Of a stretch of DNA of 54,101 bases, positions 1-54,101 are shown one piece after another. Positions within the stretch are counted from its first letter, which is position 1. Each line of letters opens with the position of its first letter. The position numbers and the translations under genes are program-made. The DNA comes from Candidatus Zixiibacteriota bacterium. Lineage in GTDB: Bacteria > Zixibacteria > MSB-5A5 > CAIYYT01. The stretch lies in contig JADYYF010000048.1 in NCBI GenBank assembly GCA_020853795.1, positions 1 through 54,101 of the forward strand. The letters run 5' to 3'. Below the pieces are notes generated by a model. The model searched no databases. It was not told the origin of the DNA and saw only the letters and a list, made by a program, of their open reading frames with translations.

Positions 1-1
1 G

Positions 2-94
2 ACCACCGAAGCGATCATCTGCGACAAGCCGGAAAAAGAAAAAGCCGGCGCGCCGCCGATGCCTCCGGGCGGCGGCTACGGCGACATGTACTAA
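2..94 (+). CDS. groL: 60 kDa chaperonin GroEL, C-terminal end only (partial)
   Basis: The open frame entering from the left edge encodes the last 30 residues of a GroEL-type chaperonin. It reads TTEAIICDKPEKEK and ends in a Gly/Met/Pro-rich tail (PPMPPGGGYGDMY), which corresponds to the family's C-terminal segment 'TTEA(L/M)I..KPE' followed by the flexible GGM-like tail inside the folding cavity. The body of the gene (equatorial, intermediate and apical domains) lies outside the window. A good intrinsic terminator follows 22 bases after the stop, so this is the end of its transcript, probably a groES-groEL operon. Identification rests on a short but very characteristic stretch. Confidence 0.88.
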   Translation, partial: TTEAIICDKPEKEKAGAPPMPPGGGYGDMY

Positions 95-115
95 GCCGAA
101 GAGGTTTGATGATAG

Positions 116-147
116 ACGGCGGATCGGTAACGGTCCGCCGTTTTGTT
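116..147 (+). terminator. Rho-independent terminator of groEL
   Basis: ACGGCGGA (116-123) pairs perfectly with TCCGCCGT (134-141). Two further pairs, one of them G-U, close a 6-nt loop. TTTTGTT follows directly. It lies 22 bases after the groEL stop codon. Confidence 0.85.
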
Positions 148-191
148 CTGCGGGCTTCGAACCATGACGACTTGGTGGGTAACTCTGGGAA

Positions 192-367
192 CCGGCAACC
201 CATCTACGACGCGCGCGGTACCTGAACCTATCTTCGCAGCGGGCCACTTGCGTCCCACCGTTTCGGTGGGGTACAACAATTCGCAATACCGCAGCTACTG
301 CACCCCACCCGCAGGGTGGGAGATTCACTCATTATTGCAATGGCTGGTGTCTCCACCGATTGCTGAA
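192..367. repeat. Dispersed 175-bp hairpin repeat, copy 1
   Basis: This is the first of three direct copies in the first 2.2 kb (others at 1111-1284 and 2030-2206). All begin with CCGG(T/C)AACCC and end near a TGTCTCC...TGCTG motif. The copy carries two perfect hairpins: CCCACCG-TTT-CGGTGGG at 254-270 and CCCACCC-GCA-GGGTGGG at 304-320. They are separated by a stretch beginning GTACAACAA that is shared by all copies. The second stem is identical in every copy while its three-base loop differs. No coding function is apparent. Confidence 0.8.
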
Positions 368-662
368 TTGGCTTCGGTGGCTGCGGCAGCGTCCACGAAC
401 TCGGTATTCGTTTTCTCGCGGATACGACTTTGTCCACCGCGCATCGCGGTCTTGGAATCGATCTATCTGCGGGCCATGGGCTCCCAATCGCTTCTAAATC
501 GCCACTGTCGATTCGCGCCGTCCGGGCTTACCAGACGCTCGACAAATACCGAATCATTTCGTTTGGTGCTGCGCTGAGTTTCCGTTCCCACCTTTATCTG
601 AGGTCGTCTCGCAGTTCCACAAGTCAGGCGCCCGGCGCTCCCGACATGCCGCCATCCGCAGG
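368..662. other. Non-coding stretch between repeat copy 1 and the cupin gene
   Basis: I see no convincing gene, RNA or strong promoter here. Open frames crossing it have no plausible ribosome site or recognisable protein pattern. It may hold decayed sequence. Confidence 0.4.
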
Positions 663-1031
663 TCAGTCTTTGATCTCGACGGCGAGGACCCGCAGGTCGG
701 CATCACCGACATTTTGCAGTGTGTGCGGCTCGAGTGGGGATGACCAGAGCACGGCGCCGCGGTCCGGTCGCGAAGCAAGCGACCGTGAATCAACGAGCAC
801 TCTCCCAACGTGGTCGTAGCGGATGAAGTCGCTGAAGCTCTGGACATAGAGCACGCTGGGCCATCGATGAGTGTGCAGCGGAACTGTGTCGCCGGGAGGG
901 ATGATCGTTTCAAGTACGCGGACGCGCTCGTTTTCCAGGACAACCTTGTGATGCCCCGGCGCGGCGGTGAGAGCGTCGAGGCCGTCCGGCCAAGAGTCGA
1001 CTTTGGAGATATCGTTCTTTGGATCGTTCAT
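663..1031 (-). CDS. Small cupin-fold protein
   Basis: This is a 122-residue protein with a single cupin beta-barrel. The first cupin motif is seen as IPPGDTVPLHTHRWPSVLYV (residues about 45-64), with metal-ligand type histidines in HTH. The second motif is the region LEPHTLQNVGDADLRVLAVE near the C-terminus. Such small single-domain cupins bind a metal or a small ligand; the substrate cannot be told from sequence. No signal peptide is present, so it should be cytoplasmic. The ribosome site is weak (AGGCAGG upstream of the ATG). It stands alone on the minus strand between repeat copies 1 and 2, so context gives no clue to its pathway. Confidence 0.7.
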   Translation of the reverse strand: MNDPKNDISKVDSWPDGLDALTAAPGHHKVVLENERVRVLETIIPPGDTVPLHTHRWPSVLYVQSFSDFIRYDHVGRVLVDSRSLASRPDRGAVLWSSPLEPHTLQNVGDADLRVLAVEIKD

Positions 1032-1110
1032 TGCTGCCTGCCTGGCAATAGGGTTTCGAGGAGAAACTATTGATGGTAATAGAAATGTCCAGCGAGAAAA
1101 TGAGCGGCCA

Positions 1111-1284
1111 CCGGTAACCCACCTCCACCCGCACTACCCGCAACCAACTTCGCAGCAGGCTAGAACACCCCACCGTTCTGGTGAAGTACAACAACTCTCA
1201 ACACCGCCGCTTCTGTACCCCACCCACAGGGTGGGAAATCTGTCGATTGCTGCAATCATTGGTGTCTCCACCGCCTGCTGTTGA
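1111..1284. repeat. Dispersed 175-bp hairpin repeat, copy 2
   Basis: This copy has the same orientation as copies 1 and 3. The second hairpin is perfect: CCCACCC-ACA-GGGTGGG at 1219-1235. The first is weaker, with CACC pairing to GGTG. The gap 1032-1402 otherwise holds only a 14-codon frame (1073-1117) with a GAGGAG ribosome site, whose stop codon is supplied by the first bases of the repeat. Confidence 0.8.
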
Positions 1285-1402
1285 TATCGATCCCGCACAG
1301 CCAGACCCGCTTCGGCAGCGCAAATAGCGAAACAATTAGCATCATCCCGCGTCATAGACTATGTTGTCCGCGTTAAATAGCTCTCATCGAGGAGTATCAC
1401 CG

Positions 1403-2011
1403 ATGCAAATCCCGAGAATCCTCACCAGAGCATTGATGATTGCGCTGGCGTACGAGATAGTGTTCAAACTCGCTCATGTGTTTTCTCCGGCGCTCTTTGA
1501 GGATCCCGTGGTGCTCGCAATCACGCGATCGCTCGGCGTGCTGGTCGCGGTGATCATGATTTCGTTCCTGGTAGCCTTCTACCGGGCGGAACAATCCAAT
1601 CGCGGTTTGGCGATTACGTTGCAGATTCTGATCGCAGTTGTGATCCTGGCTTTCCTCCTGCGCCTTCCGGTCGCCCAAACTTGGTTTGGCTTCCAGACAG
1701 GTCGTTTGTCCGGTGCAATCATCGGTATCGTGCGATCAGCGCTTTTCATAATGGTGTTGATCCTCTATCGCCGAAAGATTGCAGGGAGCCACGCAGCGCT
1801 GAACTCCGCCGTGATCGTCCTGGCCGGGTTCTTCGGGGTCGGCGCAATCGTCAATCTGATCGCGCTCGTTGCCTTCGCGAGCTACCTCAATTCCGGCGCT
1901 GTGATTGAGCCGGCGCCTGTCATCATAGCGCTGCTGTTTCTATTGTTTGTATTGACTCGCCTCGCGGCAATCCATTTCCTCTACCGTTACGAAAAACATG
2001 AGCTGAAATAG
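1403..2011 (+). CDS. Uncharacterised six-helix membrane protein
   Basis: This 202-residue protein is almost entirely hydrophobic, with about six predicted membrane helices connected by short basic loops, including RAEQSNRG and LYRRKIAGS. I do not recognise the family. The start was placed at the ATG at 1403 because GAGGAG lies about 9 bases upstream; an earlier in-frame ATG at 1361 lacks a ribosome site and would only add a polar stretch. The C-terminus (YRYEKHELK) is charged and likely cytoplasmic. The gene is flanked on both sides by repeat copies 2 and 3 and has no operon partner. Its function is unknown. Confidence 0.7.
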   Translation: MQIPRILTRALMIALAYEIVFKLAHVFSPALFEDPVVLAITRSLGVLVAVIMISFLVAFYRAEQSNRGLAITLQILIAVVILAFLLRLPVAQTWFGFQTGRLSGAIIGIVRSALFIMVLILYRRKIAGSHAALNSAVIVLAGFFGVGAIVNLIALVAFASYLNSGAVIEPAPVIIALLFLLFVLTRLAAIHFLYRYEKHELK

Positions 2012-2029
2012 CCACCAAGCCGGTCAGAG

Positions 2030-2206
2030 CCGGTAACCCATCTCCCTCGCGGGCGCTACCCGAACCTATCTACCCAGCAAGCCACGTGCATCCCACCCTT
2101 CCGGTGAGGTACAACAACTCGCAGTTCCGCCGTTTGTGTGGCCCACCCGAAGGGTGGGAACTTCGTTGAGTGCTGCAACGGTTCTTGTCTCCTCTGCTTG
2201 CTGCCG
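2030..2206. repeat. Dispersed 175-bp hairpin repeat, copy 3
   Basis: It starts 18 bases after the stop of the membrane-protein gene. The second hairpin is again perfect with a different loop: CCCACCC-GAA-GGGTGGG at 2142-2158. The first hairpin is reduced to CACC...GGTG. A separate 10-bp palindrome follows at 2212-2234 and a promoter at 2328-2356; nothing else is seen in the gap 2012-2455. Confidence 0.8.
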
Positions 2207-2211
2207 TCTCT

Positions 2212-2234
2212 TAAGGTCACAATCTGTGACCTTA
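2212..2234. promoter_or_regulatory. Perfect 10-bp inverted repeat, possible operator
   Basis: TAAGGTCACA (2212-2221) and TGTGACCTTA (2225-2234) form a perfect dyad with a 3-base centre (ATC). It lies about 95 bases upstream of the promoter of the DUF1579 gene. It lacks a T-tract, so a dimeric repressor/activator site is as likely as an RNA hairpin. The role is inferred from symmetry only. Confidence 0.4.
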
Positions 2235-2327
2235 GAATCACAACGCTGTCACGAATCCATTTCTGACGGTGTAACCTCCGCTGGGCAAGAGATCTTCGGC
2301 CGCGCCGTGGACATAGATTCCTCCCCC

Positions 2328-2356
2328 TTGACACGCTCCCACGCTTCTCATAAATT
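2328..2356 (+). promoter_or_regulatory. Sigma-70-type promoter for the DUF1579 gene
   Basis: It has TTGACA (2328-2333), an exact 17-base spacer, and TAAATT (2351-2356). Transcription would begin near 2363 and give a 5' leader of about 93 bases before the ATG at 2456. Confidence 0.6.
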
Positions 2357-2455
2357 GGACAACTCTAATCGATAATTGTGCGTACTAAACATCTAATTGA
2401 CCGGCGCGTCGCCAGTCGAATCGGCCGCGCGTCAAGACAGTTCTCAGAGGAGACT

Positions 2456-3058
2456 ATGAAATCAGCCAAACTTGTCCTGTTGTCGGCGTGCGCGCTGCTG
2501 CTGGCATTCGGAGGAACCGCCATGTCCCAAGACCAAGAGATGACACCCGAGCAGATGGCCGCCATGCAGGAAAGCATGAAATACATGATGCCCGGCGAGA
2601 ACCACAAGCACCTGGAATACTTCGTCGGCAAGTGGAATACCACCACCAAAATGTGGCCCGCCGGTCCCGGCTCGACACCGATGGAATCTCCCGGCACGTC
2701 CGAAATCAAGTGGGTGGTCGGCAACCATTTCCTGATGGAGGAACATAACGGCACGATGATGGGCATGCCGTACCAGGGCATGGGCTTCACCGGCTTCGAT
2801 GCCTGGCGCAACATGTACGCTACCTGCTGGATTTCCAACATCCAGACCAACCTGCTCACCCTGACCGGCCAGCGCGATCCCTCTGGCAAGTTCACCTACT
2901 ACGGCGAGTTGGATGAGCCTTCACTGAAAGTCACTGGCCGCATGATCAAGTCGGTCACGACGATCAAGAACCCTGATCAATACGTCTTCGAGGTCTTCGA
3001 TCTGCACGCCGGAGATGATTACAAGGTCTTCGAGATCACCTACGCGCGCGTGAAGTAG
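2456..3058 (+). CDS. Secreted DUF1579-family protein
   Basis: The 200-residue product begins with a clear signal peptide (basic MKSAK, hydrophobic core LVLLSACALLLAFGG, cleavage near residue 24). A short acidic and methionine-rich linker follows, then a DUF1579 domain from about residue 50 to the end. The family pattern is visible as LEYFVGKWNTTTKMW, WVVGNHFLMEEHNG, FTGFDAWRNMYATCWI and a closing FEITYARV. The domain is thought to be a lipocalin-like beta structure of unknown biochemical role. The ATG at 2456 is preceded by AGAGGAG at good distance; an upstream in-frame start at 2378 would place a charged stretch before the signal peptide. The gene stands alone between a good promoter and an intrinsic terminator. 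Confidence 0.82.
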   Translation: MKSAKLVLLSACALLLAFGGTAMSQDQEMTPEQMAAMQESMKYMMPGENHKHLEYFVGKWNTTTKMWPAGPGSTPMESPGTSEIKWVVGNHFLMEEHNGTMMGMPYQGMGFTGFDAWRNMYATCWISNIQTNLLTLTGQRDPSGKFTYYGELDEPSLKVTGRMIKSVTTIKNPDQYVFEVFDLHAGDDYKVFEITYARVK

Positions 3059-3089
3059 TCCGCAAGTCAGTCAAGCCGAACTCCCACGC

Positions 3090-3121
3090 GCCGTCAGGAA
3101 TCTTTCCCTGACGGCCTTTCT
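3090..3121 (+). terminator. Terminator of the DUF1579 gene
   Basis: GCCGTCAGG (3090-3098) pairs with CCTGACGGC (3107-3115) across an 8-base loop, followed by CTTTCTT. The same arm sequence recurs in the hairpin at 3525-3550. Confidence 0.8.
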
Positions 3122-3228
3122 TATGGACTGCGCGCTAAAGATGATTGACATCCCCTGCTACGATTGACTCATTTGTCGGCGTCCCAAACGTCGCAGTCGT
3201 TCAACGCGACTAACAAAAGGAGTCAAAG

Positions 3229-3489
3229 ATGAGTTGGAACAAGCAATGGGAGGAGGAGGTCCGGAAGGCCCAGCTCCGCGTCCATTACAAAATCGCTGAC
3301 AAACTCTACCCGCGCATTCGTTACGGTAGCGAGGAAGACGACTGGGGCGCCGATGTCCAGAAATGTCACGACTGCGGAGTCGTGAAGGGACAATACCACC
3401 TTCCCGGCTGTGATGTTGAGCGCTGCCCGAGGTGCGGCGACCAGGCGTTGACCTGCGATTGCCTCTACGAAGATTACAAGAAAGTGTAA
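3229..3489 (+). CDS. Small cysteine-rich, probably zinc-binding protein
   Basis: This 86-residue protein has an acidic/basic helical N-terminus ([16 protein letters not shown]) and a C-terminal cluster of possible metal ligands: C46, C49, H57, C61, C66, C69, C76 and C78. They are arranged as [21 protein letters not shown] and TCDCLY. The motif 'H..GCD.E.CP.CG.Q...C.C' occurs, to my recollection, in many short uncharacterised bacterial and phage proteins, and suggests two zinc knuckles. AAAGGAG lies 7 bases before the ATG, so the start is secure. It is monocistronic and followed by a hairpin pair. The function is unknown. Confidence 0.7.
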
Positions 3490-3524
3490 GACCTGCGGGA
3501 CCGTGAGAGATCAGTTCTCCCCGT

Positions 3525-3580
3525 GCCGTCAGGAATCCGTTCCTGACGGCCTCTGCATCAGTCGGGAAGGGATTCCCGAC
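3525..3580 (+). repeat. Two consecutive perfect hairpins after the zinc-protein gene
   Basis: The first has an 11-bp stem, GCCGTCAGGAA (3525-3535) with TTCCTGACGGC (3540-3550). The second has an 8-bp stem, GTCGGGAA (3561-3568) with TTCCCGAC (3573-3580). Neither is followed by a proper T-tract, so they are better seen as a repeat element that may also act as a 3' RNA stabiliser or weak terminator. The first shares its arm with the terminator at 3090. Confidence 0.6.
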
Positions 3581-3632
3581 TGCGCGATTAGCACTTTCGC
3601 GAATGTGCCCCGTTCCCTATATTCGATTCACT

Positions 3633-4028
3633 ATGTCTACAAACAATTTCACAAACACACCGCGCAAAGCCGCGGCCGTCGGTTTTCTCCAGATGGTTGT
3701 CGCCGGCAAGATTCACGAAGCTTACGACAAGTACATCAGCCCCGATTTCATCCATCACAATCCCTACTTCAAGGGTGATCGTCACTCACTGATGACGGCG
3801 ATGGAGGAGAACGAGAGGGTCAACCCCGGCAAGATGCTTGAGGTCCAGCATGTGGTCGAAGAGGGCGATATCGTGATGGTGCACTCGCGGCTGAGATTCA
3901 AGCAGCCGCAAGCGCCGGAGATGACGGTCGTGCACATCTTCTGCTTCGCCGGCAACTTGGCGGTGGAGGCGTGGGATATCGGCATGGCGGCACCGCCCCA
4001 ATCGCCGAATGAGAACGGGATGTTTTGA
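3633..4028 (+). CDS. SnoaL-like / NTF2-superfamily protein
   Basis: This 131-residue protein has the cone-shaped NTF2-like pattern of the SnoaL-like polyketide-cyclase family. Features are FLQMVVAGKIHEAYDKYISPDFIHHNPYF (helix, then the conserved HHNP loop), VEEGDIVMVHSRL and FCFAGNLAVEAWDIG. These domains bind small hydrophobic molecules or act as isomerases/hydrolases; no specific reaction can be assigned. The chosen ATG has no ribosome site, but a TATATT -10-like box ends 9 bases before it, so the message may be leaderless. The -35 is poor. An in-frame ATG at 3603 lies upstream of that box and is less likely. The methyltransferase gene starts 28 bases downstream. Confidence 0.75.
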   Translation: MSTNNFTNTPRKAAAVGFLQMVVAGKIHEAYDKYISPDFIHHNPYFKGDRHSLMTAMEENERVNPGKMLEVQHVVEEGDIVMVHSRLRFKQPQAPEMTVVHIFCFAGNLAVEAWDIGMAAPPQSPNENGMF

Positions 4029-4056
4029 GGAAGGCTGAACGATCGGTCCTGAGCCA

Positions 4057-4722
4057 ATGTCGTCCGATTCGTTGAAAGACTACTATGCCCGCCGCGCCGG
4101 TGAGTACGAGCGGATCTACGCCAAGCCGGAGCGACAGAGCGATCTGCGGACATTGGAAGCGAAAGTCACTGAGCTGCTAGCAGACCGACGTGTACTCGAG
4201 ATCGCCTGCGGAACCGGCTACTGGACGCAGTTTGCCGCACAAAGTGCCCGCGCCATCACGGCAACCGACATCAACCCTGAAGTGCTCGAGATTGCCTGCT
4301 CCAAGTCGTATCGCATCGTGCCGCACTTCCTGATCGCCGACGCCTGGGAGATGGACAAGATCGAAGGGGAATTCGACGCTCTGCTGGCGGCATTCTGGTG
4401 GTCGCATATACCTCGCGAGCGGCTGGAGAAATTCCTGGCAATCATCTGTAAGTCGTTGTCTGCCAACGCACTGATCGTGATGCTGGACAATCGATTCGTG
4501 GCTGGAAGTTCGACGCCGATTGTCTTCACGGATGAACGTGGAAACTCCTACCAGGATCGCATTCTGACCGATGGATCGCGTCATCGGGTGCTCAAGAACT
4601 TCCCTACCGGTGCAGAGCTGCGAGCGACGATCGCGGGGGTTGCATCGACACCGCAGGTCATCGAGCTGGAGTATTATTGGCTGGCGGCGTGTCAAGTGGA
4701 TACCGCCAACAATACTCCTTGA
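4057..4722 (+). CDS. Class I SAM-dependent methyltransferase
   Basis: The 221-residue protein carries the Rossmann-type methyltransferase core. Motif I is VLEIACGTGYW (residues 46-56), the acidic residue that binds the SAM ribose is in ATDINPEVLEIA (about 69-80), motif II is ALLAAFWWSHIPRERLEKFL, and a later strand reads ALIVMLDNRFV. It belongs to the broad UbiE/Methyltransf_11-like group; the substrate cannot be predicted. No transmembrane or signal sequence is present, so it is cytoplasmic. It may be cotranscribed with the SnoaL-like gene 28 bases upstream, an association sometimes seen in small-molecule metabolism, but that is inference. Confidence 0.8.
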   Translation: MSSDSLKDYYARRAGEYERIYAKPERQSDLRTLEAKVTELLADRRVLEIACGTGYWTQFAAQSARAITATDINPEVLEIACSKSYRIVPHFLIADAWEMDKIEGEFDALLAAFWWSHIPRERLEKFLAIICKSLSANALIVMLDNRFVAGSSTPIVFTDERGNSYQDRILTDGSRHRVLKNFPTGAELRATIAGVASTPQVIELEYYWLAACQVDTANNTP

Positions 4723-4746
4723 TTACCCCATAAAATGCGTTATTAT
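4719..4746 (+). promoter_or_regulatory. Promoter for the SpoIIAA-like gene
   Basis: It has TTGATT (4719-4724), a 16-base spacer and TATTAT (4741-4746), overlapping the end of the methyltransferase gene. The predicted start of transcription is near 4753, leaving a leader of about 47 bases. Confidence 0.5.
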
Positions 4747-4799
4747 GAAGTACGCGAACAGCTTCATGATCGATATGAATCGGCTGGAAAGGAGACGCC

Positions 4800-5183
4800 G
4801 TGCCTGTCGACTATGAGATTCTGGACGATCTCAAACTGGTGATTGCGAAGGCGAGTGGGCATTTGATTGGGTCCGAGATCGCCTCATACCAGCGCAACAT
4901 TTGGTCGGGAGCCAAGATTTTCGGCTACGACGAAATCTTCGATCTCACGGAAGTCCAGACTTTCGACTATAAGTCGGTGAGCGACGTGCGCGAGTTGGCG
5001 CAGTTGGCTTCTTCAATGGATTGGGCCAGCCGTTCGCGCAAACTTGCCCTTGTCGCGAACTCCGACATGGCGTTTGGTTTGGCGAGAATGTACCAGGCAT
5101 ATCGCGAATCCGATCCATCCAGCCGCACGGAGGTGCAGGTCTTCCGCAATCATGATCTGGCGCGGCAGTGGTTGGGGCGGTAG
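4800..5183 (+). CDS. STAS/SpoIIAA-like domain protein
   Basis: This 127-residue protein matches the SpoIIAA-like (STAS/SEC14-like fold) pattern: an N-terminal beta strand pair (DYEILDDLKLVIAKASGHL), then GYDEIFDLTEVQTFDYKSVSDVRELAQLA, KLALVANSDMAFGLARMYQAY and a final VFRNHDLARQWL. Relatives are small cytosolic proteins of uncertain function, some linked to lipid binding or stress. The start is GTG, chosen because AAAGGAG precedes it by about 6 bases, and the promoter at 4719 fits. I cannot see the conserved phosphorylatable serine context of true anti-sigma antagonists, so a role in sigma regulation should not be assumed. Confidence 0.55.
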   Translation: MPVDYEILDDLKLVIAKASGHLIGSEIASYQRNIWSGAKIFGYDEIFDLTEVQTFDYKSVSDVRELAQLASSMDWASRSRKLALVANSDMAFGLARMYQAYRESDPSSRTEVQVFRNHDLARQWLGR

Positions 5184-5269
5184 CTCGCCGGTAAGGGCCT
5201 CCTGAAGTTACACAGCCCAGATTCTCTCATTGACTTCTGACTCGCATTCTGCGATCCCTTGAAGAACCA

Positions 5270-6091
5270 ATGACCGAGACAACGCAAGCAGAGCGTCCGC
5301 CCGGTGTGGGAGCGGCCATCGGCGTCTTTGTTCTCCTCCTGGTCGCCACGACCGTCATCTCCGTCATCGGCTATCTGACCGCCGGCATCAATCTTGCCAG
5401 CCTGCTGGCGGAAGCTGCGATCCTGGTGATTGCGATGGCGGTGATGAAGCCGTTTGGGCTGAAGATTCGCGAGGTAGTAGGAAAGCCGCCTGACGTGCCG
5501 GGGCGTTTTTGGATCTGGGCGCTGATTGCGGCACTTTCCGTCGGGTTGGTGGCGAATGACCTGACCGGTTATCTCCATCAAGTTGTTCCCCGTTCCGCCG
5601 CTTCGACGGAAGCACTGGTCGAACTGATGGTCCCCAAGTCGTGGGGTGACTACTTACTGCGAATTGCTTGTGCGGCGATTATGGCCGGCATCGCCGAAGA
5701 GATCGCTTTTCGCGGTTTCCTGCAGACCGTCTTAACCCGCAACTTGGGGGCCGTCCGGGGCTTGATTCTGACTACGTTCCTCTTTGCCATCATGCATCTT
5801 GATCCACGGATGATCCCGGGTGTGTTCTTGATCGGATTGATTCTGGGCTATATCACTTTGTTGGCACGTAGCCTCTGGATCAGCATCATAGCACATGCTC
5901 TCATCAATGCCCTCGCGTTTACGGCGGGAATGCTCTGGCCGGAATCGGCGCAAGACATGGCCTCGACGTTGCCGCTGCCGGTGACGGCCGCCATGCTCGC
6001 TCTCGCCATCATCGCGGTCAGATCGATGAGACAGGCAGTTTGTCAACGCATTACGAGCGACATGAGTTCTCGTCAGCAGAATGAGTTCTGA
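5270..6091 (+). CDS. CPBP-family intramembrane metalloprotease
   Basis: The 273-residue integral membrane protein has about eight hydrophobic segments. It shows the three motifs of the CPBP (CAAX protease/bacteriocin-processing, Abi) family: GIAEEIAFRGFLQ with the EExxxR catalytic glutamates near residue 141, FAIMHLDP with the first histidine near 175, and SIIAHALINAL with the second histidine near 207. Family members cleave substrates within the membrane or are linked to immunity to antimicrobial peptides; the target here is unknown. The stop lies inside the 3' end of the convergent zinc-ribbon gene, so the two coding regions overlap tail to tail by 19 bp. Confidence 0.88.
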   Translation: MTETTQAERPPGVGAAIGVFVLLLVATTVISVIGYLTAGINLASLLAEAAILVIAMAVMKPFGLKIREVVGKPPDVPGRFWIWALIAALSVGLVANDLTGYLHQVVPRSAASTEALVELMVPKSWGDYLLRIACAAIMAGIAEEIAFRGFLQTVLTRNLGAVRGLILTTFLFAIMHLDPRMIPGVFLIGLILGYITLLARSLWISIIAHALINALAFTAGMLWPESAQDMASTLPLPVTAAMLALAIIAVRSMRQAVCQRITSDMSSRQQNEF

Positions 6092-6294
6092 TCCGAATCG
6101 TGACGTGGTGATACGGGAAGGATCTTCGGCTCCCAGACGGTTAGGCCGCCGTCGTCGCGGCGTCGATAGCAATTGCGGCAGCGTTTGGGTTTGCCCGTAA
6201 TTCCCCTGTCAGCGAAGTACTGCTGTGCCGACGCGGTGAAGACAAACTCCTCGCCGCAGTCGACGCAGATAAGGATTTTCACGACATCTGTCAT
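6073..6294 (-). CDS. Small zinc-ribbon protein (zf_Tbcl-like)
   Basis: This 73-residue protein has two CxxC knuckles: C10/C13 in LICVDCGEEFVFTASAQQ and C39/C42 in KRCRNCYRRRDD. The pattern 'CxDCGxEFxFTxxEQxFFxxxGxxxxPxRCxxC' is that of the small zinc-ribbon family PF13451. Such proteins are common in environmental bacteria and have no established function; nucleic-acid or protein binding is plausible. It could be cotranscribed with hprK, whose reading frame starts 43 bp downstream of the stop-proximal region on the opposite side; no shared promoter can be proved. The 3' end overlaps the CPBP gene. Confidence 0.8.
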   Translation of the reverse strand: MTDVVKILICVDCGEEFVFTASAQQYFADRGITGKPKRCRNCYRRRDDGGLTVWEPKILPVSPRHDSDQNSFC

Positions 6295-6337
6295 GTCCGA
6301 ATCCGTTGCCCGTTTCCAGTGAGCGGGTTATCGAAAG

Positions 6338-7306
6338 TTATTCGTAATCAGACTCGAGGTAGTCCATCGTCTTCTGCTGGCGCTGGATGCGCTCGGAGAG
6401 CCGTTTTGACAGCGCCTCCGCCGCGTTCTCGCCGTACACCTTGAGCATGTGATTCATCGCGATGACTTCGGAAATCACCGTGATGTTCTTCCCCGGCGAG
6501 ATCGGGATCGTCACAACCGGGATTTCGACGCCGAGGACCGTGGTGTAGCGCTCCTCCAGGCCGAGACGCTCATAGGCGCTACCGCCCTCCCAGTAGGTGA
6601 GGCGCACTTCAACTTCGACGCGCTTCTGCAAGCGGATCGCGCGAATGCCAAAAAGCTTCTCGATATCGATGACGCCGATGCCGCGCACTTCCATGTGGTG
6701 CCCCAGCAGCTCGTTGCTCTGACCGATGATCGTAGTCTGCGTTTTGCGGGTAATCTTGACCATGTCGTCAGCGACCAGACGGTGCCCGCGTTCAACCAGA
6801 TCGAGGGCGCACTCCGACTTGCCGATCCCGGACTTGCCGGTGTAGAGCAGACCGACGCCGTAGACGTCCACCAGCGTTCCGTGTTTGGTGATCGACGGCG
6901 CAAAGACGTTGTCGAGGATCAGCCCCAAGCGACCAATGAAGTCGGTGGTAGTCAAACGCGTGGAACAGAGCGGAATCTTGGCGGCGTCGGCGACCTCGAG
7001 CATTTCCTTCGGCGGCGCGATACCCTTGGTGACCACCATCATCGGGATCGGGAAAGCCACCAGCCGGCTGATCGACTCACGACATTGTGGGCCGGTGAGG
7101 GAGAACAAGTATGCCAGCTCGGTCTCGCCGAACACCTGAACGCGCTTGAAGGCGTAGCGGTCGGTGTAGCCGGTCAGCGCCAGACCGGGCCGGAAGATTT
7201 CATTGGTTTGGATCGGCCGCGCGACGCCGTCGGCGCCCGCCAAGAGTGTTAGATCAAGGATCTCCTTGCGATCCTTGATGAGGGCATCAACAGTTAAAGC
7301 GGACAT
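6338..7306 (-). CDS. hprK: HPr kinase/phosphorylase
   Basis: The 322-residue length is right for HprK. The N-terminal domain (1-130) is followed by the kinase core with H142, a P-loop GKSGIGKS at 157-164, the acidic DD at about 180-181 and the family signature LLGHHMEVRGIGVIDI at 200-215. HprK phosphorylates HPr (or its paralogue) on serine and reverses the reaction with phosphate. In Gram-negative bacteria it is usually part of an incomplete PTS linked to regulation rather than sugar uptake. It is the last gene of the lptB-rpoN-glpX-hpf-hprK series, a grouping seen in many Gram-negatives (without glpX). A hairpin separates it from hpf, so its expression may be partly uncoupled. GAGG lies just before the ATG. 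Confidence 0.95.
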   Translation of the reverse strand: MSALTVDALIKDRKEILDLTLLAGADGVARPIQTNEIFRPGLALTGYTDRYAFKRVQVFGETELAYLFSLTGPQCRESISRLVAFPIPMMVVTKGIAPPKEMLEVADAAKIPLCSTRLTTTDFIGRLGLILDNVFAPSITKHGTLVDVYGVGLLYTGKSGIGKSECALDLVERGHRLVADDMVKITRKTQTTIIGQSNELLGHHMEVRGIGVIDIEKLFGIRAIRLQKRVEVEVRLTYWEGGSAYERLGLEERYTTVLGVEIPVVTIPISPGKNITVISEVIAMNHMLKVYGENAAEALSKRLSERIQRQQKTMDYLESDYE

Positions 7307-7323
7307 AGCCTCTAAGTCCTTGA

Positions 7324-7359
7324 GAAAAACAAACCGCGGTCGACTTCAGCCGGCCGCGG
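7324..7359 (-). terminator. Terminator or attenuator between hpf and hprK
   Basis: On the minus strand CCGCGG (7354-7359) pairs with CCGCGG (7334-7339), followed by TTTGTTTTT. It would end or reduce transcription from hpf into hprK. Confidence 0.6.
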
Positions 7360-7391
7360 GTAATCTAACGGGTTGAGGCGCTCATGCAAGC

Positions 7392-7748
7392 CTAATAGTC
7401 AACCTCGTCAACTTTGGTCGTCAACTTGACCTTGGCTTTGCGCTCGGACAAGCCCTTCTGGTCGCGTTCTTTCATTTTGCCCTTGTGCTTTTTCAACTGC
7501 GCGGCCATCTTGTCGGTCACCATCTCAATGGTCGCAAACATATCTTCAGTCGAGGCCTTCGACACCAGCTTGGATTTCGACACCGTCATCGTCAATTCGC
7601 CTTCGCACCGAAATCCGTCCTGAGACAGGACGAGACTGGCCGAGACGATGTTGTCAAAGAACTTGTTGAGCTTCTCAATCTCTGAGATCGCCCGATCCTT
7701 GGTCCTTTCCTCCACCTCGTAACGCCGTCCGGTGACTTTGATCTTCAT
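7392..7748 (-). CDS. hpf: Ribosome hibernation promoting factor (short form)
   Basis: This 118-residue protein has the RaiA/HPF fold: MKIKVTGRRYEVEERTKD at the N-terminus, EKLNKFFDN, the strand LVLSQDGFRCEGELTMTVSK, and the helix EDMFATIEMVTDKMAAQLKKHKGKMK. HPF binds the 30S decoding region and promotes 70S or 100S inactive ribosomes in starvation. The length is that of the short form; the C-terminal dimerisation domain of long HPF is missing and only a charged tail is present. GGAGAGGAG precedes the ATG, one of the best ribosome sites in this cluster. It sits between glpX and hprK, downstream of rpoN, as in many Gram-negative genomes. Confidence 0.93.
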   Translation of the reverse strand: MKIKVTGRRYEVEERTKDRAISEIEKLNKFFDNIVSASLVLSQDGFRCEGELTMTVSKSKLVSKASTEDMFATIEMVTDKMAAQLKKHKGKMKERDQKGLSERKAKVKLTTKVDEVDY

Positions 7749-7796
7749 AACGGCTCCTCTCCTTCCAGAAAAAGGAATTTCGCCCAGCGGTGGTCT

Positions 7797-8750
7797 TTAC
7801 TCGGGACCGCCGTGGTAATGATGGTGTGTCTTGATAAAGCGAACCGTGCGCGTCTTCAAACGCATGACCACTGAATGCGTGCTCGCGCCGTTGCGGCTGA
7901 AACGCACGCCGTCCAGCAGTTCGCCATCGGTCACGCCGGTTGCTGAAAACATCAATTCTTCGCCGGTGGCCAGCTCTTCAGCACGATAGATGCGGTCCGG
8001 GTCTTGGACACCCATTCGCACTGCGCGCTGGCGCTCCTCCGGATTTCGAAACTTCAGTCTGCCTTGTATTGCCCCGCCCAGACAGCGTAGAGCCGCTGCG
8101 GCCAATACGCCTTCGGGCGCACCGCCGATTCCCACCAATACGTCCACGCCAGTGTCGGGCATGGACGTGGCAATGGCGGCGGAAACATCTCCATCCGGTA
8201 TAAGCCTGATCCGGGCCCCAAGTTTCCGAATTCGTCGAACTAAATCGTCGTGGCGCGGTCGTTCCAGAATTGCCACGGTCAATTCTTCGAGCTTCAATTG
8301 CAGCGCTTCATGAATCTGTCCCAAATTCGTCTCGATCGACTTGGACAGGTCGATCGCCTCACGAGCCTGATGGCCGACCGCGAGCTTTTCCATGTAAGTG
8401 TCGGGCGCATGCAGGAAGGAGCCTTTCGGGCCGAGTGCAACCACCGACATGGCATTGGGGCGTCCGAACGCGACCGAATTTGTGCATTCGAGCGGATCAA
8501 GCGCCAAATCGACTGCCGGACCGGTGCCGCGACCCACCTGCTCGCCGATGAAGAGCATCGGGGCCTCGTCACGCTCCCCCTCACCGATCACTACCCTGCC
8601 GGCGAAGTCCAACTCATTGAAGCGCTCGCGCATCGACTCGACGGCAGCGTGATCGGCAGCGTCGGTGTCGCCACGTCCCATCCAATGCGCACAGGAAAGT
8701 GCTGCGGCTTCCGTTACGCGCACCATCTCCAATGCCATATTCCTGTCCAT
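7797..8750 (-). CDS. glpX: Class II fructose-1,6-bisphosphatase (GlpX)
   Basis: The 317-residue protein aligns with GlpX from its first residues: MALEMVRVTEAAALSCAHWMGRGD, then RVVIGEGERDEAPMLFIGEQVG with metal-binding acidic residues, the LDPLECTN loop, RLIPDGDVSAAIA and GIGGAPEGVLAAAALRCLGG. The enzyme removes the 1-phosphate of fructose-1,6-bisphosphate in gluconeogenesis. One oddity is that the usual metal/phosphate loop D-P-(L/I)-(E/D)-G-T has cysteine in place of glycine here (codon TGC). No ribosome site is seen before the ATG. Placement between rpoN and hpf is not the usual arrangement and may couple gluconeogenesis to the starvation/sigma-54 cluster (inference). Confidence 0.93.
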   Translation of the reverse strand: MDRNMALEMVRVTEAAALSCAHWMGRGDTDAADHAAVESMRERFNELDFAGRVVIGEGERDEAPMLFIGEQVGRGTGPAVDLALDPLECTNSVAFGRPNAMSVVALGPKGSFLHAPDTYMEKLAVGHQAREAIDLSKSIETNLGQIHEALQLKLEELTVAILERPRHDDLVRRIRKLGARIRLIPDGDVSAAIATSMPDTGVDVLVGIGGAPEGVLAAAALRCLGGAIQGRLKFRNPEERQRAVRMGVQDPDRIYRAEELATGEELMFSATGVTDGELLDGVRFSRNGASTHSVVMRLKTRTVRFIKTHHHYHGGPE

Positions 8751-8909
8751 GAATCAATCGTGATGATAGCAAGATGTTAAACGCTTCGAAAGTGCAGAAA
8801 ATTTATCAGGAAAGTAATGCCGAGTTCTCACATTGATCCCACTGCCACCGTGATCTGCCTGAGTTAGTCTACGAGAATCGCCCCGGTGTGCTGTCCTGAC
8901 CTGCAGAGA

Positions 8910-10298
8910 TTAGACAGCGCGGCGGCGGAATCGCGCCGGCAGAATCTTCATCTCTTCGCGATACTTGGTCACCGTCCGGCGGGCGATTCGGATATCACGT
9001 TGATTGAGGATTTCGAAGATCTCCTGATCCGAGAGCGGTTTACCTGGATCTTCCTTGGCAATGATCTCCTCAATCTGCTGCTTCACAGTCCGTTTGGCGA
9101 CTTCTTCGCCGTCCTGCGTTTTGACGCCGGAGTTGAAGAAGAACTTGATTTCGAAGACGCCGTGGGGCGTCTGGACATATTTGTCGGACGACACGCGCGA
9201 GATCGTGGCCACATTCATGTTGACGATGTTGGCGATGTCTTCCATCGTCAGTGGCTTAAGGTGTTCGATCCCATTTTCGAAGAAATCGAGCTGTTCCTGC
9301 ACGATTGCGGTCATGACGCGGATCATCGTGTTGCGCCGCTGATTGATCGCGTTGAGCAGCCAGCGCGCTTGCTCCAGCTTCTCGCGCACGTATTTCTTGG
9401 TCTCCTGCGGCGTGTTATTGCCCCGCTTGAGCAACTCGCGATAGCCGGCGTTCACTCGCAATTGTGGCACATTGCGGTCGTTGTGCGAGATCACCCACTC
9501 TTCGCCAATCTTCTCCACGATCAGATCGGGGATTACCGCCGCCGCCGCGCGTGCGAAACGGCCGTAGGCGGGACGGGGCGACAGGCTCTTGATGACTTCC
9601 ATCGCCTCCTGCACCCGCTCGAGCGACACGCCCATCGACTTGGCCAGTTGCTGAAAGCTCTTCTTATCGAGCGTTTCAAGGTGTTCTTCAACGATTCGGT
9701 AAACCAGATTGTTGTCGCAGTGACGGTCGCGCAACTGCAGCAGCAATGACTCCTTGAGGTCACGCGCGCCAACGCCGGAAGGATCGAAGCGATGTATCTT
9801 GACCAGAATTCGCTCGACACGCTCCGGATCGATCTTCAGTGTTTCCGCGATCTCTTCAATTGTAGTCGTCAAGTATCCTGATTCGTCAATATTGCCAATG
9901 ATGATCTCGCCGATTTCGAAGTCTTCGGTGGGGAGCTTGAGAAAGGCCAGCTGCTCGAGTAAGTGCTCATACAGCGACTGTTCGCCGGCAACGTTAAACT
10001 CCGGCATCTCTTCGTTGTCTCCGCCTTTGAATTCTCGGGCGTTGTAGTCTTCGTTGTCGCGGAGATAATCTTCCCAATCGATCTTTTCCTCTTCCCGTGA
10101 GTCGTCTTTCTTGTCGGCCAGGATGTCTAATTCCTGTTCCTGTTCCTGGCTCTCAACTTCCTCAAGAAGCGGATTTACGGCAAGTTCATGCCGCAGAAGC
10201 TGTTCCAGCTTCAAGATCGGCATCTGCAGCATCTTCAGAGACTGAATCAGTTGTGGGGCGAGCTTCTGCTGGAGACGTTGAGTTAATTCAAGGCGCAT
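8910..10298 (-). CDS. rpoN: RNA polymerase sigma-54 factor
   Basis: The 462-residue protein has all three regions of sigma-54. Region I, rich in Gln and Leu (RLQQKLAPQLIQSLKMLQ), contacts activators. Region II is strongly acidic (about 48-100). Region III holds the core-binding part, a helix-turn-helix around TMEDIANIVNMNVATISR, and the RpoN box ARRTVTKYRE near residues 441-450, which reads the -24 element. It directs transcription of genes that need enhancer-binding AAA+ activators; none of these activators is seen in the window. lptB lies 72 bp upstream, a very common neighbour. No ribosome site is visible before the ATG. Confidence 0.96.
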   Translation of the reverse strand: MRLELTQRLQQKLAPQLIQSLKMLQMPILKLEQLLRHELAVNPLLEEVESQEQEQELDILADKKDDSREEEKIDWEDYLRDNEDYNAREFKGGDNEEMPEFNVAGEQSLYEHLLEQLAFLKLPTEDFEIGEIIIGNIDESGYLTTTIEEIAETLKIDPERVERILVKIHRFDPSGVGARDLKESLLLQLRDRHCDNNLVYRIVEEHLETLDKKSFQQLAKSMGVSLERVQEAMEVIKSLSPRPAYGRFARAAAAVIPDLIVEKIGEEWVISHNDRNVPQLRVNAGYRELLKRGNNTPQETKKYVREKLEQARWLLNAINQRRNTMIRVMTAIVQEQLDFFENGIEHLKPLTMEDIANIVNMNVATISRVSSDKYVQTPHGVFEIKFFFNSGVKTQDGEEVAKRTVKQQIEEIIAKEDPGKPLSDQEIFEILNQRDIRIARRTVTKYREEMKILPARFRRRAV

Positions 10299-10370
10299 AT
10301 TATCTTATTGTCTGGTAATGCCTTAACTGATCCTGACGACTTTCTATTCTATTATCGGTCATTTATACGG

Positions 10371-11096
10371 TCAGTTTAACCGGAACTTCTCGCCGAGGTA
10401 GATCTTTCGGGCCTCCGGGTCGGAAGCCAGGAATTCAGCAGTCCCGGATTTCAGGATCCGACCGTCACACATAATATAGGCTCGATCAATGGTCTGTAAC
10501 GTCTCTCGAACGTTGTGATCAGTAATGAGGATCCCAAGGCCTTTGGACCTCAGTGCATTGATTATACGCTGAATGTCTTCGACCGCAATAGGGTCGATCC
10601 CGGCAAATGGTTCATCCAAGAGAAGAAATTTCGGTTGCAAAACGAGCGCTCGGGCAATCTCGACACGGCGTCGTTCCCCCCCAGAGAGTTGATAGCCACG
10701 TGACTTTGCGAGCCTCATCACGTCAAGCTCTTCCAGAATCTGTCTTACCCGATCAATTCGCTCTGCTTTCTTCATGCCCAGGGTCTCGGCAACTGCCATA
10801 ACATTTTGCCAGACAGTCAGTTTACGGAAGATGGATGGTTCCTGAGGCAAGTAGCCAATACCCAGCCGGGCACGTCTGTACATCGGCATACCCGAGATTG
10901 TCTTCTCATCCAGCAGCACCCTCCCTGCCAGTGGGCGGATGAATCCGATCACCATGTAGAACGTCGTCGTCTTGCCTGCTCCGTTCGGGCCGAGCAGCCC
11001 GACGACTTCGCCCTGATTGACCTCGATCGACACGGCATCAACTACGCGCCGTTTACGATAGGTCTTAACAAGCTCGGTGCAATGCAACTTTGCCAT
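10371..11096 (-). CDS. lptB: LPS export ABC transporter ATPase LptB
   Basis: The 241-residue ATPase has Walker A GPNGAGKT (36-43), Q-loop in [18 protein letters not shown], signature LSGGERRR (137-144), Walker B LLLDEP and the H-loop ITDHNVRET. The [13 protein letters not shown] stretch and the rpoN neighbour are diagnostic for LptB, which powers LptBFG extraction of lipopolysaccharide from the inner membrane. It indicates a diderm organism with LPS. Partner genes lptA, lptC, lptF and lptG are not in the window. The ATG at 11096 has no ribosome site, but a TATACT box ends 5 bases upstream (11102-11107), so a leaderless start is possible; its -35 is weak. A longer reading from 11162 runs through that box and was rejected. 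Confidence 0.93.
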
Positions 11097-11153
11097 CACA
11101 GAGTATACTAACGAGTTGATAAATCGGAGGCCAATGAATTTGCGTCCGCTGCC

Positions 11154-11193
11154 CCAAAACAAGACGAGCGGCAGAAAAGATCTACCGCTCGTC
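11154..11193 (-). terminator. Terminator of the TPR-thioredoxin gene
   Basis: On the minus strand GACGAGCGG (complement of 11185-11193) pairs with CCGCTCGTC (complement of 11163-11171), and TTGTTTTGGGG follows. It lies 25 bases after the stop of the 11218-12744 gene and separates it from lptB. Confidence 0.85.
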
Positions 11194-11217
11194 GAAAGGT
11201 CGATTAAGAACTGGAAG

Positions 11218-12744
11218 CTAGGTGGTCGCCTGCTTCTTGGCGAGCTCCTCGGTCTGCCAGATCAGTACCTGATCGGCAGCCGGATCATAGCCGACGTGCT
11301 TATAGCGGATCACACCATCCTTGTCGATCACGACCAGCGTTGGAATTCCTGATACCTCGTAATTGGCGGCGACCTGATTGTTGCCGAAAAGGACATTGAA
11401 GGTGTAGCCGAAGTCAGCCAGGTAAGGCCGAACCTTAGATGTGTCGTCTTCCCAGACGTTCATGGAGACGAATTCCACGTCGGCCGGCTTACGTTCGACA
11501 AACTCTTGCAGCAGCGGCATTGTCATGCGGCAGGGGCCGCACCAGGTCGCCCAGAAGTCGACAACGACGACCTTCCCGCGCAGGCTGGCGAGTGAAACGA
11601 CTTTGCCCTCGAGATTCGTGAACTCCCAAGCGGGAGCCGGAACGTTCATCTGATCGTTGACGGCCAAGGTGCGGATGGAGTCGGCGTTGGCAAGCACGCC
11701 GGCGAGACGAGCCTGGCGCTGGTTATCGGATGCGACCTTGAGTCGTCCTATCAACTCCGGAAAACCGGGCAGTTGCCGCACCGAAGCAAGCGCCTCATTA
11801 CGTTCGAGGCGGCGATAGTCGCCATAGCCCTGATCGGCGGCGGAGTTCAGATAGAGCAGCGCGGAGTCCGGTTGGTTGTTAAGGGCATAGATCTTCGCCA
11901 AATCCACCAGCGCATCAGCCGGTCTTCTGGTCATGGCGACAATGGCATGCTGATACTTGAGGGCTTCGGGATAGCGGGCAGAGGTGCGATAGAGGTCGAC
12001 CAAATCGCGGCGAACGCGTTCCTCCTTGTCGTGGCTCTGCGCAAATGTCACGAGGGCCGATTCGGCGCCCTGGACGTCGTTCATCGCCTTCAGAATTTCC
12101 GCCTGGGCGGATACCGGCCGATAATCATCGGGTAGTGTGACGCCGTAGGCCTTGGCATACTTGAGCGCCTCCGCATAATTCTTGCGATTCATGTAGAGCT
12201 GCGCCAACTGCGCAAATCCGGAGGGATACGAGTTGTCGATCTCCAGTGCCTGCTGATAGTGCTCGATCGCTTTGGCCGTGTCGGGCGGATTGCTGTTGAG
12301 ATAGGACGAAGCCAGGCCGAAGTGTCCCCAGTAATACTTGGGATCAAGGTCGACCGCTTTTTGGAAGTAGGTGATCGTCTCCATGCCGCCAAGACAGCGG
12401 CCATAAAGATAGGCAGCCATGGCGGACGTCGGGTTCGTATCGTACAGGTTCTTGTAGTACGCCAGTTTCTCTGGCGTCTTCTCGTAGCCGTCAAAAGCGC
12501 TCTGGTAGTCGCGATGCAACAAAGTGGAATTGGGATACTTAGTTAGGAAGTGCTCAAAGACCGCCTGAAAATCCTCGAAGGTGATGTTTCCCTGTTTGGC
12601 GACAGCAAGGGCTTCAAGCGAGTCATTTACGGCCTTTACCTCAGCCGGCTCCTGGTACACGGCTGCAGTCGGATCCCCCGGTACTTTGGAACAGGCGCCC
12701 AGCATCAATGCGGCGAGTAGTAGGGAAGCAAAGGCAATTCTCAT
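11218..12744 (-). CDS. TPR lipoprotein with C-terminal TlpA-like thioredoxin domain
   Basis: This 508-residue protein starts with a lipoprotein signal ([13 protein letters not shown], lipobox LGAC at about residue 18). Residues about 50-350 are helical tetratricopeptide-like repeats (for example [21 protein letters not shown] and [19 protein letters not shown]). Residues about 365-508 form a TlpA/ResA-type thioredoxin with WATWCGPC near 396-403 and the cis-proline loop [14 protein letters not shown]. Such domains reduce disulfides or redox-active substrates in the periplasm. The ATG at 12744 has GGAGG just upstream; a longer reading from 12852 has no ribosome site and would hide the lipobox. 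It follows the PorV-like gene but has its own terminators on both sides. Confidence 0.88.
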
Positions 12745-12870
12745 CAGTCCTCCGATATAGTTAGGTGAACTCATCTCAGTAGATGCAATGTATATGAAAT
12801 GCAACGCCGGGGAACGACAAAAGTTTCGAGCCGGCACCGATTCTTGGGGCAATACGACTCTGTTGTGGAA

Positions 12871-12904
12871 GGAAAACGAAACGGGCGCATCGTGGGATGC
12901 GCCC
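12871..12904 (-). terminator. Terminator of the TonB receptor / PorV-like operon
   Basis: GATGCGCCC and GGGCGCATC (12896-12904 and 12883-12891) form a perfect 9-bp stem with a 4-base loop. On the minus strand GTTTCGTTTTCC follows. It lies 26 bases after the PorV-like stop. Confidence 0.9.
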
Positions 12905-12929
12905 GGAAATGCTCAAGAATCGTGAGGAT

Positions 12930-13937
12930 TTAGAAACGCAAGCCCAGCGAGAATCGGTGCACTGATTCCAGGCGGCCGAAATCGGCGAAAGCATAGTTCA
13001 CTGCCAAATTGGTCGATTCCCAGACTTTAAGATCGCAGCCACCGCCAAAGGTGAGGCCTTCTTCTTCATAGTTCACCTTCCAGCCGCCGCGCAGGAAGAA
13101 CATTTCATGAAAGGCCACCTCCGTTCCGACCGATCCTTGTTGACGGTTGTCGGACGGATCGCGCGCTTCCACGGCGAACGTCACGCGTGTATTCGGCGAG
13201 TATTGCAGATCGTAGGCAGCGCCGATGCGGAAGATCAGCGGCAGGTCGTAGGAATCAACATCCAGCACGCCCTTGGCATCGGCATAACTGTCATTGCCTT
13301 CCTGGGGATTGTAATTGAAGTTCAGTTCCGACCCCGACATCTTCATTTCCGGTCCGAGATTCGAAATGTTCATGCCGATGCGCAAATTACGATAGCCGGG
13401 GTAGAGCAAGGTCCCAAAGTCGAAGGCGACGCCGGAGGCGCGCTCCTCGGAAACGCGTTCGGTGATGTACTTGGTGGAGAGGCCGAACGAGAAGAATTCA
13501 GTCCACTGACGCGCATAACCGAGCGTGATCGCATAGCTCGAAGCCGAGAACATCCGGCCGGTACCGTCGGGTTGATCGACGGTGGTGATCTCCATGTCGC
13601 CGGAGGTCAGGGCAGTGACGGACACGCCCACGCTCCCGAACGCGAGCGGTTTGGCCAACGAGACATAATTGAGATTCACGCCGGCGACATAATTGATGTT
13701 GGAGAATTCGAGATACGAATGACTCAGCGCGCCCAGCCCCGCCGGATTCCAGTAGAGAGCGTAGCCGTCGCAAGCCATCGCGACGGAGGCTTCTGCCATG
13801 CCCGTGTAGCGCGCGCCCATGCCGATTTTCAAAAACTGCGCGCCGGCCGTGCCGACCTTCGAGAAGTCCTCGGCGTGCAGCGTGGCCGCGGCCGTCAGCA
13901 TTGAGAGCAGCAGCGCGGTTGTGATAGTTTGACGCAT
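12930..13937 (-). CDS. PorV/PorQ-family outer-membrane protein
   Basis: This 335-residue protein has a signal peptide (MRQTITTALLLSMLTAAATLHA) followed by the PorV/PorQ (UPF0164) pattern: GTAGAQFLKIGMGARYTGMAEAS, then YALYWNPAGLGAL and an alternating beta-strand architecture ending in FSLGLRF, an aromatic terminus typical of outer-membrane barrels. PorV-like proteins of FadL-type fold act with type IX secretion systems in Bacteroidetes; in wider FCB phyla they are common and less understood. Here it follows, by 21 bp, a secreted protein with a sorting-type C-terminal domain, which fits an outer-membrane shuttle role (inference). GAGGAG precedes the ATG. Confidence 0.85.
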   Translation of the reverse strand: MRQTITTALLLSMLTAAATLHAEDFSKVGTAGAQFLKIGMGARYTGMAEASVAMACDGYALYWNPAGLGALSHSYLEFSNINYVAGVNLNYVSLAKPLAFGSVGVSVTALTSGDMEITTVDQPDGTGRMFSASSYAITLGYARQWTEFFSFGLSTKYITERVSEERASGVAFDFGTLLYPGYRNLRIGMNISNLGPEMKMSGSELNFNYNPQEGNDSYADAKGVLDVDSYDLPLIFRIGAAYDLQYSPNTRVTFAVEARDPSDNRQQGSVGTEVAFHEMFFLRGGWKVNYEEEGLTFGGGCDLKVWESTNLAVNYAFADFGRLESVHRFSLGLRF

Positions 13938-13958
13938 TGTGATCTCCTCTGCCGATGC

Positions 13959-16616
13959 CTATTTGACCACCGCGAACTTGCCCACCTTCTCGCCGACATC
14001 GGAATTGACGTGGTAGAAGTAGAGTCCGGGCGCGATGCCCTGGCCATTGACTGTAAGCATGTTCCAGACGCAGGTGCCCGAGCCGGAATGCTCGAGTGTC
14101 TGCACCAGGTCGCCGGCGAGCGTGTAAATGCTGATGGTTGCCCGATCGGGAAGGTTCACGAATTCCATGCGACGTTCGCCCTCGACGCTTTCCCAAGCCG
14201 CGCGCGCGATGTAGGGATTGGGCACGACGCGGATGCGATCCAGAGCCTGTGTAGCCGCCTGCTTATCAATGCCGGGAATACTGTAAACGAAGCGATCACC
14301 GGCCCCGTTCAGCGGTGCGCCGCCGACTTCAAAGATGTCGCCGACGTGATAGTTGTAGCTGGCGGTGTCGAGCCGGAAGAACCAGCCGTGGTAATAGGGA
14401 AAGGCTTCCGGATGCGGGTCACCGTCATAATGAATATTGACAATCGAAATGTAATCGCGAAGGCGCGGATCCCAGCCGGGATTCCCGGAATCAAGATGAT
14501 AGATCTCCGCGAGCACCTGCTCGTTGGTCGTGGTATTCCAGACCTCGAAGGGAAGTTGAATCGGCGTGACGTCATCATAGAATGAGTATCCGACCGAGCC
14601 ACCAGGTGTGAAGCGCAATTGATAGGTCGAGCGGAAGTGAATGTCGCCGCCGAGCGGGAAACCGAAGACACTTCCCATCGCACCGTAGGAGAAACCAAGT
14701 TTCAGCGTGGTGTCGGAACCGGTCGCAAAGGAAACCTGGCGAAAATGCGATGGTTCGCGCTCGCCGTTCACGACCAACAGCCGTACGCCGTCGACGATTG
14801 GAGCTTGCGCGATGTCGCCGGTTTGATCGATCTGGTCACGAATCAGGGTGTCGCCGGTCGTGTGATTGATGACGAACCAGGTGGTGGCGTACGGTGATTC
14901 GTCAAAGCCGACCAGGTAATCTTGGCCGGTGAACTGCTGATCATCAAAAAGCACTGGCACCACTTCACCATCAGACGGCGAGCCGGTGCCGCTGTACTCG
15001 TGACGCAACGTCTGTTCGATTGGCACGTATCCAGCGGGATTCGATCGCGGCACGACCGCAGCGGCGTTAACGTCGCCTCCGGGAACGCCATAGGCTGTTT
15101 GCAGCGGCCCGACGCCGGAGGCAGTGTCACCCTTGTCGAAGGCGACAATTGAGTACCAGTACTCGAAGCCATTAGTCAGACTGGTGTCCACATAGCTGTG
15201 CGGGATTGGTTCGGACGGATCCTCGACGCGCCACATCGCCAGCGGCACGTAGTCGGGACCCAGACTGCCATCGGGATTGCGCGCCAGTCGTCCCCAAGTT
15301 ATCCCCTTGTCGGTCGATCGATAGATTTTGTAGCCGGCGAAGTCGGGCACGCCGAGCAGCGGATCGATCGACTCAATTGCGCTTCGGTCCCAGGAGAGGC
15401 GCACCGACTGCGCCGTCGGGTAGGCGCTCAGGACCGGCGGCTTGGGCGGCGCGGGGCCGACAAACCGATTGGAGTAGATCGTCTGGGCAATCTTGGCCTT
15501 ATCGCGGAAGTCGTCTTCGTCGTAACCGGCGATCAGGGCGAAGCCGATCCGAATCGTCTTGCCGGCTTCGAGATTGATCCCGGAGGTCGCCTGCACATAG
15601 TACTGGTCGGTCGGCGGCAGTGACGCTTCGTAGACCTTCTCGGAGATGTAGGCGTATTTTTCTCGATCGTCGGTGTTCGCGATGCGTTCCCATTCGCCGG
15701 TGCGGAAGGCAGTCATGCCGATACCGTCGGGAGTCTCGATATAACGGGTACCCATCAGGCCGGTCACGACGCTCGGTCCCCAGCCGGGGTCGTAACCGTC
15801 AGCGTCGTAGGTCCATGCCAGATTCAGCGAGGTGTCCGATGCAACAAGGTCACCAAGACGTCCGTTCTCACCGGTGCCGTCGGGGCCGCCGATATCGAAG
15901 TCGCAGTAGAGCCCGAAGGCAAAATCGGTGTAGTCGTTGTCGCTCTTGTTAGTGATATCGAGGACAACGAACATAAAGTCTTCGTTGTAACTGTAGTTCC
16001 ATTGGTAAATGGTCTGCACCAGCTCCAGCCCCAGCAACGAGGATCCCAGCCCGGCATCATTAAAGCGATAGATGCTCTCCTGCAGCGACGACGGGCCGCC
16101 CGGCAAGTAGCTTTGCGTCTGCGGATCCCAGACCTGATTGTAGACCCACTGGCCGGTTTGCGGATCGAAACTGCGCCAGCCGTAGGCCGGATGATCAAGT
16201 CCGAGGCCAACCGTATCGTTAGGATCGTATTCGTAACGCTCAGGGTCCGTTGAGAGCCGAATGCGATAGTCGAGGTCGGTTTGGAGATCGCGAATCGGCG
16301 CAAAGTCATCATCGGTGTTTGCCAGCAATGTGTCCCCGGCGATTGACGCCCCCATCCAGTATTTGATCTCAGCCAAATAGTCATGGCCGGATCCCTTGGG
16401 CCATTCACCAGAGGGGTAACCGATATGACTCAGGCCGCCGATCGTTCCCCAATTGGAGACCGTCGTCCGAATGTTTCCTTTGTCGTGAGTGATCATATCC
16501 TGGATCTCAGGGGGCGGCACTTGCGTACCAGCCGCGGCTGCCAGCAGGTTTCCGGCCAGGGCGCTCCAAAGACCGAGGGTCACGAGTATCGGCAGGAGGA
16601 GGAAGTTTCTGCTCAT
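13959..16616 (-). CDS. Large secreted protein with fibronectin-III-like and C-terminal sorting/FlgD-like domains
   Basis: The 885-residue protein has a signal peptide (FLLLPILVTLGLWSALAG) and a long N-terminal region rich in Asp, Gly and Tyr. A fibronectin type III-like stretch lies at about 420-550 (PVLSAYPTAQSVRLSWDRS, GYKIYRSTDKG). The C-terminal domain of about 90 residues is typical of FCB bacteria: RIRVVPNPYIARAAWE, EFVNLPDRATISIYTLAGD and APGLYFYHVNSDVGEKVGKF. This domain resembles type IX sorting signals and the FlgD Ig-like fold. It is probably exported to the cell surface. GGAGG lies upstream of the ATG at 16616; an upstream in-frame ATG at 16667 lies within the receptor gene. It starts 26 bp after the TonB receptor gene and is almost certainly cotranscribed. 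Confidence 0.85.
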   Translation of the reverse strand: MSRNFLLLPILVTLGLWSALAGNLLAAAAGTQVPPPEIQDMITHDKGNIRTTVSNWGTIGGLSHIGYPSGEWPKGSGHDYLAEIKYWMGASIAGDTLLANTDDDFAPIRDLQTDLDYRIRLSTDPERYEYDPNDTVGLGLDHPAYGWRSFDPQTGQWVYNQVWDPQTQSYLPGGPSSLQESIYRFNDAGLGSSLLGLELVQTIYQWNYSYNEDFMFVVLDITNKSDNDYTDFAFGLYCDFDIGGPDGTGENGRLGDLVASDTSLNLAWTYDADGYDPGWGPSVVTGLMGTRYIETPDGIGMTAFRTGEWERIANTDDREKYAYISEKVYEASLPPTDQYYVQATSGINLEAGKTIRIGFALIAGYDEDDFRDKAKIAQTIYSNRFVGPAPPKPPVLSAYPTAQSVRLSWDRSAIESIDPLLGVPDFAGYKIYRSTDKGITWGRLARNPDGSLGPDYVPLAMWRVEDPSEPIPHSYVDTSLTNGFEYWYSIVAFDKGDTASGVGPLQTAYGVPGGDVNAAAVVPRSNPAGYVPIEQTLRHEYSGTGSPSDGEVVPVLFDDQQFTGQDYLVGFDESPYATTWFVINHTTGDTLIRDQIDQTGDIAQAPIVDGVRLLVVNGEREPSHFRQVSFATGSDTTLKLGFSYGAMGSVFGFPLGGDIHFRSTYQLRFTPGGSVGYSFYDDVTPIQLPFEVWNTTTNEQVLAEIYHLDSGNPGWDPRLRDYISIVNIHYDGDPHPEAFPYYHGWFFRLDTASYNYHVGDIFEVGGAPLNGAGDRFVYSIPGIDKQAATQALDRIRVVPNPYIARAAWESVEGERRMEFVNLPDRATISIYTLAGDLVQTLEHSGSGTCVWNMLTVNGQGIAPGLYFYHVNSDVGEKVGKFAVVK

Positions 16617-16642
16617 GCGATAACCTCCGTGGTTCCTTAACA

Positions 16643-19306
16643 TTAGAAGATCCATTCCAACCCCCACTGAATCGAGCGCGGCGCATCGTAATTTTGCGGA
16701 TCGTTGGCCAGCAGGCGCCGCAAGGCGTTGACATCGTCAGCAGTGGCCGGTCCGGGCGGATCGGAGGTCAGTTCGTAGTTGTAGCCGTCGATATCGGCCA
16801 AGCCAGTTCGCGAGTAGACGTTGACGACGTTGCGACGGTCAAAGAGATTGTTGACTTCGACAAAAAGCCGCAGCTTGGAGTCGACAGCCTGGAAGGGGAA
16901 GAAGTCCTTGTCGAAACGGAGGTCGACGCGGTAGTTTGCCGGCATCCGCCCCTCATTGAGTCCGCCCAGGCGCATTCCGCTCTCATCCGTGCGGGTATAC
17001 GGCATGCCGCTGCCATAGGTAAAGAATGCATTGGCTCCCCACGCGGACGGTACGGCCAGCCCGAATACCTTAAGTTTCTGATGGCGCGGCACCCGGAAAT
17101 CGACGTTGACGTTAAGCGTGTGGCGCTGGTCGAAGGCCAGCGGGAACTCCTGCACCGGGATAACCGGGGCATCGTCGCCGCGGGTGAAGTAGTCATAGTA
17201 GAATTCGTTGGCATCGGACGAGTTGCCCTGCGCGATCATGTACGAGTAGTTGATTGAGCCGGTGAGGTTGGAGTTGCCAACGCGAGTCAACGCGAAGTCC
17301 AGACCCTTAACAGAGCCATAGTCCCCATTGTAGTATTGAGTGAACCCGCCAGAAGCGGTAGTCACGAATTTGCTTGATACCAGATTCGCCACATCCTTGA
17401 AGAAGGTGGTGACATTCAAGCGAACATTATCGGCGACGCGCTGCGTCAGACCGAGCTCATAAGAAATCGTGCGCTCCGGCTCCATATTTGGGTTGCCGAC
17501 AATGGGGTAGCCAGTTGTCAGGTCCGCTTGAAGATTGGTAAACATGTACGGATACTGCGGCACTTGATAGTAGTAGCCGTAGTTGAGATGGAAGAGTGTG
17601 TTCTCGGAGACCGGATGCGAGAAGCCGAGACGCGGCGAGAGGTGCGTTTTGCTCTTGGAGCGCAAGCGGGTGGTTTTGGTTGCAGGATCGTCCCAGTAGT
17701 CGACCTCGGCATTGAGGTAGTCGAGTCGGAGACCGGCGTTGATGATCATGTAGCCAAGCTCAATCTTGTCCTGCAAATAGGCCGCGGCGTAGCTGGGGCC
17801 GACATCGTATTTCTCGCCGTACGGGCGAGCGTTGAAGAACTGCTTGTTGTCCCAGACGAGACGGTTCTGGCGGTATTCGCCACCGAGCGTCACCTGATGG
17901 TACTTGGAGACCTGCGAGAGCAGGTCGAAGCCGACCGACTTGTACGATGACTCGCGATTGAGGTAGTAAGGATAGAAGAGCGTGTCGTTGACATACCCAG
18001 TATAATAGTAGGCCGAATCGGTTGAGTAGTTCTCCTGAATGGTGCCGTTATAAAGACCGTTGCCATCCACGGAGTAACCCGGCCACTGATCCCAGTAGAC
18101 GTCAAACAGGTGATCCGGCGCGAGTTTGGTACGGGTCTTGAAATAGCCCAGCTTAAACGACACCATGGTATTGGCAGACAACTGCAGAGTGGCGTTGCTG
18201 CCGATGCGCGCCGCGCGATTCTTGATCAGGCCGGAATTCTGCAAAGCAAAATCGTAGGAGTAGCCGTTGACGTCGCGGTGCTCGTAGCGTTGCTGTTCAC
18301 GATCATAGAGGTTGGAGTACAGCGTCACCTTGAGATTCTGCAGCGGACGCAGGGCCAGTTTGGAGGTCAAGGTCCAGCTCTCGGCGCGGTTGTGTGGGAG
18401 ATACCCGCCATTGTGCGCGTATTCGAGCGAATTGAAGAAGTTGGCCCGTTCGGAGTTAAGGGTCGGGATCGGACCGGCGAGGTTGAATACGCCGTAGTAG
18501 TTGTCGGTACGCCGGGTGCGGTCGAATCCACCGGTGTGAACATTGTAGGGACTACTCATGCCATCGGCGAGTTTCAGTTTGCCAACGTATCGATCCGAGC
18601 CTTCCTGCGTCAACAGGTTGACGACACCCGAGAGCGCTTCACCGTACTCGGCCGAATAGCCACCCGAAGTCAGGCTGACCGTTTCGAGCGCGTCGGGATT
18701 GACCCGGGTGCCGAGGCCGCCGGAGAACTGATCCTGCACCGGCATGCCGTCAAAGTAGTAGGTGACCTCTCCGTAGCGGCCGCCACGCACATGGAGTCCG
18801 CCGTCATTGTCGGACACCGTGCCGTTCATGCGCAAGATGACCTGCTGGATGTTGCGGCTGTTCGGTTGCAGGTCGATTTCTTCTTTGGTAATGGTGCGCA
18901 CCGAAGCCGTGAGGTCGCGCTGGATCAGCGGTCGTTCCGCCACCACCGTGACGGCCGTGTCGAGTTCCACAGTTGCCGGCATCAGTGCAATCGTGACGGG
19001 GGTGGTCAAATCGAGCAAGACCTTGAGCCCAGCCCGGATTTCGGTCTGATAGCCGATGAGCTGCACGGCGACGTCATAAGTGGCGACCGGGAGGTTCAGG
19101 ATGTAGAATTCACCGTCAAGATCCGTTGCCGTCACAATCGGTTCGCCGACGATGGTCACCGTTGCGCCGGCGAGCGGCTCGCCGGTTTCGGCCGAGACAA
19201 CCGTGCCGGAGATTTTTCCCGTGGTTTTGGCCATTGTTAGACCAGCAAAGCCGGCAACGATCAACGCTGCCAGGATCGCGCCTGCGAAAACTCTATTGCT
19301 TCTCAA
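16643..19306 (-). CDS. TonB-dependent receptor with carboxypeptidase-regulatory-like N-terminus
   Basis: The 887-residue protein has a signal peptide (FAGAILAALIVAGFAGLTMA) and a CarboxypepD_reg-like beta-sandwich at about 30-105 (GKISGTVVSAETGEPLAGA, DGEFYILNLPVATYDV). A plug domain follows at about 120-245 (LHVRGGRYGEVTYYFDGMPV, SGGYSAEYGEALSGVVN), and a 22-strand type barrel runs to the end. It would import or sense a large ligand across the outer membrane using TonB energy; the ligand is unknown. The preferred start is TTG at 19306, because GGAGG lies 4 bases before it and translation begins directly with a good signal peptide; an ATG at 19348 has no ribosome site. It is the first gene of the receptor/sorting-protein/PorV operon. 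Confidence 0.9.
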   Translation of the reverse strand: MRSNRVFAGAILAALIVAGFAGLTMAKTTGKISGTVVSAETGEPLAGATVTIVGEPIVTATDLDGEFYILNLPVATYDVAVQLIGYQTEIRAGLKVLLDLTTPVTIALMPATVELDTAVTVVAERPLIQRDLTASVRTITKEEIDLQPNSRNIQQVILRMNGTVSDNDGGLHVRGGRYGEVTYYFDGMPVQDQFSGGLGTRVNPDALETVSLTSGGYSAEYGEALSGVVNLLTQEGSDRYVGKLKLADGMSSPYNVHTGGFDRTRRTDNYYGVFNLAGPIPTLNSERANFFNSLEYAHNGGYLPHNRAESWTLTSKLALRPLQNLKVTLYSNLYDREQQRYEHRDVNGYSYDFALQNSGLIKNRAARIGSNATLQLSANTMVSFKLGYFKTRTKLAPDHLFDVYWDQWPGYSVDGNGLYNGTIQENYSTDSAYYYTGYVNDTLFYPYYLNRESSYKSVGFDLLSQVSKYHQVTLGGEYRQNRLVWDNKQFFNARPYGEKYDVGPSYAAAYLQDKIELGYMIINAGLRLDYLNAEVDYWDDPATKTTRLRSKSKTHLSPRLGFSHPVSENTLFHLNYGYYYQVPQYPYMFTNLQADLTTGYPIVGNPNMEPERTISYELGLTQRVADNVRLNVTTFFKDVANLVSSKFVTTASGGFTQYYNGDYGSVKGLDFALTRVGNSNLTGSINYSYMIAQGNSSDANEFYYDYFTRGDDAPVIPVQEFPLAFDQRHTLNVNVDFRVPRHQKLKVFGLAVPSAWGANAFFTYGSGMPYTRTDESGMRLGGLNEGRMPANYRVDLRFDKDFFPFQAVDSKLRLFVEVNNLFDRRNVVNVYSRTGLADIDGYNYELTSDPPGPATADDVNALRRLLANDPQNYDAPRSIQWGLEWIF

Positions 19307-19958
19307 GCTACCTCCGGTTGTTTGACGGTGAACAACCCGCTGCAGCATCGCGCTTCAGCGATCGACAATGTTTCGCACCGAGTGCCATCCGACCCTCATC
19401 GGGCGGAAACGACGGGGTTGAAATTCGCTTAGACGACTTGCGACCGATGAGTCGGATTTCGGTGATCTCAAGAGCTTGTATCGGAAGTCAGGGAGCTTTT
19501 TTAACGCCGGCAGCCGCGAAAATCAAGGTGGTGCCACGAGAAATTCGCCAAAAAAGTCCCGCTAATCCGGTCTTCGAAATTGGCGCGCAGAGCACGACGC
19601 TCGTGGTACGGCTACTTGTTCCAAGCTGAACAACTGCAGGCGCTGATTCTCATCGACCGCAAGAAATTTCTGCGATTGGTGTTTCGCAGTGAAGCAAATG
19701 CACCGACAAAACGCGGAATCCGCATAAAGGCGGTACTCCAGCTTCCGATAAAAACACTTGAGCAGCAGTCGTGTGGCTATCCGCCTCTGAGGCAACGACT
19801 ATTCCAAGGCCGACCTCGCAGTCTGACGCCGCAGCGGCAAAGGCTGTTCAACACCCGCATCACCTTTGGGAGGGAATGTTCGTGCCGACTGCATCGGGTG
19901 AATGCAGACAGTGTCGGAGACCACTTCGCCGGAACGGGATTGACGGGGGCACGCGTTT
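19307..19958. other. Divergent intergenic region of about 650 bp
   Basis: This separates the TonB-receptor operon (minus) from the signalling operon (plus), so it should contain promoters for both. Open frames crossing it lack ribosome sites and family patterns. I see no clear hairpin, repeat or RNA. No confident -35/-10 pair was found. Confidence 0.4.
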
Positions 19959-20894
19959 GTGAGTCAGAGTCGCCTCTCCGTTCTCGCCTTGGCCCTCCTG
20001 CTACTGCTCGGTTCCGCGCAGAGCTTTGCCGCGCGCCGCGTGGCAGTGTTGTACGCCGATTCCAGCAAGCACACAATGCGCACCATTGCCGGACTGGAAT
20101 GGTCGCTGCGCGGCTGCAATCCTCCTTGCAGTCTGATCATCCACTATCTCAAGACCCAGGACCAGGCGCAGGTCGCTGTGATTAACGACTACAAACCGGA
20201 ATTGCTGGTCACCGTCGGCACGACCGCCACCGCATTCGCCGACCGCAGTTTCCCGAGTTTGCCGATCGTCTTCGCCAAAGTGCTCAACCCAATTGAATCC
20301 GGCTTCATTACATCCTGGGACAAGCCGGGGTCACATGTCACCGGCGCCGCCCTGGACATTCCGGTCGACCAGCAGATTCAGCGTTTTGCCGAAATCCTGC
20401 CGGGACTCAAACGTATTGGCGTGATCTATACCAAGAGCACGGCGCGGTTGGTCGCGGAAGCGCGACGCGCGGCTGCAGCACTGGGTCTGCAATTGGTGGA
20501 TATTGCCATTGCCACGAGCAAGGAGCTTCCGACCGCGGTCGACAGTCTCTGTCATTCCGTTGACGGCATCTGGACGGTCGCCGATGAATTGCTGTCGTCA
20601 CCGCAGTTCATCCGGCACACCTTGCTGGAAACGCTGCGCTGCGGCGTACCGATCATGGGCTTCAATCAGAATTTCGTGGAGAACGGCGCTCTGTTCTGTC
20701 TCGAGGCCGACTACAAGTTTATTGGCCGCCAGGCCGGTGAACTGGCCTTGCAGTTGTTGTCCGGGCGCGAATTGGCGAGCGTCAAGCCGACGACTCCGGA
20801 CGTGGTCTATCTCTATCTGAATCTTAAGTCCGGAAAGCTGCTCAATGTCAACCTGTCGCAGGAATTGATCAGCGTCGCCAAGGAGACCTACTGA
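19959..20894 (+). CDS. Periplasmic ABC-type substrate-binding protein (PF04392-like)
   Basis: This 311-residue protein has a signal peptide (LSVLALALLLLLGSAQSFAA). It then shows the two-lobe pattern of the ABC substrate-binding family PF04392: RRVAVLYADSSKHTMRTIAG, PELLVTVGTTATAFADRS, LPIVFAKVLNPIESGF, GLKRIGVIYTKSTARLVAEA and GVPIMGFNQNFVENGALFCLEA. No permease or ATPase gene is near. Instead it overlaps by one base with a sensor histidine kinase gene, so it most likely acts as the ligand-binding partner of a signalling system rather than in transport (inference from context). The start is GTG with a GGGGG tract about 9 bases upstream. The ligand is unknown. Confidence 0.85.
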   Translation: MSQSRLSVLALALLLLLGSAQSFAARRVAVLYADSSKHTMRTIAGLEWSLRGCNPPCSLIIHYLKTQDQAQVAVINDYKPELLVTVGTTATAFADRSFPSLPIVFAKVLNPIESGFITSWDKPGSHVTGAALDIPVDQQIQRFAEILPGLKRIGVIYTKSTARLVAEARRAAAALGLQLVDIAIATSKELPTAVDSLCHSVDGIWTVADELLSSPQFIRHTLLETLRCGVPIMGFNQNFVENGALFCLEADYKFIGRQAGELALQLLSGRELASVKPTTPDVVYLYLNLKSGKLLNVNLSQELISVAKETY

Positions 20895-22552
20895 TGTCGT
20901 TGTTGGAACGCATCCATAATCGGGTCGGCCTGAAGTGGCGTTTGATTATCGGCGTCAGTGCGTTGCTTCTGATCAACTCGCTGATGTTGTCGATGTTCTT
21001 GCTCGATGAGTTTTCCGAGTCGGCGCTGGATGGGCTGCGTTCGCGGGGCATGTCGCTGGCGCGGAACATGGCGCATAATGCCGAGTTTGGCGTGATGCTC
21101 GAAATCGAGACGGAGCTGGAAGGCCTGGTCAACGGCATCCTGACCGAACCGGAGATCTTGTTCGCGCAGATCTATACTGCCGACGGGCGAGTCTTGCATG
21201 AAGGTCATCAACCGGAGGTCAAAGACGGGGCGGTACGCATCGGCGACGCGGCCGAGCACATGGAGAAGATGTTTACAGCGACCGATGCCATCGTGGCCGC
21301 GCACGATCACTCCCTGTCCGACGCCTTTGACTACATCGAAATCGTCGCTCAGGTGCGCTCGCACAAGAACGACGTCTCCCGCGAGGAACTCGGTCAGGCG
21401 AGCACCGCCGCCTTGACCAACCAGGGAGAAGTGATCGGCTTCGTGCGGATCGGCATCAGCACCAGCCAGACTGTCTCCAAGATCAGCGAAACACGACAAA
21501 TGATCGTGTACTCGACCTTGTTGCTGGTCATGCTCGGGATCTTGCTGTCAGTGACGCTGGTGAAGATGATCGCCAGCCCGATCAATACGCTGGTCGAGGC
21601 GACCGAAACAATTGCCTCGGGTAATCTGTCGCAGCGCGTCAAGATGCAAGCCGATGCTGAGCTGGAGCGCTTGGCCGAGGCCTTCAACACGATGTGCGAT
21701 TCGCTCCAGCGCACTCAAAATGAACTGGAGATGCATAACCAGACATTGGAGCAAAAGGTTCGCGAACGGACGCAGAAGCTGGAAGAAGTACAGAAGCAGG
21801 TCATTCAGTCGGAAAAGATGGCCGCAGTCGGCCAATTAGCCGCCGGAGTTGCTCACGAGCTCAATAACCCACTCGGCGGTATCCTCGGCTACGCGCAATT
21901 TGCGCTGGAGAAGCTGCAAAGCGGCAAGCTCGACGAACGCGACTATGCCAACTTCCAACGTTACCTGGCTGATATCGAACTCCAGGCGCGGCGCTGCAAG
22001 ATGATCGTCAAGAACTTGCTGAAGTTCAGTCGTTCCTCCGATAAAGCGGAGTTTGATCTGGTCGACGTCAACGCGGCGCTGGAAGAGACGTTTGTCTTCA
22101 CGCAGCATCAACTGGGGATGAAGGATATCCACCTGACGGTCGAACTGGAGCCGAACCTGCCGAACGTGCTCGGCAATGTCAATCTGCTGCAACAGGTGTT
22201 TACGAATATTCTCATCAACAGCATGCAGTCGATGCCGCAGGGCGGCGATTTGGTGGTCCGCACGCGACACAATCCACCGGTCGGCGAATTCGGCGGCGCC
22301 ATCGAAGTGTTGTTTACAGACAGCGGCATCGGTATTCCCGAGGAGAACCGCGCCAAGATTTTCGAGCCGTTCTTTACGACCAAGAAAGTCGGAGAAGGTA
22401 CCGGACTGGGGTTGTCGGTGTCTTACGGTATCGTCCGTGACCACGGCGGCGACATAAAACTCGATTCCCAGGTCGGCGTCGGCTCAACTTTTACCGTCGT
22501 TTTACCGATTGTTAAAGAGAAGGCTCGCGTGCCCATAATTCAGAATACCTAA
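20894..22552 (+). CDS. Membrane sensor histidine kinase (HAMP, HisKA, HATPase)
   Basis: This 552-residue protein has one membrane helix at about 16-37, a periplasmic sensor domain to about 195, and a second helix at about 200-222. A HAMP linker follows ([19 protein letters not shown]), then a coiled coil ([21 protein letters not shown]). The HisKA H-box is [19 protein letters not shown] with the phospho-accepting His near 321, and the ATPase domain has an N-box ([15 protein letters not shown]), [19 protein letters not shown] and GTGLGLS. It would autophosphorylate on histidine in response to a periplasmic signal, probably from the binding protein whose stop codon overlaps its ATG. The two receiver proteins downstream are the likely phosphate acceptors. 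Confidence 0.93.
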
Positions 22553-22568
22553 AGTATCAAGGTGCAGG

Positions 22569-22934
22569 ATGCCCGACCCAAAGAAGATATTAGTCGTTGA
22601 TGACGAAGAAGTTATGCGTGAGTTTCTGCTGGAGGTCTTTTCGGCGCAAGAGCCGGTCGGCGCTCACAACGGTGAAGAAGCTCTGGCGGTGATTCAGCAG
22701 AGCCAGGTCGATCTCGTCATTACCGACCTGAAAATGCCGGGGATGGACGGGTTGACGCTCCTAAAGAAGATTAAGGAGCACAACAAGTCGATCAAGGTCA
22801 TTGTGGTGACTGGCTATGCATCCTTGCAGACCGCTTCAGAATGTATCCAGGCCGGCGCCGCCGACTTTCTCAAAAAACCGTTCTCGATCGCGCAGATTCG
22901 TGCTGCGGTTCAAAATGCTTTGGGCACGATATGA
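22569..22934 (+). CDS. Stand-alone response-regulator receiver protein
   Basis: The 121-residue protein consists only of a CheY-like receiver: ILVVDDEEVMREFLLEVF with the acidic pocket, VDLVITDLKMPGMDG with the phospho-Asp, VIVVTGYAS with the switch Thr, and FLKKPFS with the conserved Lys. There is no output domain, so it should act by protein contact or as a phosphorelay link. It begins 16 bases after the kinase stop and its last codon overlaps the ATG of the next receiver gene (ATGA). Confidence 0.93.
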   Translation: MPDPKKILVVDDEEVMREFLLEVFSAQEPVGAHNGEEALAVIQQSQVDLVITDLKMPGMDGLTLLKKIKEHNKSIKVIVVTGYASLQTASECIQAGAADFLKKPFSIAQIRAAVQNALGTI

Positions 22935-23368
22935 ACGAGCCACGCTCCATCAAGTCGATCCTGGTTGTCGACGACACCGAAATCATCCGGGACCTGTTGG
23001 CGGACGTTTTGCGCAACGATGGCTATCAGGTCGAGAAAGCGCCGAACGGAATCGAGGCTGTATCCAAGGTGGCGCAGCAGCATTATGATCTCGTGTTTAC
23101 GGATATGCACATGCCGCGGCAGGATGGCCTGACCACAGCGCGCAAGGTGCACGAACTTGACAAGCGCACAATGGTAATTGTAACCGATTCCTATCCCGAC
23201 AAGCTCGGCCGCGCCACTGAGAATCCCGGCGTGGTCGGGACGATCTGCAAGCCGTTCGACCTGGCAGAGTTGCGAACGGTGTTACAGCGCGCCGAGGCAA
23301 TTGCCGCGGAGCGCAGCGCAGCGAACAGAGGAGAGACAAAATCGCAGGCGACGCCGCTAAAATCCTGA
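22931..23368 (+). CDS. Second stand-alone receiver protein
   Basis: The 145-residue protein is another single receiver domain: SILVVDDTEIIRDLLADVL, YDLVFTDMHMPRQDG, MVIVTDSYPDKL and ICKPFDLAEL. A charged tail of about 25 residues follows (AIAAERSAANRGETKSQ). The switch position has threonine followed by Asp-Ser-Tyr rather than the common Gly/Ala-Tyr. The ATG overlaps the previous stop, implying translational coupling. Its 3' end overlaps by 28 bases with the next receiver-kinase gene if that starts at the ATC at 23341. No output domain is present. Confidence 0.9.
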   Translation: MNEPRSIKSILVVDDTEIIRDLLADVLRNDGYQVEKAPNGIEAVSKVAQQHYDLVFTDMHMPRQDGLTTARKVHELDKRTMVIVTDSYPDKLGRATENPGVVGTICKPFDLAELRTVLQRAEAIAAERSAANRGETKSQATPLKS

Positions 23369-25038
23369 TCGTCGATGATGAAGAAATCGTTCTTCACTTT
23401 GCCACCGACGCCCTCTCGACTGTGGGACACACAATCTTGTCCACCCCCAGCCCGCAGGAAGCCCTGCGCCTGGTTTCCCATGAGAAGTTCGATTTCGTAC
23501 TGACCGACATCAAGATGCCGGACATGGACGGGATCGCGCTGGCGCAGCGCGTGCTCGAGATCGATCCCGAGGTCGGTATTCTCTTCATGACCGGCTATGC
23601 CGATGTCGAGACCGCCAAGAAGGCCATCGCGACCGGGGCTTATGACTACATTATGAAGCCGTTCGAATTGGCGGAAATCCGGAAGTCGGTGGCCACGGCC
23701 TTTGCCAAGCGCCGCGAGTTGCAGAAGAAGCAGGGCGCCGGCGGACTGCAGCACCTGTCCAATCTGATGGGTGCCCTCTACACTGCCGGCGACTCCGAAT
23801 CACTGATTAAACTGGTGTTGCGGTTCGCGCTGTTTCATTTCGGCTTGAAGGAAGGCATGGTCGTTTTCTACAACAAGGCCGCCGAACTGGTTCAAGTTGT
23901 GCTTGGCACAGCCGGCCAGGACACACATTTAGTCAAGGCCGAACCGGCGCCGGCAGCGGAGTTTCCCGAAGATTTCTTCGCCGCCGGCGAATCGGAATAC
24001 ACCGGTAAGATGAACCAGCATCCGGCGCTCCGCCGACTGCTGGGCCTGCCCGCCTTCCGAGGATTAGCGGAACTCCTGAGCGACAACGCCGGATCCTATT
24101 GTTTCTTCTCGCTGCCGGCCACGGACAAGCTCAAACTGGTGTTGGTGATTAAGAGCGATCAGCCGGTCAGTGTGACCGAGGCCGATCGCCAGATGCTCAC
24201 CGTCTTATTGAGCCTTAGCTCGATCTCCCTCGACAATATCGTGCTGCTGCAGGAGGCGCAGTCGGCCATGGTACGGCTGGAGGATTTCAAGGATCATCTG
24301 GTCAGCATCGAGCGCGCCGCTACTCAGGGGATGATGTCGTCCGAAATCGCTCATGAGCTCAATAATTTCATCGCCATTGTCTTGTCGAATATTGAGTTAT
24401 TCGAGATGAAGGCGGCGGGCGCCTATCCGGAGTCCGCAGTCAAGTATCTGGAAAACGTGAAGAAGAACATCGGCAAGTTCGAGAAGTTCACGGCCTCACT
24501 GTCGGCAGCCGGCAAGCTGGATACCAAACGACAATCTTTCGATCTCAATGAACTCATAAATGAAATCGCCACCTTCGCCCGCCACCAGCGGCGGTTTCGC
24601 AAGATTCGTCTCGAGTTGACCCTGGATAATGCGCTGCCGCAAGTCTTTCTCGACATGTCGCAGATGCAACAGGTACTGTACAACATGATCAATAACGCCG
24701 CCGATGCAATCGGCGCCGAGCGAGCCGACGGCGTGATCAGAATCAGCACCTGGTCTGACGTTGAAAAGCACGCATTCAAGCTGGTCGTGCAGGATAACGG
24801 CTGCGGCTTCAGTCCGGAAAATCTGCAGAAGGCATTTCGCGACCGCTTCACTACCAAGGAGCACGGCCACGGCTTCGGCCTGACGGTCTGCCGCAAGGTG
24901 GTCAAGAATCACGATGGCACGATTGACGTCGAATCCACGCCCGGCCACGGGGCGTCCATCACGATTTCGATTCCGCTTGCCGATCCACAGACCGCACAGA
25001 CAGCGCCCGCCGCGATCGCAGCACCGGCCGCAAGCTGA
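23341..25038 (+). CDS. Receiver-histidine kinase hybrid with apparent ATC start
   Basis: If read from 23341 the 565-residue protein has an intact N-terminal receiver (AAKILIVDDEEIVLHFA, FDFVLTDIKMPDMDG, ILFMTGYADV, YIMKPFELAEI). A GAF-like sensor region spans about 135-320, the H-box is SEIAHELNNFIAIVLSNIE with His near 339, and the ATPase domain runs from about 420 to 550 (QDNGCGFSPENLQKAF, HGHGFGLTVCRKVV). There is no membrane helix. The frame has no ATG, GTG or TTG between the upstream stop (23218) and the GTG at 23422. Starting at 23422 would remove the acidic pocket of the receiver. AGGAG at 23329-23333 lies 7 bases before the ATC, so I place the start there. It is probably the relay endpoint of the operon. 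A sequencing error of ATG to ATC is the main alternative. Confidence 0.8.
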   Translation: MAGDAAKILIVDDEEIVLHFATDALSTVGHTILSTPSPQEALRLVSHEKFDFVLTDIKMPDMDGIALAQRVLEIDPEVGILFMTGYADVETAKKAIATGAYDYIMKPFELAEIRKSVATAFAKRRELQKKQGAGGLQHLSNLMGALYTAGDSESLIKLVLRFALFHFGLKEGMVVFYNKAAELVQVVLGTAGQDTHLVKAEPAPAAEFPEDFFAAGESEYTGKMNQHPALRRLLGLPAFRGLAELLSDNAGSYCFFSLPATDKLKLVLVIKSDQPVSVTEADRQMLTVLLSLSSISLDNIVLLQEAQSAMVRLEDFKDHLVSIERAATQGMMSSEIAHELNNFIAIVLSNIELFEMKAAGAYPESAVKYLENVKKNIGKFEKFTASLSAAGKLDTKRQSFDLNELINEIATFARHQRRFRKIRLELTLDNALPQVFLDMSQMQQVLYNMINNAADAIGAERADGVIRISTWSDVEKHAFKLVVQDNGCGFSPENLQKAFRDRFTTKEHGHGFGLTVCRKVVKNHDGTIDVESTPGHGASITISIPLADPQTAQTAPAAIAAPAAS

Positions 25039-25114
25039 ACCACCACGGTTTCCCCATTAGCTCTTGATGGAGTGTAAGTTCCGATCTGAGCGACCGCTCA
25101 GTTGGTCAGGACTG

Positions 25115-25315
25115 TCAGGAGAATTTGGAATTACCGCAGCCGCAACTCGTACCCGGCTTGCTACCGCTCGAGGATGTGGCAAACGTACTGAAGAGGCGCT
25201 CGAGTCGATCGGAGGCACAATGCGGGCAACGTTGCTCGTTGGCGACGCGCTCACTGGCGACCAGCAACTCGAATTTCCGGCCGCATTCTTTGCAGCAGTA
25301 TTCATAGATCGGCAT
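25115..25315 (-). CDS. FmdB-family zinc-ribbon protein
   Basis: The 66-residue protein begins MPIYEYCCKECGRKFELL, the hallmark of the FmdB putative regulatory-protein family. It has ligands C8/C11 and C30/C33 (RCPHCASDRLERLFS) and a Ser/Gly-rich tail with a CGCG motif. The family is small, cytoplasmic and of unknown function; the original link to formamidase regulation is weak. The start at 25315 has GAAGGGAAAG about 6 bases upstream, and that ribosome site lies inside the 3' end of the preceding small membrane ORF, so the two are probably translationally coupled. A longer reading adds only MKGKTA and lacks a site. Confidence 0.88.
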   Translation of the reverse strand: MPIYEYCCKECGRKFELLVASERVANEQRCPHCASDRLERLFSTFATSSSGSKPGTSCGCGNSKFS

Positions 25316-25499
25316 CGCGGTCTTTCCCTTCACTCAATCTCAGTCCAATCAGGGCGCCCAAAGCAGCACCAACCAGCGTCGTCGCCCACGGCGACGAGGT
25401 GATGCCTCACGTACTATGGCAGCCGATGAAATAATAATAGAGGTACCCCGCAATGGCAAGCGCCGCGGCCGAGATCAAAACGATTGACGTAGATTTCAT
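25302..25499 (-). CDS. Candidate selenoprotein: small two-helix membrane protein with in-frame UGA
   Basis: Read through the TGA at 25407-25409 this gives a 65-residue protein. It has a first membrane helix (SIVLISAAALAIAGYLYYYF), then FIGCHST-U-GITSSPW, a second helix (TTLVGAALGALIGLRL) and a charged tail. I recall a small uncharacterised membrane family (DUF6132-like) with a 'GC..G.CPITSNP' motif between two helices; the UGA falls on the second, conserved cysteine of that motif. The frame continues for 34 codons after the UGA without another stop and ends 14 bases inside fmdB, giving a coupling overlap. TGA is an ordinary stop in neighbouring genes, so code reassignment is unlikely. The start could be this ATG or one two codons upstream; GAGGTG precedes both. 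Selenocysteine itself is inference; see the hairpin at 25372-25400. Confidence 0.6.
25372..25400 (-). promoter_or_regulatory. Candidate bacterial SECIS hairpin
   Basis: On the minus strand, 10 nt after the TGA, CGTCGCC (25396-25390) pairs perfectly with GGCGACG (25386-25380) around a GUG loop. ACC (25400-25398) can pair with GGT (25374-25372) below an asymmetric bulge. The apical loop begins 17 nt after the UGA and its first base is G. Both match the published bacterial SECIS model (small apical loop, G in the first two positions, roughly 16-37 nt from the UGA). Confidence 0.5.
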
Positions 25500-25642
25500 A
25501 GTCATAGCATCGACGCACCTCGCGTCAAACATGATACGCAAAAATCGACAAATGGTGGGAATTCCCCGAATTAAGGGGCTCGAAAATCCGCTTGCCGCCG
25601 GGATCGTGAAGGCATATCGTGCCTGCAACCGGGGAGTATGTC

Positions 25643-26113
25643 ATGAAATATGAGTTGAAGCGAATCGCGATCTGGCCCGCCGTCAAAATCTCATTCTTGG
25701 TGCATCTGATACTTGGTTTTGTCGTGGGCATTTTTTATGCACTCTTTTTTGCGCTATTGATGTCGCTGCCGGCGTCGATGGGTGACGCTGATCTGGCGGC
25801 ATTGTCGGCGTTCTCGGGAGCGCTCGTTGTGTTCCTGCCGTTTATTGTCTCGATCTCGATGGCGGTTTTCAACACGATCTTCATTGTGATCGGGCTGGTG
25901 ATATTCAACTTCTTTACGCGGATCGCCGGCGGGCTGGAGTTTGAGCTTGCGCCTCTGGCTGAAACCGCACCAGTGGCGGTCGCCAGGCCGATGGCACCAC
26001 CGCTACCCACCGCTGCACCGCCGAGCCCAACGGAAGCGCCGACAGCACCACACTCGCCGTTCTCCCCCCCAATCAACACCGGCGAGGAACCACCGCAAGC
26101 ACCGTCATTATGA
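25643..26113 (+). CDS. DUF3566-like membrane protein with proline-rich tail
   Basis: This 156-residue protein begins MKYELKRIAIWPAVKISF, a charged start typical of DUF3566-type proteins. Two or three membrane helices follow (LVHLILGFVVGIFYALFFAL and FLPFIVSISMAVFNTIFIV), then a glycine hinge (FTRIAGGLEFEL) and a low-complexity Pro/Ala/Thr tail of about 45 residues. The start at 25643 has GGGGAG 8 bases upstream; an ATG at 25619 lacks a site. Its last codons overlap the ATG of gltX (ATGA), so they form an operon, although no functional link to charging tRNA is evident. The family function is unknown. Confidence 0.65.
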   Translation: MKYELKRIAIWPAVKISFLVHLILGFVVGIFYALFFALLMSLPASMGDADLAALSAFSGALVVFLPFIVSISMAVFNTIFIVIGLVIFNFFTRIAGGLEFELAPLAETAPVAVARPMAPPLPTAAPPSPTEAPTAPHSPFSPPINTGEEPPQAPSL

Positions 26114-27558
26114 GCTTTCAAGAGATTCGTGTTCGTATCGCGCCGTCACCAACCGGGTATTTTCATGTCGGTACCGCACGCGCCGCGCTGTTCAACTGGC
26201 TCTTCGCCCGCCATTCCGGTGGCAGGTTCCTGCTGCGCATTGAAGACACGGATCAGGAGCGCTCAAAACAGGAATATGTTGATGTCATCCTCGGTGGACT
26301 GAAGTGGCTGGGGCTCGATTGGGACGGCGACGTAGTCTATCAATCGCAGCGGCTGCATACCTACAAGCCGTTTGCGGAGAAGTTAGTTGAAATGGGCAAG
26401 GCCTACCGTTGTTTCTGCAGCGCTACCGCACTGCAACAGAAACGCGAAGCGGCACAGGCGGCTAAGGTAGACTACCACTACGACCGCACTTGCCGTTCGC
26501 TCAGTCCGGCGCAGGCAGAAGCGAAAGTCGCGGCCGGCCAGGCGCACACCATCCGCCTGGCGCTGCCGACCTCCGGTACTGCCTGGTTCGATGATGTGGT
26601 GCTCGGAAGGATTGAGAAGGACTACCGCGATCTCGATGACTTCATCATTCTCAAGTCAGACGGCAACGCCATCTACAATTTCGCGGTGGTGATTGACGAT
26701 CATGAAATGGGGATCAGCCACGTGATCCGCGGGAATGACCATATTGCCAACACTTTTCTGCAAAAGGAAATCTACACCGCGTTCGGTTGGGACTTGCCGG
26801 TGTTCGGCCACCTGCCGCTGATTCTGCGCATGGACAAGTCGAAAATGTCAAAGCGCAAAGGCGACAAGAGCGTGGATGAGTATCAGCATGAAGGGTACCT
26901 GTCCGAAGCGATGTTCAATTTCCTGGCGCTATTGGGTTGGTCGCCGAAGGACGACCGCGAGAAAATGTCGCGCCAGGAACTGATCGACGCATTTACGCTC
27001 GAGGGCATCAACGCCTCCAATGCCGTCTTCAATCCGGAGAAGCTAACCTGGCTTAATCATCAGTATGTAATGGAGAAGTCCAATCACGAACTCGCGGAAA
27101 TGGTAGCGCCGTTGCTGGTCGAGTCGGGATTGACAACAAAGTACTACCTGGAGACGCGCTGGCAGTGGTTGATGAAGATCATGGGATTGCTCAAGGAACG
27201 CTGTCGCTTGATTACGGAGTTTGCCCCGGCCGCGAGCTATTTCTTCACCGAAAACTTCACCTATGACGCGAAAGGCGCACTCAAGGCATTCACGTCAGAG
27301 GGCGCCGGATTTCTCAAGAAACTTGCCGAGCGTTACACGGCGCTGCCGGAGCTTTCGGAATCGGCTGCGGATCAGACGTTGCGGTCGCTGGCAGAAGAGC
27401 TGGGAGTCAAGCCGGCGGCCATTATCCATCCGACACGGCTGGCGGTATCAGGACTGACCGGCGGGCCGTCGCTGTTCGCGATGCTGGAGCTGATCGGCAA
27501 GGAGCGAGTGATCGCTCGACTCCAGCGAGCGGTCGAATTCATTTCGTCGAGAACTTAG
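26110..27558 (+). CDS. gltX: Glutamyl-tRNA synthetase
   Basis: The 482-residue length is right for the family. The class I signature is seen as RIAPSPTGYFHVGTARAALF (HVGT standing for HIGH), followed by FLLRIEDTDQERS and the ATP-binding KMSKRKGDKS near residue 245-255. The catalytic Rossmann domain is followed by an anticodon-binding helical domain ending about residue 480. It charges tRNA-Glu, and perhaps tRNA-Gln if an amidotransferase route exists. The loop between is rich in conserved GluRS residues (VIDDHEMGISHVIRGNDHI). Its start overlaps the upstream membrane-protein gene by 4 bases. It converges with the phosphate-acyltransferase gene 18 bp away. Confidence 0.96.
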   Translation: MSFQEIRVRIAPSPTGYFHVGTARAALFNWLFARHSGGRFLLRIEDTDQERSKQEYVDVILGGLKWLGLDWDGDVVYQSQRLHTYKPFAEKLVEMGKAYRCFCSATALQQKREAAQAAKVDYHYDRTCRSLSPAQAEAKVAAGQAHTIRLALPTSGTAWFDDVVLGRIEKDYRDLDDFIILKSDGNAIYNFAVVIDDHEMGISHVIRGNDHIANTFLQKEIYTAFGWDLPVFGHLPLILRMDKSKMSKRKGDKSVDEYQHEGYLSEAMFNFLALLGWSPKDDREKMSRQELIDAFTLEGINASNAVFNPEKLTWLNHQYVMEKSNHELAEMVAPLLVESGLTTKYYLETRWQWLMKIMGLLKERCRLITEFAPAASYFFTENFTYDAKGALKAFTSEGAGFLKKLAERYTALPELSESAADQTLRSLAEELGVKPAAIIHPTRLAVSGLTGGPSLFAMLELIGKERVIARLQRAVEFISSRT

Positions 27559-27576
27559 GAAACTCCGGAGTGGGGG

Positions 27577-28488
27577 TTACTTGGCTGCAGCAATTGTCGT
27601 CAAGACTAACGAGTTGTACTTGGTATCGACGGTGTCATAAGCGGAAGTCACTACGGCCGGGACTTTGCCCCCGGTCAGTAACACGCCGACATCGCTGCGA
27701 GTATACATTGTGAGGGCTTTGTAGACGCCGTAACTGGTCGCCAGATTCGGCCCGATCAGCAGGTCAGCTTTGCCGGCGACTTCACCCTTGGCGCCCTTTT
27801 CCTTGGCTGCTTCCTCAACGATCGCCACATCCATCGAGAGCGGCCCGTCCACAAGACAATTCTTAATCTGCCCTTTGTCGACCATCTTCGCGATCACAGC
27901 TCCGACGATCGTAACCGGCATTTGGGGATAGATCACTTCGACAGCGGCCAGCATCGCCACTTTCGGCAGTGGGTTACCCAGTTTGCGCGCGACCACGACG
28001 GCATTGTTCACGATATCAACCAGGTCCATCATCTCCGGCTGCGGGTTGACAACCGGATCAGAGGCGAGCAGGAGACGATCAACTTTGTCGCTCTTGAACA
28101 CCGCGATGCCGGTGACAAGATTCTTGGCGACGCGGAATCCGAGCCGGCGTTCGAACAGCAGTGACAAGAAGTCCTTGACGCCAAAGACGCCTTTGCCGAT
28201 ACCGCCGACCTTGTTGTCGCGGATCAATTCCAGTGCCTGATAGGCCGAGTAATTCGCGTCGGGCGAGCGTACCAATTCCCAGCCGCGCACTTCAATTCCC
28301 GCCTCGTTGCCGGCTTTGAGGATTGACGCCTCATCCCCGATCAGCACCGGTTTGACGAGACGATGCTTCATCGCACGGTCGATCGCCTGGATCAACTTCG
28401 GTTCATGCGGCTCGACAAATGCAACCAGGAGCGGATCAACCGTCTTCTCCCGCGCCAGTCGTTCAAGCGCCGCAAAATCCTTGATCAT
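27577..28488 (-). CDS. Phosphate acyltransferase (Ptb/Pta family), second of a tandem pair
   Basis: This 303-residue protein belongs to the phosphate acetyl/butyryltransferase family: LVAFVEPHEPKLIQAIDRAM, PVLIGDEASI, VAMLAAVEVIYPQMPVT, GQIKNCLVDGPLSMDVAI and a C-terminal LLTGGKVPAVVTSAYDT. Enzymes of the family convert acyl-CoA and phosphate to acyl-phosphate. The length (about 300) fits the butyryl-type Ptb rather than long Pta. Some family positions differ from its upstream neighbour: GKADLLIGPN instead of GDADI and GGKVP instead of GAKVP. It overlaps the upstream paralogue by 4 bases (ATGA). The substrate is inferred only; no acyl kinase (buk/ack) gene is visible. Confidence 0.82.
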   Translation of the reverse strand: MIKDFAALERLAREKTVDPLLVAFVEPHEPKLIQAIDRAMKHRLVKPVLIGDEASILKAGNEAGIEVRGWELVRSPDANYSAYQALELIRDNKVGGIGKGVFGVKDFLSLLFERRLGFRVAKNLVTGIAVFKSDKVDRLLLASDPVVNPQPEMMDLVDIVNNAVVVARKLGNPLPKVAMLAAVEVIYPQMPVTIVGAVIAKMVDKGQIKNCLVDGPLSMDVAIVEEAAKEKGAKGEVAGKADLLIGPNLATSYGVYKALTMYTRSDVGVLLTGGKVPAVVTSAYDTVDTKYNSLVLTTIAAAK

Positions 28489-29435
28489 GCGCGCCCTCGC
28501 CGATAGAAATTGGCCAACAAGCAGGCAATCGAGATCGACGCCAGTTTATTGCGCGCCGTATCGGTACGAGACACCAGACTGACCGGGACTTTGGCGCCGA
28601 CGATCACGCCGGCAAAGGTTGCCGGAGCCAGCAGGATCAGTACCTTCGAGATGATATTGCACTCTTCGATCGAGTCGACGAGGAAGATGTCCGCATCACC
28701 GGCGACGTAGTTTTTGATGCCGCGACCGAGCGCCACCTCGCGACTCGTGGCCGCGTCCAACGTCAGCGGGCCGTAGACTTCGCAGTCCTTGATGAGACCG
28801 TCCTTACTCATGGCAGTCAGTTGGGCGGCTTCAGTCGTTGCCGGCAGTTTCGGGTGGATGTAGTCGACCGGGGCCGAGACGGCCACTTTCGGCGTTTCAT
28901 AGCCCAGGCAATGGAAGAGTTGGACAGAATTGTTGATCATCTGGAGCTTCTGCTCGAAGTTTGGCTTGACCACCATGCCGCCGTCCGTAATACCGATCAG
29001 TTTGTGATAGCCGGCGAAACCGAGCACTGCGACATGATTCAGTGTATCCGACGCGCGCAGGGCGAAATCACGCGATAACACCGTCTTGAGCAGGCCGGAG
29101 GTTGAGATGAACCCTTTCTGGATCAGATCGGCTTCACCGTTGTCGGCGGCCTGAGCAGCCAGGTAAGCTGACTCGTTGGCGTCTTTGGTGCTGACAATCT
29201 TGAAGCCGCTGAAGTCGATCCCGTGCTTTTCGCCGATCTCGCGCAATTTGGCTTCCGAGCCGTAGAGTGAGAAAGTCGCCGTGCCCAGTCGAGCGGCTTC
29301 AGCACATGCCTTCAGGACGTCATCATCCTCGGCCGCTGCTACCGCCACCCGAAACGGGCCATGCTTTGAGCCCAGGGTCTTGGCTGCATCAATGATACCG
29401 TCAGCGGTGGTGATTGTCCCGTACTCGGTTGCCAT
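28485..29435 (-). CDS. Phosphate acyltransferase (Ptb/Pta family), first of a tandem pair
   Basis: The 316-residue paralogue of the next gene has FRVAVAAAEDDDVLKACAEA, SLYGSEAKLREIGEKHG, PKVAVSAPVDYIHPKLPAT, GDADIFLVDSIEECNI and IVGAKVPVSLVSRTDTARNK. The last two blocks are the most conserved of the phosphotransbutyrylase family. The ATG at 29435 was preferred over 29474 because a TTGACT-17-TACATT promoter lies directly upstream with its -10 only 6 bases from this ATG. The longer reading would run through the promoter, and neither start has a ribosome site. It diverges from hbd-crt, supporting a role in butyryl/crotonyl-CoA metabolism (inference). Confidence 0.82.
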   Translation of the reverse strand: MATEYGTITTADGIIDAAKTLGSKHGPFRVAVAAAEDDDVLKACAEAARLGTATFSLYGSEAKLREIGEKHGIDFSGFKIVSTKDANESAYLAAQAADNGEADLIQKGFISTSGLLKTVLSRDFALRASDTLNHVAVLGFAGYHKLIGITDGGMVVKPNFEQKLQMINNSVQLFHCLGYETPKVAVSAPVDYIHPKLPATTEAAQLTAMSKDGLIKDCEVYGPLTLDAATSREVALGRGIKNYVAGDADIFLVDSIEECNIISKVLILLAPATFAGVIVGAKVPVSLVSRTDTARNKLASISIACLLANFYRRGRA

Positions 29436-29441
29436 GTGGTG

Positions 29442-29470
29442 AATGTAGCAATCTTGAAGATCAGAGTCAA
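29442..29470 (-). promoter_or_regulatory. Promoter of the phosphate-acyltransferase pair, leaderless type
   Basis: On the minus strand it has TTGACT (29470-29465), an exact 17-base spacer and TACATT (29447-29442). Only 6 bases separate the -10 box from the ATG at 29435, so transcription would begin at or next to the start codon. Confidence 0.6.
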
Positions 29471-29625
29471 CCATTGCGCTCTGCTGTTACAAAATCGACC
29501 GAAATTGGCTTTCGTGCGGCTTGACTTGCGGCGCGCCAGCATCTATCGTTGACATTCAGGTAGGGAACGTGCACATCCCCCTTGACTCGACTACAATGCT
29601 CTAATGATAAACCCGCGGAGGGACC

Positions 29626-30483
29626 GTGAATTTCAAGAAGATCGGAATTGTCGGATTCGGGCAGATGGGATCAGGTATCGCACAAGTAACGGCGGCAGCC
29701 GGATACCAGATCATTGCCCGCGAAGAGAAAGAGGAACTGCTTCAAAAAGGAATCAAAGGGATCGAGAAACTGCTCGACAAGGCCATCGAGAAGGGCAAGG
29801 CAGTGGCTGAGGACAAGAGCAAGGTGCTGGGCAATATCAGGACCACCACCAAATTGGAGGATCTTGCCGACTGCGATTTGGTCATCGAGGCGGTGACGGA
29901 GAACCTGGAGGTCAAGATTCCGATCTTTCGCGCGCTCGACAAAATCTGCAAGCCGACCGCGATCTTCGCCTCGAATACTTCGTCGCTCTCGATTACCGAT
30001 ATGGCGGTGGAGACTTCGCGTCGCAGCCAGTTCGTCGGCCTCCACTTTTTCAATCCAGTACCGGTGATGAAGCTGGTGGAAGTTGTGCGCACCGTCATGA
30101 CCGATGACCAGAGTTTTGCCGACGCAGTGGCGTTTGCCGAATCGGTCGGCAAGACCGTGGTGCGCGCCAAGGACTCGTGCGGTTTTGTCGTCAATCTGCT
30201 GCTGGTGCCGTACTTGATCGATGCGATCCGCTGGTATGAAGCCGGGCTGGCGACCAAGGAGGACATCGACAACGGCATGAAGCTGGGCTGCGCCCATCCG
30301 ATGGGACCGCTGGAATTGACCGACTTCATCGGGCTCGACACGATCATGTACATCGGCGATATCATGTTCGAGGAATTTCGCGAACCGCGATACGCCTCGC
30401 CGCCGCTGTTAAAACGAATGGTCAAAGCGGGATACCTGGGCCGCAAGTCGGGTCGCGGGTTCTACGAGTACAGCAAGAAGTGA
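29626..30483 (+). CDS. hbd: 3-hydroxybutyryl-CoA dehydrogenase
   Basis: The 285-residue protein has the NAD(P) Rossmann motif IGIVGFGQMGSGIAQV (residues 4-19), FASNTSSLSITDMA, and the catalytic His in VGLHFFNPVPVMKLVEVV. The C-terminal dimerisation domain includes KDSCGFVVNLLLVPYLIDAI and GPLELTDFIGLDT. It interconverts acetoacetyl-CoA and 3-hydroxybutyryl-CoA. The start is GTG with GGAGGG about 3 bases upstream. The crotonase gene follows 7 bp later. Thiolase and acyl-CoA dehydrogenase genes needed for the full butyryl-CoA route are not in the window, so use in fatty-acid/branched oxidation remains possible. Confidence 0.93.
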   Translation: MNFKKIGIVGFGQMGSGIAQVTAAAGYQIIAREEKEELLQKGIKGIEKLLDKAIEKGKAVAEDKSKVLGNIRTTTKLEDLADCDLVIEAVTENLEVKIPIFRALDKICKPTAIFASNTSSLSITDMAVETSRRSQFVGLHFFNPVPVMKLVEVVRTVMTDDQSFADAVAFAESVGKTVVRAKDSCGFVVNLLLVPYLIDAIRWYEAGLATKEDIDNGMKLGCAHPMGPLELTDFIGLDTIMYIGDIMFEEFREPRYASPPLLKRMVKAGYLGRKSGRGFYEYSKK

Positions 30484-30490
30484 GGACTGA

Positions 30491-31273
30491 ATGACTTACA
30501 ACAATATCTTGGTCGAGATCGATGGCGCGAAGGCGAAGATCACCTTTAACCGGCCCAAGGCGCTGAATGCACTCAACTCCGAAACGCTCAAAGAAGTCCA
30601 GCACGCGTTCACAGAGTTGGAGAATGGCGGTCAGGTTCGCGTCGTCATCTTCACTGGCGGCGGTGACAAGGCTTTCATCGCCGGCGCCGACATCGCCGAA
30701 CTGAAAGAACTCGATGTCGTCCGCGGCAAGGCTTTCGTTGAGCTGGGCCATGCGGTGCTGGCGCAGATCGAGAATTCGAAGATCGTGTCGATCGCCGCGG
30801 TTAACGGTTTCGCACTGGGCGGCGGCTGCGAGTTCATGATGGCGACGGACATTCGCATCGCCTCGGAGGTCGCCAAGATGGGTCAGCCGGAAGTTAATCT
30901 CGGGATTACGCCCGGCTTTGGCGGAACACAGCGGTTGCCGCGTCTGGTGGGCAAAGGCCGCGCGAAGGAACTCACGGTGACTGCACGGATCATCAAGGCT
31001 GACGAGGCACTGAATATCGGTTTGGTCGAGAAGGTCGTTCCTGCAGATCAGCTTCTGGCTGAAGCCGACAAGATGGCGGCCACGATCTTATCGAAGTCGC
31101 CGGTGGCGGTGTCGTACGCCAAGGAACTGATCAATCGCGGCATGGAAGTCGACCTCGACAATGCCAACGCATTCGAAATTCAAGCGTTTGCCGCCCTGTG
31201 TGCCACGGCGGACAAGAACGAGGGCCTGGGCGCATTTCTCGAGAAGCGCGACACCAAGTTTTCCGGCAGATAA
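30491..31273 (+). CDS. crt: Enoyl-CoA hydratase/crotonase
   Basis: The 260-residue protein shows the crotonase fold: FNRPKALNALNSETLKE, FIAGADIAELKEL and the oxyanion-hole region AAVNGFALGGGCEFMMATDI. Both catalytic glutamates are present, in GQPEVNLGITPGFGGTQRLP and in RAKELTVTARIIKADEAL. It hydrates crotonyl-CoA to 3-hydroxybutyryl-CoA or a longer homologue. It starts 7 bp after hbd with GAGGAC as a moderate ribosome site and clearly shares its operon. A 10-bp hairpin follows the stop. Confidence 0.92.
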   Translation: MTYNNILVEIDGAKAKITFNRPKALNALNSETLKEVQHAFTELENGGQVRVVIFTGGGDKAFIAGADIAELKELDVVRGKAFVELGHAVLAQIENSKIVSIAAVNGFALGGGCEFMMATDIRIASEVAKMGQPEVNLGITPGFGGTQRLPRLVGKGRAKELTVTARIIKADEALNIGLVEKVVPADQLLAEADKMAATILSKSPVAVSYAKELINRGMEVDLDNANAFEIQAFAALCATADKNEGLGAFLEKRDTKFSGR

Positions 31274-31287
31274 TCGGCAGTGACGGT

Positions 31288-31312
31288 GGTTGTGGCCGAC
31301 CTGGCCACGACC
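31288..31312 (+). terminator. Hairpin after the hbd-crt operon, possible terminator
   Basis: GGTTGTGGCC (31288-31297) pairs with GGCCACGACC (31303-31312), with one G-U pair and a 5-base loop. The 3' side lacks a T-run, so termination would be weak or Rho-assisted. Confidence 0.45.
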
Positions 31313-31344
31313 GCTGTCTGCAGGGCTTACCGACGTAACGTTCC

Positions 31345-31374
31345 TTGATTTCGCATCGACTAATCCGTTATACT
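31345..31374 (+). promoter_or_regulatory. Promoter of the YchF-like gene, near-leaderless type
   Basis: It has TTGATT (31345-31350), an 18-base spacer and TATACT (31369-31374). The ATG follows 8 bases later at 31383 and has no ribosome site. Confidence 0.6.
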
Positions 31375-31382
31375 GAGTTTGT

Positions 31383-32468
31383 ATGATCGTCGGACTAATC
31401 GGACTCGGGCTCTCGGGCAAGACCACCATCTTCAATGCCGTGACGCGGGGCAATGCTGAGGTTTCCAGCTTCCAGTCGCAGAAAGGCGCGTTTAACCGCG
31501 GTCGAGTGTTAGTGCCGGATTCGCGTGTGGATTGGCTGGCGACACTTGAGAACTCGAAAAAGAAGACCTTCGCCGAAGTCGAGTATATCGATGTCGCGGG
31601 ATTCTCGGGTGAGAAGGAAGCCAGCGTCGAAAATGAAATTCCGCAGGTCCTGCGTGAATGTGATGCGCTGGCGCATGTTGTGCGCGGCTTTGCCAACGAT
31701 GAGGTACTGCATCCCAAGGGCTCGGTCAATATCAAACGCGATATCGAGACCCTGGAGGAGGAGCTTGTCTTTGCCGATTTGCTGTTGATCGAGAAACGAA
31801 TCGACAAGGTCGAAAAGCAGGCAAAACTGGTTAAAGACGATAAGGTGCGGCATGAGTACGAAGTGCTCAAGAAGGTCAAAGAGGCACTCGAAAGTAATCA
31901 GGCGTTACGTGCGACCGATCTGACGGCTGAGGAACTCAAGGCGATTCGCGGTTTTCAATTTCTATCACTGAAGCCGTTGCTGGTGGTCATCAACATCGGA
32001 GAGGAAGATCTGCCTCGTCTCCCGGCGCTCAACGCCGAATTCGCCGCTTTGTCGCAGCGTCCGAACACCGATTCTGCGGTGGTTTGCGGCAAGATCGAGA
32101 TGGAATTGGCGCAACTCAGCGACGACGACCGCAAATCGTTCATGGCGGATTTAGGCGTCCGGGAGTCGGCTCTCGACCTGTTGATTAAGAGGTCTTACGA
32201 CCTGCTCGGCCTGATTTCGTTTTTGACGGCGGGCGAGAAGGAATCGCGCGCGTGGACGGTGCGCAAGGGATCGACGGCGCCGACAGCGGCCGGCGTAATT
32301 CACGCCGATCTCGAACGCGGGTTCATCCGTGCCGAGGTCGTACACTACGACGACCTGAAACGCCATGGTTCGCAGGCGGAGGCCAAGAAACACGGCCTAG
32401 TGCGGCTCGAAGGCAAGAACTATATCGTACAAGACGGCGACGTCATTCTGTTTCGATTCAATGTCTAA
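31383..32468 (+). CDS. YchF-related NTPase (DUF933/TGS) with divergent G-domain
   Basis: This 361-residue protein ends in the unmistakable YchF C-terminal TGS-like domain (RAWTVRKGSTAPTAAGVIHA, DLERGFIRAEVV, IVQDGDVILFRFNV). The middle carries a helical coiled-coil arm. The G-domain is unusual: the P-loop is GLGLSGKTT (7-15) rather than GLPNVGKST, the usual 'PF.TI.PN.G' segment after it is replaced, and the switch II region reads DVAGFSGEKE. The base-specificity motif is NIGE, of the ATP-preferring NxxE type. It looks like a paralogue rather than the housekeeping YchF, which binds ribosomes and ATP. Its stop overlaps the next gene by 8 bases. Confidence 0.82.
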   Translation: MIVGLIGLGLSGKTTIFNAVTRGNAEVSSFQSQKGAFNRGRVLVPDSRVDWLATLENSKKKTFAEVEYIDVAGFSGEKEASVENEIPQVLRECDALAHVVRGFANDEVLHPKGSVNIKRDIETLEEELVFADLLLIEKRIDKVEKQAKLVKDDKVRHEYEVLKKVKEALESNQALRATDLTAEELKAIRGFQFLSLKPLLVVINIGEEDLPRLPALNAEFAALSQRPNTDSAVVCGKIEMELAQLSDDDRKSFMADLGVRESALDLLIKRSYDLLGLISFLTAGEKESRAWTVRKGSTAPTAAGVIHADLERGFIRAEVVHYDDLKRHGSQAEAKKHGLVRLEGKNYIVQDGDVILFRFNV

Positions 32469-34467
32469 GACGCCGCGCTTCCCCGCTCTTCCGATTAATC
32501 TCCTCTCGGTGCTGGCCATTTTTCTTCTGGCTGCTCCCTGGCAATATCCCAATTCATGGTGGGGGCTCAACCTGCTGCAATTTCACGACTGGTCGGTGCG
32601 GACAATTGTCTTAATCGCATCAGTGCTTTGTGCCGCGTCGGTGATATTAGGAGGCGAGAATCTGCGCCTCGGCGAGTTGCCGCGCAAGCTGTTGATCTAT
32701 CTCGGCGTGCCCGCGCTGCTGACCATCCTGTTCATCGCTCTCAGGGTGCGCGCGCATTTTCTCGGCGACGGTCTTCTGCGCGCCCGTGAGATCGAGGTCG
32801 GGGTGTCGTGGTTGCCGACTGAGCCGCTGGCGCAACTCGTCAACTTCGTCATGTATCAGTTGACGAATGTTCCGCTCGGTTTCATTGGCACCGATGCCGT
32901 CCGAATCGTGTCGTTTATCGGCGGGATTGCCTATTACTTCGCCTTGCTCTGGTTCGTGCGTACGGCCTTCGTCGAGCCGGCGCTGCGCCTGCTGATGTTT
33001 ATCGTGTTGTTCTTCTCCGGGACGACGCTGCTGTTTTGCGGTTATGTCGAAACCTACATACTGATACCGGCGTTGATGGCCTTATTCTTTACCGCCGGTA
33101 TCAAGGCTCTGCGCGGCGAAATTCCACCGTTAGCGGCGTGCGGGTTCTATCTCCTGCTGGTGCTTTTCCACTTCAAGGCACTGATTTTCGCGCCGTGTTT
33201 ACTTGTGGGCGCCTATTTCGCCCATCGCGACGGCCGCAAGGGAGTAACGCTTCTCTACAGCGCTGCCGTCGTGCTCTCGGTGGTCCTGGCGGCGGTCGTG
33301 CCGCGGCTCTCGACACTGCCGACCCTGGGAGTCAGTCAATTGATCATGGGGCTGAGCCCCTCCGAGAGCAGTTACACGCTCCTGTCGTCCCAGCATTTGA
33401 TTGACGTCATCAACGAGTTGTTCCTCACAGCCGGGGTGGGGTTGATTCTGATCGTCGCCTCCCTGACAGTCAAGCCGCGTACCTCCTGGCGCGAGCAACG
33501 CCCGCTGTTGTTGGTTGCGGCGGCACTCCCGGGTGCAATCGCGATGCTGCTGCTTCTGCACTCACGATTGGGCTACGCCGTTGACTGGGATCTGTTTTCC
33601 GCCGCCGGGTTGACTGTAACGTTCTTTGGCGCAATGCTGTTCAGCGAGTACAAGGAATTCCGCGTGTGCCAGGTAGCGCCCATCGCACTCGCGGCGGTCG
33701 CATTTGCACTGTTTTTCTCCTTTGCCGCTGTAAACGCCAGCTTCGAAAAGGCCACGCAGCGACAGATTCAAATCTTGAGCCTGTATGATCTCGAGGGCGC
33801 GGTGGGATTCGAGATGATGGGCAATCACTTGCGTAACGAGGGCAACATGGTGCTGGCCGAACGGATGTGGAAGCGTTCGTTGGCGCTGCGACCGCATACG
33901 CGCATTTACGCCAACCTGGCGCAACTCAGCCTGAATGAAGGCCGCTTGACCGACGCCAAATATTATTGTGATAAGGGTCTTGAATTAGACAGCACGGCGG
34001 CGGCGTTGTGGACGCACCTGGGACAGGTCTACACACGTCTCGGCGACTACGATCGCGCCATCGATGCGCAACAGAAGGCAATTCGTTACGAACCGCGCGA
34101 TCCCGTATACTATCACAACTACGCCATTACTCTCGGCTTGATGCAGCGCTGGGCCGAGGCCGAGCAGTATGAGCGCGAGGCGTTGACGCGGATGCCAAAC
34201 GACCTCAAGGCGTTGCTCGGACTTTGCGTTGCATTGATCAACCAAACCAAACTTGACGAAGCCGAGATGATCTGTAACCAGATGATGGCGATCAATCCGA
34301 TCACGCCGGATCCGTACATGTATCTGGCGCAGATATTCGACCGGCGCGGACAAATCGACCGGGCGCGCGCCGTACTCACCGGTTATCTCCAGAACTATCC
34401 AGATAGCCCCGCGACCGTGCGCATCAGCGAGATTCTGGCAGAGCTCAATCGCCGATCCGGTGGCTAA
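32461..34467 (+). CDS. Polytopic membrane protein with C-terminal TPR repeats
   Basis: The 668-residue protein has about eleven or twelve membrane helices in residues 10-430. At least five tetratricopeptide repeats follow to the end (for example GNMVLAERMWKRSLALRPHT, AALWTHLGQVYTRLGDYDRA and PDPYMYLAQIFDRRGQIDRA). This plan, a glycosyltransferase-like or TMTC-like membrane part plus TPRs, is seen in several uncharacterised bacterial families. I see no firm catalytic motif, although an acidic pair follows the first helices (LLRAREIEVGVSW). It overlaps the YchF-like gene by 8 bases, implying cotranscription. The function is unknown. Confidence 0.75.
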   Translation: MSKTPRFPALPINLLSVLAIFLLAAPWQYPNSWWGLNLLQFHDWSVRTIVLIASVLCAASVILGGENLRLGELPRKLLIYLGVPALLTILFIALRVRAHFLGDGLLRAREIEVGVSWLPTEPLAQLVNFVMYQLTNVPLGFIGTDAVRIVSFIGGIAYYFALLWFVRTAFVEPALRLLMFIVLFFSGTTLLFCGYVETYILIPALMALFFTAGIKALRGEIPPLAACGFYLLLVLFHFKALIFAPCLLVGAYFAHRDGRKGVTLLYSAAVVLSVVLAAVVPRLSTLPTLGVSQLIMGLSPSESSYTLLSSQHLIDVINELFLTAGVGLILIVASLTVKPRTSWREQRPLLLVAAALPGAIAMLLLLHSRLGYAVDWDLFSAAGLTVTFFGAMLFSEYKEFRVCQVAPIALAAVAFALFFSFAAVNASFEKATQRQIQILSLYDLEGAVGFEMMGNHLRNEGNMVLAERMWKRSLALRPHTRIYANLAQLSLNEGRLTDAKYYCDKGLELDSTAAALWTHLGQVYTRLGDYDRAIDAQQKAIRYEPRDPVYYHNYAITLGLMQRWAEAEQYEREALTRMPNDLKALLGLCVALINQTKLDEAEMICNQMMAINPITPDPYMYLAQIFDRRGQIDRARAVLTGYLQNYPDSPATVRISEILAELNRRSGG

Positions 34468-34599
34468 GTCCTTATCTGCAAATGGGTAGTGAAGCTTTTT
34501 GCGATTTTTACGATATAGTACATGTAGTCCCCAGTTTGGGAGTGAATCACCGGGATGCAACGTTTCGCTCTCTGGATGGTTGATCTATAGGAGGTTGCA

Positions 34600-36969
34600 T
34601 TGCAGGCGCCAGTTATGACGAAGAATGATCAAACCCCGATGACGGAAAAGGTCATGCCGATCCTGCCGCTGCGGGGGATGGTGGTGTTTCCTTACCTGAT
34701 CATGCCGCTGATGATTACCGATCAGCGGCAGGCAAAGCTCGTTGACGATGCCCTGATGGCGGGTAAGACCATCGGCCTCTATACGCAGCGGGAGAATCAG
34801 GGCGAAACCAACGACCCGCAAGACGTCCATTCAGTCGGTACGGCGGCAACGGTCCTGAAGATGTTGCGTTTTCCCGACGGTTCGGTACGATTCCTGGTGC
34901 AAGGGCTCCATCGCATCCAACTCAAGTCGATCCGCGAGACGGAACCGTTCATCATGGCCGAGATCGATATCCTCAACGATATCGAATCATCCGGGGTGAA
35001 GATTGAAGCCCTGAAACGCAACGTGCTCGAGTTGGTCAAGACCGTGGTCGAACTGGCCTCCAACGTCTCGGAGGAAATCTACATCACGGCTATCAACCAG
35101 GAGAGCCCGTCCAAGCTGGCCGATTACCTGGCCTCCAATATCAACCTCAGCATCGCCAACAAGCAGGATTTGCTGGAGACGCTCGACGTCCAGCAGCGGC
35201 TCGAAAAGCTGATTCAGCATCTCAACAAGGAAGTCGGTGTGCTGCAGCTGTCGAAGAAGATCCAGAATGAAGCGGCTCATGAGATGGGGCGGATGCAGCG
35301 CGACTACATCTTGCGCGAACAACTCAAAGCGATCCGGAAGGAACTCGGCGAGGATGATGACCGCAGCAATGAAATCGAGGAGTTCCGCAACCGGATCATC
35401 GAGAATGGATTGCCGAAGATCGCTCGGGAAGCGGCTGAGAAGGAACTCGACCGGCTCGCCAAGATGAATCCTTCGGCCGCCGAGTATATCGTCAGCCGCA
35501 CTTACCTCGATTGGATGACGACTCTGCCGTGGAACCGGTCGTCTGATGAAGCTCTCGACATCAACAAGGCCGGGAAGATTCTCGACGAGGACCATTTCGG
35601 TCTGGAGAAGGTCAAGGAGCGCATCCTGGAGTTTCTCGCGGTGCAGAAGCTCAAATCAGAACTCAAGGGCCCGATCCTTTGCTTCGTCGGTCCGCCCGGC
35701 GTGGGCAAGACCTCATTGGGACGTTCAATTGCCCGTTCGATGGGACGGAAGTTCCAGCGCATTGCCTTGGGCGGCATGCACGACGAGGCAGAGATTCGCG
35801 GTCATCGCCGCACCTACATCGGTTCGCTGCCGGGTCGGATTATCCAGGCGATCCGCCGCTGCGACACCAACAATCCGGTGATCATGCTCGATGAGGTGGA
35901 CAAGATCGGCAAGGACTTCCGCGGCGATCCATCCTCGGCGCTGTTGGAAGTGCTCGATCCGGAACAGAACAACAGCTTCTCCGATCACTACCTCGATGTC
36001 CCCTTCGATCTGTCCAAAGTGATGTTCATCACTACCGCCAATATTCTTGACACGATCCCATCGGTGCTGCTCGACCGGATGGAAGTTATCCGCATCCCGG
36101 GTTACACCGACAAAGAGAAACTGGCGATTGCCAAACGCTATCTCGTGCCGCGGGAGATCGAAAACCACGGTCTCAAGAAGACTGATCTGCAAATCGCCGA
36201 TGAGGCAATTCTGAAGGTGGTTCACGATTACACTCGCGAATCGGGCCTGCGCAACCTCGACCGCGAGTTGGCGGCGATCGCCCGCAAGGTTGCCAAGAAA
36301 GTCGCGACCGGGCACAAGGGCCGCGCCACCGTCAAGGCCAGCGATGTCCCCGATTATCTCGGACCCGAGCGCTTCATTTCCGATCGGATTCCGCGCGAGG
36401 GCGAGGTTGGAGTCGTGCCGGGACTGGCCTATACCTCGGTAGGCGGCGATATCCTCAACATTGAAGTCACCCGAATGGCGGGTAAAGGGCAGTTGACCTT
36501 GACCGGTAGCCTGGGCGATGTCATGAAGGAGTCCGTGCAAACGGCGCTGTCGTGCGTCCGCTCCTCTGCCGCTGATTTGGGTATCGATTCCACGATGTTC
36601 GACAAGATTGACCTGCACGTGCACGTCCCGAGCGGCGCGGTGCCGAAAGATGGTCCGTCGGCCGGGATTACGATTGCTACGGCGCTGGTCAGCCTTCTTT
36701 CTGATCGTCCGATCCGCCCCAAGGTGACGATGACCGGTGAAATCACGCTGCGCGGCGTAGTGCTGCCGATCGGCGGCCTGAAGGAAAAGTGTTTGGCCGC
36801 TCTGCGCTATGGCTTCAGAGAGGTTATCATTCCGCGTGACAACGAGAAAGACTTAGTCGATCTGCCGCCGGAAGTGAAGTCGCATATCAAGTTTCACAGC
36901 GTCGAACGAGTCGGCGAGGTCTTCCACCTCGCGTTCCTGCCCGCAAAACCGGCGCGCAGGCGTAAGTAG
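34600..36969 (+). CDS. lon: ATP-dependent protease Lon
   Basis: The 789-residue protein has the Lon N-terminal substrate-binding domain (ILPLRGMVVFPYLIMPL), a coiled coil, and the AAA+ module with Walker A GPPGVGKTS (near residue 364) and Walker B IMLDEVDKIG. In the protease domain the catalytic Ser lies in PKDGPSAGITIATAL (near 686) and the Lys in GVVLPIGGLKEKCL (near 729). It degrades misfolded and regulatory proteins. The start is TTG: TAGGAGG lies 5 bases before it, whereas the next ATG (34615) is 20 bases from that site. A hairpin terminator follows. I saw no obvious heat-shock promoter; a TATAGT box near 34514 lacks a good -35. Confidence 0.96.
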   Translation: MQAPVMTKNDQTPMTEKVMPILPLRGMVVFPYLIMPLMITDQRQAKLVDDALMAGKTIGLYTQRENQGETNDPQDVHSVGTAATVLKMLRFPDGSVRFLVQGLHRIQLKSIRETEPFIMAEIDILNDIESSGVKIEALKRNVLELVKTVVELASNVSEEIYITAINQESPSKLADYLASNINLSIANKQDLLETLDVQQRLEKLIQHLNKEVGVLQLSKKIQNEAAHEMGRMQRDYILREQLKAIRKELGEDDDRSNEIEEFRNRIIENGLPKIAREAAEKELDRLAKMNPSAAEYIVSRTYLDWMTTLPWNRSSDEALDINKAGKILDEDHFGLEKVKERILEFLAVQKLKSELKGPILCFVGPPGVGKTSLGRSIARSMGRKFQRIALGGMHDEAEIRGHRRTYIGSLPGRIIQAIRRCDTNNPVIMLDEVDKIGKDFRGDPSSALLEVLDPEQNNSFSDHYLDVPFDLSKVMFITTANILDTIPSVLLDRMEVIRIPGYTDKEKLAIAKRYLVPREIENHGLKKTDLQIADEAILKVVHDYTRESGLRNLDRELAAIARKVAKKVATGHKGRATVKASDVPDYLGPERFISDRIPREGEVGVVPGLAYTSVGGDILNIEVTRMAGKGQLTLTGSLGDVMKESVQTALSCVRSSAADLGIDSTMFDKIDLHVHVPSGAVPKDGPSAGITIATALVSLLSDRPIRPKVTMTGEITLRGVVLPIGGLKEKCLAALRYGFREVIIPRDNEKDLVDLPPEVKSHIKFHSVERVGEVFHLAFLPAKPARRRK

Positions 36970-36975
36970 CCTGTT

Positions 36976-37006
36976 GAGGGCGGAGATTGGACCGCCCTCG
37001 ATTTGT
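36976..37006 (+). terminator. Terminator of lon
   Basis: GAGGGCGG (36976-36983) pairs with CCGCCCTC (36992-36999) over an 8-base loop, followed by GATTTGT. The T-tract is short. Confidence 0.75.
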
Positions 37007-37062
37007 CCCCCAACCGCCGCTTGCCGACAACGGCACTTCGTTATTGCTTACCCAAATTCACA

Positions 37063-37092
37063 TTGAACCTTTCGTCGACATTCGCGTATTAT
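37063..37092 (+). promoter_or_regulatory. Promoter of the MATE gene, leaderless type
   Basis: It has TTGAAC (37063-37068), an 18-base spacer and TATTAT (37087-37092). The ATG at 37099 lies 6 bases after the -10, so transcription would start at the ATG itself; no ribosome site is present. Confidence 0.6.
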
Positions 37093-37098
37093 CTCCCA

Positions 37099-38472
37099 AT
37101 GCTGGAAACCACTGAACGACAGCGCACGGACTTCACCGAAGGCTCAGTTTTGGGCTCGATTCTCAGGATGGGGCTGCCGTCTATGATCGGCTTCTTGTCC
37201 CAGCACCTCTATTCCGTGGCCGACATGTTCTGGGTTTCGCGGCTTCCCGAAGGCGAAAACGGCGTTGCTGCGATCACGTTTTTCACCAACCTGATGTGGA
37301 TCCTGTTCGCGTTCAACAGCCTGATCGGTCCCGGTTCGGTGGCAATTATTTCCCGCCGATACGGGGAACGCGATTTTGATCGCACCGAAACGGCGATCAA
37401 AGAGACACTGATCCTCAAGCTCTTTTTCGGCCTACTCGTCAATATTGTCGGTCTGATCTTCCTTCCCATCATGCTGCGTCTGCTCGGTGCCGAGGGCGAG
37501 GCTTATGCCATGGGTGTCACCTATGGCCGCATTGTAATCATCGGGTTACCGGTGTTCTATGCGGCCTATTCGATCTTCACGGCGCTGCGTGGCGTCGCCA
37601 ATCCCAATTTGGCGATGGCGCTGATGATCGGCTCAAACGCGCTGAACGTCATCCTCGATCCGTTGCTGATGTTCGGCTGGTTCGGGTTGCCCGCGTATGG
37701 GATCGCCGGCGCGGCCTATGCAACCGTTGCCAGTTTCGCCATCTGTTTTGTCGTAGGGATGTTGTTGTTCCTCTCGCCGTATGTCAATGTCCAGCTGCAT
37801 TTGCGCAGCCGGGTGCCCGTCTCGGTCGCGTCGATGTGGAAAATGCTCTGGCTCGGTGTGCCGGCCTGGATCGGGGAGCTGTCGTGGTCGCTGTCACGTT
37901 TACTGATTACCCCGATCATCGCCACCTTCGGAACCGGCGTGGTCGCGGCGTTCGGCGCCAGTATGCAGGTGTTCGGCTTCGGTATCGCTTTGATCGTCGG
38001 CATCGGCCTGGGGCTGTCGTCGCTGATCGGCCACAACCTCGGCGCGCTCAAGTATGTACGGGCCAAGACGACAGCCGATCACGCGATCTGGCTGGGGGCA
38101 GGGATTATGGGCACTCTCGGTCTGCTGACGTTTGTCTTTGCCGAAACCTACATGCGGATTTTCTTCGACAATGCCGAGACTATCCGACACGGCGCAACCC
38201 TGCTTCGGATTACGGCGGTCGGCTACCCGTTTTTTGGCGCGTTCATCATGCTCGAGCAAGTGCACCTGGGTGTTGGTCTAAACACACCTTTTATGATCGT
38301 CAGCATTATTCACTCCTGGGCGCTGCAAGTGCTGCCGGCGGTCATCGTCACACAGGTATTTGGCTGGCCGCAGACGGCAGTCTGGTGGGTTCTGACGATT
38401 TCCGGGATGATTACGACGGTGGCCTTCTACTGGTACTATCAGCGGGGTCGCTGGCTGACGGCCAAAGTCTGA
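37099..38472 (+). CDS. MATE-family multidrug/toxin exporter
   Basis: The 457-residue protein has twelve predicted helices in two homologous halves, as expected for MATE transporters: GSILRMGLPSMIGFLSQHLYSVADMFWVSRLPEG in the first half and WLGVPAWIGELSWSLSRLLI in the second. Conserved features are the N-terminal LP.M, the NALNVILDPLLMFGWFGLPAYGIAGAA stretch after helix 5, and LGLSSLIGHNLGA in the C-half. Such carriers export cationic drugs or metabolites using H+ or Na+. The ATG at 37099 is chosen because the promoter ends 6 bases before it; an upstream reading from 37003 passes through the promoter. It appears monocistronic or leads into ruvX 52 bp later. Confidence 0.92.
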   Translation: MLETTERQRTDFTEGSVLGSILRMGLPSMIGFLSQHLYSVADMFWVSRLPEGENGVAAITFFTNLMWILFAFNSLIGPGSVAIISRRYGERDFDRTETAIKETLILKLFFGLLVNIVGLIFLPIMLRLLGAEGEAYAMGVTYGRIVIIGLPVFYAAYSIFTALRGVANPNLAMALMIGSNALNVILDPLLMFGWFGLPAYGIAGAAYATVASFAICFVVGMLLFLSPYVNVQLHLRSRVPVSVASMWKMLWLGVPAWIGELSWSLSRLLITPIIATFGTGVVAAFGASMQVFGFGIALIVGIGLGLSSLIGHNLGALKYVRAKTTADHAIWLGAGIMGTLGLLTFVFAETYMRIFFDNAETIRHGATLLRITAVGYPFFGAFIMLEQVHLGVGLNTPFMIVSIIHSWALQVLPAVIVTQVFGWPQTAVWWVLTISGMITTVAFYWYYQRGRWLTAKV

Positions 38473-38524
38473 CCTCCGCCTTGCTATTTGACTCCAACGC
38501 AAACAACGCATACCTTGACGCTGA

Positions 38525-38950
38525 ATGTACGCGAGACGCATCATCGGCATCGACTACGGCCGGCGGCGCATCGGCATCGCCTACTCCGATCCACTGCGCA
38601 TGACGGCGCAGCCGCTGGCCACCATCGTGCTGAAATCCCCGGCGGAAGCCGCCGAGCGGGTCCGGCAGGCGCTGCTCGAATTCGACGTCGAACTTGTCAT
38701 CATCGGCTTGCCAGTCTCTCTCTCCGGCGGCAGCCACGGCCAGATGGCCGAGGAGATCAAGATCTTTGCGCGACGGATCGAGGAGTTCGGTTACCGGGTG
38801 CGCCTCGAAGATGAACGCTTCACTTCCAGTCAGGCCAAGGATGCACTGCGCGCCGGCGGCAAGAGCGAAAGACAGATGCGCGGCAAACTGGACGTCATCG
38901 CCGCGCAGTTGATCCTGCAGGACTATCTCAACGCCCACTATTCAAAATGA
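38525..38950 (+). CDS. ruvX: Putative pre-16S rRNA nuclease / Holliday junction resolvase RuvX
   Basis: The 141-residue protein matches YqgF/RuvX: RIIGIDYGRRRIGIAYSD with catalytic Asp10, ELVIIGLPVSLSGGSHGQMA, VRLEDERFTSSQAKDAL with the acidic Glu, and KLDVIAAQLILQDYL with the last Asp. It is implicated in processing of the 16S rRNA 5' end or in resolution of DNA junctions. A TTGACT-17-TACCTT element (38488-38516) ends 8 bases before the ATG, which lacks a ribosome site, again suggesting a leaderless message. mltG follows after 3 bases, a common arrangement. Confidence 0.93.
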   Translation: MYARRIIGIDYGRRRIGIAYSDPLRMTAQPLATIVLKSPAEAAERVRQALLEFDVELVIIGLPVSLSGGSHGQMAEEIKIFARRIEEFGYRVRLEDERFTSSQAKDALRAGGKSERQMRGKLDVIAAQLILQDYLNAHYSK

Positions 38951-38953
38951 TTG

Positions 38954-40066
38954 ATGCGAACTGCCCGCGACATTCTGCTCTGGCTCGTTTCCACGGTATT
39001 GCTGTTGCTGATCTTGCCGCTGCTGCCGCTGCTCCTGGTGATCGAAACGATGGCACGTAAGAAAGTCTGGCTGAGACTCGCCCTGGTCATCCTGATCCTG
39101 GCCGGCGGCGGTGGGATTATGCTCTATCGATCAGTCATGGAACCGATTGGATCGGCGGGGGCATCCTACAATATTGTCATCCATCCAAAGGATGACGCCG
39201 GCGACCTGCGGCAGCGCCTGGCTGAAGCAGGATTGCCGGTGAATCGGCGGCTTTACAACTTTTTCATGAGCCATACCGGCGCCGACAAACACCTGCAGCC
39301 GGGACGATATCACGTCCCGGGCGGGATCTCTCACTGGGAACTGGCAAAATTCTTCCGGAAGACAATGCCGGAACTGAGTCGAGTAACAATCCCTGAAGGT
39401 CTGACGCTGAAGGAGATTGTACCGATTCTGGTACACGAAATTCCCACCGATTCAAATGAATTGGTGAAGCTGCTCGAAGATGCGCGATTCTGTGAGGAAC
39501 TCAATATCCCCGCGCCTTCGTTTGAGGGTTTCTTATTCCCCGAGACGTATTCGTTCTATCCCTATCAAGAGCCACACGAAGTAGTCCGCACAATGGTAGC
39601 AATGTTTCGGGAGAAATTCACGCCCGAGATGGAGCAACGGCGGCAGAAGCTGAATCGCCCGCTGCTGGAAATCGTGACACTGGCATCGATGATCGAAGCC
39701 GAAGCCGCCGCCGGCTCCGAGCGGGAGCTGATCTCGTCAGTCTTTCACAATCGCCTGCGCCAGGGAATGAAACTCCAGTGCGATCCGACAGTGATCTATG
39801 CGTTGGGTGGACTCGATCGACCGCTCTTGCGCGATGACCTTGACTACGACTCGCCTTACAATACCTACTTGTACTCCGGTCTGCCGCCCGGTCCAATCGG
39901 TGCGCCGGGGCTGGCGTCGTTGCACGCAGCGCTGTTTCCGGCGACCACCGACTACTACTACTTTGTCGCCACCGGTGACGGGCACCACATCTTCACGTCA
40001 ACGCTCGCGCAGCACAATCAAGCGGTCGCCCGCGCAAAGCGGATGTGGCGGGCACTCCGTCCGTAG
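38954..40066 (+). CDS. mltG: Endolytic murein transglycosylase MltG
   Basis: The 370-residue protein has one N-terminal membrane helix (ILLWLVSTVLLLLILPLL), a LysM-like region (SYNIVIHPKDDAGDLRQRL, GRYHVPGGISHWELAKFF) and the YceG catalytic domain. The catalytic Glu is in VTLASMIEAEAAAGSERELI, and further family blocks are VFHNRLRQGMKLQCDPTVIY, SPYNTYLYSGLPPGPIGAPG and YYYFVATGDGHHIFTSTL. It cleaves nascent glycan strands and sets their length at the inner membrane. The preferred start is ATG 38954, right after TTG, 3 bases past the ruvX stop, implying coupling. Confidence 0.93.
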   Translation: MRTARDILLWLVSTVLLLLILPLLPLLLVIETMARKKVWLRLALVILILAGGGGIMLYRSVMEPIGSAGASYNIVIHPKDDAGDLRQRLAEAGLPVNRRLYNFFMSHTGADKHLQPGRYHVPGGISHWELAKFFRKTMPELSRVTIPEGLTLKEIVPILVHEIPTDSNELVKLLEDARFCEELNIPAPSFEGFLFPETYSFYPYQEPHEVVRTMVAMFREKFTPEMEQRRQKLNRPLLEIVTLASMIEAEAAAGSERELISSVFHNRLRQGMKLQCDPTVIYALGGLDRPLLRDDLDYDSPYNTYLYSGLPPGPIGAPGLASLHAALFPATTDYYYFVATGDGHHIFTSTLAQHNQAVARAKRMWRALRP

Positions 40067-40084
40067 TGAACACAGCCCGTGGCA

Positions 40085-40633
40085 CTATTTGCCCGCGTAC
40101 CCCTGCAGTTCATCGTACTTCTTCACCTGCTCAGAGCTGAGAACCGCCTTCATCTGCAAGTGAGCGCGCATATGGGCGAAACGCAGGTCGCCGCGTAGCT
40201 GCGCGATTTTCTTGACTAGCTTCTCCAACTCACTTTCAGTGATCTTAGCGCTGGCGCACAGCCTGTCCAGGCGCTGTTCTTCTTTGACGATCTGCTCACC
40301 CAGCTCGAGCGCCCGGCGCTGCTGATCATTGAAGATTTTCTTGGTCGCGGCAATCTGATCATTCGTGAGCTGCAGTTCCTGGGTGTACTCAAGCACATGT
40401 TTGGGTCCGGGGTAGTGGTTCAGCTCGGCCGCGTCTGCTAGTCCCATGCCATAGCCGTTAAGATAGCCGTCGATTTCCTCCTGCGTGAGAGCCTTGATTC
40501 TTCCGCTGCTTGACGAGCCGACCGCAGCGGTCGAAGTCGACTCGCTTCGCCCCGATTGCAGCGGCACCAGCAGAGCCAGGCACCCCGCCAGCACAACAGC
40601 GCGAATCATCGCGAAATTGATTCCCGTGATCAT
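40085..40633 (-). CDS. Secreted Spy/CpxP-like helical protein
   Basis: The 182-residue protein has a signal peptide (MIRAVVLAGCLALLVPLQSG). A Ser/Thr-rich linker follows, then a helical domain resembling Spy/LTXXQ-type proteins: KHVLEYTQELQLTNDQIAAT, EEQRLDRLCASAKITESE and HLQMKAVLSSEQVKKYDEL. The QLT..Q and LSSEQV..Y motifs are typical of such periplasmic chaperone or metal-sensing helices. GGAG lies 5 bases before the ATG at 40633; a start at 40666 was rejected for lack of a site. It is convergent with mltG and alone on its strand. The function is inferred by fold-level similarity only. Confidence 0.7.
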   Translation of the reverse strand: MITGINFAMIRAVVLAGCLALLVPLQSGRSESTSTAAVGSSSSGRIKALTQEEIDGYLNGYGMGLADAAELNHYPGPKHVLEYTQELQLTNDQIAATKKIFNDQQRRALELGEQIVKEEQRLDRLCASAKITESELEKLVKKIAQLRGDLRFAHMRAHLQMKAVLSSEQVKKYDELQGYAGK

Positions 40634-40799
40634 ACGTCTCCATACTTCTTGCCCAGTAGTTACCAACTTCCTTCTACTGCGTTAGCCGCGCAAAGATTCA
40701 CGTTGATCACGAAAATCTTATTCAATTGATTCAACAGCCGCAGATCGATAGATTCGGAATCGGGATGCGATACGGCACAACGATCTCTGAGGAAGTCCG

Positions 40800-41387
40800 A
40801 TGAACCTGCCCAATTTCCTGACGATGGTGCGCATTGTGCTCGCGCCGGTGTTTATGGCATTGTTCATCGTCGATAATGCGTGGGCCAAGTTCTGGGCAAT
40901 GATCATTTTCATTGTCGCCGCGTTGACCGACTTGTTTGACGGCTACTATGCCCGCAAGTACGGCATTTCCACGAGTTTCGGGAAATTCTTCGACCCACTC
41001 GCCGACAAGATTCTGACCTCGCTGGCCTTCATCGCCTTCGTCGCCCTCGGTTACGTACAGATGTGGATGGTGCTGCTGATCATTCTGCGCGAATTTCTGA
41101 TCACCGGGCTGCGTACGATCGCCGCCTATCGCGGCGTCCTGATTACGCCGTCCTGGTCGGCTAAGGCGAAAACGTTTCTGCAAATGACATCGATTACTGT
41201 GATACTGCTGGTCATCAACGCACGCACGTTTCTGCCCTTACTGGAGATCGAATGGCCGTGGCTGAAGTCGCCGGCGCCGGAACGCATGATTTTTTGGCTG
41301 ATGTTCGCGACGGTCGCCATTACCGTCGGCACCGGCATTGACTATCTGTGGAAGAGCCTGTATCTTCTGCGCAACACAATGAAGTAG
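40800..41387 (+). CDS. pgsA: CDP-diacylglycerol--glycerol-3-phosphate 3-phosphatidyltransferase
   Basis: The 195-residue membrane protein has the CDP-alcohol phosphotransferase motif D-G-x2-A-R-x8-G-x3-D-x3-D exactly: D47-G48, A51-R52, G61, D65 and D69. About five membrane helices surround it. NLPNFLTMVRIVLAPVFM is the typical N-terminus of PgsA. It forms phosphatidylglycerol-phosphate, the first step to phosphatidylglycerol and cardiolipin. GAGGAAG precedes the ATG. The next gene, pgpA, encodes the enzyme of the following step, starting 5 bases after the stop. Confidence 0.95.
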   Translation: MNLPNFLTMVRIVLAPVFMALFIVDNAWAKFWAMIIFIVAALTDLFDGYYARKYGISTSFGKFFDPLADKILTSLAFIAFVALGYVQMWMVLLIILREFLITGLRTIAAYRGVLITPSWSAKAKTFLQMTSITVILLVINARTFLPLLEIEWPWLKSPAPERMIFWLMFATVAITVGTGIDYLWKSLYLLRNTMK

Positions 41388-41392
41388 GCTGC

Positions 41393-41851
41393 TTGCGAAA
41401 CTTTCTGATCAAATGCATCGCCACCGGGCTTGGCTTCGGCCTCTCACCGACCATTCCCGGCACGACCGGCACGATTCCCGGGGTTGTGCTGGCCTGGTTC
41501 CTGTTTCCTCTGGGGATTCCCACCCAGATCATCAGCACCGTCGTGATGTTGGCGGTCGGGGTCTGGGTTGCGACCGAAGCCGAGCATTTCTTCGGCCACG
41601 ACGGCAAACCGATCGTCATCGACGAGATCGCCGGCATCATGGTGAGCTATTGTTTCGTGCCGGTGACCTGGCAGAACTACCTGGCCGGATTCGTGATCTT
41701 CCGTATTCTCGATATCATCAAACCGTTTCCGGGACGCTATTGGGAACGCACTTTGCCGCGCGGTTGGGGTATCATGGGCGATGACTTCGCCTGCGGCGTC
41801 TACACGAATCTACTTTTGCAGGGACTCATCTACCTTAGGCTGTGGTCATGA
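41393..41851 (+). CDS. pgpA: Phosphatidylglycerophosphatase A
   Basis: The 152-residue protein matches PgpA: NFLIKCIATGLGFGLSPTIPG, TTGTIPGVVLAWFLF, HFFGHDGKPIVIDEIAGIMV with the acidic metal-binding residues, FVIFRILDIIKPFPGRYWE and WGIMGDDFACGVYTN. It dephosphorylates phosphatidylglycerol-phosphate made by PgsA. The start is taken as TTG at 41393, 5 bases after the pgsA stop, with AAGTAGG as a weak site; it gives the usual PgpA N-terminus. An upstream GTG at 41348 would overlap pgsA by 40 bases and is less likely. The stop overlaps the ATG of cinA. Confidence 0.92.
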   Translation: MRNFLIKCIATGLGFGLSPTIPGTTGTIPGVVLAWFLFPLGIPTQIISTVVMLAVGVWVATEAEHFFGHDGKPIVIDEIAGIMVSYCFVPVTWQNYLAGFVIFRILDIIKPFPGRYWERTLPRGWGIMGDDFACGVYTNLLLQGLIYLRLWS

Positions 41852-43086
41852 TCGCGGAACTCATCATCGTCGGCGAGGAAATCCTCTCCGGGCAGACGGT
41901 CGATTCCAATTCGGCCTATGTTGCGCGTCGACTGGCGGATATCGGCATCGAGGTCGCCCGCAAGACCACGGTCGGCGACCGGCATGACGATATCAGGGAG
42001 GCGATCCAGACAGCCTGGCAGCGTTCGCCGGTCACGATCATGACCGGCGGCCTCGGGCCGACGAAGGACGATGTCACCAAGAATGCCATTTGCGCTGCAT
42101 TTGACCGCAAGCTGGTCCTCAATGACGAGGTGATGAGGCGTCTCGAAGCGCTGTTCCAACAGCGCAATCGCAAGATGCCAGCGATTGCCCAAAGCCAGGC
42201 GCTGCAGCCGCAAGGCGCCGATCTGCTCGTCAATCCGATCGGCACTGCCCCCGGGATTGTTTTCCAGGACTCTGAGCGCTTCTTCGCGGCGCTGCCGGGC
42301 GTGCCGGCGGAGATGGAAGCGATTCTCGATCAGGCGATTATTCCATACCTCTCCAAGCGCCCGGGGCGCGGGGCGATCATCATTCGACGCATCCGCACCA
42401 TTGGCATCACGGAGACCGAGATCGCGGAGACCATCGCCGAACTCGAACCGGCCGGCGAGAGACTCAGGTTGGCATACCTGCCAAGCTACAAGGGTGTTGA
42501 TTTGCGCGTGACGGCCACGGCATCGATTCCGGAAGAGGCCGAATCTGCCGCCGATCAGTTGGTCAAGGCAATCTGCCTCAAGTTGGGAGACTACGTCTTC
42601 ACAATCGGCGAAGAGTCAATGCCGGATATCATTGCCCGGCTGTTGATCGCACGCGGACAGACGCTCGCGACGGCCGAGTCGTGCACCGGTGGACTAATCG
42701 CAAAGCGGCTGACCGACCTTCCCGGCAGCTCGCAGTTCTTCGTCGGCAGCGTAGTAGCCTATGCCAACGCGGTCAAATCGGCAGCCTTGAATGTGCCGAC
42801 GGAACTGATTGCCGGACACGGCGCCGTCAGCCACGAAGTTGCCGAAGCGATGGCGTGTGGCGTGCTGCAATTAACCGGATCCGACTACGCGGTGTCGGTG
42901 ACCGGTATTGCCGGACCAGGCGGCGCGACGCCGGAGAAGCCGGTCGGGCTGGTGTACGTCGGCTATGCTGATCGTAAGGACAATGTGTCCGTTCTGAAGC
43001 TCAACTTGTTCGGCACGCGCGAGCGCATCCGCGAGCGCGCGGCCACGCAGGCGCTCGACTTCTTGCGCCGGAAATTGCAGCCGTAG
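41848..43086 (+). CDS. cinA: CinA-family protein (nicotinamide-nucleotide amidohydrolase type)
   Basis: The 412-residue protein has both CinA domains. The N-terminal MoaB-like COG1058 domain has AELIIVGEEILSGQTVDSNSA, MTGGLGPTKDDVTKNA and LPGVPAEMEAIL. The C-terminal PncC domain begins near residue 260 with TLATAESCTGGLIAKRLTDLPGSS and contains YANAVKSAAL and VTGIAGPGGATPEKPVGLVY. The full-length form has been linked to NMN deamidation, ADP-ribose hydrolysis and competence. The ATG overlaps the pgpA stop (ATGA). It usually sits upstream of recA; here thpR follows and recA is not within reach. Confidence 0.93.
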   Translation: MIAELIIVGEEILSGQTVDSNSAYVARRLADIGIEVARKTTVGDRHDDIREAIQTAWQRSPVTIMTGGLGPTKDDVTKNAICAAFDRKLVLNDEVMRRLEALFQQRNRKMPAIAQSQALQPQGADLLVNPIGTAPGIVFQDSERFFAALPGVPAEMEAILDQAIIPYLSKRPGRGAIIIRRIRTIGITETEIAETIAELEPAGERLRLAYLPSYKGVDLRVTATASIPEEAESAADQLVKAICLKLGDYVFTIGEESMPDIIARLLIARGQTLATAESCTGGLIAKRLTDLPGSSQFFVGSVVAYANAVKSAALNVPTELIAGHGAVSHEVAEAMACGVLQLTGSDYAVSVTGIAGPGGATPEKPVGLVYVGYADRKDNVSVLKLNLFGTRERIRERAATQALDFLRRKLQP

Positions 43087-43087
43087 T

Positions 43088-43639
43088 ATGCGCCTCTTTA
43101 TCGCCGCCCGAATTCCAACGGTTACGCAAGATCAGGTCGGCGATTTCATGGAGCAATTCCTCAAGCTGCCGGGGCGGGTCAAGTGGGTCGAGCCGCACAA
43201 TATTCATATCACGTTGAAGTTCCTCGGGGAGACCGCGCCCGAATTGCTTGAGTCGGTGAAATCTTCCATCCGCGTTGCCGCAACCGGATTTGGCCCCTTT
43301 GATGTCACCCTGCGCAACTGCGGCACGTTCCCGAATCCGCGGGCACCGCGCGTGTTCTGGGTGGGAATCAATGATCCGGAAATGAGGTTGGCTGCGATCG
43401 CTGCGACGCTTGACCGCGAGACCACGCAGCTTGGTTTTGAGTCGGAGAAGCGGGCCTTCTCACCTCATCTGACACTGGGCCGCGTCAAGGAACCGGAACG
43501 ACTGGAGGCGCTGAAAGCGGCCTTTGCCCGCGCTTCGTTCGGGCCGGTGCCCGTACATGTCGACGCAATTCACTTGATCGAATCGCACCTTCGACCCTCT
43601 GGGCCACTCTATAAGGATCTTGCGGAATTCAAACTGTAG
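43088..43639 (+). CDS. thpR: RNA 2',3'-cyclic phosphodiesterase ThpR (2H/LigT family)
   Basis: The 183-residue protein has the two histidine motifs of the 2H phosphoesterases: HITL at residues 40-43 and HLTL at about 127-130. The family start MRLFIAARIP and the closing VDAIHLIESHLRPSGPLYKDL are also present. It hydrolyses 2',3'-cyclic phosphate ends of RNA and has RNA-ligase-like activity in vitro. It starts 1 base after the cinA stop, in the pgsA-pgpA-cinA operon, a combination found in several phyla. The gap 43640-43779 after it holds only a weak TTGACT-17-TTCCTT element (43740-43768). Confidence 0.92.
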   Translation: MRLFIAARIPTVTQDQVGDFMEQFLKLPGRVKWVEPHNIHITLKFLGETAPELLESVKSSIRVAATGFGPFDVTLRNCGTFPNPRAPRVFWVGINDPEMRLAAIAATLDRETTQLGFESEKRAFSPHLTLGRVKEPERLEALKAAFARASFGPVPVHVDAIHLIESHLRPSGPLYKDLAEFKL

Positions 43640-43779
43640 CTATTCACCTGCCGTCGCCAAGCTGACTTCGTTTTCACATCGCCAGTCTCCGAGCCCACAA
43701 GTGCACGCAAATCCTGACTGCAGCGAGTCCATGTTTTGGTTGACTCCCTTTCACGGCGCTGCTTCCTTGAGCAACAGAA

Positions 43780-45573
43780 ATGGACATGTTCGCATTCGAA
43801 TGCATGCTCGCACTGGCTGTCTTCGCCGGGTTCTTCGGCGTGGTTTACCTGCTGGTTACGGTGCAGAATTTGCGCCAGCGCATCGGCAGACTCGAGAAGC
43901 TGCTGACAGAAGGCACAGTCTCGGCCCCCGTGCGACCTGCCGCCGCCGAAGCAGCACCGGCAACACCGGTTGCTGCCGCTGGTACTCCGCGTCTGGTACC
44001 ATCGGCCGTGCCGCTGGGTTCCGGAACGACCTCGGCTGACCGGCTGGTTCGTTGGCTGCGCGAGGATTGGTTGCTGAAGCTCGGCGCCTTGCTGCTGCTG
44101 TTTGGCTTTGCTTGGCTGGCAACATACGCTTTCCTCAACAATTGGATCGGCCCGATGGGGCGAATCGCACTTGGGTTGGTCGCGGGCGCGGCGATTCTCC
44201 TCCTGGGTTGGTGGCGTATCCGCACATACCGCCATCAAGGCGGTATCTTCCTGGTTCTCGGCTCTACTACGATCCTGATTACAATCTTTGCCGCGCGCAC
44301 GTATTACGATTTCTTTACTCCGCTCGCGGCGTTGATCGTGATGTTCATGAGCACTGCCTTTGTAGCTCTGGCGAGCGTGAAGGAGAAGAGCCGGCCGCTG
44401 GCCGTTTGCGGTTTGATCCTTGCCGGAGTCGCGCCGCTGTTGACGCACCCGCCGCAGACCGACCAGATCGGATTATTCTCATATCTGCTGATCGTGACAC
44501 TGGGCGTAATCTGGGTCGTCTTCCTCACCGGCTGGCGCGAGTTGACGCTGACAGCGCTTGCCCTGGTTGCAGCCTATAGTGTGCCGATCTTCTTTGACTC
44601 GCGTTATGCCGATCACAGCCACCTGCTACCGTTCGCTTTCGGTTTCGGTGCAATATTCTACCTGACCAACTCGGCTGGAATTATCCGCGCACGTTCCGGT
44701 CGCAGTATCACGGACTTGATTGCCGCTGCCGGCACTGGCCTGTTCTTACTGATCTGGATCCGAACTTGCGCGCCTGACGAGTGGCAGAGCCTGATCATCT
44801 GTGCCTGGTTGGTAGCCTTCGTGGTTGGCGCTTTTCTCCTGACGCGCGCCACCAATCGCCGTGAACCTTTCTACGTCTACACCGCGGTCGGTGCAGTCTT
44901 GTTGGCGGCAGCGACAGCGGTCGAGTTGGATGGCGCGGCGCTGACAATCGCCTACACCATCGAATGCGCTGCCCTGTGTGTCGCCGGCTATTATCTGCGC
45001 CGGGATTTGCGGCTGGCACAATGGTTATGTCTGCTGTTTGTCGTCCCGATGGCACTGTCGGTCAGCAGCATCACTTCCAACTCCTGGCTCTCCAGCGTCT
45101 TCCACCGCGACTTCTTTGTCTTGGCGGTGTTAGCCCTGACCATGATCGGGCTGGGCACATTCTTCCGGCAATTGACACGCGGCATCATTGAAGCTGGAAT
45201 GCCGCGATTTGGCCCACCGCTGATTGTCCTTGGTTCACTCTATTCGTACATCTTGTTATGGCAATCACTACATGCGGTGTTGGCGAGTCCCGATCGCGCC
45301 GTCACGCTGGCTCTGGTGATCTACACGATCATCGGGCTTGCGAGTTATCTCTATGGCCGCGGCCGCGATCGTCGTGGGCTGGTCGTTTACGGCGGAGTAC
45401 TGCTCGCGTTCGTTGTTGGTCGGTTGCTCGCTGTCGACGTGTGGAGAATGGAGTTGTCTGGGCGGATCATCACCTTCTTCCTGGTCGGCGCGCTCTTAAT
45501 GAGCACGGCATTTTGGGCACGTCGCCGACAAAAGTCCGAGTCCGGCAAGTCGGAGAAGGGAACAACATCATGA
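43780..45573 (+). CDS. DUF2339 polytopic membrane protein
   Basis: The 597-residue protein has an N-terminal helix, a short coiled coil ([18 protein letters not shown]), an Ala/Pro-rich linker and then about 14-16 membrane helices. The family block [27 protein letters not shown] introduces the membrane part, and [18 protein letters not shown] and [24 protein letters not shown] are typical of DUF2339. The biochemical role of the family is unknown; it is often paired with a DUF3999-type periplasmic protein, as here. The stop overlaps the next gene's ATG by 4 bases. No convincing ribosome site is present before the ATG. Confidence 0.85.
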
Positions 45574-46730
45574 ATCTACCCCGATTGCTCTTGTGGTCCT
45601 CTCTCCTTATGATCACGGTCGTTGCGAAGGCAGCGCCGCTGCCCCAGACGCAGATTGACGGCATCACCAGCGCCTACCGGAGCTACAAGACGCCGCAGAT
45701 ACCCGCACTTGCCGTTCCGACGGTCGTTGAGATGTCGTTTGCGTCTGACGTGGTCGAGCGTTGGGAGTTTGCCGTGCTCGATACTGTGGAGCGCATATTC
45801 GAGCCGTCATTATTCGAGGCCACTCCGATCATCAACCAATCCTGCCTGAGTATTGACGCCAACACCTATTACCAAGGCGCACAGTTAATGCTCGACGACG
45901 ATGTTCGCACCTTCGCCGATTTCTACTTCACCGCCGAAGATCGCGGCGAAGCCAACATCACCCTGACCTGCTCCGATTCGATCACCTGTTCCGGCGTGGT
46001 GCTCATCCTGGATGAACATGTCGCCTTGCCGCAGAAGATCTCCGTAAATGTTCGCGGAGAACATGGCGAACTGCGGGCGCTAGCCTCCGGCGCCAAACTG
46101 GACTCGACTGTCGTTCGCTTTCCGAAAGTCCGCTCCGATTACTGGAACTTCACCATTGAATTCATTCAGCCGCTGCGGATTTCCGAGTTGCGTCTCATTA
46201 CTGAGCAGGAAGCCCGCGATACGTCGCGCGTTCTGCGCTTCCTGGCCCAACCCGGGCATGGCTACCGTGTCTACTTTGACCCTGACCGCCATATCTGGCC
46301 GCCGGTGGCTGAACCAGGCAATCTAACAGACGACCGCGGCGTCGTTCAGCTCCCAGACGTGGCGGCTCAGGCAAACGGTGGATACGTCTTCTCTGATCTT
46401 GATGAGGACGGAATTCCCGATATCCGCGACAATTGCATTGAGATTGCCAATCCCGATCAGACCGACGCTGACAACAACGGTCGCGGCGATGCCTGCGACG
46501 ATCTTGATCGCGACGGCATTATCAACAGCCTCGACAATTGCCCGAACGTCCCCAACCGCGACCAGTACGACCGCGACGGCGATGGCATCGGCGACGTCTG
46601 CGACGATCAGGAGAATCGCTTCACCGAGCGTCATCGCTGGATACCCTGGGTCGGGATTGGATTGGCGGCCGTGGTGCTGGGCGTTCTGTTTGCACTGACC
46701 ATGCGCAAGCCGGGGCAGCCGTCGGCTTAG
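45570..46730 (+). CDS. DUF3999-like secreted protein with thrombospondin type 3 calcium repeats
   Basis: The 386-residue protein has a signal peptide ([16 protein letters not shown]). A beta-rich extracytoplasmic region follows to about residue 270 that resembles the partner family of DUF2339 (for example [28 protein letters not shown]). At about 275-350 lies an array of thrombospondin type 3 repeats, seen as [27 protein letters not shown] and [13 protein letters not shown], with calcium-type Asp and disulfide cysteines. A C-terminal membrane anchor ([18 protein letters not shown]) and basic tail complete it. It overlaps the DUF2339 gene (ATGA), suggesting one envelope complex. Assignment of the N-terminal part to DUF3999 is tentative. 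Confidence 0.68.
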
Positions 46731-46766
46731 GTGTCGGGGTTTTGTCCCGCTTCGATGGATACGATA

Positions 46767-47330
46767 TTATCTGAGTTTGCGCTTCAGCACTAACTTGTAC
46801 TTGGGATCAAAGCGTGAGGGCGAGCATTTGCCGCAGGAGGCCGAGATCAGCCGCTTGCGCCGGGGGTATTCCGTCTTGCAGGCACGGCACTGGTAGACAT
46901 ACCGGGGCTGCATTCTGAGGGTCTGGTGGGTCTTGGCTTTGACTGAGGCGCCAATCCGCGCGGCTTCCCGTTTGAAATCGGCGCTGTGATTGAAGTGAAT
47001 AATGTGAATCATCTCGTGTTTGAGCGTGTCGTCGATATCTTGTGGGAAGACCTCGTGGTATTTGCGTGACATCACGATTTCCTGCCGGCTGCGGATATAT
47101 TGCCCGGCGCACAGCATCCGCTGAGAGTAGCGTATTCGCGGCGTCGGCAGTTTGCCGGCAAAGTACTTGATGTTGTACTGCTGAAATCGGCGGTAGAGTT
47201 CATCGACCGACGGCAACAGCCCCGTCTCCGCCGCCTCCGGTTCGCGTCGCTTCGACTCGGCCAGAAACGGCTGTTCGAACAGGTCGAGCGTGGTGGGCAG
47301 CACGCCGGATGAGCTTTTTTTCCTGTTCAT
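46767..47330 (-). CDS. SprT-like zinc metalloprotease domain protein
   Basis: The 187-residue protein has a SprT-like domain: ELYRRFQQYNIKYFAGKLPTP, IRYSQRMLCAGQY and the HExxH zinc site LKHEMIHIIHFNHSADFK near residues 100-115. The C-terminal zinc ribbon has CxxC pairs (YQCRACKTEY and SCGKCSPSRF) and the closing KYKLVLKRKL. Bacterial SprT proteins are little studied; eukaryotic Spartan cleaves DNA-protein crosslinks. The ATG at 47330 was chosen over a TTG three codons upstream. It converges with the calcium-repeat gene and diverges from the beta-helix gene 48 bp away. Confidence 0.87.
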   Translation of the reverse strand: MNRKKSSSGVLPTTLDLFEQPFLAESKRREPEAAETGLLPSVDELYRRFQQYNIKYFAGKLPTPRIRYSQRMLCAGQYIRSRQEIVMSRKYHEVFPQDIDDTLKHEMIHIIHFNHSADFKREAARIGASVKAKTHQTLRMQPRYVYQCRACKTEYPRRKRLISASCGKCSPSRFDPKYKLVLKRKLR

Positions 47331-47378
47331 GACCGCCAAACTTAATTAGGTTAAAACCATCTCGCAAGCGGAGGAGTT

Positions 47379-48710
47379 ATGCGTTTTTTGATCGCCGTCG
47401 TTGCAGTCTTTGCGGTCGTTCTGACCTCGTGTGCCGAGCAATACCAGCCGCAGTTTCGCACGATCTTCGCGCGCGCAGATGCTCCGCGCGGCGGCGACGG
47501 CTCCTATCGAGCGCCTTATGCGGATTTGCAGACCGCGATCGACTCGGCGCGCTCCGGCGACAAGATTATCCTCCTCCCGGGTGTCTATCAGGCAGTATCG
47601 GCGAAATATTCCGAAGAATTATGCGGCAACTGCCTCGAACCGCGCACGATGGTAGACGCAACCTACGGCTTCCTTGTCAAAGGCAAAGCGCTGGCGATCG
47701 CCGGCGAAATCCCAGATTCGACGATCCTGGTCACCAATGCCGGGTACGGTGTGCTATTTCTCGACAGCCGGGGTTCGACGCTTGAAGGCGTCACGATTAC
47801 CGGCGGTATGCGCGATCATGACGGCAATGCTACCGACGCCGCCGTTGTCGCCAAGTTCTCACGCGTCACCATCCGCAACTGCAACATCTACGATAACAAC
47901 CAGCGCGACACGACAGTTGTCGTGGGCATCGGCGGCATCTTCGGCCGCGAGGGCTCCGAGTTGTTTATCGAGAATAACCGCATTATCAACGGCGGCTGGG
48001 ACGGCATCGCCCTCTACCGCGGCGCCAAGGCATTCATTTCAGACAATGTCATCAGCAAGGGTCGCGGTGCTGGAATCGGGATTACCTGGGATGCCCAGGC
48101 AACAGTCTTGCGCAACCGGGTGAGTGAGTTCTGGAAGGGGATTGGCTCGTTCGGGACTTCGCGGGCCGTCGTGCGCAACAACGTTGTGATGGACTGTCTT
48201 GGCTGGGGAATTATCGCGACCGGTACCTCGTTCCTGGAGGCAACCAACAATCTGGTCTACCGCAACGGCAATTGCGGTTTTGCCAACTGGGGCGATCGCG
48301 CCGAGAAAACGGGCCCGCGCGGCGTCTTCGTCAACAATATCGTGTACAACAACGGTTGGCGGGCGCACTGGGTTTGCCCTTGCGTCGGTATCTGGATGCT
48401 CGGCAATCCCAACGACTTCATTGTTACCAACAACTGCGTCTGGGTTGACTCGAACCTGATTTCCGCCGAACGGACGACGCCGACCACCGAGCCGGGCAAA
48501 CCCCTGAAGTACGCGGGCAACTACGCTGAGATCACGGATCTGACGGGCAAGTTCGGCAATCTGTCAATCAATCCGCTCTTTGCCGATACCCTCACTTTCA
48601 AGCTATCGGCGACGTCGCCACTCATCGATGCCGGCGACTCAGTGCTGACCGATCTTGACGGCAGCCGCTCGGATATCGGGATTGGGGGAGGAAATTCGGC
48701 GAGTAAGTGA
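47379..48710 (+). CDS. Right-handed beta-helix lipoprotein
   Basis: The 443-residue protein has a lipoprotein signal (FLIAVVAVFAVVLTSC, lipobox LTSC at residue 18). It then opens with a pectate-lyase/DUF1565-type start (PRGGDGSYRAPYADLQTAIDSARSGDKIILLPGVY). Repeated beta-helix coils follow with strings of N and I such as SRVTIRNCNIYDNNQRDTT, LFIENNRIINGGWDGIALYR and AVVRNNVVMDCLGWGIIATG. Such folds bind or cleave polysaccharide; no clear catalytic set is visible. GGAGGAG precedes the ATG. It is convergent with the MacB-type permease gene, 11 bp away. Confidence 0.85.
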   Translation: MRFLIAVVAVFAVVLTSCAEQYQPQFRTIFARADAPRGGDGSYRAPYADLQTAIDSARSGDKIILLPGVYQAVSAKYSEELCGNCLEPRTMVDATYGFLVKGKALAIAGEIPDSTILVTNAGYGVLFLDSRGSTLEGVTITGGMRDHDGNATDAAVVAKFSRVTIRNCNIYDNNQRDTTVVVGIGGIFGREGSELFIENNRIINGGWDGIALYRGAKAFISDNVISKGRGAGIGITWDAQATVLRNRVSEFWKGIGSFGTSRAVVRNNVVMDCLGWGIIATGTSFLEATNNLVYRNGNCGFANWGDRAEKTGPRGVFVNNIVYNNGWRAHWVCPCVGIWMLGNPNDFIVTNNCVWVDSNLISAERTTPTTEPGKPLKYAGNYAEITDLTGKFGNLSINPLFADTLTFKLSATSPLIDAGDSVLTDLDGSRSDIGIGGGNSASK

Positions 48711-48721
48711 CAATTCAGTCA

Positions 48722-49975
48722 CTATTCATATCGCAGGGCCACGATTGGGTCGATTCGTGCAGCGCGCCAGGCCGGATACAAGCCGAAAATCATGCCGGTT
48801 CCGGCTGACAGCAGCAGTCCAATTACCGCCCACACCGGCGAGAAGAAGTAGCGCCATTCCAAGACCGTAGTTACCAGCCAGCCCAAACCGGCGCCAAAGA
48901 CGATTCCCACCACACCACCGATCATTGTCAGGGTCGCAGCTTCGACAAGAAACTGAAACAGGATATTGCGCTTGCGGGCGCCGACGGCCTTACGCACGCC
49001 GATCTCGCGGGTCCGCTGAGTTACGGCTACCAGCATGATATTCATCACACCAATGACTCCGACCATCAAACCAACGCAGGCCACCGCCGTTGCGCCCAAC
49101 TGCACCTTGGAAGTGATCCCCGCGACCTCGTCTTTGAACCGATCCTGCGTCAGAATTCCAAAGTTGTTCTCCTCGTCGGGACGCACCTTACGCACCCGCC
49201 GGAGCGCGTTGATCACCTGATCCATCGCGTCGCCGAACTGCGATCGCGAAACGGCACTGCACATGAGAGTCACTTCGGTGGTGTTCGGATAGAGTCGATC
49301 GAAGGTCGTCATGGGGATGAAGATGAAATCATTCTCGCTAATGCCGAAGAGGTCTTCAACCCGCTCCTGCACGCCGATGACCGTGAATTTCCAGCCGTTG
49401 ATCCGGATTTCCTGGCCGACTGCTTCTTCATATGAATCGAACAGCGCCTCGGAGACTTCCGGGCCGATAACACACACCATCGCTTCGCGGCGCATATCGT
49501 TTTCGTCGATAAATCGCCCCTGTGCCATCTCGCGATTGGTGACGATCATCTGTGTCGGCCAACAGCCGCGGAAATCATCCGGATTGCGGATCGAGCGATT
49601 TCCGTTTTTGGCGATATTGTTGTAGGCGCGCTTCTGCGGCGCCACGGCCTTGACCAGCGGACACATTTCTTCGATCGCGGACGCCTCGATCATTGTGATG
49701 TCCTTGCGGCGGCGCTGCTCCTGTGTCAGATTGTCGAAGTCGGTGCTTTCGTCCCACTGGGTGATATACAGCACGTTGCTGCCGATCTTGTCGATCGACG
49801 ACTCCGCATACGCCGTAAATCCATCCATGATCGAATTCACCAAGATCACCGCGCCGACGCCGACCATCACGCCGATGATCGTCATCAGACTACGGAATTT
49901 ATTGGCGCGGACCGCCTCCAGCGCCAAGTGCATCCCCTCGCGGGTCTCCCAAAGCCGCTGCGACCAGCTACTCAT
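48722..49975 (-). CDS. MacB/FtsX-type ABC permease, last of the export operon
   Basis: The 417-residue protein has a first helix in FRSLMTIIGVMVGVGAVILVNSI, a large periplasmic MacB-type domain (about 45-290), and three C-terminal helices with the FtsX motifs VGVIGVMNIMLVAVTQRTREIGVRKAVGARKRNI and SAGTGMIFGLYPAWRAARIDPIVALRYE. It would act in mechanotransmission or lipid/peptide export powered by a separate ATPase. The ATG at 49975 overlaps the previous stop; the in-frame start at 49999 lies further inside the upstream gene. Its close similarity to the upstream permease suggests duplication and perhaps a heterodimer. Confidence 0.88.
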   Translation of the reverse strand: MSSWSQRLWETREGMHLALEAVRANKFRSLMTIIGVMVGVGAVILVNSIMDGFTAYAESSIDKIGSNVLYITQWDESTDFDNLTQEQRRRKDITMIEASAIEEMCPLVKAVAPQKRAYNNIAKNGNRSIRNPDDFRGCWPTQMIVTNREMAQGRFIDENDMRREAMVCVIGPEVSEALFDSYEEAVGQEIRINGWKFTVIGVQERVEDLFGISENDFIFIPMTTFDRLYPNTTEVTLMCSAVSRSQFGDAMDQVINALRRVRKVRPDEENNFGILTQDRFKDEVAGITSKVQLGATAVACVGLMVGVIGVMNIMLVAVTQRTREIGVRKAVGARKRNILFQFLVEAATLTMIGGVVGIVFGAGLGWLVTTVLEWRYFFSPVWAVIGLLLSAGTGMIFGLYPAWRAARIDPIVALRYE

Positions 49976-51191
49976 AGCTGAGTGCCCGAATCGGGTCAAA
50001 CCGGGAAGCCCGATAGGCCGGATAAATGCCGAAGAACAGCCCTACGGCGGTTGAGATGCCGAAGCCAAGAATGATCGCCAGCGTCGTTGGCGCAACATTG
50101 ATATCAAGCAGCGAGGTCAACACCATCTTGCCGATCCAAATGCCGAAGAGAATTCCTGCCGATCCGCCCAGAAGCGACATGAATGTCGATTCGTAGAGAA
50201 ATTGTGTCAGAATGTGGCGCCGTCGCGCGCCCAGGGATTTGCGAATGCCGATTTCCCGGGTGCGTTCGGTCACCGAGATCATCATGATGTTCATGATCAC
50301 GATCCCGCCGATCACGATCGACAACAATGGCAGTGAAATCATCACGATGCGGAAGCCGGCGGTGAAGTCGTTGATGAAACTCAGAATCGCATCGGGAGTG
50401 ACAATTGTAAAGTCATCTCCATCGTCGTAGGACACGTGCCGGGCCGAACGGAGCACAACGCGCACTTGATCCATGGCCGGCTCGCGCCGCTCGAGTGACA
50501 CCGCGCTGATCACCAGATTGACCGGATTGCCCGGCTGCTGATAGAGCTTCTGGTGGGTTGCCAATGGAATCGAAATGAATTCATCCATGTCCTCCCCTAG
50601 CATCCCGCCCAGTTCTTCCGCCACACCGATGACGACAAACTCATGCTTACCGATGCGAATCTTTTCGCCGATCGCGTTCATGCCCTCGAACAGCCGCTCG
50701 TAGACCCGGTGCCCCAGAAATGCCACCTGGCGGCGCCGAGCATCGTCTTCCCATGAAAGATAGCGGCCGACGGCCACGTCCAAATCACGCATATCCAGGA
50801 TATTGGGAGTGCTCCCTTCAACGGAAACGTGCCCCATGCGACGCGATCCGTACTTAACCGGATCGGAAGCGTAGGTCTCGGCGCCGACCTCGGCGCAGTC
50901 GGGACAACCTTCCTGAATCGGTTCGATCAATCCCCGCGTCAGCTTGCGCCGATGCATCCGTTCGAGATACTCCTGCATTGACAGGCCGAAGCCGAAACGG
51001 GTGACCATGAAGGTATTTGAGCCAAGCGAGGCAAACGCATCTTCCAGATTGTTTTGCATCCCCTCGACGGTCGAGACAATAGCGATAACTGAAGTCACGC
51101 CCAGCGTCATGCCGAGTACGGTCAGACCCGACCGCAGGCGGTTGGCCCAGAGAGCGGCCAGGGATTCGCGAATCAGCGAGAACAAGATCAT
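49968..51191 (-). CDS. MacB/FtsX-type ABC permease, paralogue of the next gene
   Basis: The 407-residue protein has the same plan: LRSGLTVLGMTLGVTSVIAIVST in the first helix, a periplasmic domain with MacB-like segments, and C-terminal helices with GGIVIMNIMMISVTERTREIGIRKSLGARRRHI and FFGIYPAYRASRFDPIRALSYE. A pair of cysteines (EGCPDCAEVG) lies in the periplasmic domain near residue 96. It starts 30 bp after the HlyD-type gene and its stop overlaps the next permease gene, so all are one operon. The ATP-hydrolysing subunit is not visible and may lie right of the window. Confidence 0.88.
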   Translation of the reverse strand: MILFSLIRESLAALWANRLRSGLTVLGMTLGVTSVIAIVSTVEGMQNNLEDAFASLGSNTFMVTRFGFGLSMQEYLERMHRRKLTRGLIEPIQEGCPDCAEVGAETYASDPVKYGSRRMGHVSVEGSTPNILDMRDLDVAVGRYLSWEDDARRRQVAFLGHRVYERLFEGMNAIGEKIRIGKHEFVVIGVAEELGGMLGEDMDEFISIPLATHQKLYQQPGNPVNLVISAVSLERREPAMDQVRVVLRSARHVSYDDGDDFTIVTPDAILSFINDFTAGFRIVMISLPLLSIVIGGIVIMNIMMISVTERTREIGIRKSLGARRRHILTQFLYESTFMSLLGGSAGILFGIWIGKMVLTSLLDINVAPTTLAIILGFGISTAVGLFFGIYPAYRASRFDPIRALSYE

Positions 51192-51221
51192 CCGGCTGCT
51201 CGCGACCTGCTCGGCTGAATC

Positions 51222-52544
51222 CTATTTCTCATTCATTTTCTCGAGCGACGACGGTTCAATCGTCACGACATCACCTTCAGCGAGCTTGCGCAGAGTCTGG
51301 TACGAACCGGAAATCACCGTGTCCCCGGGTGCGACGCTGGACAGAGCTACGATATTACGCTCGTCGGCGATGCCTGTGGCAAGCTCCTGAAATTTGGCTT
51401 TGCCGGCGCGGATCACGAAGATTCCGGTCTTCTTCACCTTGTCGTCCTTGTTGCGCTTCCCCGCGTCCGATGGCTGCGGTTCGGCTTGCGCGGCATTGGC
51501 TGTCTGAATCAGGCCGCCGTCTGACTTGGCGGCGACTGTCTTGAGCGAGTCGCGGTCAAATTCGCGCGTCACCAATGCGGCATAGGGGATCAACAAGGCG
51601 TCCTCGGCTTTGTTGGTCGTGATATCGACAGTCGCCGACATGCCCGGGCGGAAAGTGACCTCCGCTGTGTCAAAACGCACTTTGACACGAAAACTCGTTG
51701 TGTAATTCTCCGAGCCCTGCCCCGCAATCAGCGCCGAATTGCCGATCTCAACAACCGTGCCGGCAAAAGTTGTGTCGCGAAAGGCATCTACTTCGATTTC
51801 GGCTTTCTGTCCCAGCTTGATCTTGGCGATTTCACTTTCGTCGACGTCAATCTCAACCTCGAACACCGCGAGATCGGCAATCGTCATCAAGGTTGCTCCC
51901 TGCGTAAACGCGGTCTGTGCCTGGGCGATTTCTCCGACTTCGACGCTGAGGAAGGTCACCACCCCCGGCATCGGTGCGCGAATCGAAGCCTTGGAAAGAT
52001 TGTCCTGCGCCTTCTCCAGTCGTGCCCGGGCAGTCTCAACCTGTGCCAAGGCAGCACGGTAATTGGCAGTCGCATTCTCCAGGGCATAGCGTGCATTATC
52101 GGCTGCCGTCTTGGATGTAAGCTTCTGCTCGAACAACGCCTGCTGGCGTTCGGCTTCAAGCCGGTCGATCTCCAACTGGGCCTTGGCAGCCTCGGCGCGC
52201 GCAGTGATCTCATCAAGTCCGAAGTGCGCCTGCGCGACATCCGCCTGCAACTGAATCGTGTCCAGCACGATCAGCATCTGTCCGCGCTCGACGACGTCAC
52301 CTTCCTTGACGAAAATGCGAATGATTTCAGCCGAGACTTCGGATGTGATATCTACCTTGGTCTGCGGTTGAATGCGCCCGGAGGCTGAGACCACCTCGGC
52401 AATGTCATCCCGATAGGCCAGATCGGCCTGTACCATCTTGGCGTCATTCCCGGAACCGGAACTGAGCGCCACGATAACGACGATGGCGATGACGATACCG
52501 AGGGCAGTCAAAATGACCTTTTTCGATCGCCACTTGAATACCAT
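51222..52544 (-). CDS. HlyD/RND-type membrane fusion protein (efflux adaptor)
   Basis: The 440-residue protein has an N-terminal anchor (VILTALGIVIAIVVIVAL), a lipoyl-like segment (VVSASGRIQPQTKVDITSEV, FVKEGDVVERGQMLIVLD), and a long coiled-coil hairpin of about 100 residues (AEAAKAQLEIDRLEAERQQA). A beta-barrel region follows (ASIRAPMPGVVTFLSVEVGE, VEIDVDESEIAKIKLGQKAE), then a C-terminal domain with an unusual charged insert (AEPQPSDAGKRNKDDKVKK). It bridges inner-membrane MacB-like permeases to an outer-membrane channel. No channel gene (TolC) is in view. It sits between the edge-truncated FtsX gene and the two permeases. Confidence 0.92.
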   Translation of the reverse strand: MVFKWRSKKVILTALGIVIAIVVIVALSSGSGNDAKMVQADLAYRDDIAEVVSASGRIQPQTKVDITSEVSAEIIRIFVKEGDVVERGQMLIVLDTIQLQADVAQAHFGLDEITARAEAAKAQLEIDRLEAERQQALFEQKLTSKTAADNARYALENATANYRAALAQVETARARLEKAQDNLSKASIRAPMPGVVTFLSVEVGEIAQAQTAFTQGATLMTIADLAVFEVEIDVDESEIAKIKLGQKAEIEVDAFRDTTFAGTVVEIGNSALIAGQGSENYTTSFRVKVRFDTAEVTFRPGMSATVDITTNKAEDALLIPYAALVTREFDRDSLKTVAAKSDGGLIQTANAAQAEPQPSDAGKRNKDDKVKKTGIFVIRAGKAKFQELATGIADERNIVALSSVAPGDTVISGSYQTLRKLAEGDVVTIEPSSLEKMNEK

Positions 52545-52581
52545 GAGTACTCCCTATGCACGTACTTGTTTACCGAATCAT

Positions 52582-52621
52582 TGCAGGACCCCGAAGTGTA
52601 GCTTCGGGTTGTCGCCCTGCA
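52582..52621. repeat. Nested inverted repeat between the FtsX-like and HlyD-type genes
   Basis: The inner stem CCCGAAG (52590-52596) with CTTCGGG (52602-52608) is enclosed by TGCAGG (52582-52587) with CCTGCA (52616-52621). It lies in the 192-bp gap and lacks a T-tract on the minus strand. It may be a leader structure of the HlyD-type gene or a mobile repeat. Nothing else is seen in this gap. Confidence 0.5.
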
Positions 52622-52736
52622 GCGCCCCCTTCCGGATTGCGGCGGAGACACTGCGACTACTGAGTTTTGACTGGAGAAAGCGGCCGATTGTTTCAGGAAT
52701 GATCGGGATTTTGCGCGGCGCCTGCTCCGCAGGGTG

Positions 52737-54101
52737 TTATTCGCTGCGCAAGGCGTCGACCGGATCAAGCCGGGCGGCACGACGAGCGGGATAATAGCCG
52801 GCGATCAGGCTGACGGTGATGCCGATCGCCAGCGCGATCGCCACTAACCAGAGCGGCAACGCAAAGAGGTCGAGTGGATCGATCCCCTGTCGCGCCATCA
52901 CGAATTGCGCCACCGCCGACGCTACCCGTGCAATGGCCCAGCCAAAGAGGACTCCCAATATCGCCCCGGCCGTGCCGATGGCGCCGGCTTCGAACAAAAA
53001 GATACGGCGCACGTCCGAGTCATCCGCGCCCAGAGCCTTGAACACCCCGATTTCGCGCCGTCGTTCGAGCACTGACATGACCATCGTATTAGTGATCCCC
53101 AGCGATGCCGTCACCAGCGCAATCAGACCGACCAGGCCGAGCGCCATGTCAAAGAAGAGCAGAAAACGCTGGATCTCGGCGAACTGCTCAGCGAACGAGT
53201 ATGGCCGAAATCCCAGCGCCTTGACGGAGTCACGAACCGCTTGGAAGGGCACGTGCGGATCGAGGTCAAGAGTGATCTTGGGGTAATTTCGGCTGTCGGA
53301 TGTGGAGAAGAGCGCGGGCACTTCTCCGGAGCTCACTGTGCTGAGAAGGGATGTTGGTGTCAGAGCCATGTCGCCGGCATTGAAGCGGCGCGCCGTTGCC
53401 AGCGGCATGATGACGTGCTCGATGCGCATGGGGCTTTCGGCACGTCCGGCCAGCACACCGCAGACTGTGAGCGTCTCGCTAACGACCTCGCGGTCGTTGA
53501 AAAGGCCGTCAAGAAACCGTCGCATCGCTTCCAGCACCTCACGCCGCACTAACCGCTTGCTGTAGTCCCAGTAGAAGAGCGAGTCCACCTCGGTATTCGA
53601 CAGGCGACGCCGAATCGATCGGTCGGGATCGCGGACCACGGCCAGCAGGGCGCTATCGACCCGGATCAATCGTGCCTCAATCACCAGCGGCTTTCCAATC
53701 AGCGAGTCTGCGGACTCGATGCCGATGCGCGGCAAGAAGTCCCGAGTGACCATTACTTGCGCAGCGCTATCGGACTCAAACCGCCCGCCCGCAACGAACT
53801 GCGACAGCGCCCGCGTTGCGGTAACCTCCAACGGTATGGCCTGTGCGTTCACCTTGGCTGCGCTATCGCCGTAAACCGCGCGGATTTCGAATGACTCAAA
53901 CGGGTAGGCCAGCCGCACTCCCGGTATTGCGGCCAGGTCTCGCAGCGCCTGTTCATCCAGCGGCCGCGGCGGAATCGTATCCACCGCTGCTTCTTCCGCC
54001 GGCTCCGGGTGCATATGTGGATCGCGTTCCGTTTGACCGCCCTTGGGGAAGACATGGATCGTCGAGAACAAACCAAACTTCTCAAACTGGTCGTTAACGT
54101 A
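52737..54101 (-). CDS. FtsX/MacB-type ABC permease (N-terminus cut by the window edge)
   Basis: The open frame continues to the last base of the window. The 454 visible codons start in the periplasmic domain (VNDQFEKFGLFSTIHVFP), so the first membrane helix is missing. The C-terminal part has the FtsX motifs LGLVGLIALVTASLGITNTMVMSVLERRREIGVFKALGAD and SLIAGYYPARRAARLDPVDALRS. Together with the HlyD-type adaptor and two more permeases it forms a minus-strand export operon. It resembles the YknZ/MacB group more than its paralogues, and the acidic loop (PEPAEEAAVDTIPPRP) is unusual. The gene's true start and any ATPase gene are outside the window. Confidence 0.85.
   Translation of the reverse strand, partial: YVNDQFEKFGLFSTIHVFPKGGQTERDPHMHPEPAEEAAVDTIPPRPLDEQALRDLAAIPGVRLAYPFESFEIRAVYGDSAAKVNAQAIPLEVTATRALSQFVAGGRFESDSAAQVMVTRDFLPRIGIESADSLIGKPLVIEARLIRVDSALLAVVRDPDRSIRRRLSNTEVDSLFYWDYSKRLVRREVLEAMRRFLDGLFNDREVVSETLTVCGVLAGRAESPMRIEHVIMPLATARRFNAGDMALTPTSLLSTVSSGEVPALFSTSDSRNYPKITLDLDPHVPFQAVRDSVKALGFRPYSFAEQFAEIQRFLLFFDMALGLVGLIALVTASLGITNTMVMSVLERRREIGVFKALGADDSDVRRIFLFEAGAIGTAGAILGVLFGWAIARVASAVAQFVMARQGIDPLDLFALPLWLVAIALAIGITVSLIAGYYPARRAARLDPVDALRSE

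Follow-up and report, generated by a model that had tools for sequence, protein, structure and literature searches.

Sulfur import through membrane cysteines has been described for YeeE/SoxT (PMC11582611), and the GUxSG form of YeeE/YedE (PF04143) provides an example of a sulfur-traffic membrane protein in which selenocysteine (Sec) takes the place of a functional cysteine (PMC13188914, PMC11582611). A Sec-containing putative mercuric transport protein (PF02411), a small membrane protein with a Cys/Sec pair in the motif C/SxxU, is likewise a known selenoprotein (PMC13188914), and the GOS survey (PMC2398784) records a selenoprotein of the FmdB family (TIGR02605) with the motif UxxU. The locus presented here encodes a predicted two-helix membrane protein with a putative Sec in the loop between its helices, followed by fmdB. 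It differs from YeeE/YedE, which has four or nine helices, and the window protein gave neither a Pfam match to PF04143 nor a PDB sequence match to YeeE/YedE; a PDB sequence and profile search returned no similarity to any solved structure, and hence none to solved YeeE. PF02411 is a separate family, and the FmdB of the window is a Cys form without Sec, whereas Sec forms of FmdB are known elsewhere. With PF19628 (DUF6132) the protein shares the architecture of a small two-helix membrane protein and the loop GC-x-x-G-x-C-P-I/L-T-S-N-P, whose second Cys occupies the Sec place; it differs in scoring below the Pfam cut-off and in carrying Sec instead of that Cys.

DUF6132 is not among the 119 prokaryotic selenoprotein families of a 2026 review (PMC13188914), where no GSTU or GC-x3-U membrane family is recognisable either, although it may correspond to family GOS_A of 2008 (PMC2398784), depicted in a figure alone, or stand among the unnamed candidates of recent deep-Sep surveys of metagenome-assembled genomes. 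NCBIfam (release 20, June 2026) holds no relevant model for 18 family members, and the literature searched describes no Sec form of DUF6132, a DUF6132 query returning EamA/DUF6 transporters only. The gene very probably belongs to a new and widespread selenoprotein family, one that is known in kind and new as a family.

The window, meaning the whole stretch of 54,101 nucleotides that was analysed, comes from Candidatus Zixiibacteriota bacterium (assembly GCA_020853795.1, contig JADYYF010000048.1). In it, the Sec gene and a securely identified fmdB form a bicistron (Table 1). A DUF3566-like and a gltX-like gene are oriented away from this pair, and a sensor-kinase-like gene runs towards it. The first-pass annotation of this DNA had described a frame that meets TGA after FIGCHST, runs on for 34 further codons and ends 14 nt within fmdB, whose start lies inside the read-through frame, and this description is correct to the base. 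Its argument that the overlap makes sense only if ribosomes pass the UGA is weaker, since the sister genome G001 has a TAA that ends the frame immediately ahead of fmdB, and an overlap is thus not required. As judged from sequence, the read-through frame is more than a product of chance, because its translation matches DUF6132 across the UGA and because a single-sequence search of 195 genomes matched 19 others, of which 18 were convincing on reading and one (L034) was poor.

Table 1. Features of the Sec locus and its surroundings in the window
Feature	Position	Strand	Remarks
Predicted Sec-containing DUF6132-family membrane protein gene	25302..25505	(-)	67 residues, Sec at 33; ATG 25505, 32 codons, TGA 25409-25407, 34 more codons, closing TGA 25304-25302
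Predicted Sec protein sequence, 67 residues			MTMKSTSIVLISAAALAIAGYLYYYFIGCHSTUGITSSPWATTLVGAALGALIGLRLSEGKDRDADL
Predicted Sec UGA codon	25407..25409	(-)	aligned with the family's invariant Cys
SECIS-like hairpin	25365..25406	(-)	apical triloop GUG 25387-25389, 17 nt after UGA; stem CGUCGCC/GGCGACG
AGGTG, likely ribosome-binding site of the Sec gene	25516..25520	(-)	~10 nt before ATG 25505, read directly
fmdB, zinc-ribbon protein, second gene of the bicistron	25115..25315	(-)	ATG at 25315; TIGR02605 E 3.4e-17, PF09723 E 1.1e-14
DUF3566-like membrane protein gene	25619..26113	(+)	proline-rich tail; just ahead of gltX-like gene, order kept in G001

With Cys written for Sec, the read-through product matches the Pfam DUF6132 model over residues 9-55 (E 1.9e-4, 21.4-21.5 bits), a match that spans the UGA and falls slightly short of the PF19628 gathering cut-off of 23.2 bits. 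The single-sequence search establishes homology to members above the cut-off that have the same loop (G040, G017, G035, G023 and G030), and several Cys-form relatives in the class Zixiibacteriota pass the gathering score. The DUF6132 identity named in the first-pass annotation was right, and so was the loop it gave: homologues show GC-x-S/T-G-x-C-P-I/L-T-S-N-P with a Cys at the UGA place, and none of them ends there. In an alignment of 23 members only the Sec/Cys position and two glycines are invariant, with the Pro of the S/N-P motif and one further Gly nearly so. In the type found in the window, a Cys lies four residues ahead of Sec (GCHST-U), and in the GSTU type of a large sister group it lies four residues past it (GST-U-xxM-C). 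Three Sec-form members (L118, L119 and L122) have no Cys near Sec, which means that not every member has a partner thiol within its own chain. AlphaFold predicts helices at residues 3-28 and 39-65, at low confidence (pLDDT only 68, too weak a model to base a fold search on). Hydropathy and charge fit ends that are inside and a Cys-Sec loop that is outside; because positive charge sits at both ends and is nearly absent from the loop, the Cys/Sec loop of this two-helix hairpin most likely faces the periplasm.

The genome of the window is 99.9% complete and carries the whole set of Sec genes that the first-pass annotation had proposed to look for. A tRNA-Sec of 71.6 bits, confirmed by ARAGORN, lies on contig C210 with selA and selB directly behind it, giving selC-selA-selB in a row, and selD is at another site, within a long open frame that no stop interrupts. 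At the level of the family, the sister species G001 has a UGA at the corresponding position, and Cys is found there in the nearest relatives after it (G002 and G004). Over the class, the Pfam DUF6132 model recovers Cys forms only, with any match in just 8 of 133 genomes, and the family was therefore searched with its own alignments. An alignment reading through stops found it in 64 of the 133 Zixiibacteriota-class genomes, with UGA at the Sec place in 50 and Cys in 14. A DNA pattern for the GSTU type matched within the class Zixiibacteriota / GN15, plus one Fischerbacteria genome and one other. Outside the class, where a broad sample of 386 genomes and a small phylum were searched, 14 genomes have UGA at the position (L144, L145, L150, L151, L165, L167, L169 and L171-L177), a count that leaves out G292, which was also flagged with TGA. 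Two further flagged genomes, G419 and G342, were rejected as Sec forms; the TGA sits at the gene end and both are Cys forms. The UGA thus recurs at one column in about 64 genomes of many lineages, the sister species included.

Pairing of the UGA with tRNA-Sec is most informative outside the class, where tRNA-Sec is present in 14/14 UGA genomes vs 9/19 Cys genomes (Fisher p 0.001). Within one family there, G197 and G199 (UGA) have tRNA-Sec and their relative G198 (Cys) does not. Inside the class, tRNA-Sec is found in 107 of 133 genomes and, being nearly universal, discriminates little; a minority of Sec-form genomes lack a match, and most of these are incomplete assemblies. On a tree of 86 proteins, which the short length of the protein leaves poorly resolved, 13 Sec/Cys changes are required, at least 7 of them on well-supported branches. 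A clean exchange within the GSTU type is seen between L107, L108, L110, L111 and L115 (GSQ-C-MILCN) and L120 (GSQ-U-MLMCQ), otherwise alike proteins from the related lineages f10 and f14 of the class.

Comparison of related Sec genes gives a pN/pS of 0.29 after the UGA and 0.34 before it, and by this measure purifying selection acts on the codons downstream of the UGA. Synonymous sites change less there than in the part before the UGA (0.35 vs 0.50), as expected if the stretch codes for protein and carries an RNA signal at once. Folding of the 48 nt that follow the UGA has a mean z of -1.87 over 46 genes, relative to synonymous recodings with the codon usage of the locus itself, whereas control windows upstream, in fmdB and in long open reading frames average -0.07 to -0.56 (long frames about -0.1); the p-values of 1e-6 to 1e-15 are nominal only, since the sequences are related. 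In the window, this 48-nt stretch has a z of -3.07, with 0 of 200 shuffles as good, and the hairpin (-23.5 kcal/mol) follows the published bacterial SECIS rule of a hairpin 16-37 nt after the UGA, G in the first two loop positions and a minimum free energy of -7.5 or below (PMC13188914), with its GUG loop at 17 nt. G001 has a GGU loop at the same spacing, and G171 and G166 have loops GUU and GGUC at 20 nt. As a family-wide test this generic rule was dropped, as 20 of 46 genes pass and 22.5 are expected from shuffles, which leaves the exact SECIS of the large group tentative. That group has a suggestive second hairpin ~48 nt after the UGA (UGACC-GGUGC-GGUCA), fully paired in only 21 of 40 genes, with the variants UGGCC..GGCCA, UGAUC..GAUCA and UUACC..GGUGA and some compensatory change. 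An Rfam SECIS_1 search of the genome gave no match, and equally none in control genomes, which makes it uninformative. A SECIS of the type seen in the window, its stem of 6-8 bp capped by a triloop G[GU]U, also occurs in the SelD selenoprotein genes of the class, which encode an unrelated protein and have the loop at 20 nt rather than 17 nt. Some Cys-form genes also fold well at this place. In L017 and L018 (from G004 and G002), Cys forms of the window's own family, the RNA past the Cys codon folds with z of -1.9 and -3.7, as if a SECIS relic had persisted after a Sec-to-Cys change; G004 has no tRNA-Sec match.

The genes around the family are recurrent. In the large Zixiibacteriota group, OsmC lies upstream in 38/38 loci with enough flank and DUF302 in 32/38, FmdB comes after the Sec gene in 39 of 40 relatives, and a thioredoxin-like protein is nearby in 6 loci. 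The Cys forms of the class have the order DUF6132-FmdB-Trx-like. Outside the class, the Sec-form genes have no adjoining fmdB, and family members are found in the order thioredoxin-[Sec gene]-OsmC-ArsR-like (L165), ahead of OsmC (L167, L169 and L175), among OsmC and Trx-like genes (L162 and L170), and next to thioredoxin and CcmH (L153), rhodanese and Trx (L157), metallo-beta-lactamase (MBL)-fold plus rhodanese proteins (L129), an MBL-fold protein (L164) or DUF302 (L156). OsmC proteins act on hydroperoxides and persulfides. As the operon in the window holds fmdB alone, its thiol/sulfur context comes from relatives.

Two readings of the UGA compete with its decoding as Sec. A single in-frame stop in one metagenome-type assembly always raises the possibility of an ordinary stop, a sequencing error or a decayed gene, in which translation would end at the UGA and the downstream frame would be a relic. 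At the family level this is refuted by the same UGA in the same column of about 64 genomes from many lineages, by a downstream protein conserved at the pN/pS given above, and by the confinement of UGA outside the class to genomes bearing tRNA-Sec, and for the window we regard it as barely credible. The UGA and its hairpin could instead act as a selenium-dependent switch for fmdB, in which read-through brings ribosomes to the overlapping start and termination leaves fmdB idle. For most Sec-form loci in the class, the fmdB start does lie 87-100 nt past the UGA, and in the window it is inside the read-through frame, but Cys-form relatives keep the gene order without a UGA, and the out-of-class Sec-form genes lack an adjoining fmdB, which leaves the switch improbable. 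We are highly confident that the frame encodes a selenoprotein, a judgement that concerns its identity and not its function, because the sel genes, the Sec/Cys pairing, the co-occurrence with tRNA-Sec, the 13 changes, the pN/pS of the downstream codons, the RNA folding and the hairpin of the window itself all point to it. By this comparison, ribosomes of the lineage must read UGA as an amino acid, and the SelA, SelB, tRNA-Sec and SelD of the organism can make that amino acid Sec, most likely directed by the hairpin just after the UGA. The Sec insertion proposed in the first-pass annotation is strongly supported by the sel genes, the Cys homologues, the recurrent UGA and a downstream frame that is conserved in relatives under purifying selection.

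For the function of the protein, our best guess, tentatively held and falling a little short of an even chance, is a selenol/thiol relay in the membrane that handles sulfane sulfur or disulfides, because thiol and sulfane-sulfur proteins recur beside the family in unrelated lineages. The selenol of the hairpin would pair with a nearby thiol where one exists and would pass thiol/disulfide or sulfane-sulfur equivalents to and from partners of the thioredoxin, rhodanese and OsmC types; Sec in place of Cys would provide a faster-reacting nucleophile, and one more readily recycled, and FmdB, presumably co-expressed, may act in the same process. The earlier suggestion of a redox or metal role can be narrowed tentatively, from the neighbours, towards thiol/sulfane-sulfur chemistry. 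Handling of mercury or another soft metal ion in the manner of MerT, with the ion bound by the Cys-Sec loop and the zinc ribbon of FmdB taking part, draws on the resemblance of two short helices and a Cys/Sec pair to MerT, on the selenoprotein status of the mercuric transport protein and on FmdB as a constant neighbour in the class. We consider it unlikely, as no mer gene was recognised among the annotated neighbours, which are mostly thiol and sulfur proteins, and the lone Sec of some members would make a poor metal site. An oligomer of hairpins lined with Cys/Sec could alternatively import a sulfur or selenium compound like YeeE/SoxT; YeeE/TsuA/SoxT use channel cysteines, four-helix half-size forms exist (PMC11582611), YeeE/SoxT themselves include the GUxSG selenoprotein, and rhodanese and MBL-fold plus rhodanese proteins occur among the neighbours. 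With only two helices and no detectable sequence relation to any solved structure, such an importer seems a lesser possibility, perhaps one chance among several. Returning to the relay, a broader and somewhat more speculative proposal joins DUF6132 and the GSTU-type proteins related to it in one selenoprotein family, large, old and so far missing from catalogues, whose sole conserved reactive residue is often Sec and in which Sec and Cys have been exchanged many times; with OsmC, DUF302, thioredoxin and FmdB as partners, this family would supply the membrane component of a thiol/sulfane-sulfur pathway.

If these readings are right, gene calling that stops at UGA would halve these small membrane proteins in dozens of genomes, and one more family would join the roughly 119 prokaryotic selenoprotein families, few of which are membrane proteins, with Sec-DUF6132 probably among the smallest selenoproteins. 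The frequent natural Sec/Cys exchange and the thiol/sulfur neighbours would then help to work out what DUF6132, DUF302 and FmdB do, and so small a protein would be a convenient system in which to ask why Sec is chosen over Cys.

Several further arrangements were observed. The loci L026-L124 of Zixiibacteriota family f7 share a conserved operon OsmC - DUF302 - Sec-DUF6132 - FmdB, sometimes with a thioredoxin-like gene, possibly a sulfur/redox stress operon of the phylum. In isolate BWSM_10 (L085, ~592-1800, reverse strand), the Sec gene directly follows a di-haem cytochrome-c peroxidase-like gene and has no fmdB. The selD of the window's genome (L132, G000:C44:21503-22429) is part of an open frame of 766 residues, probably a fusion and without Sec, and G002 carries both such a frame and a Sec-containing SelD.
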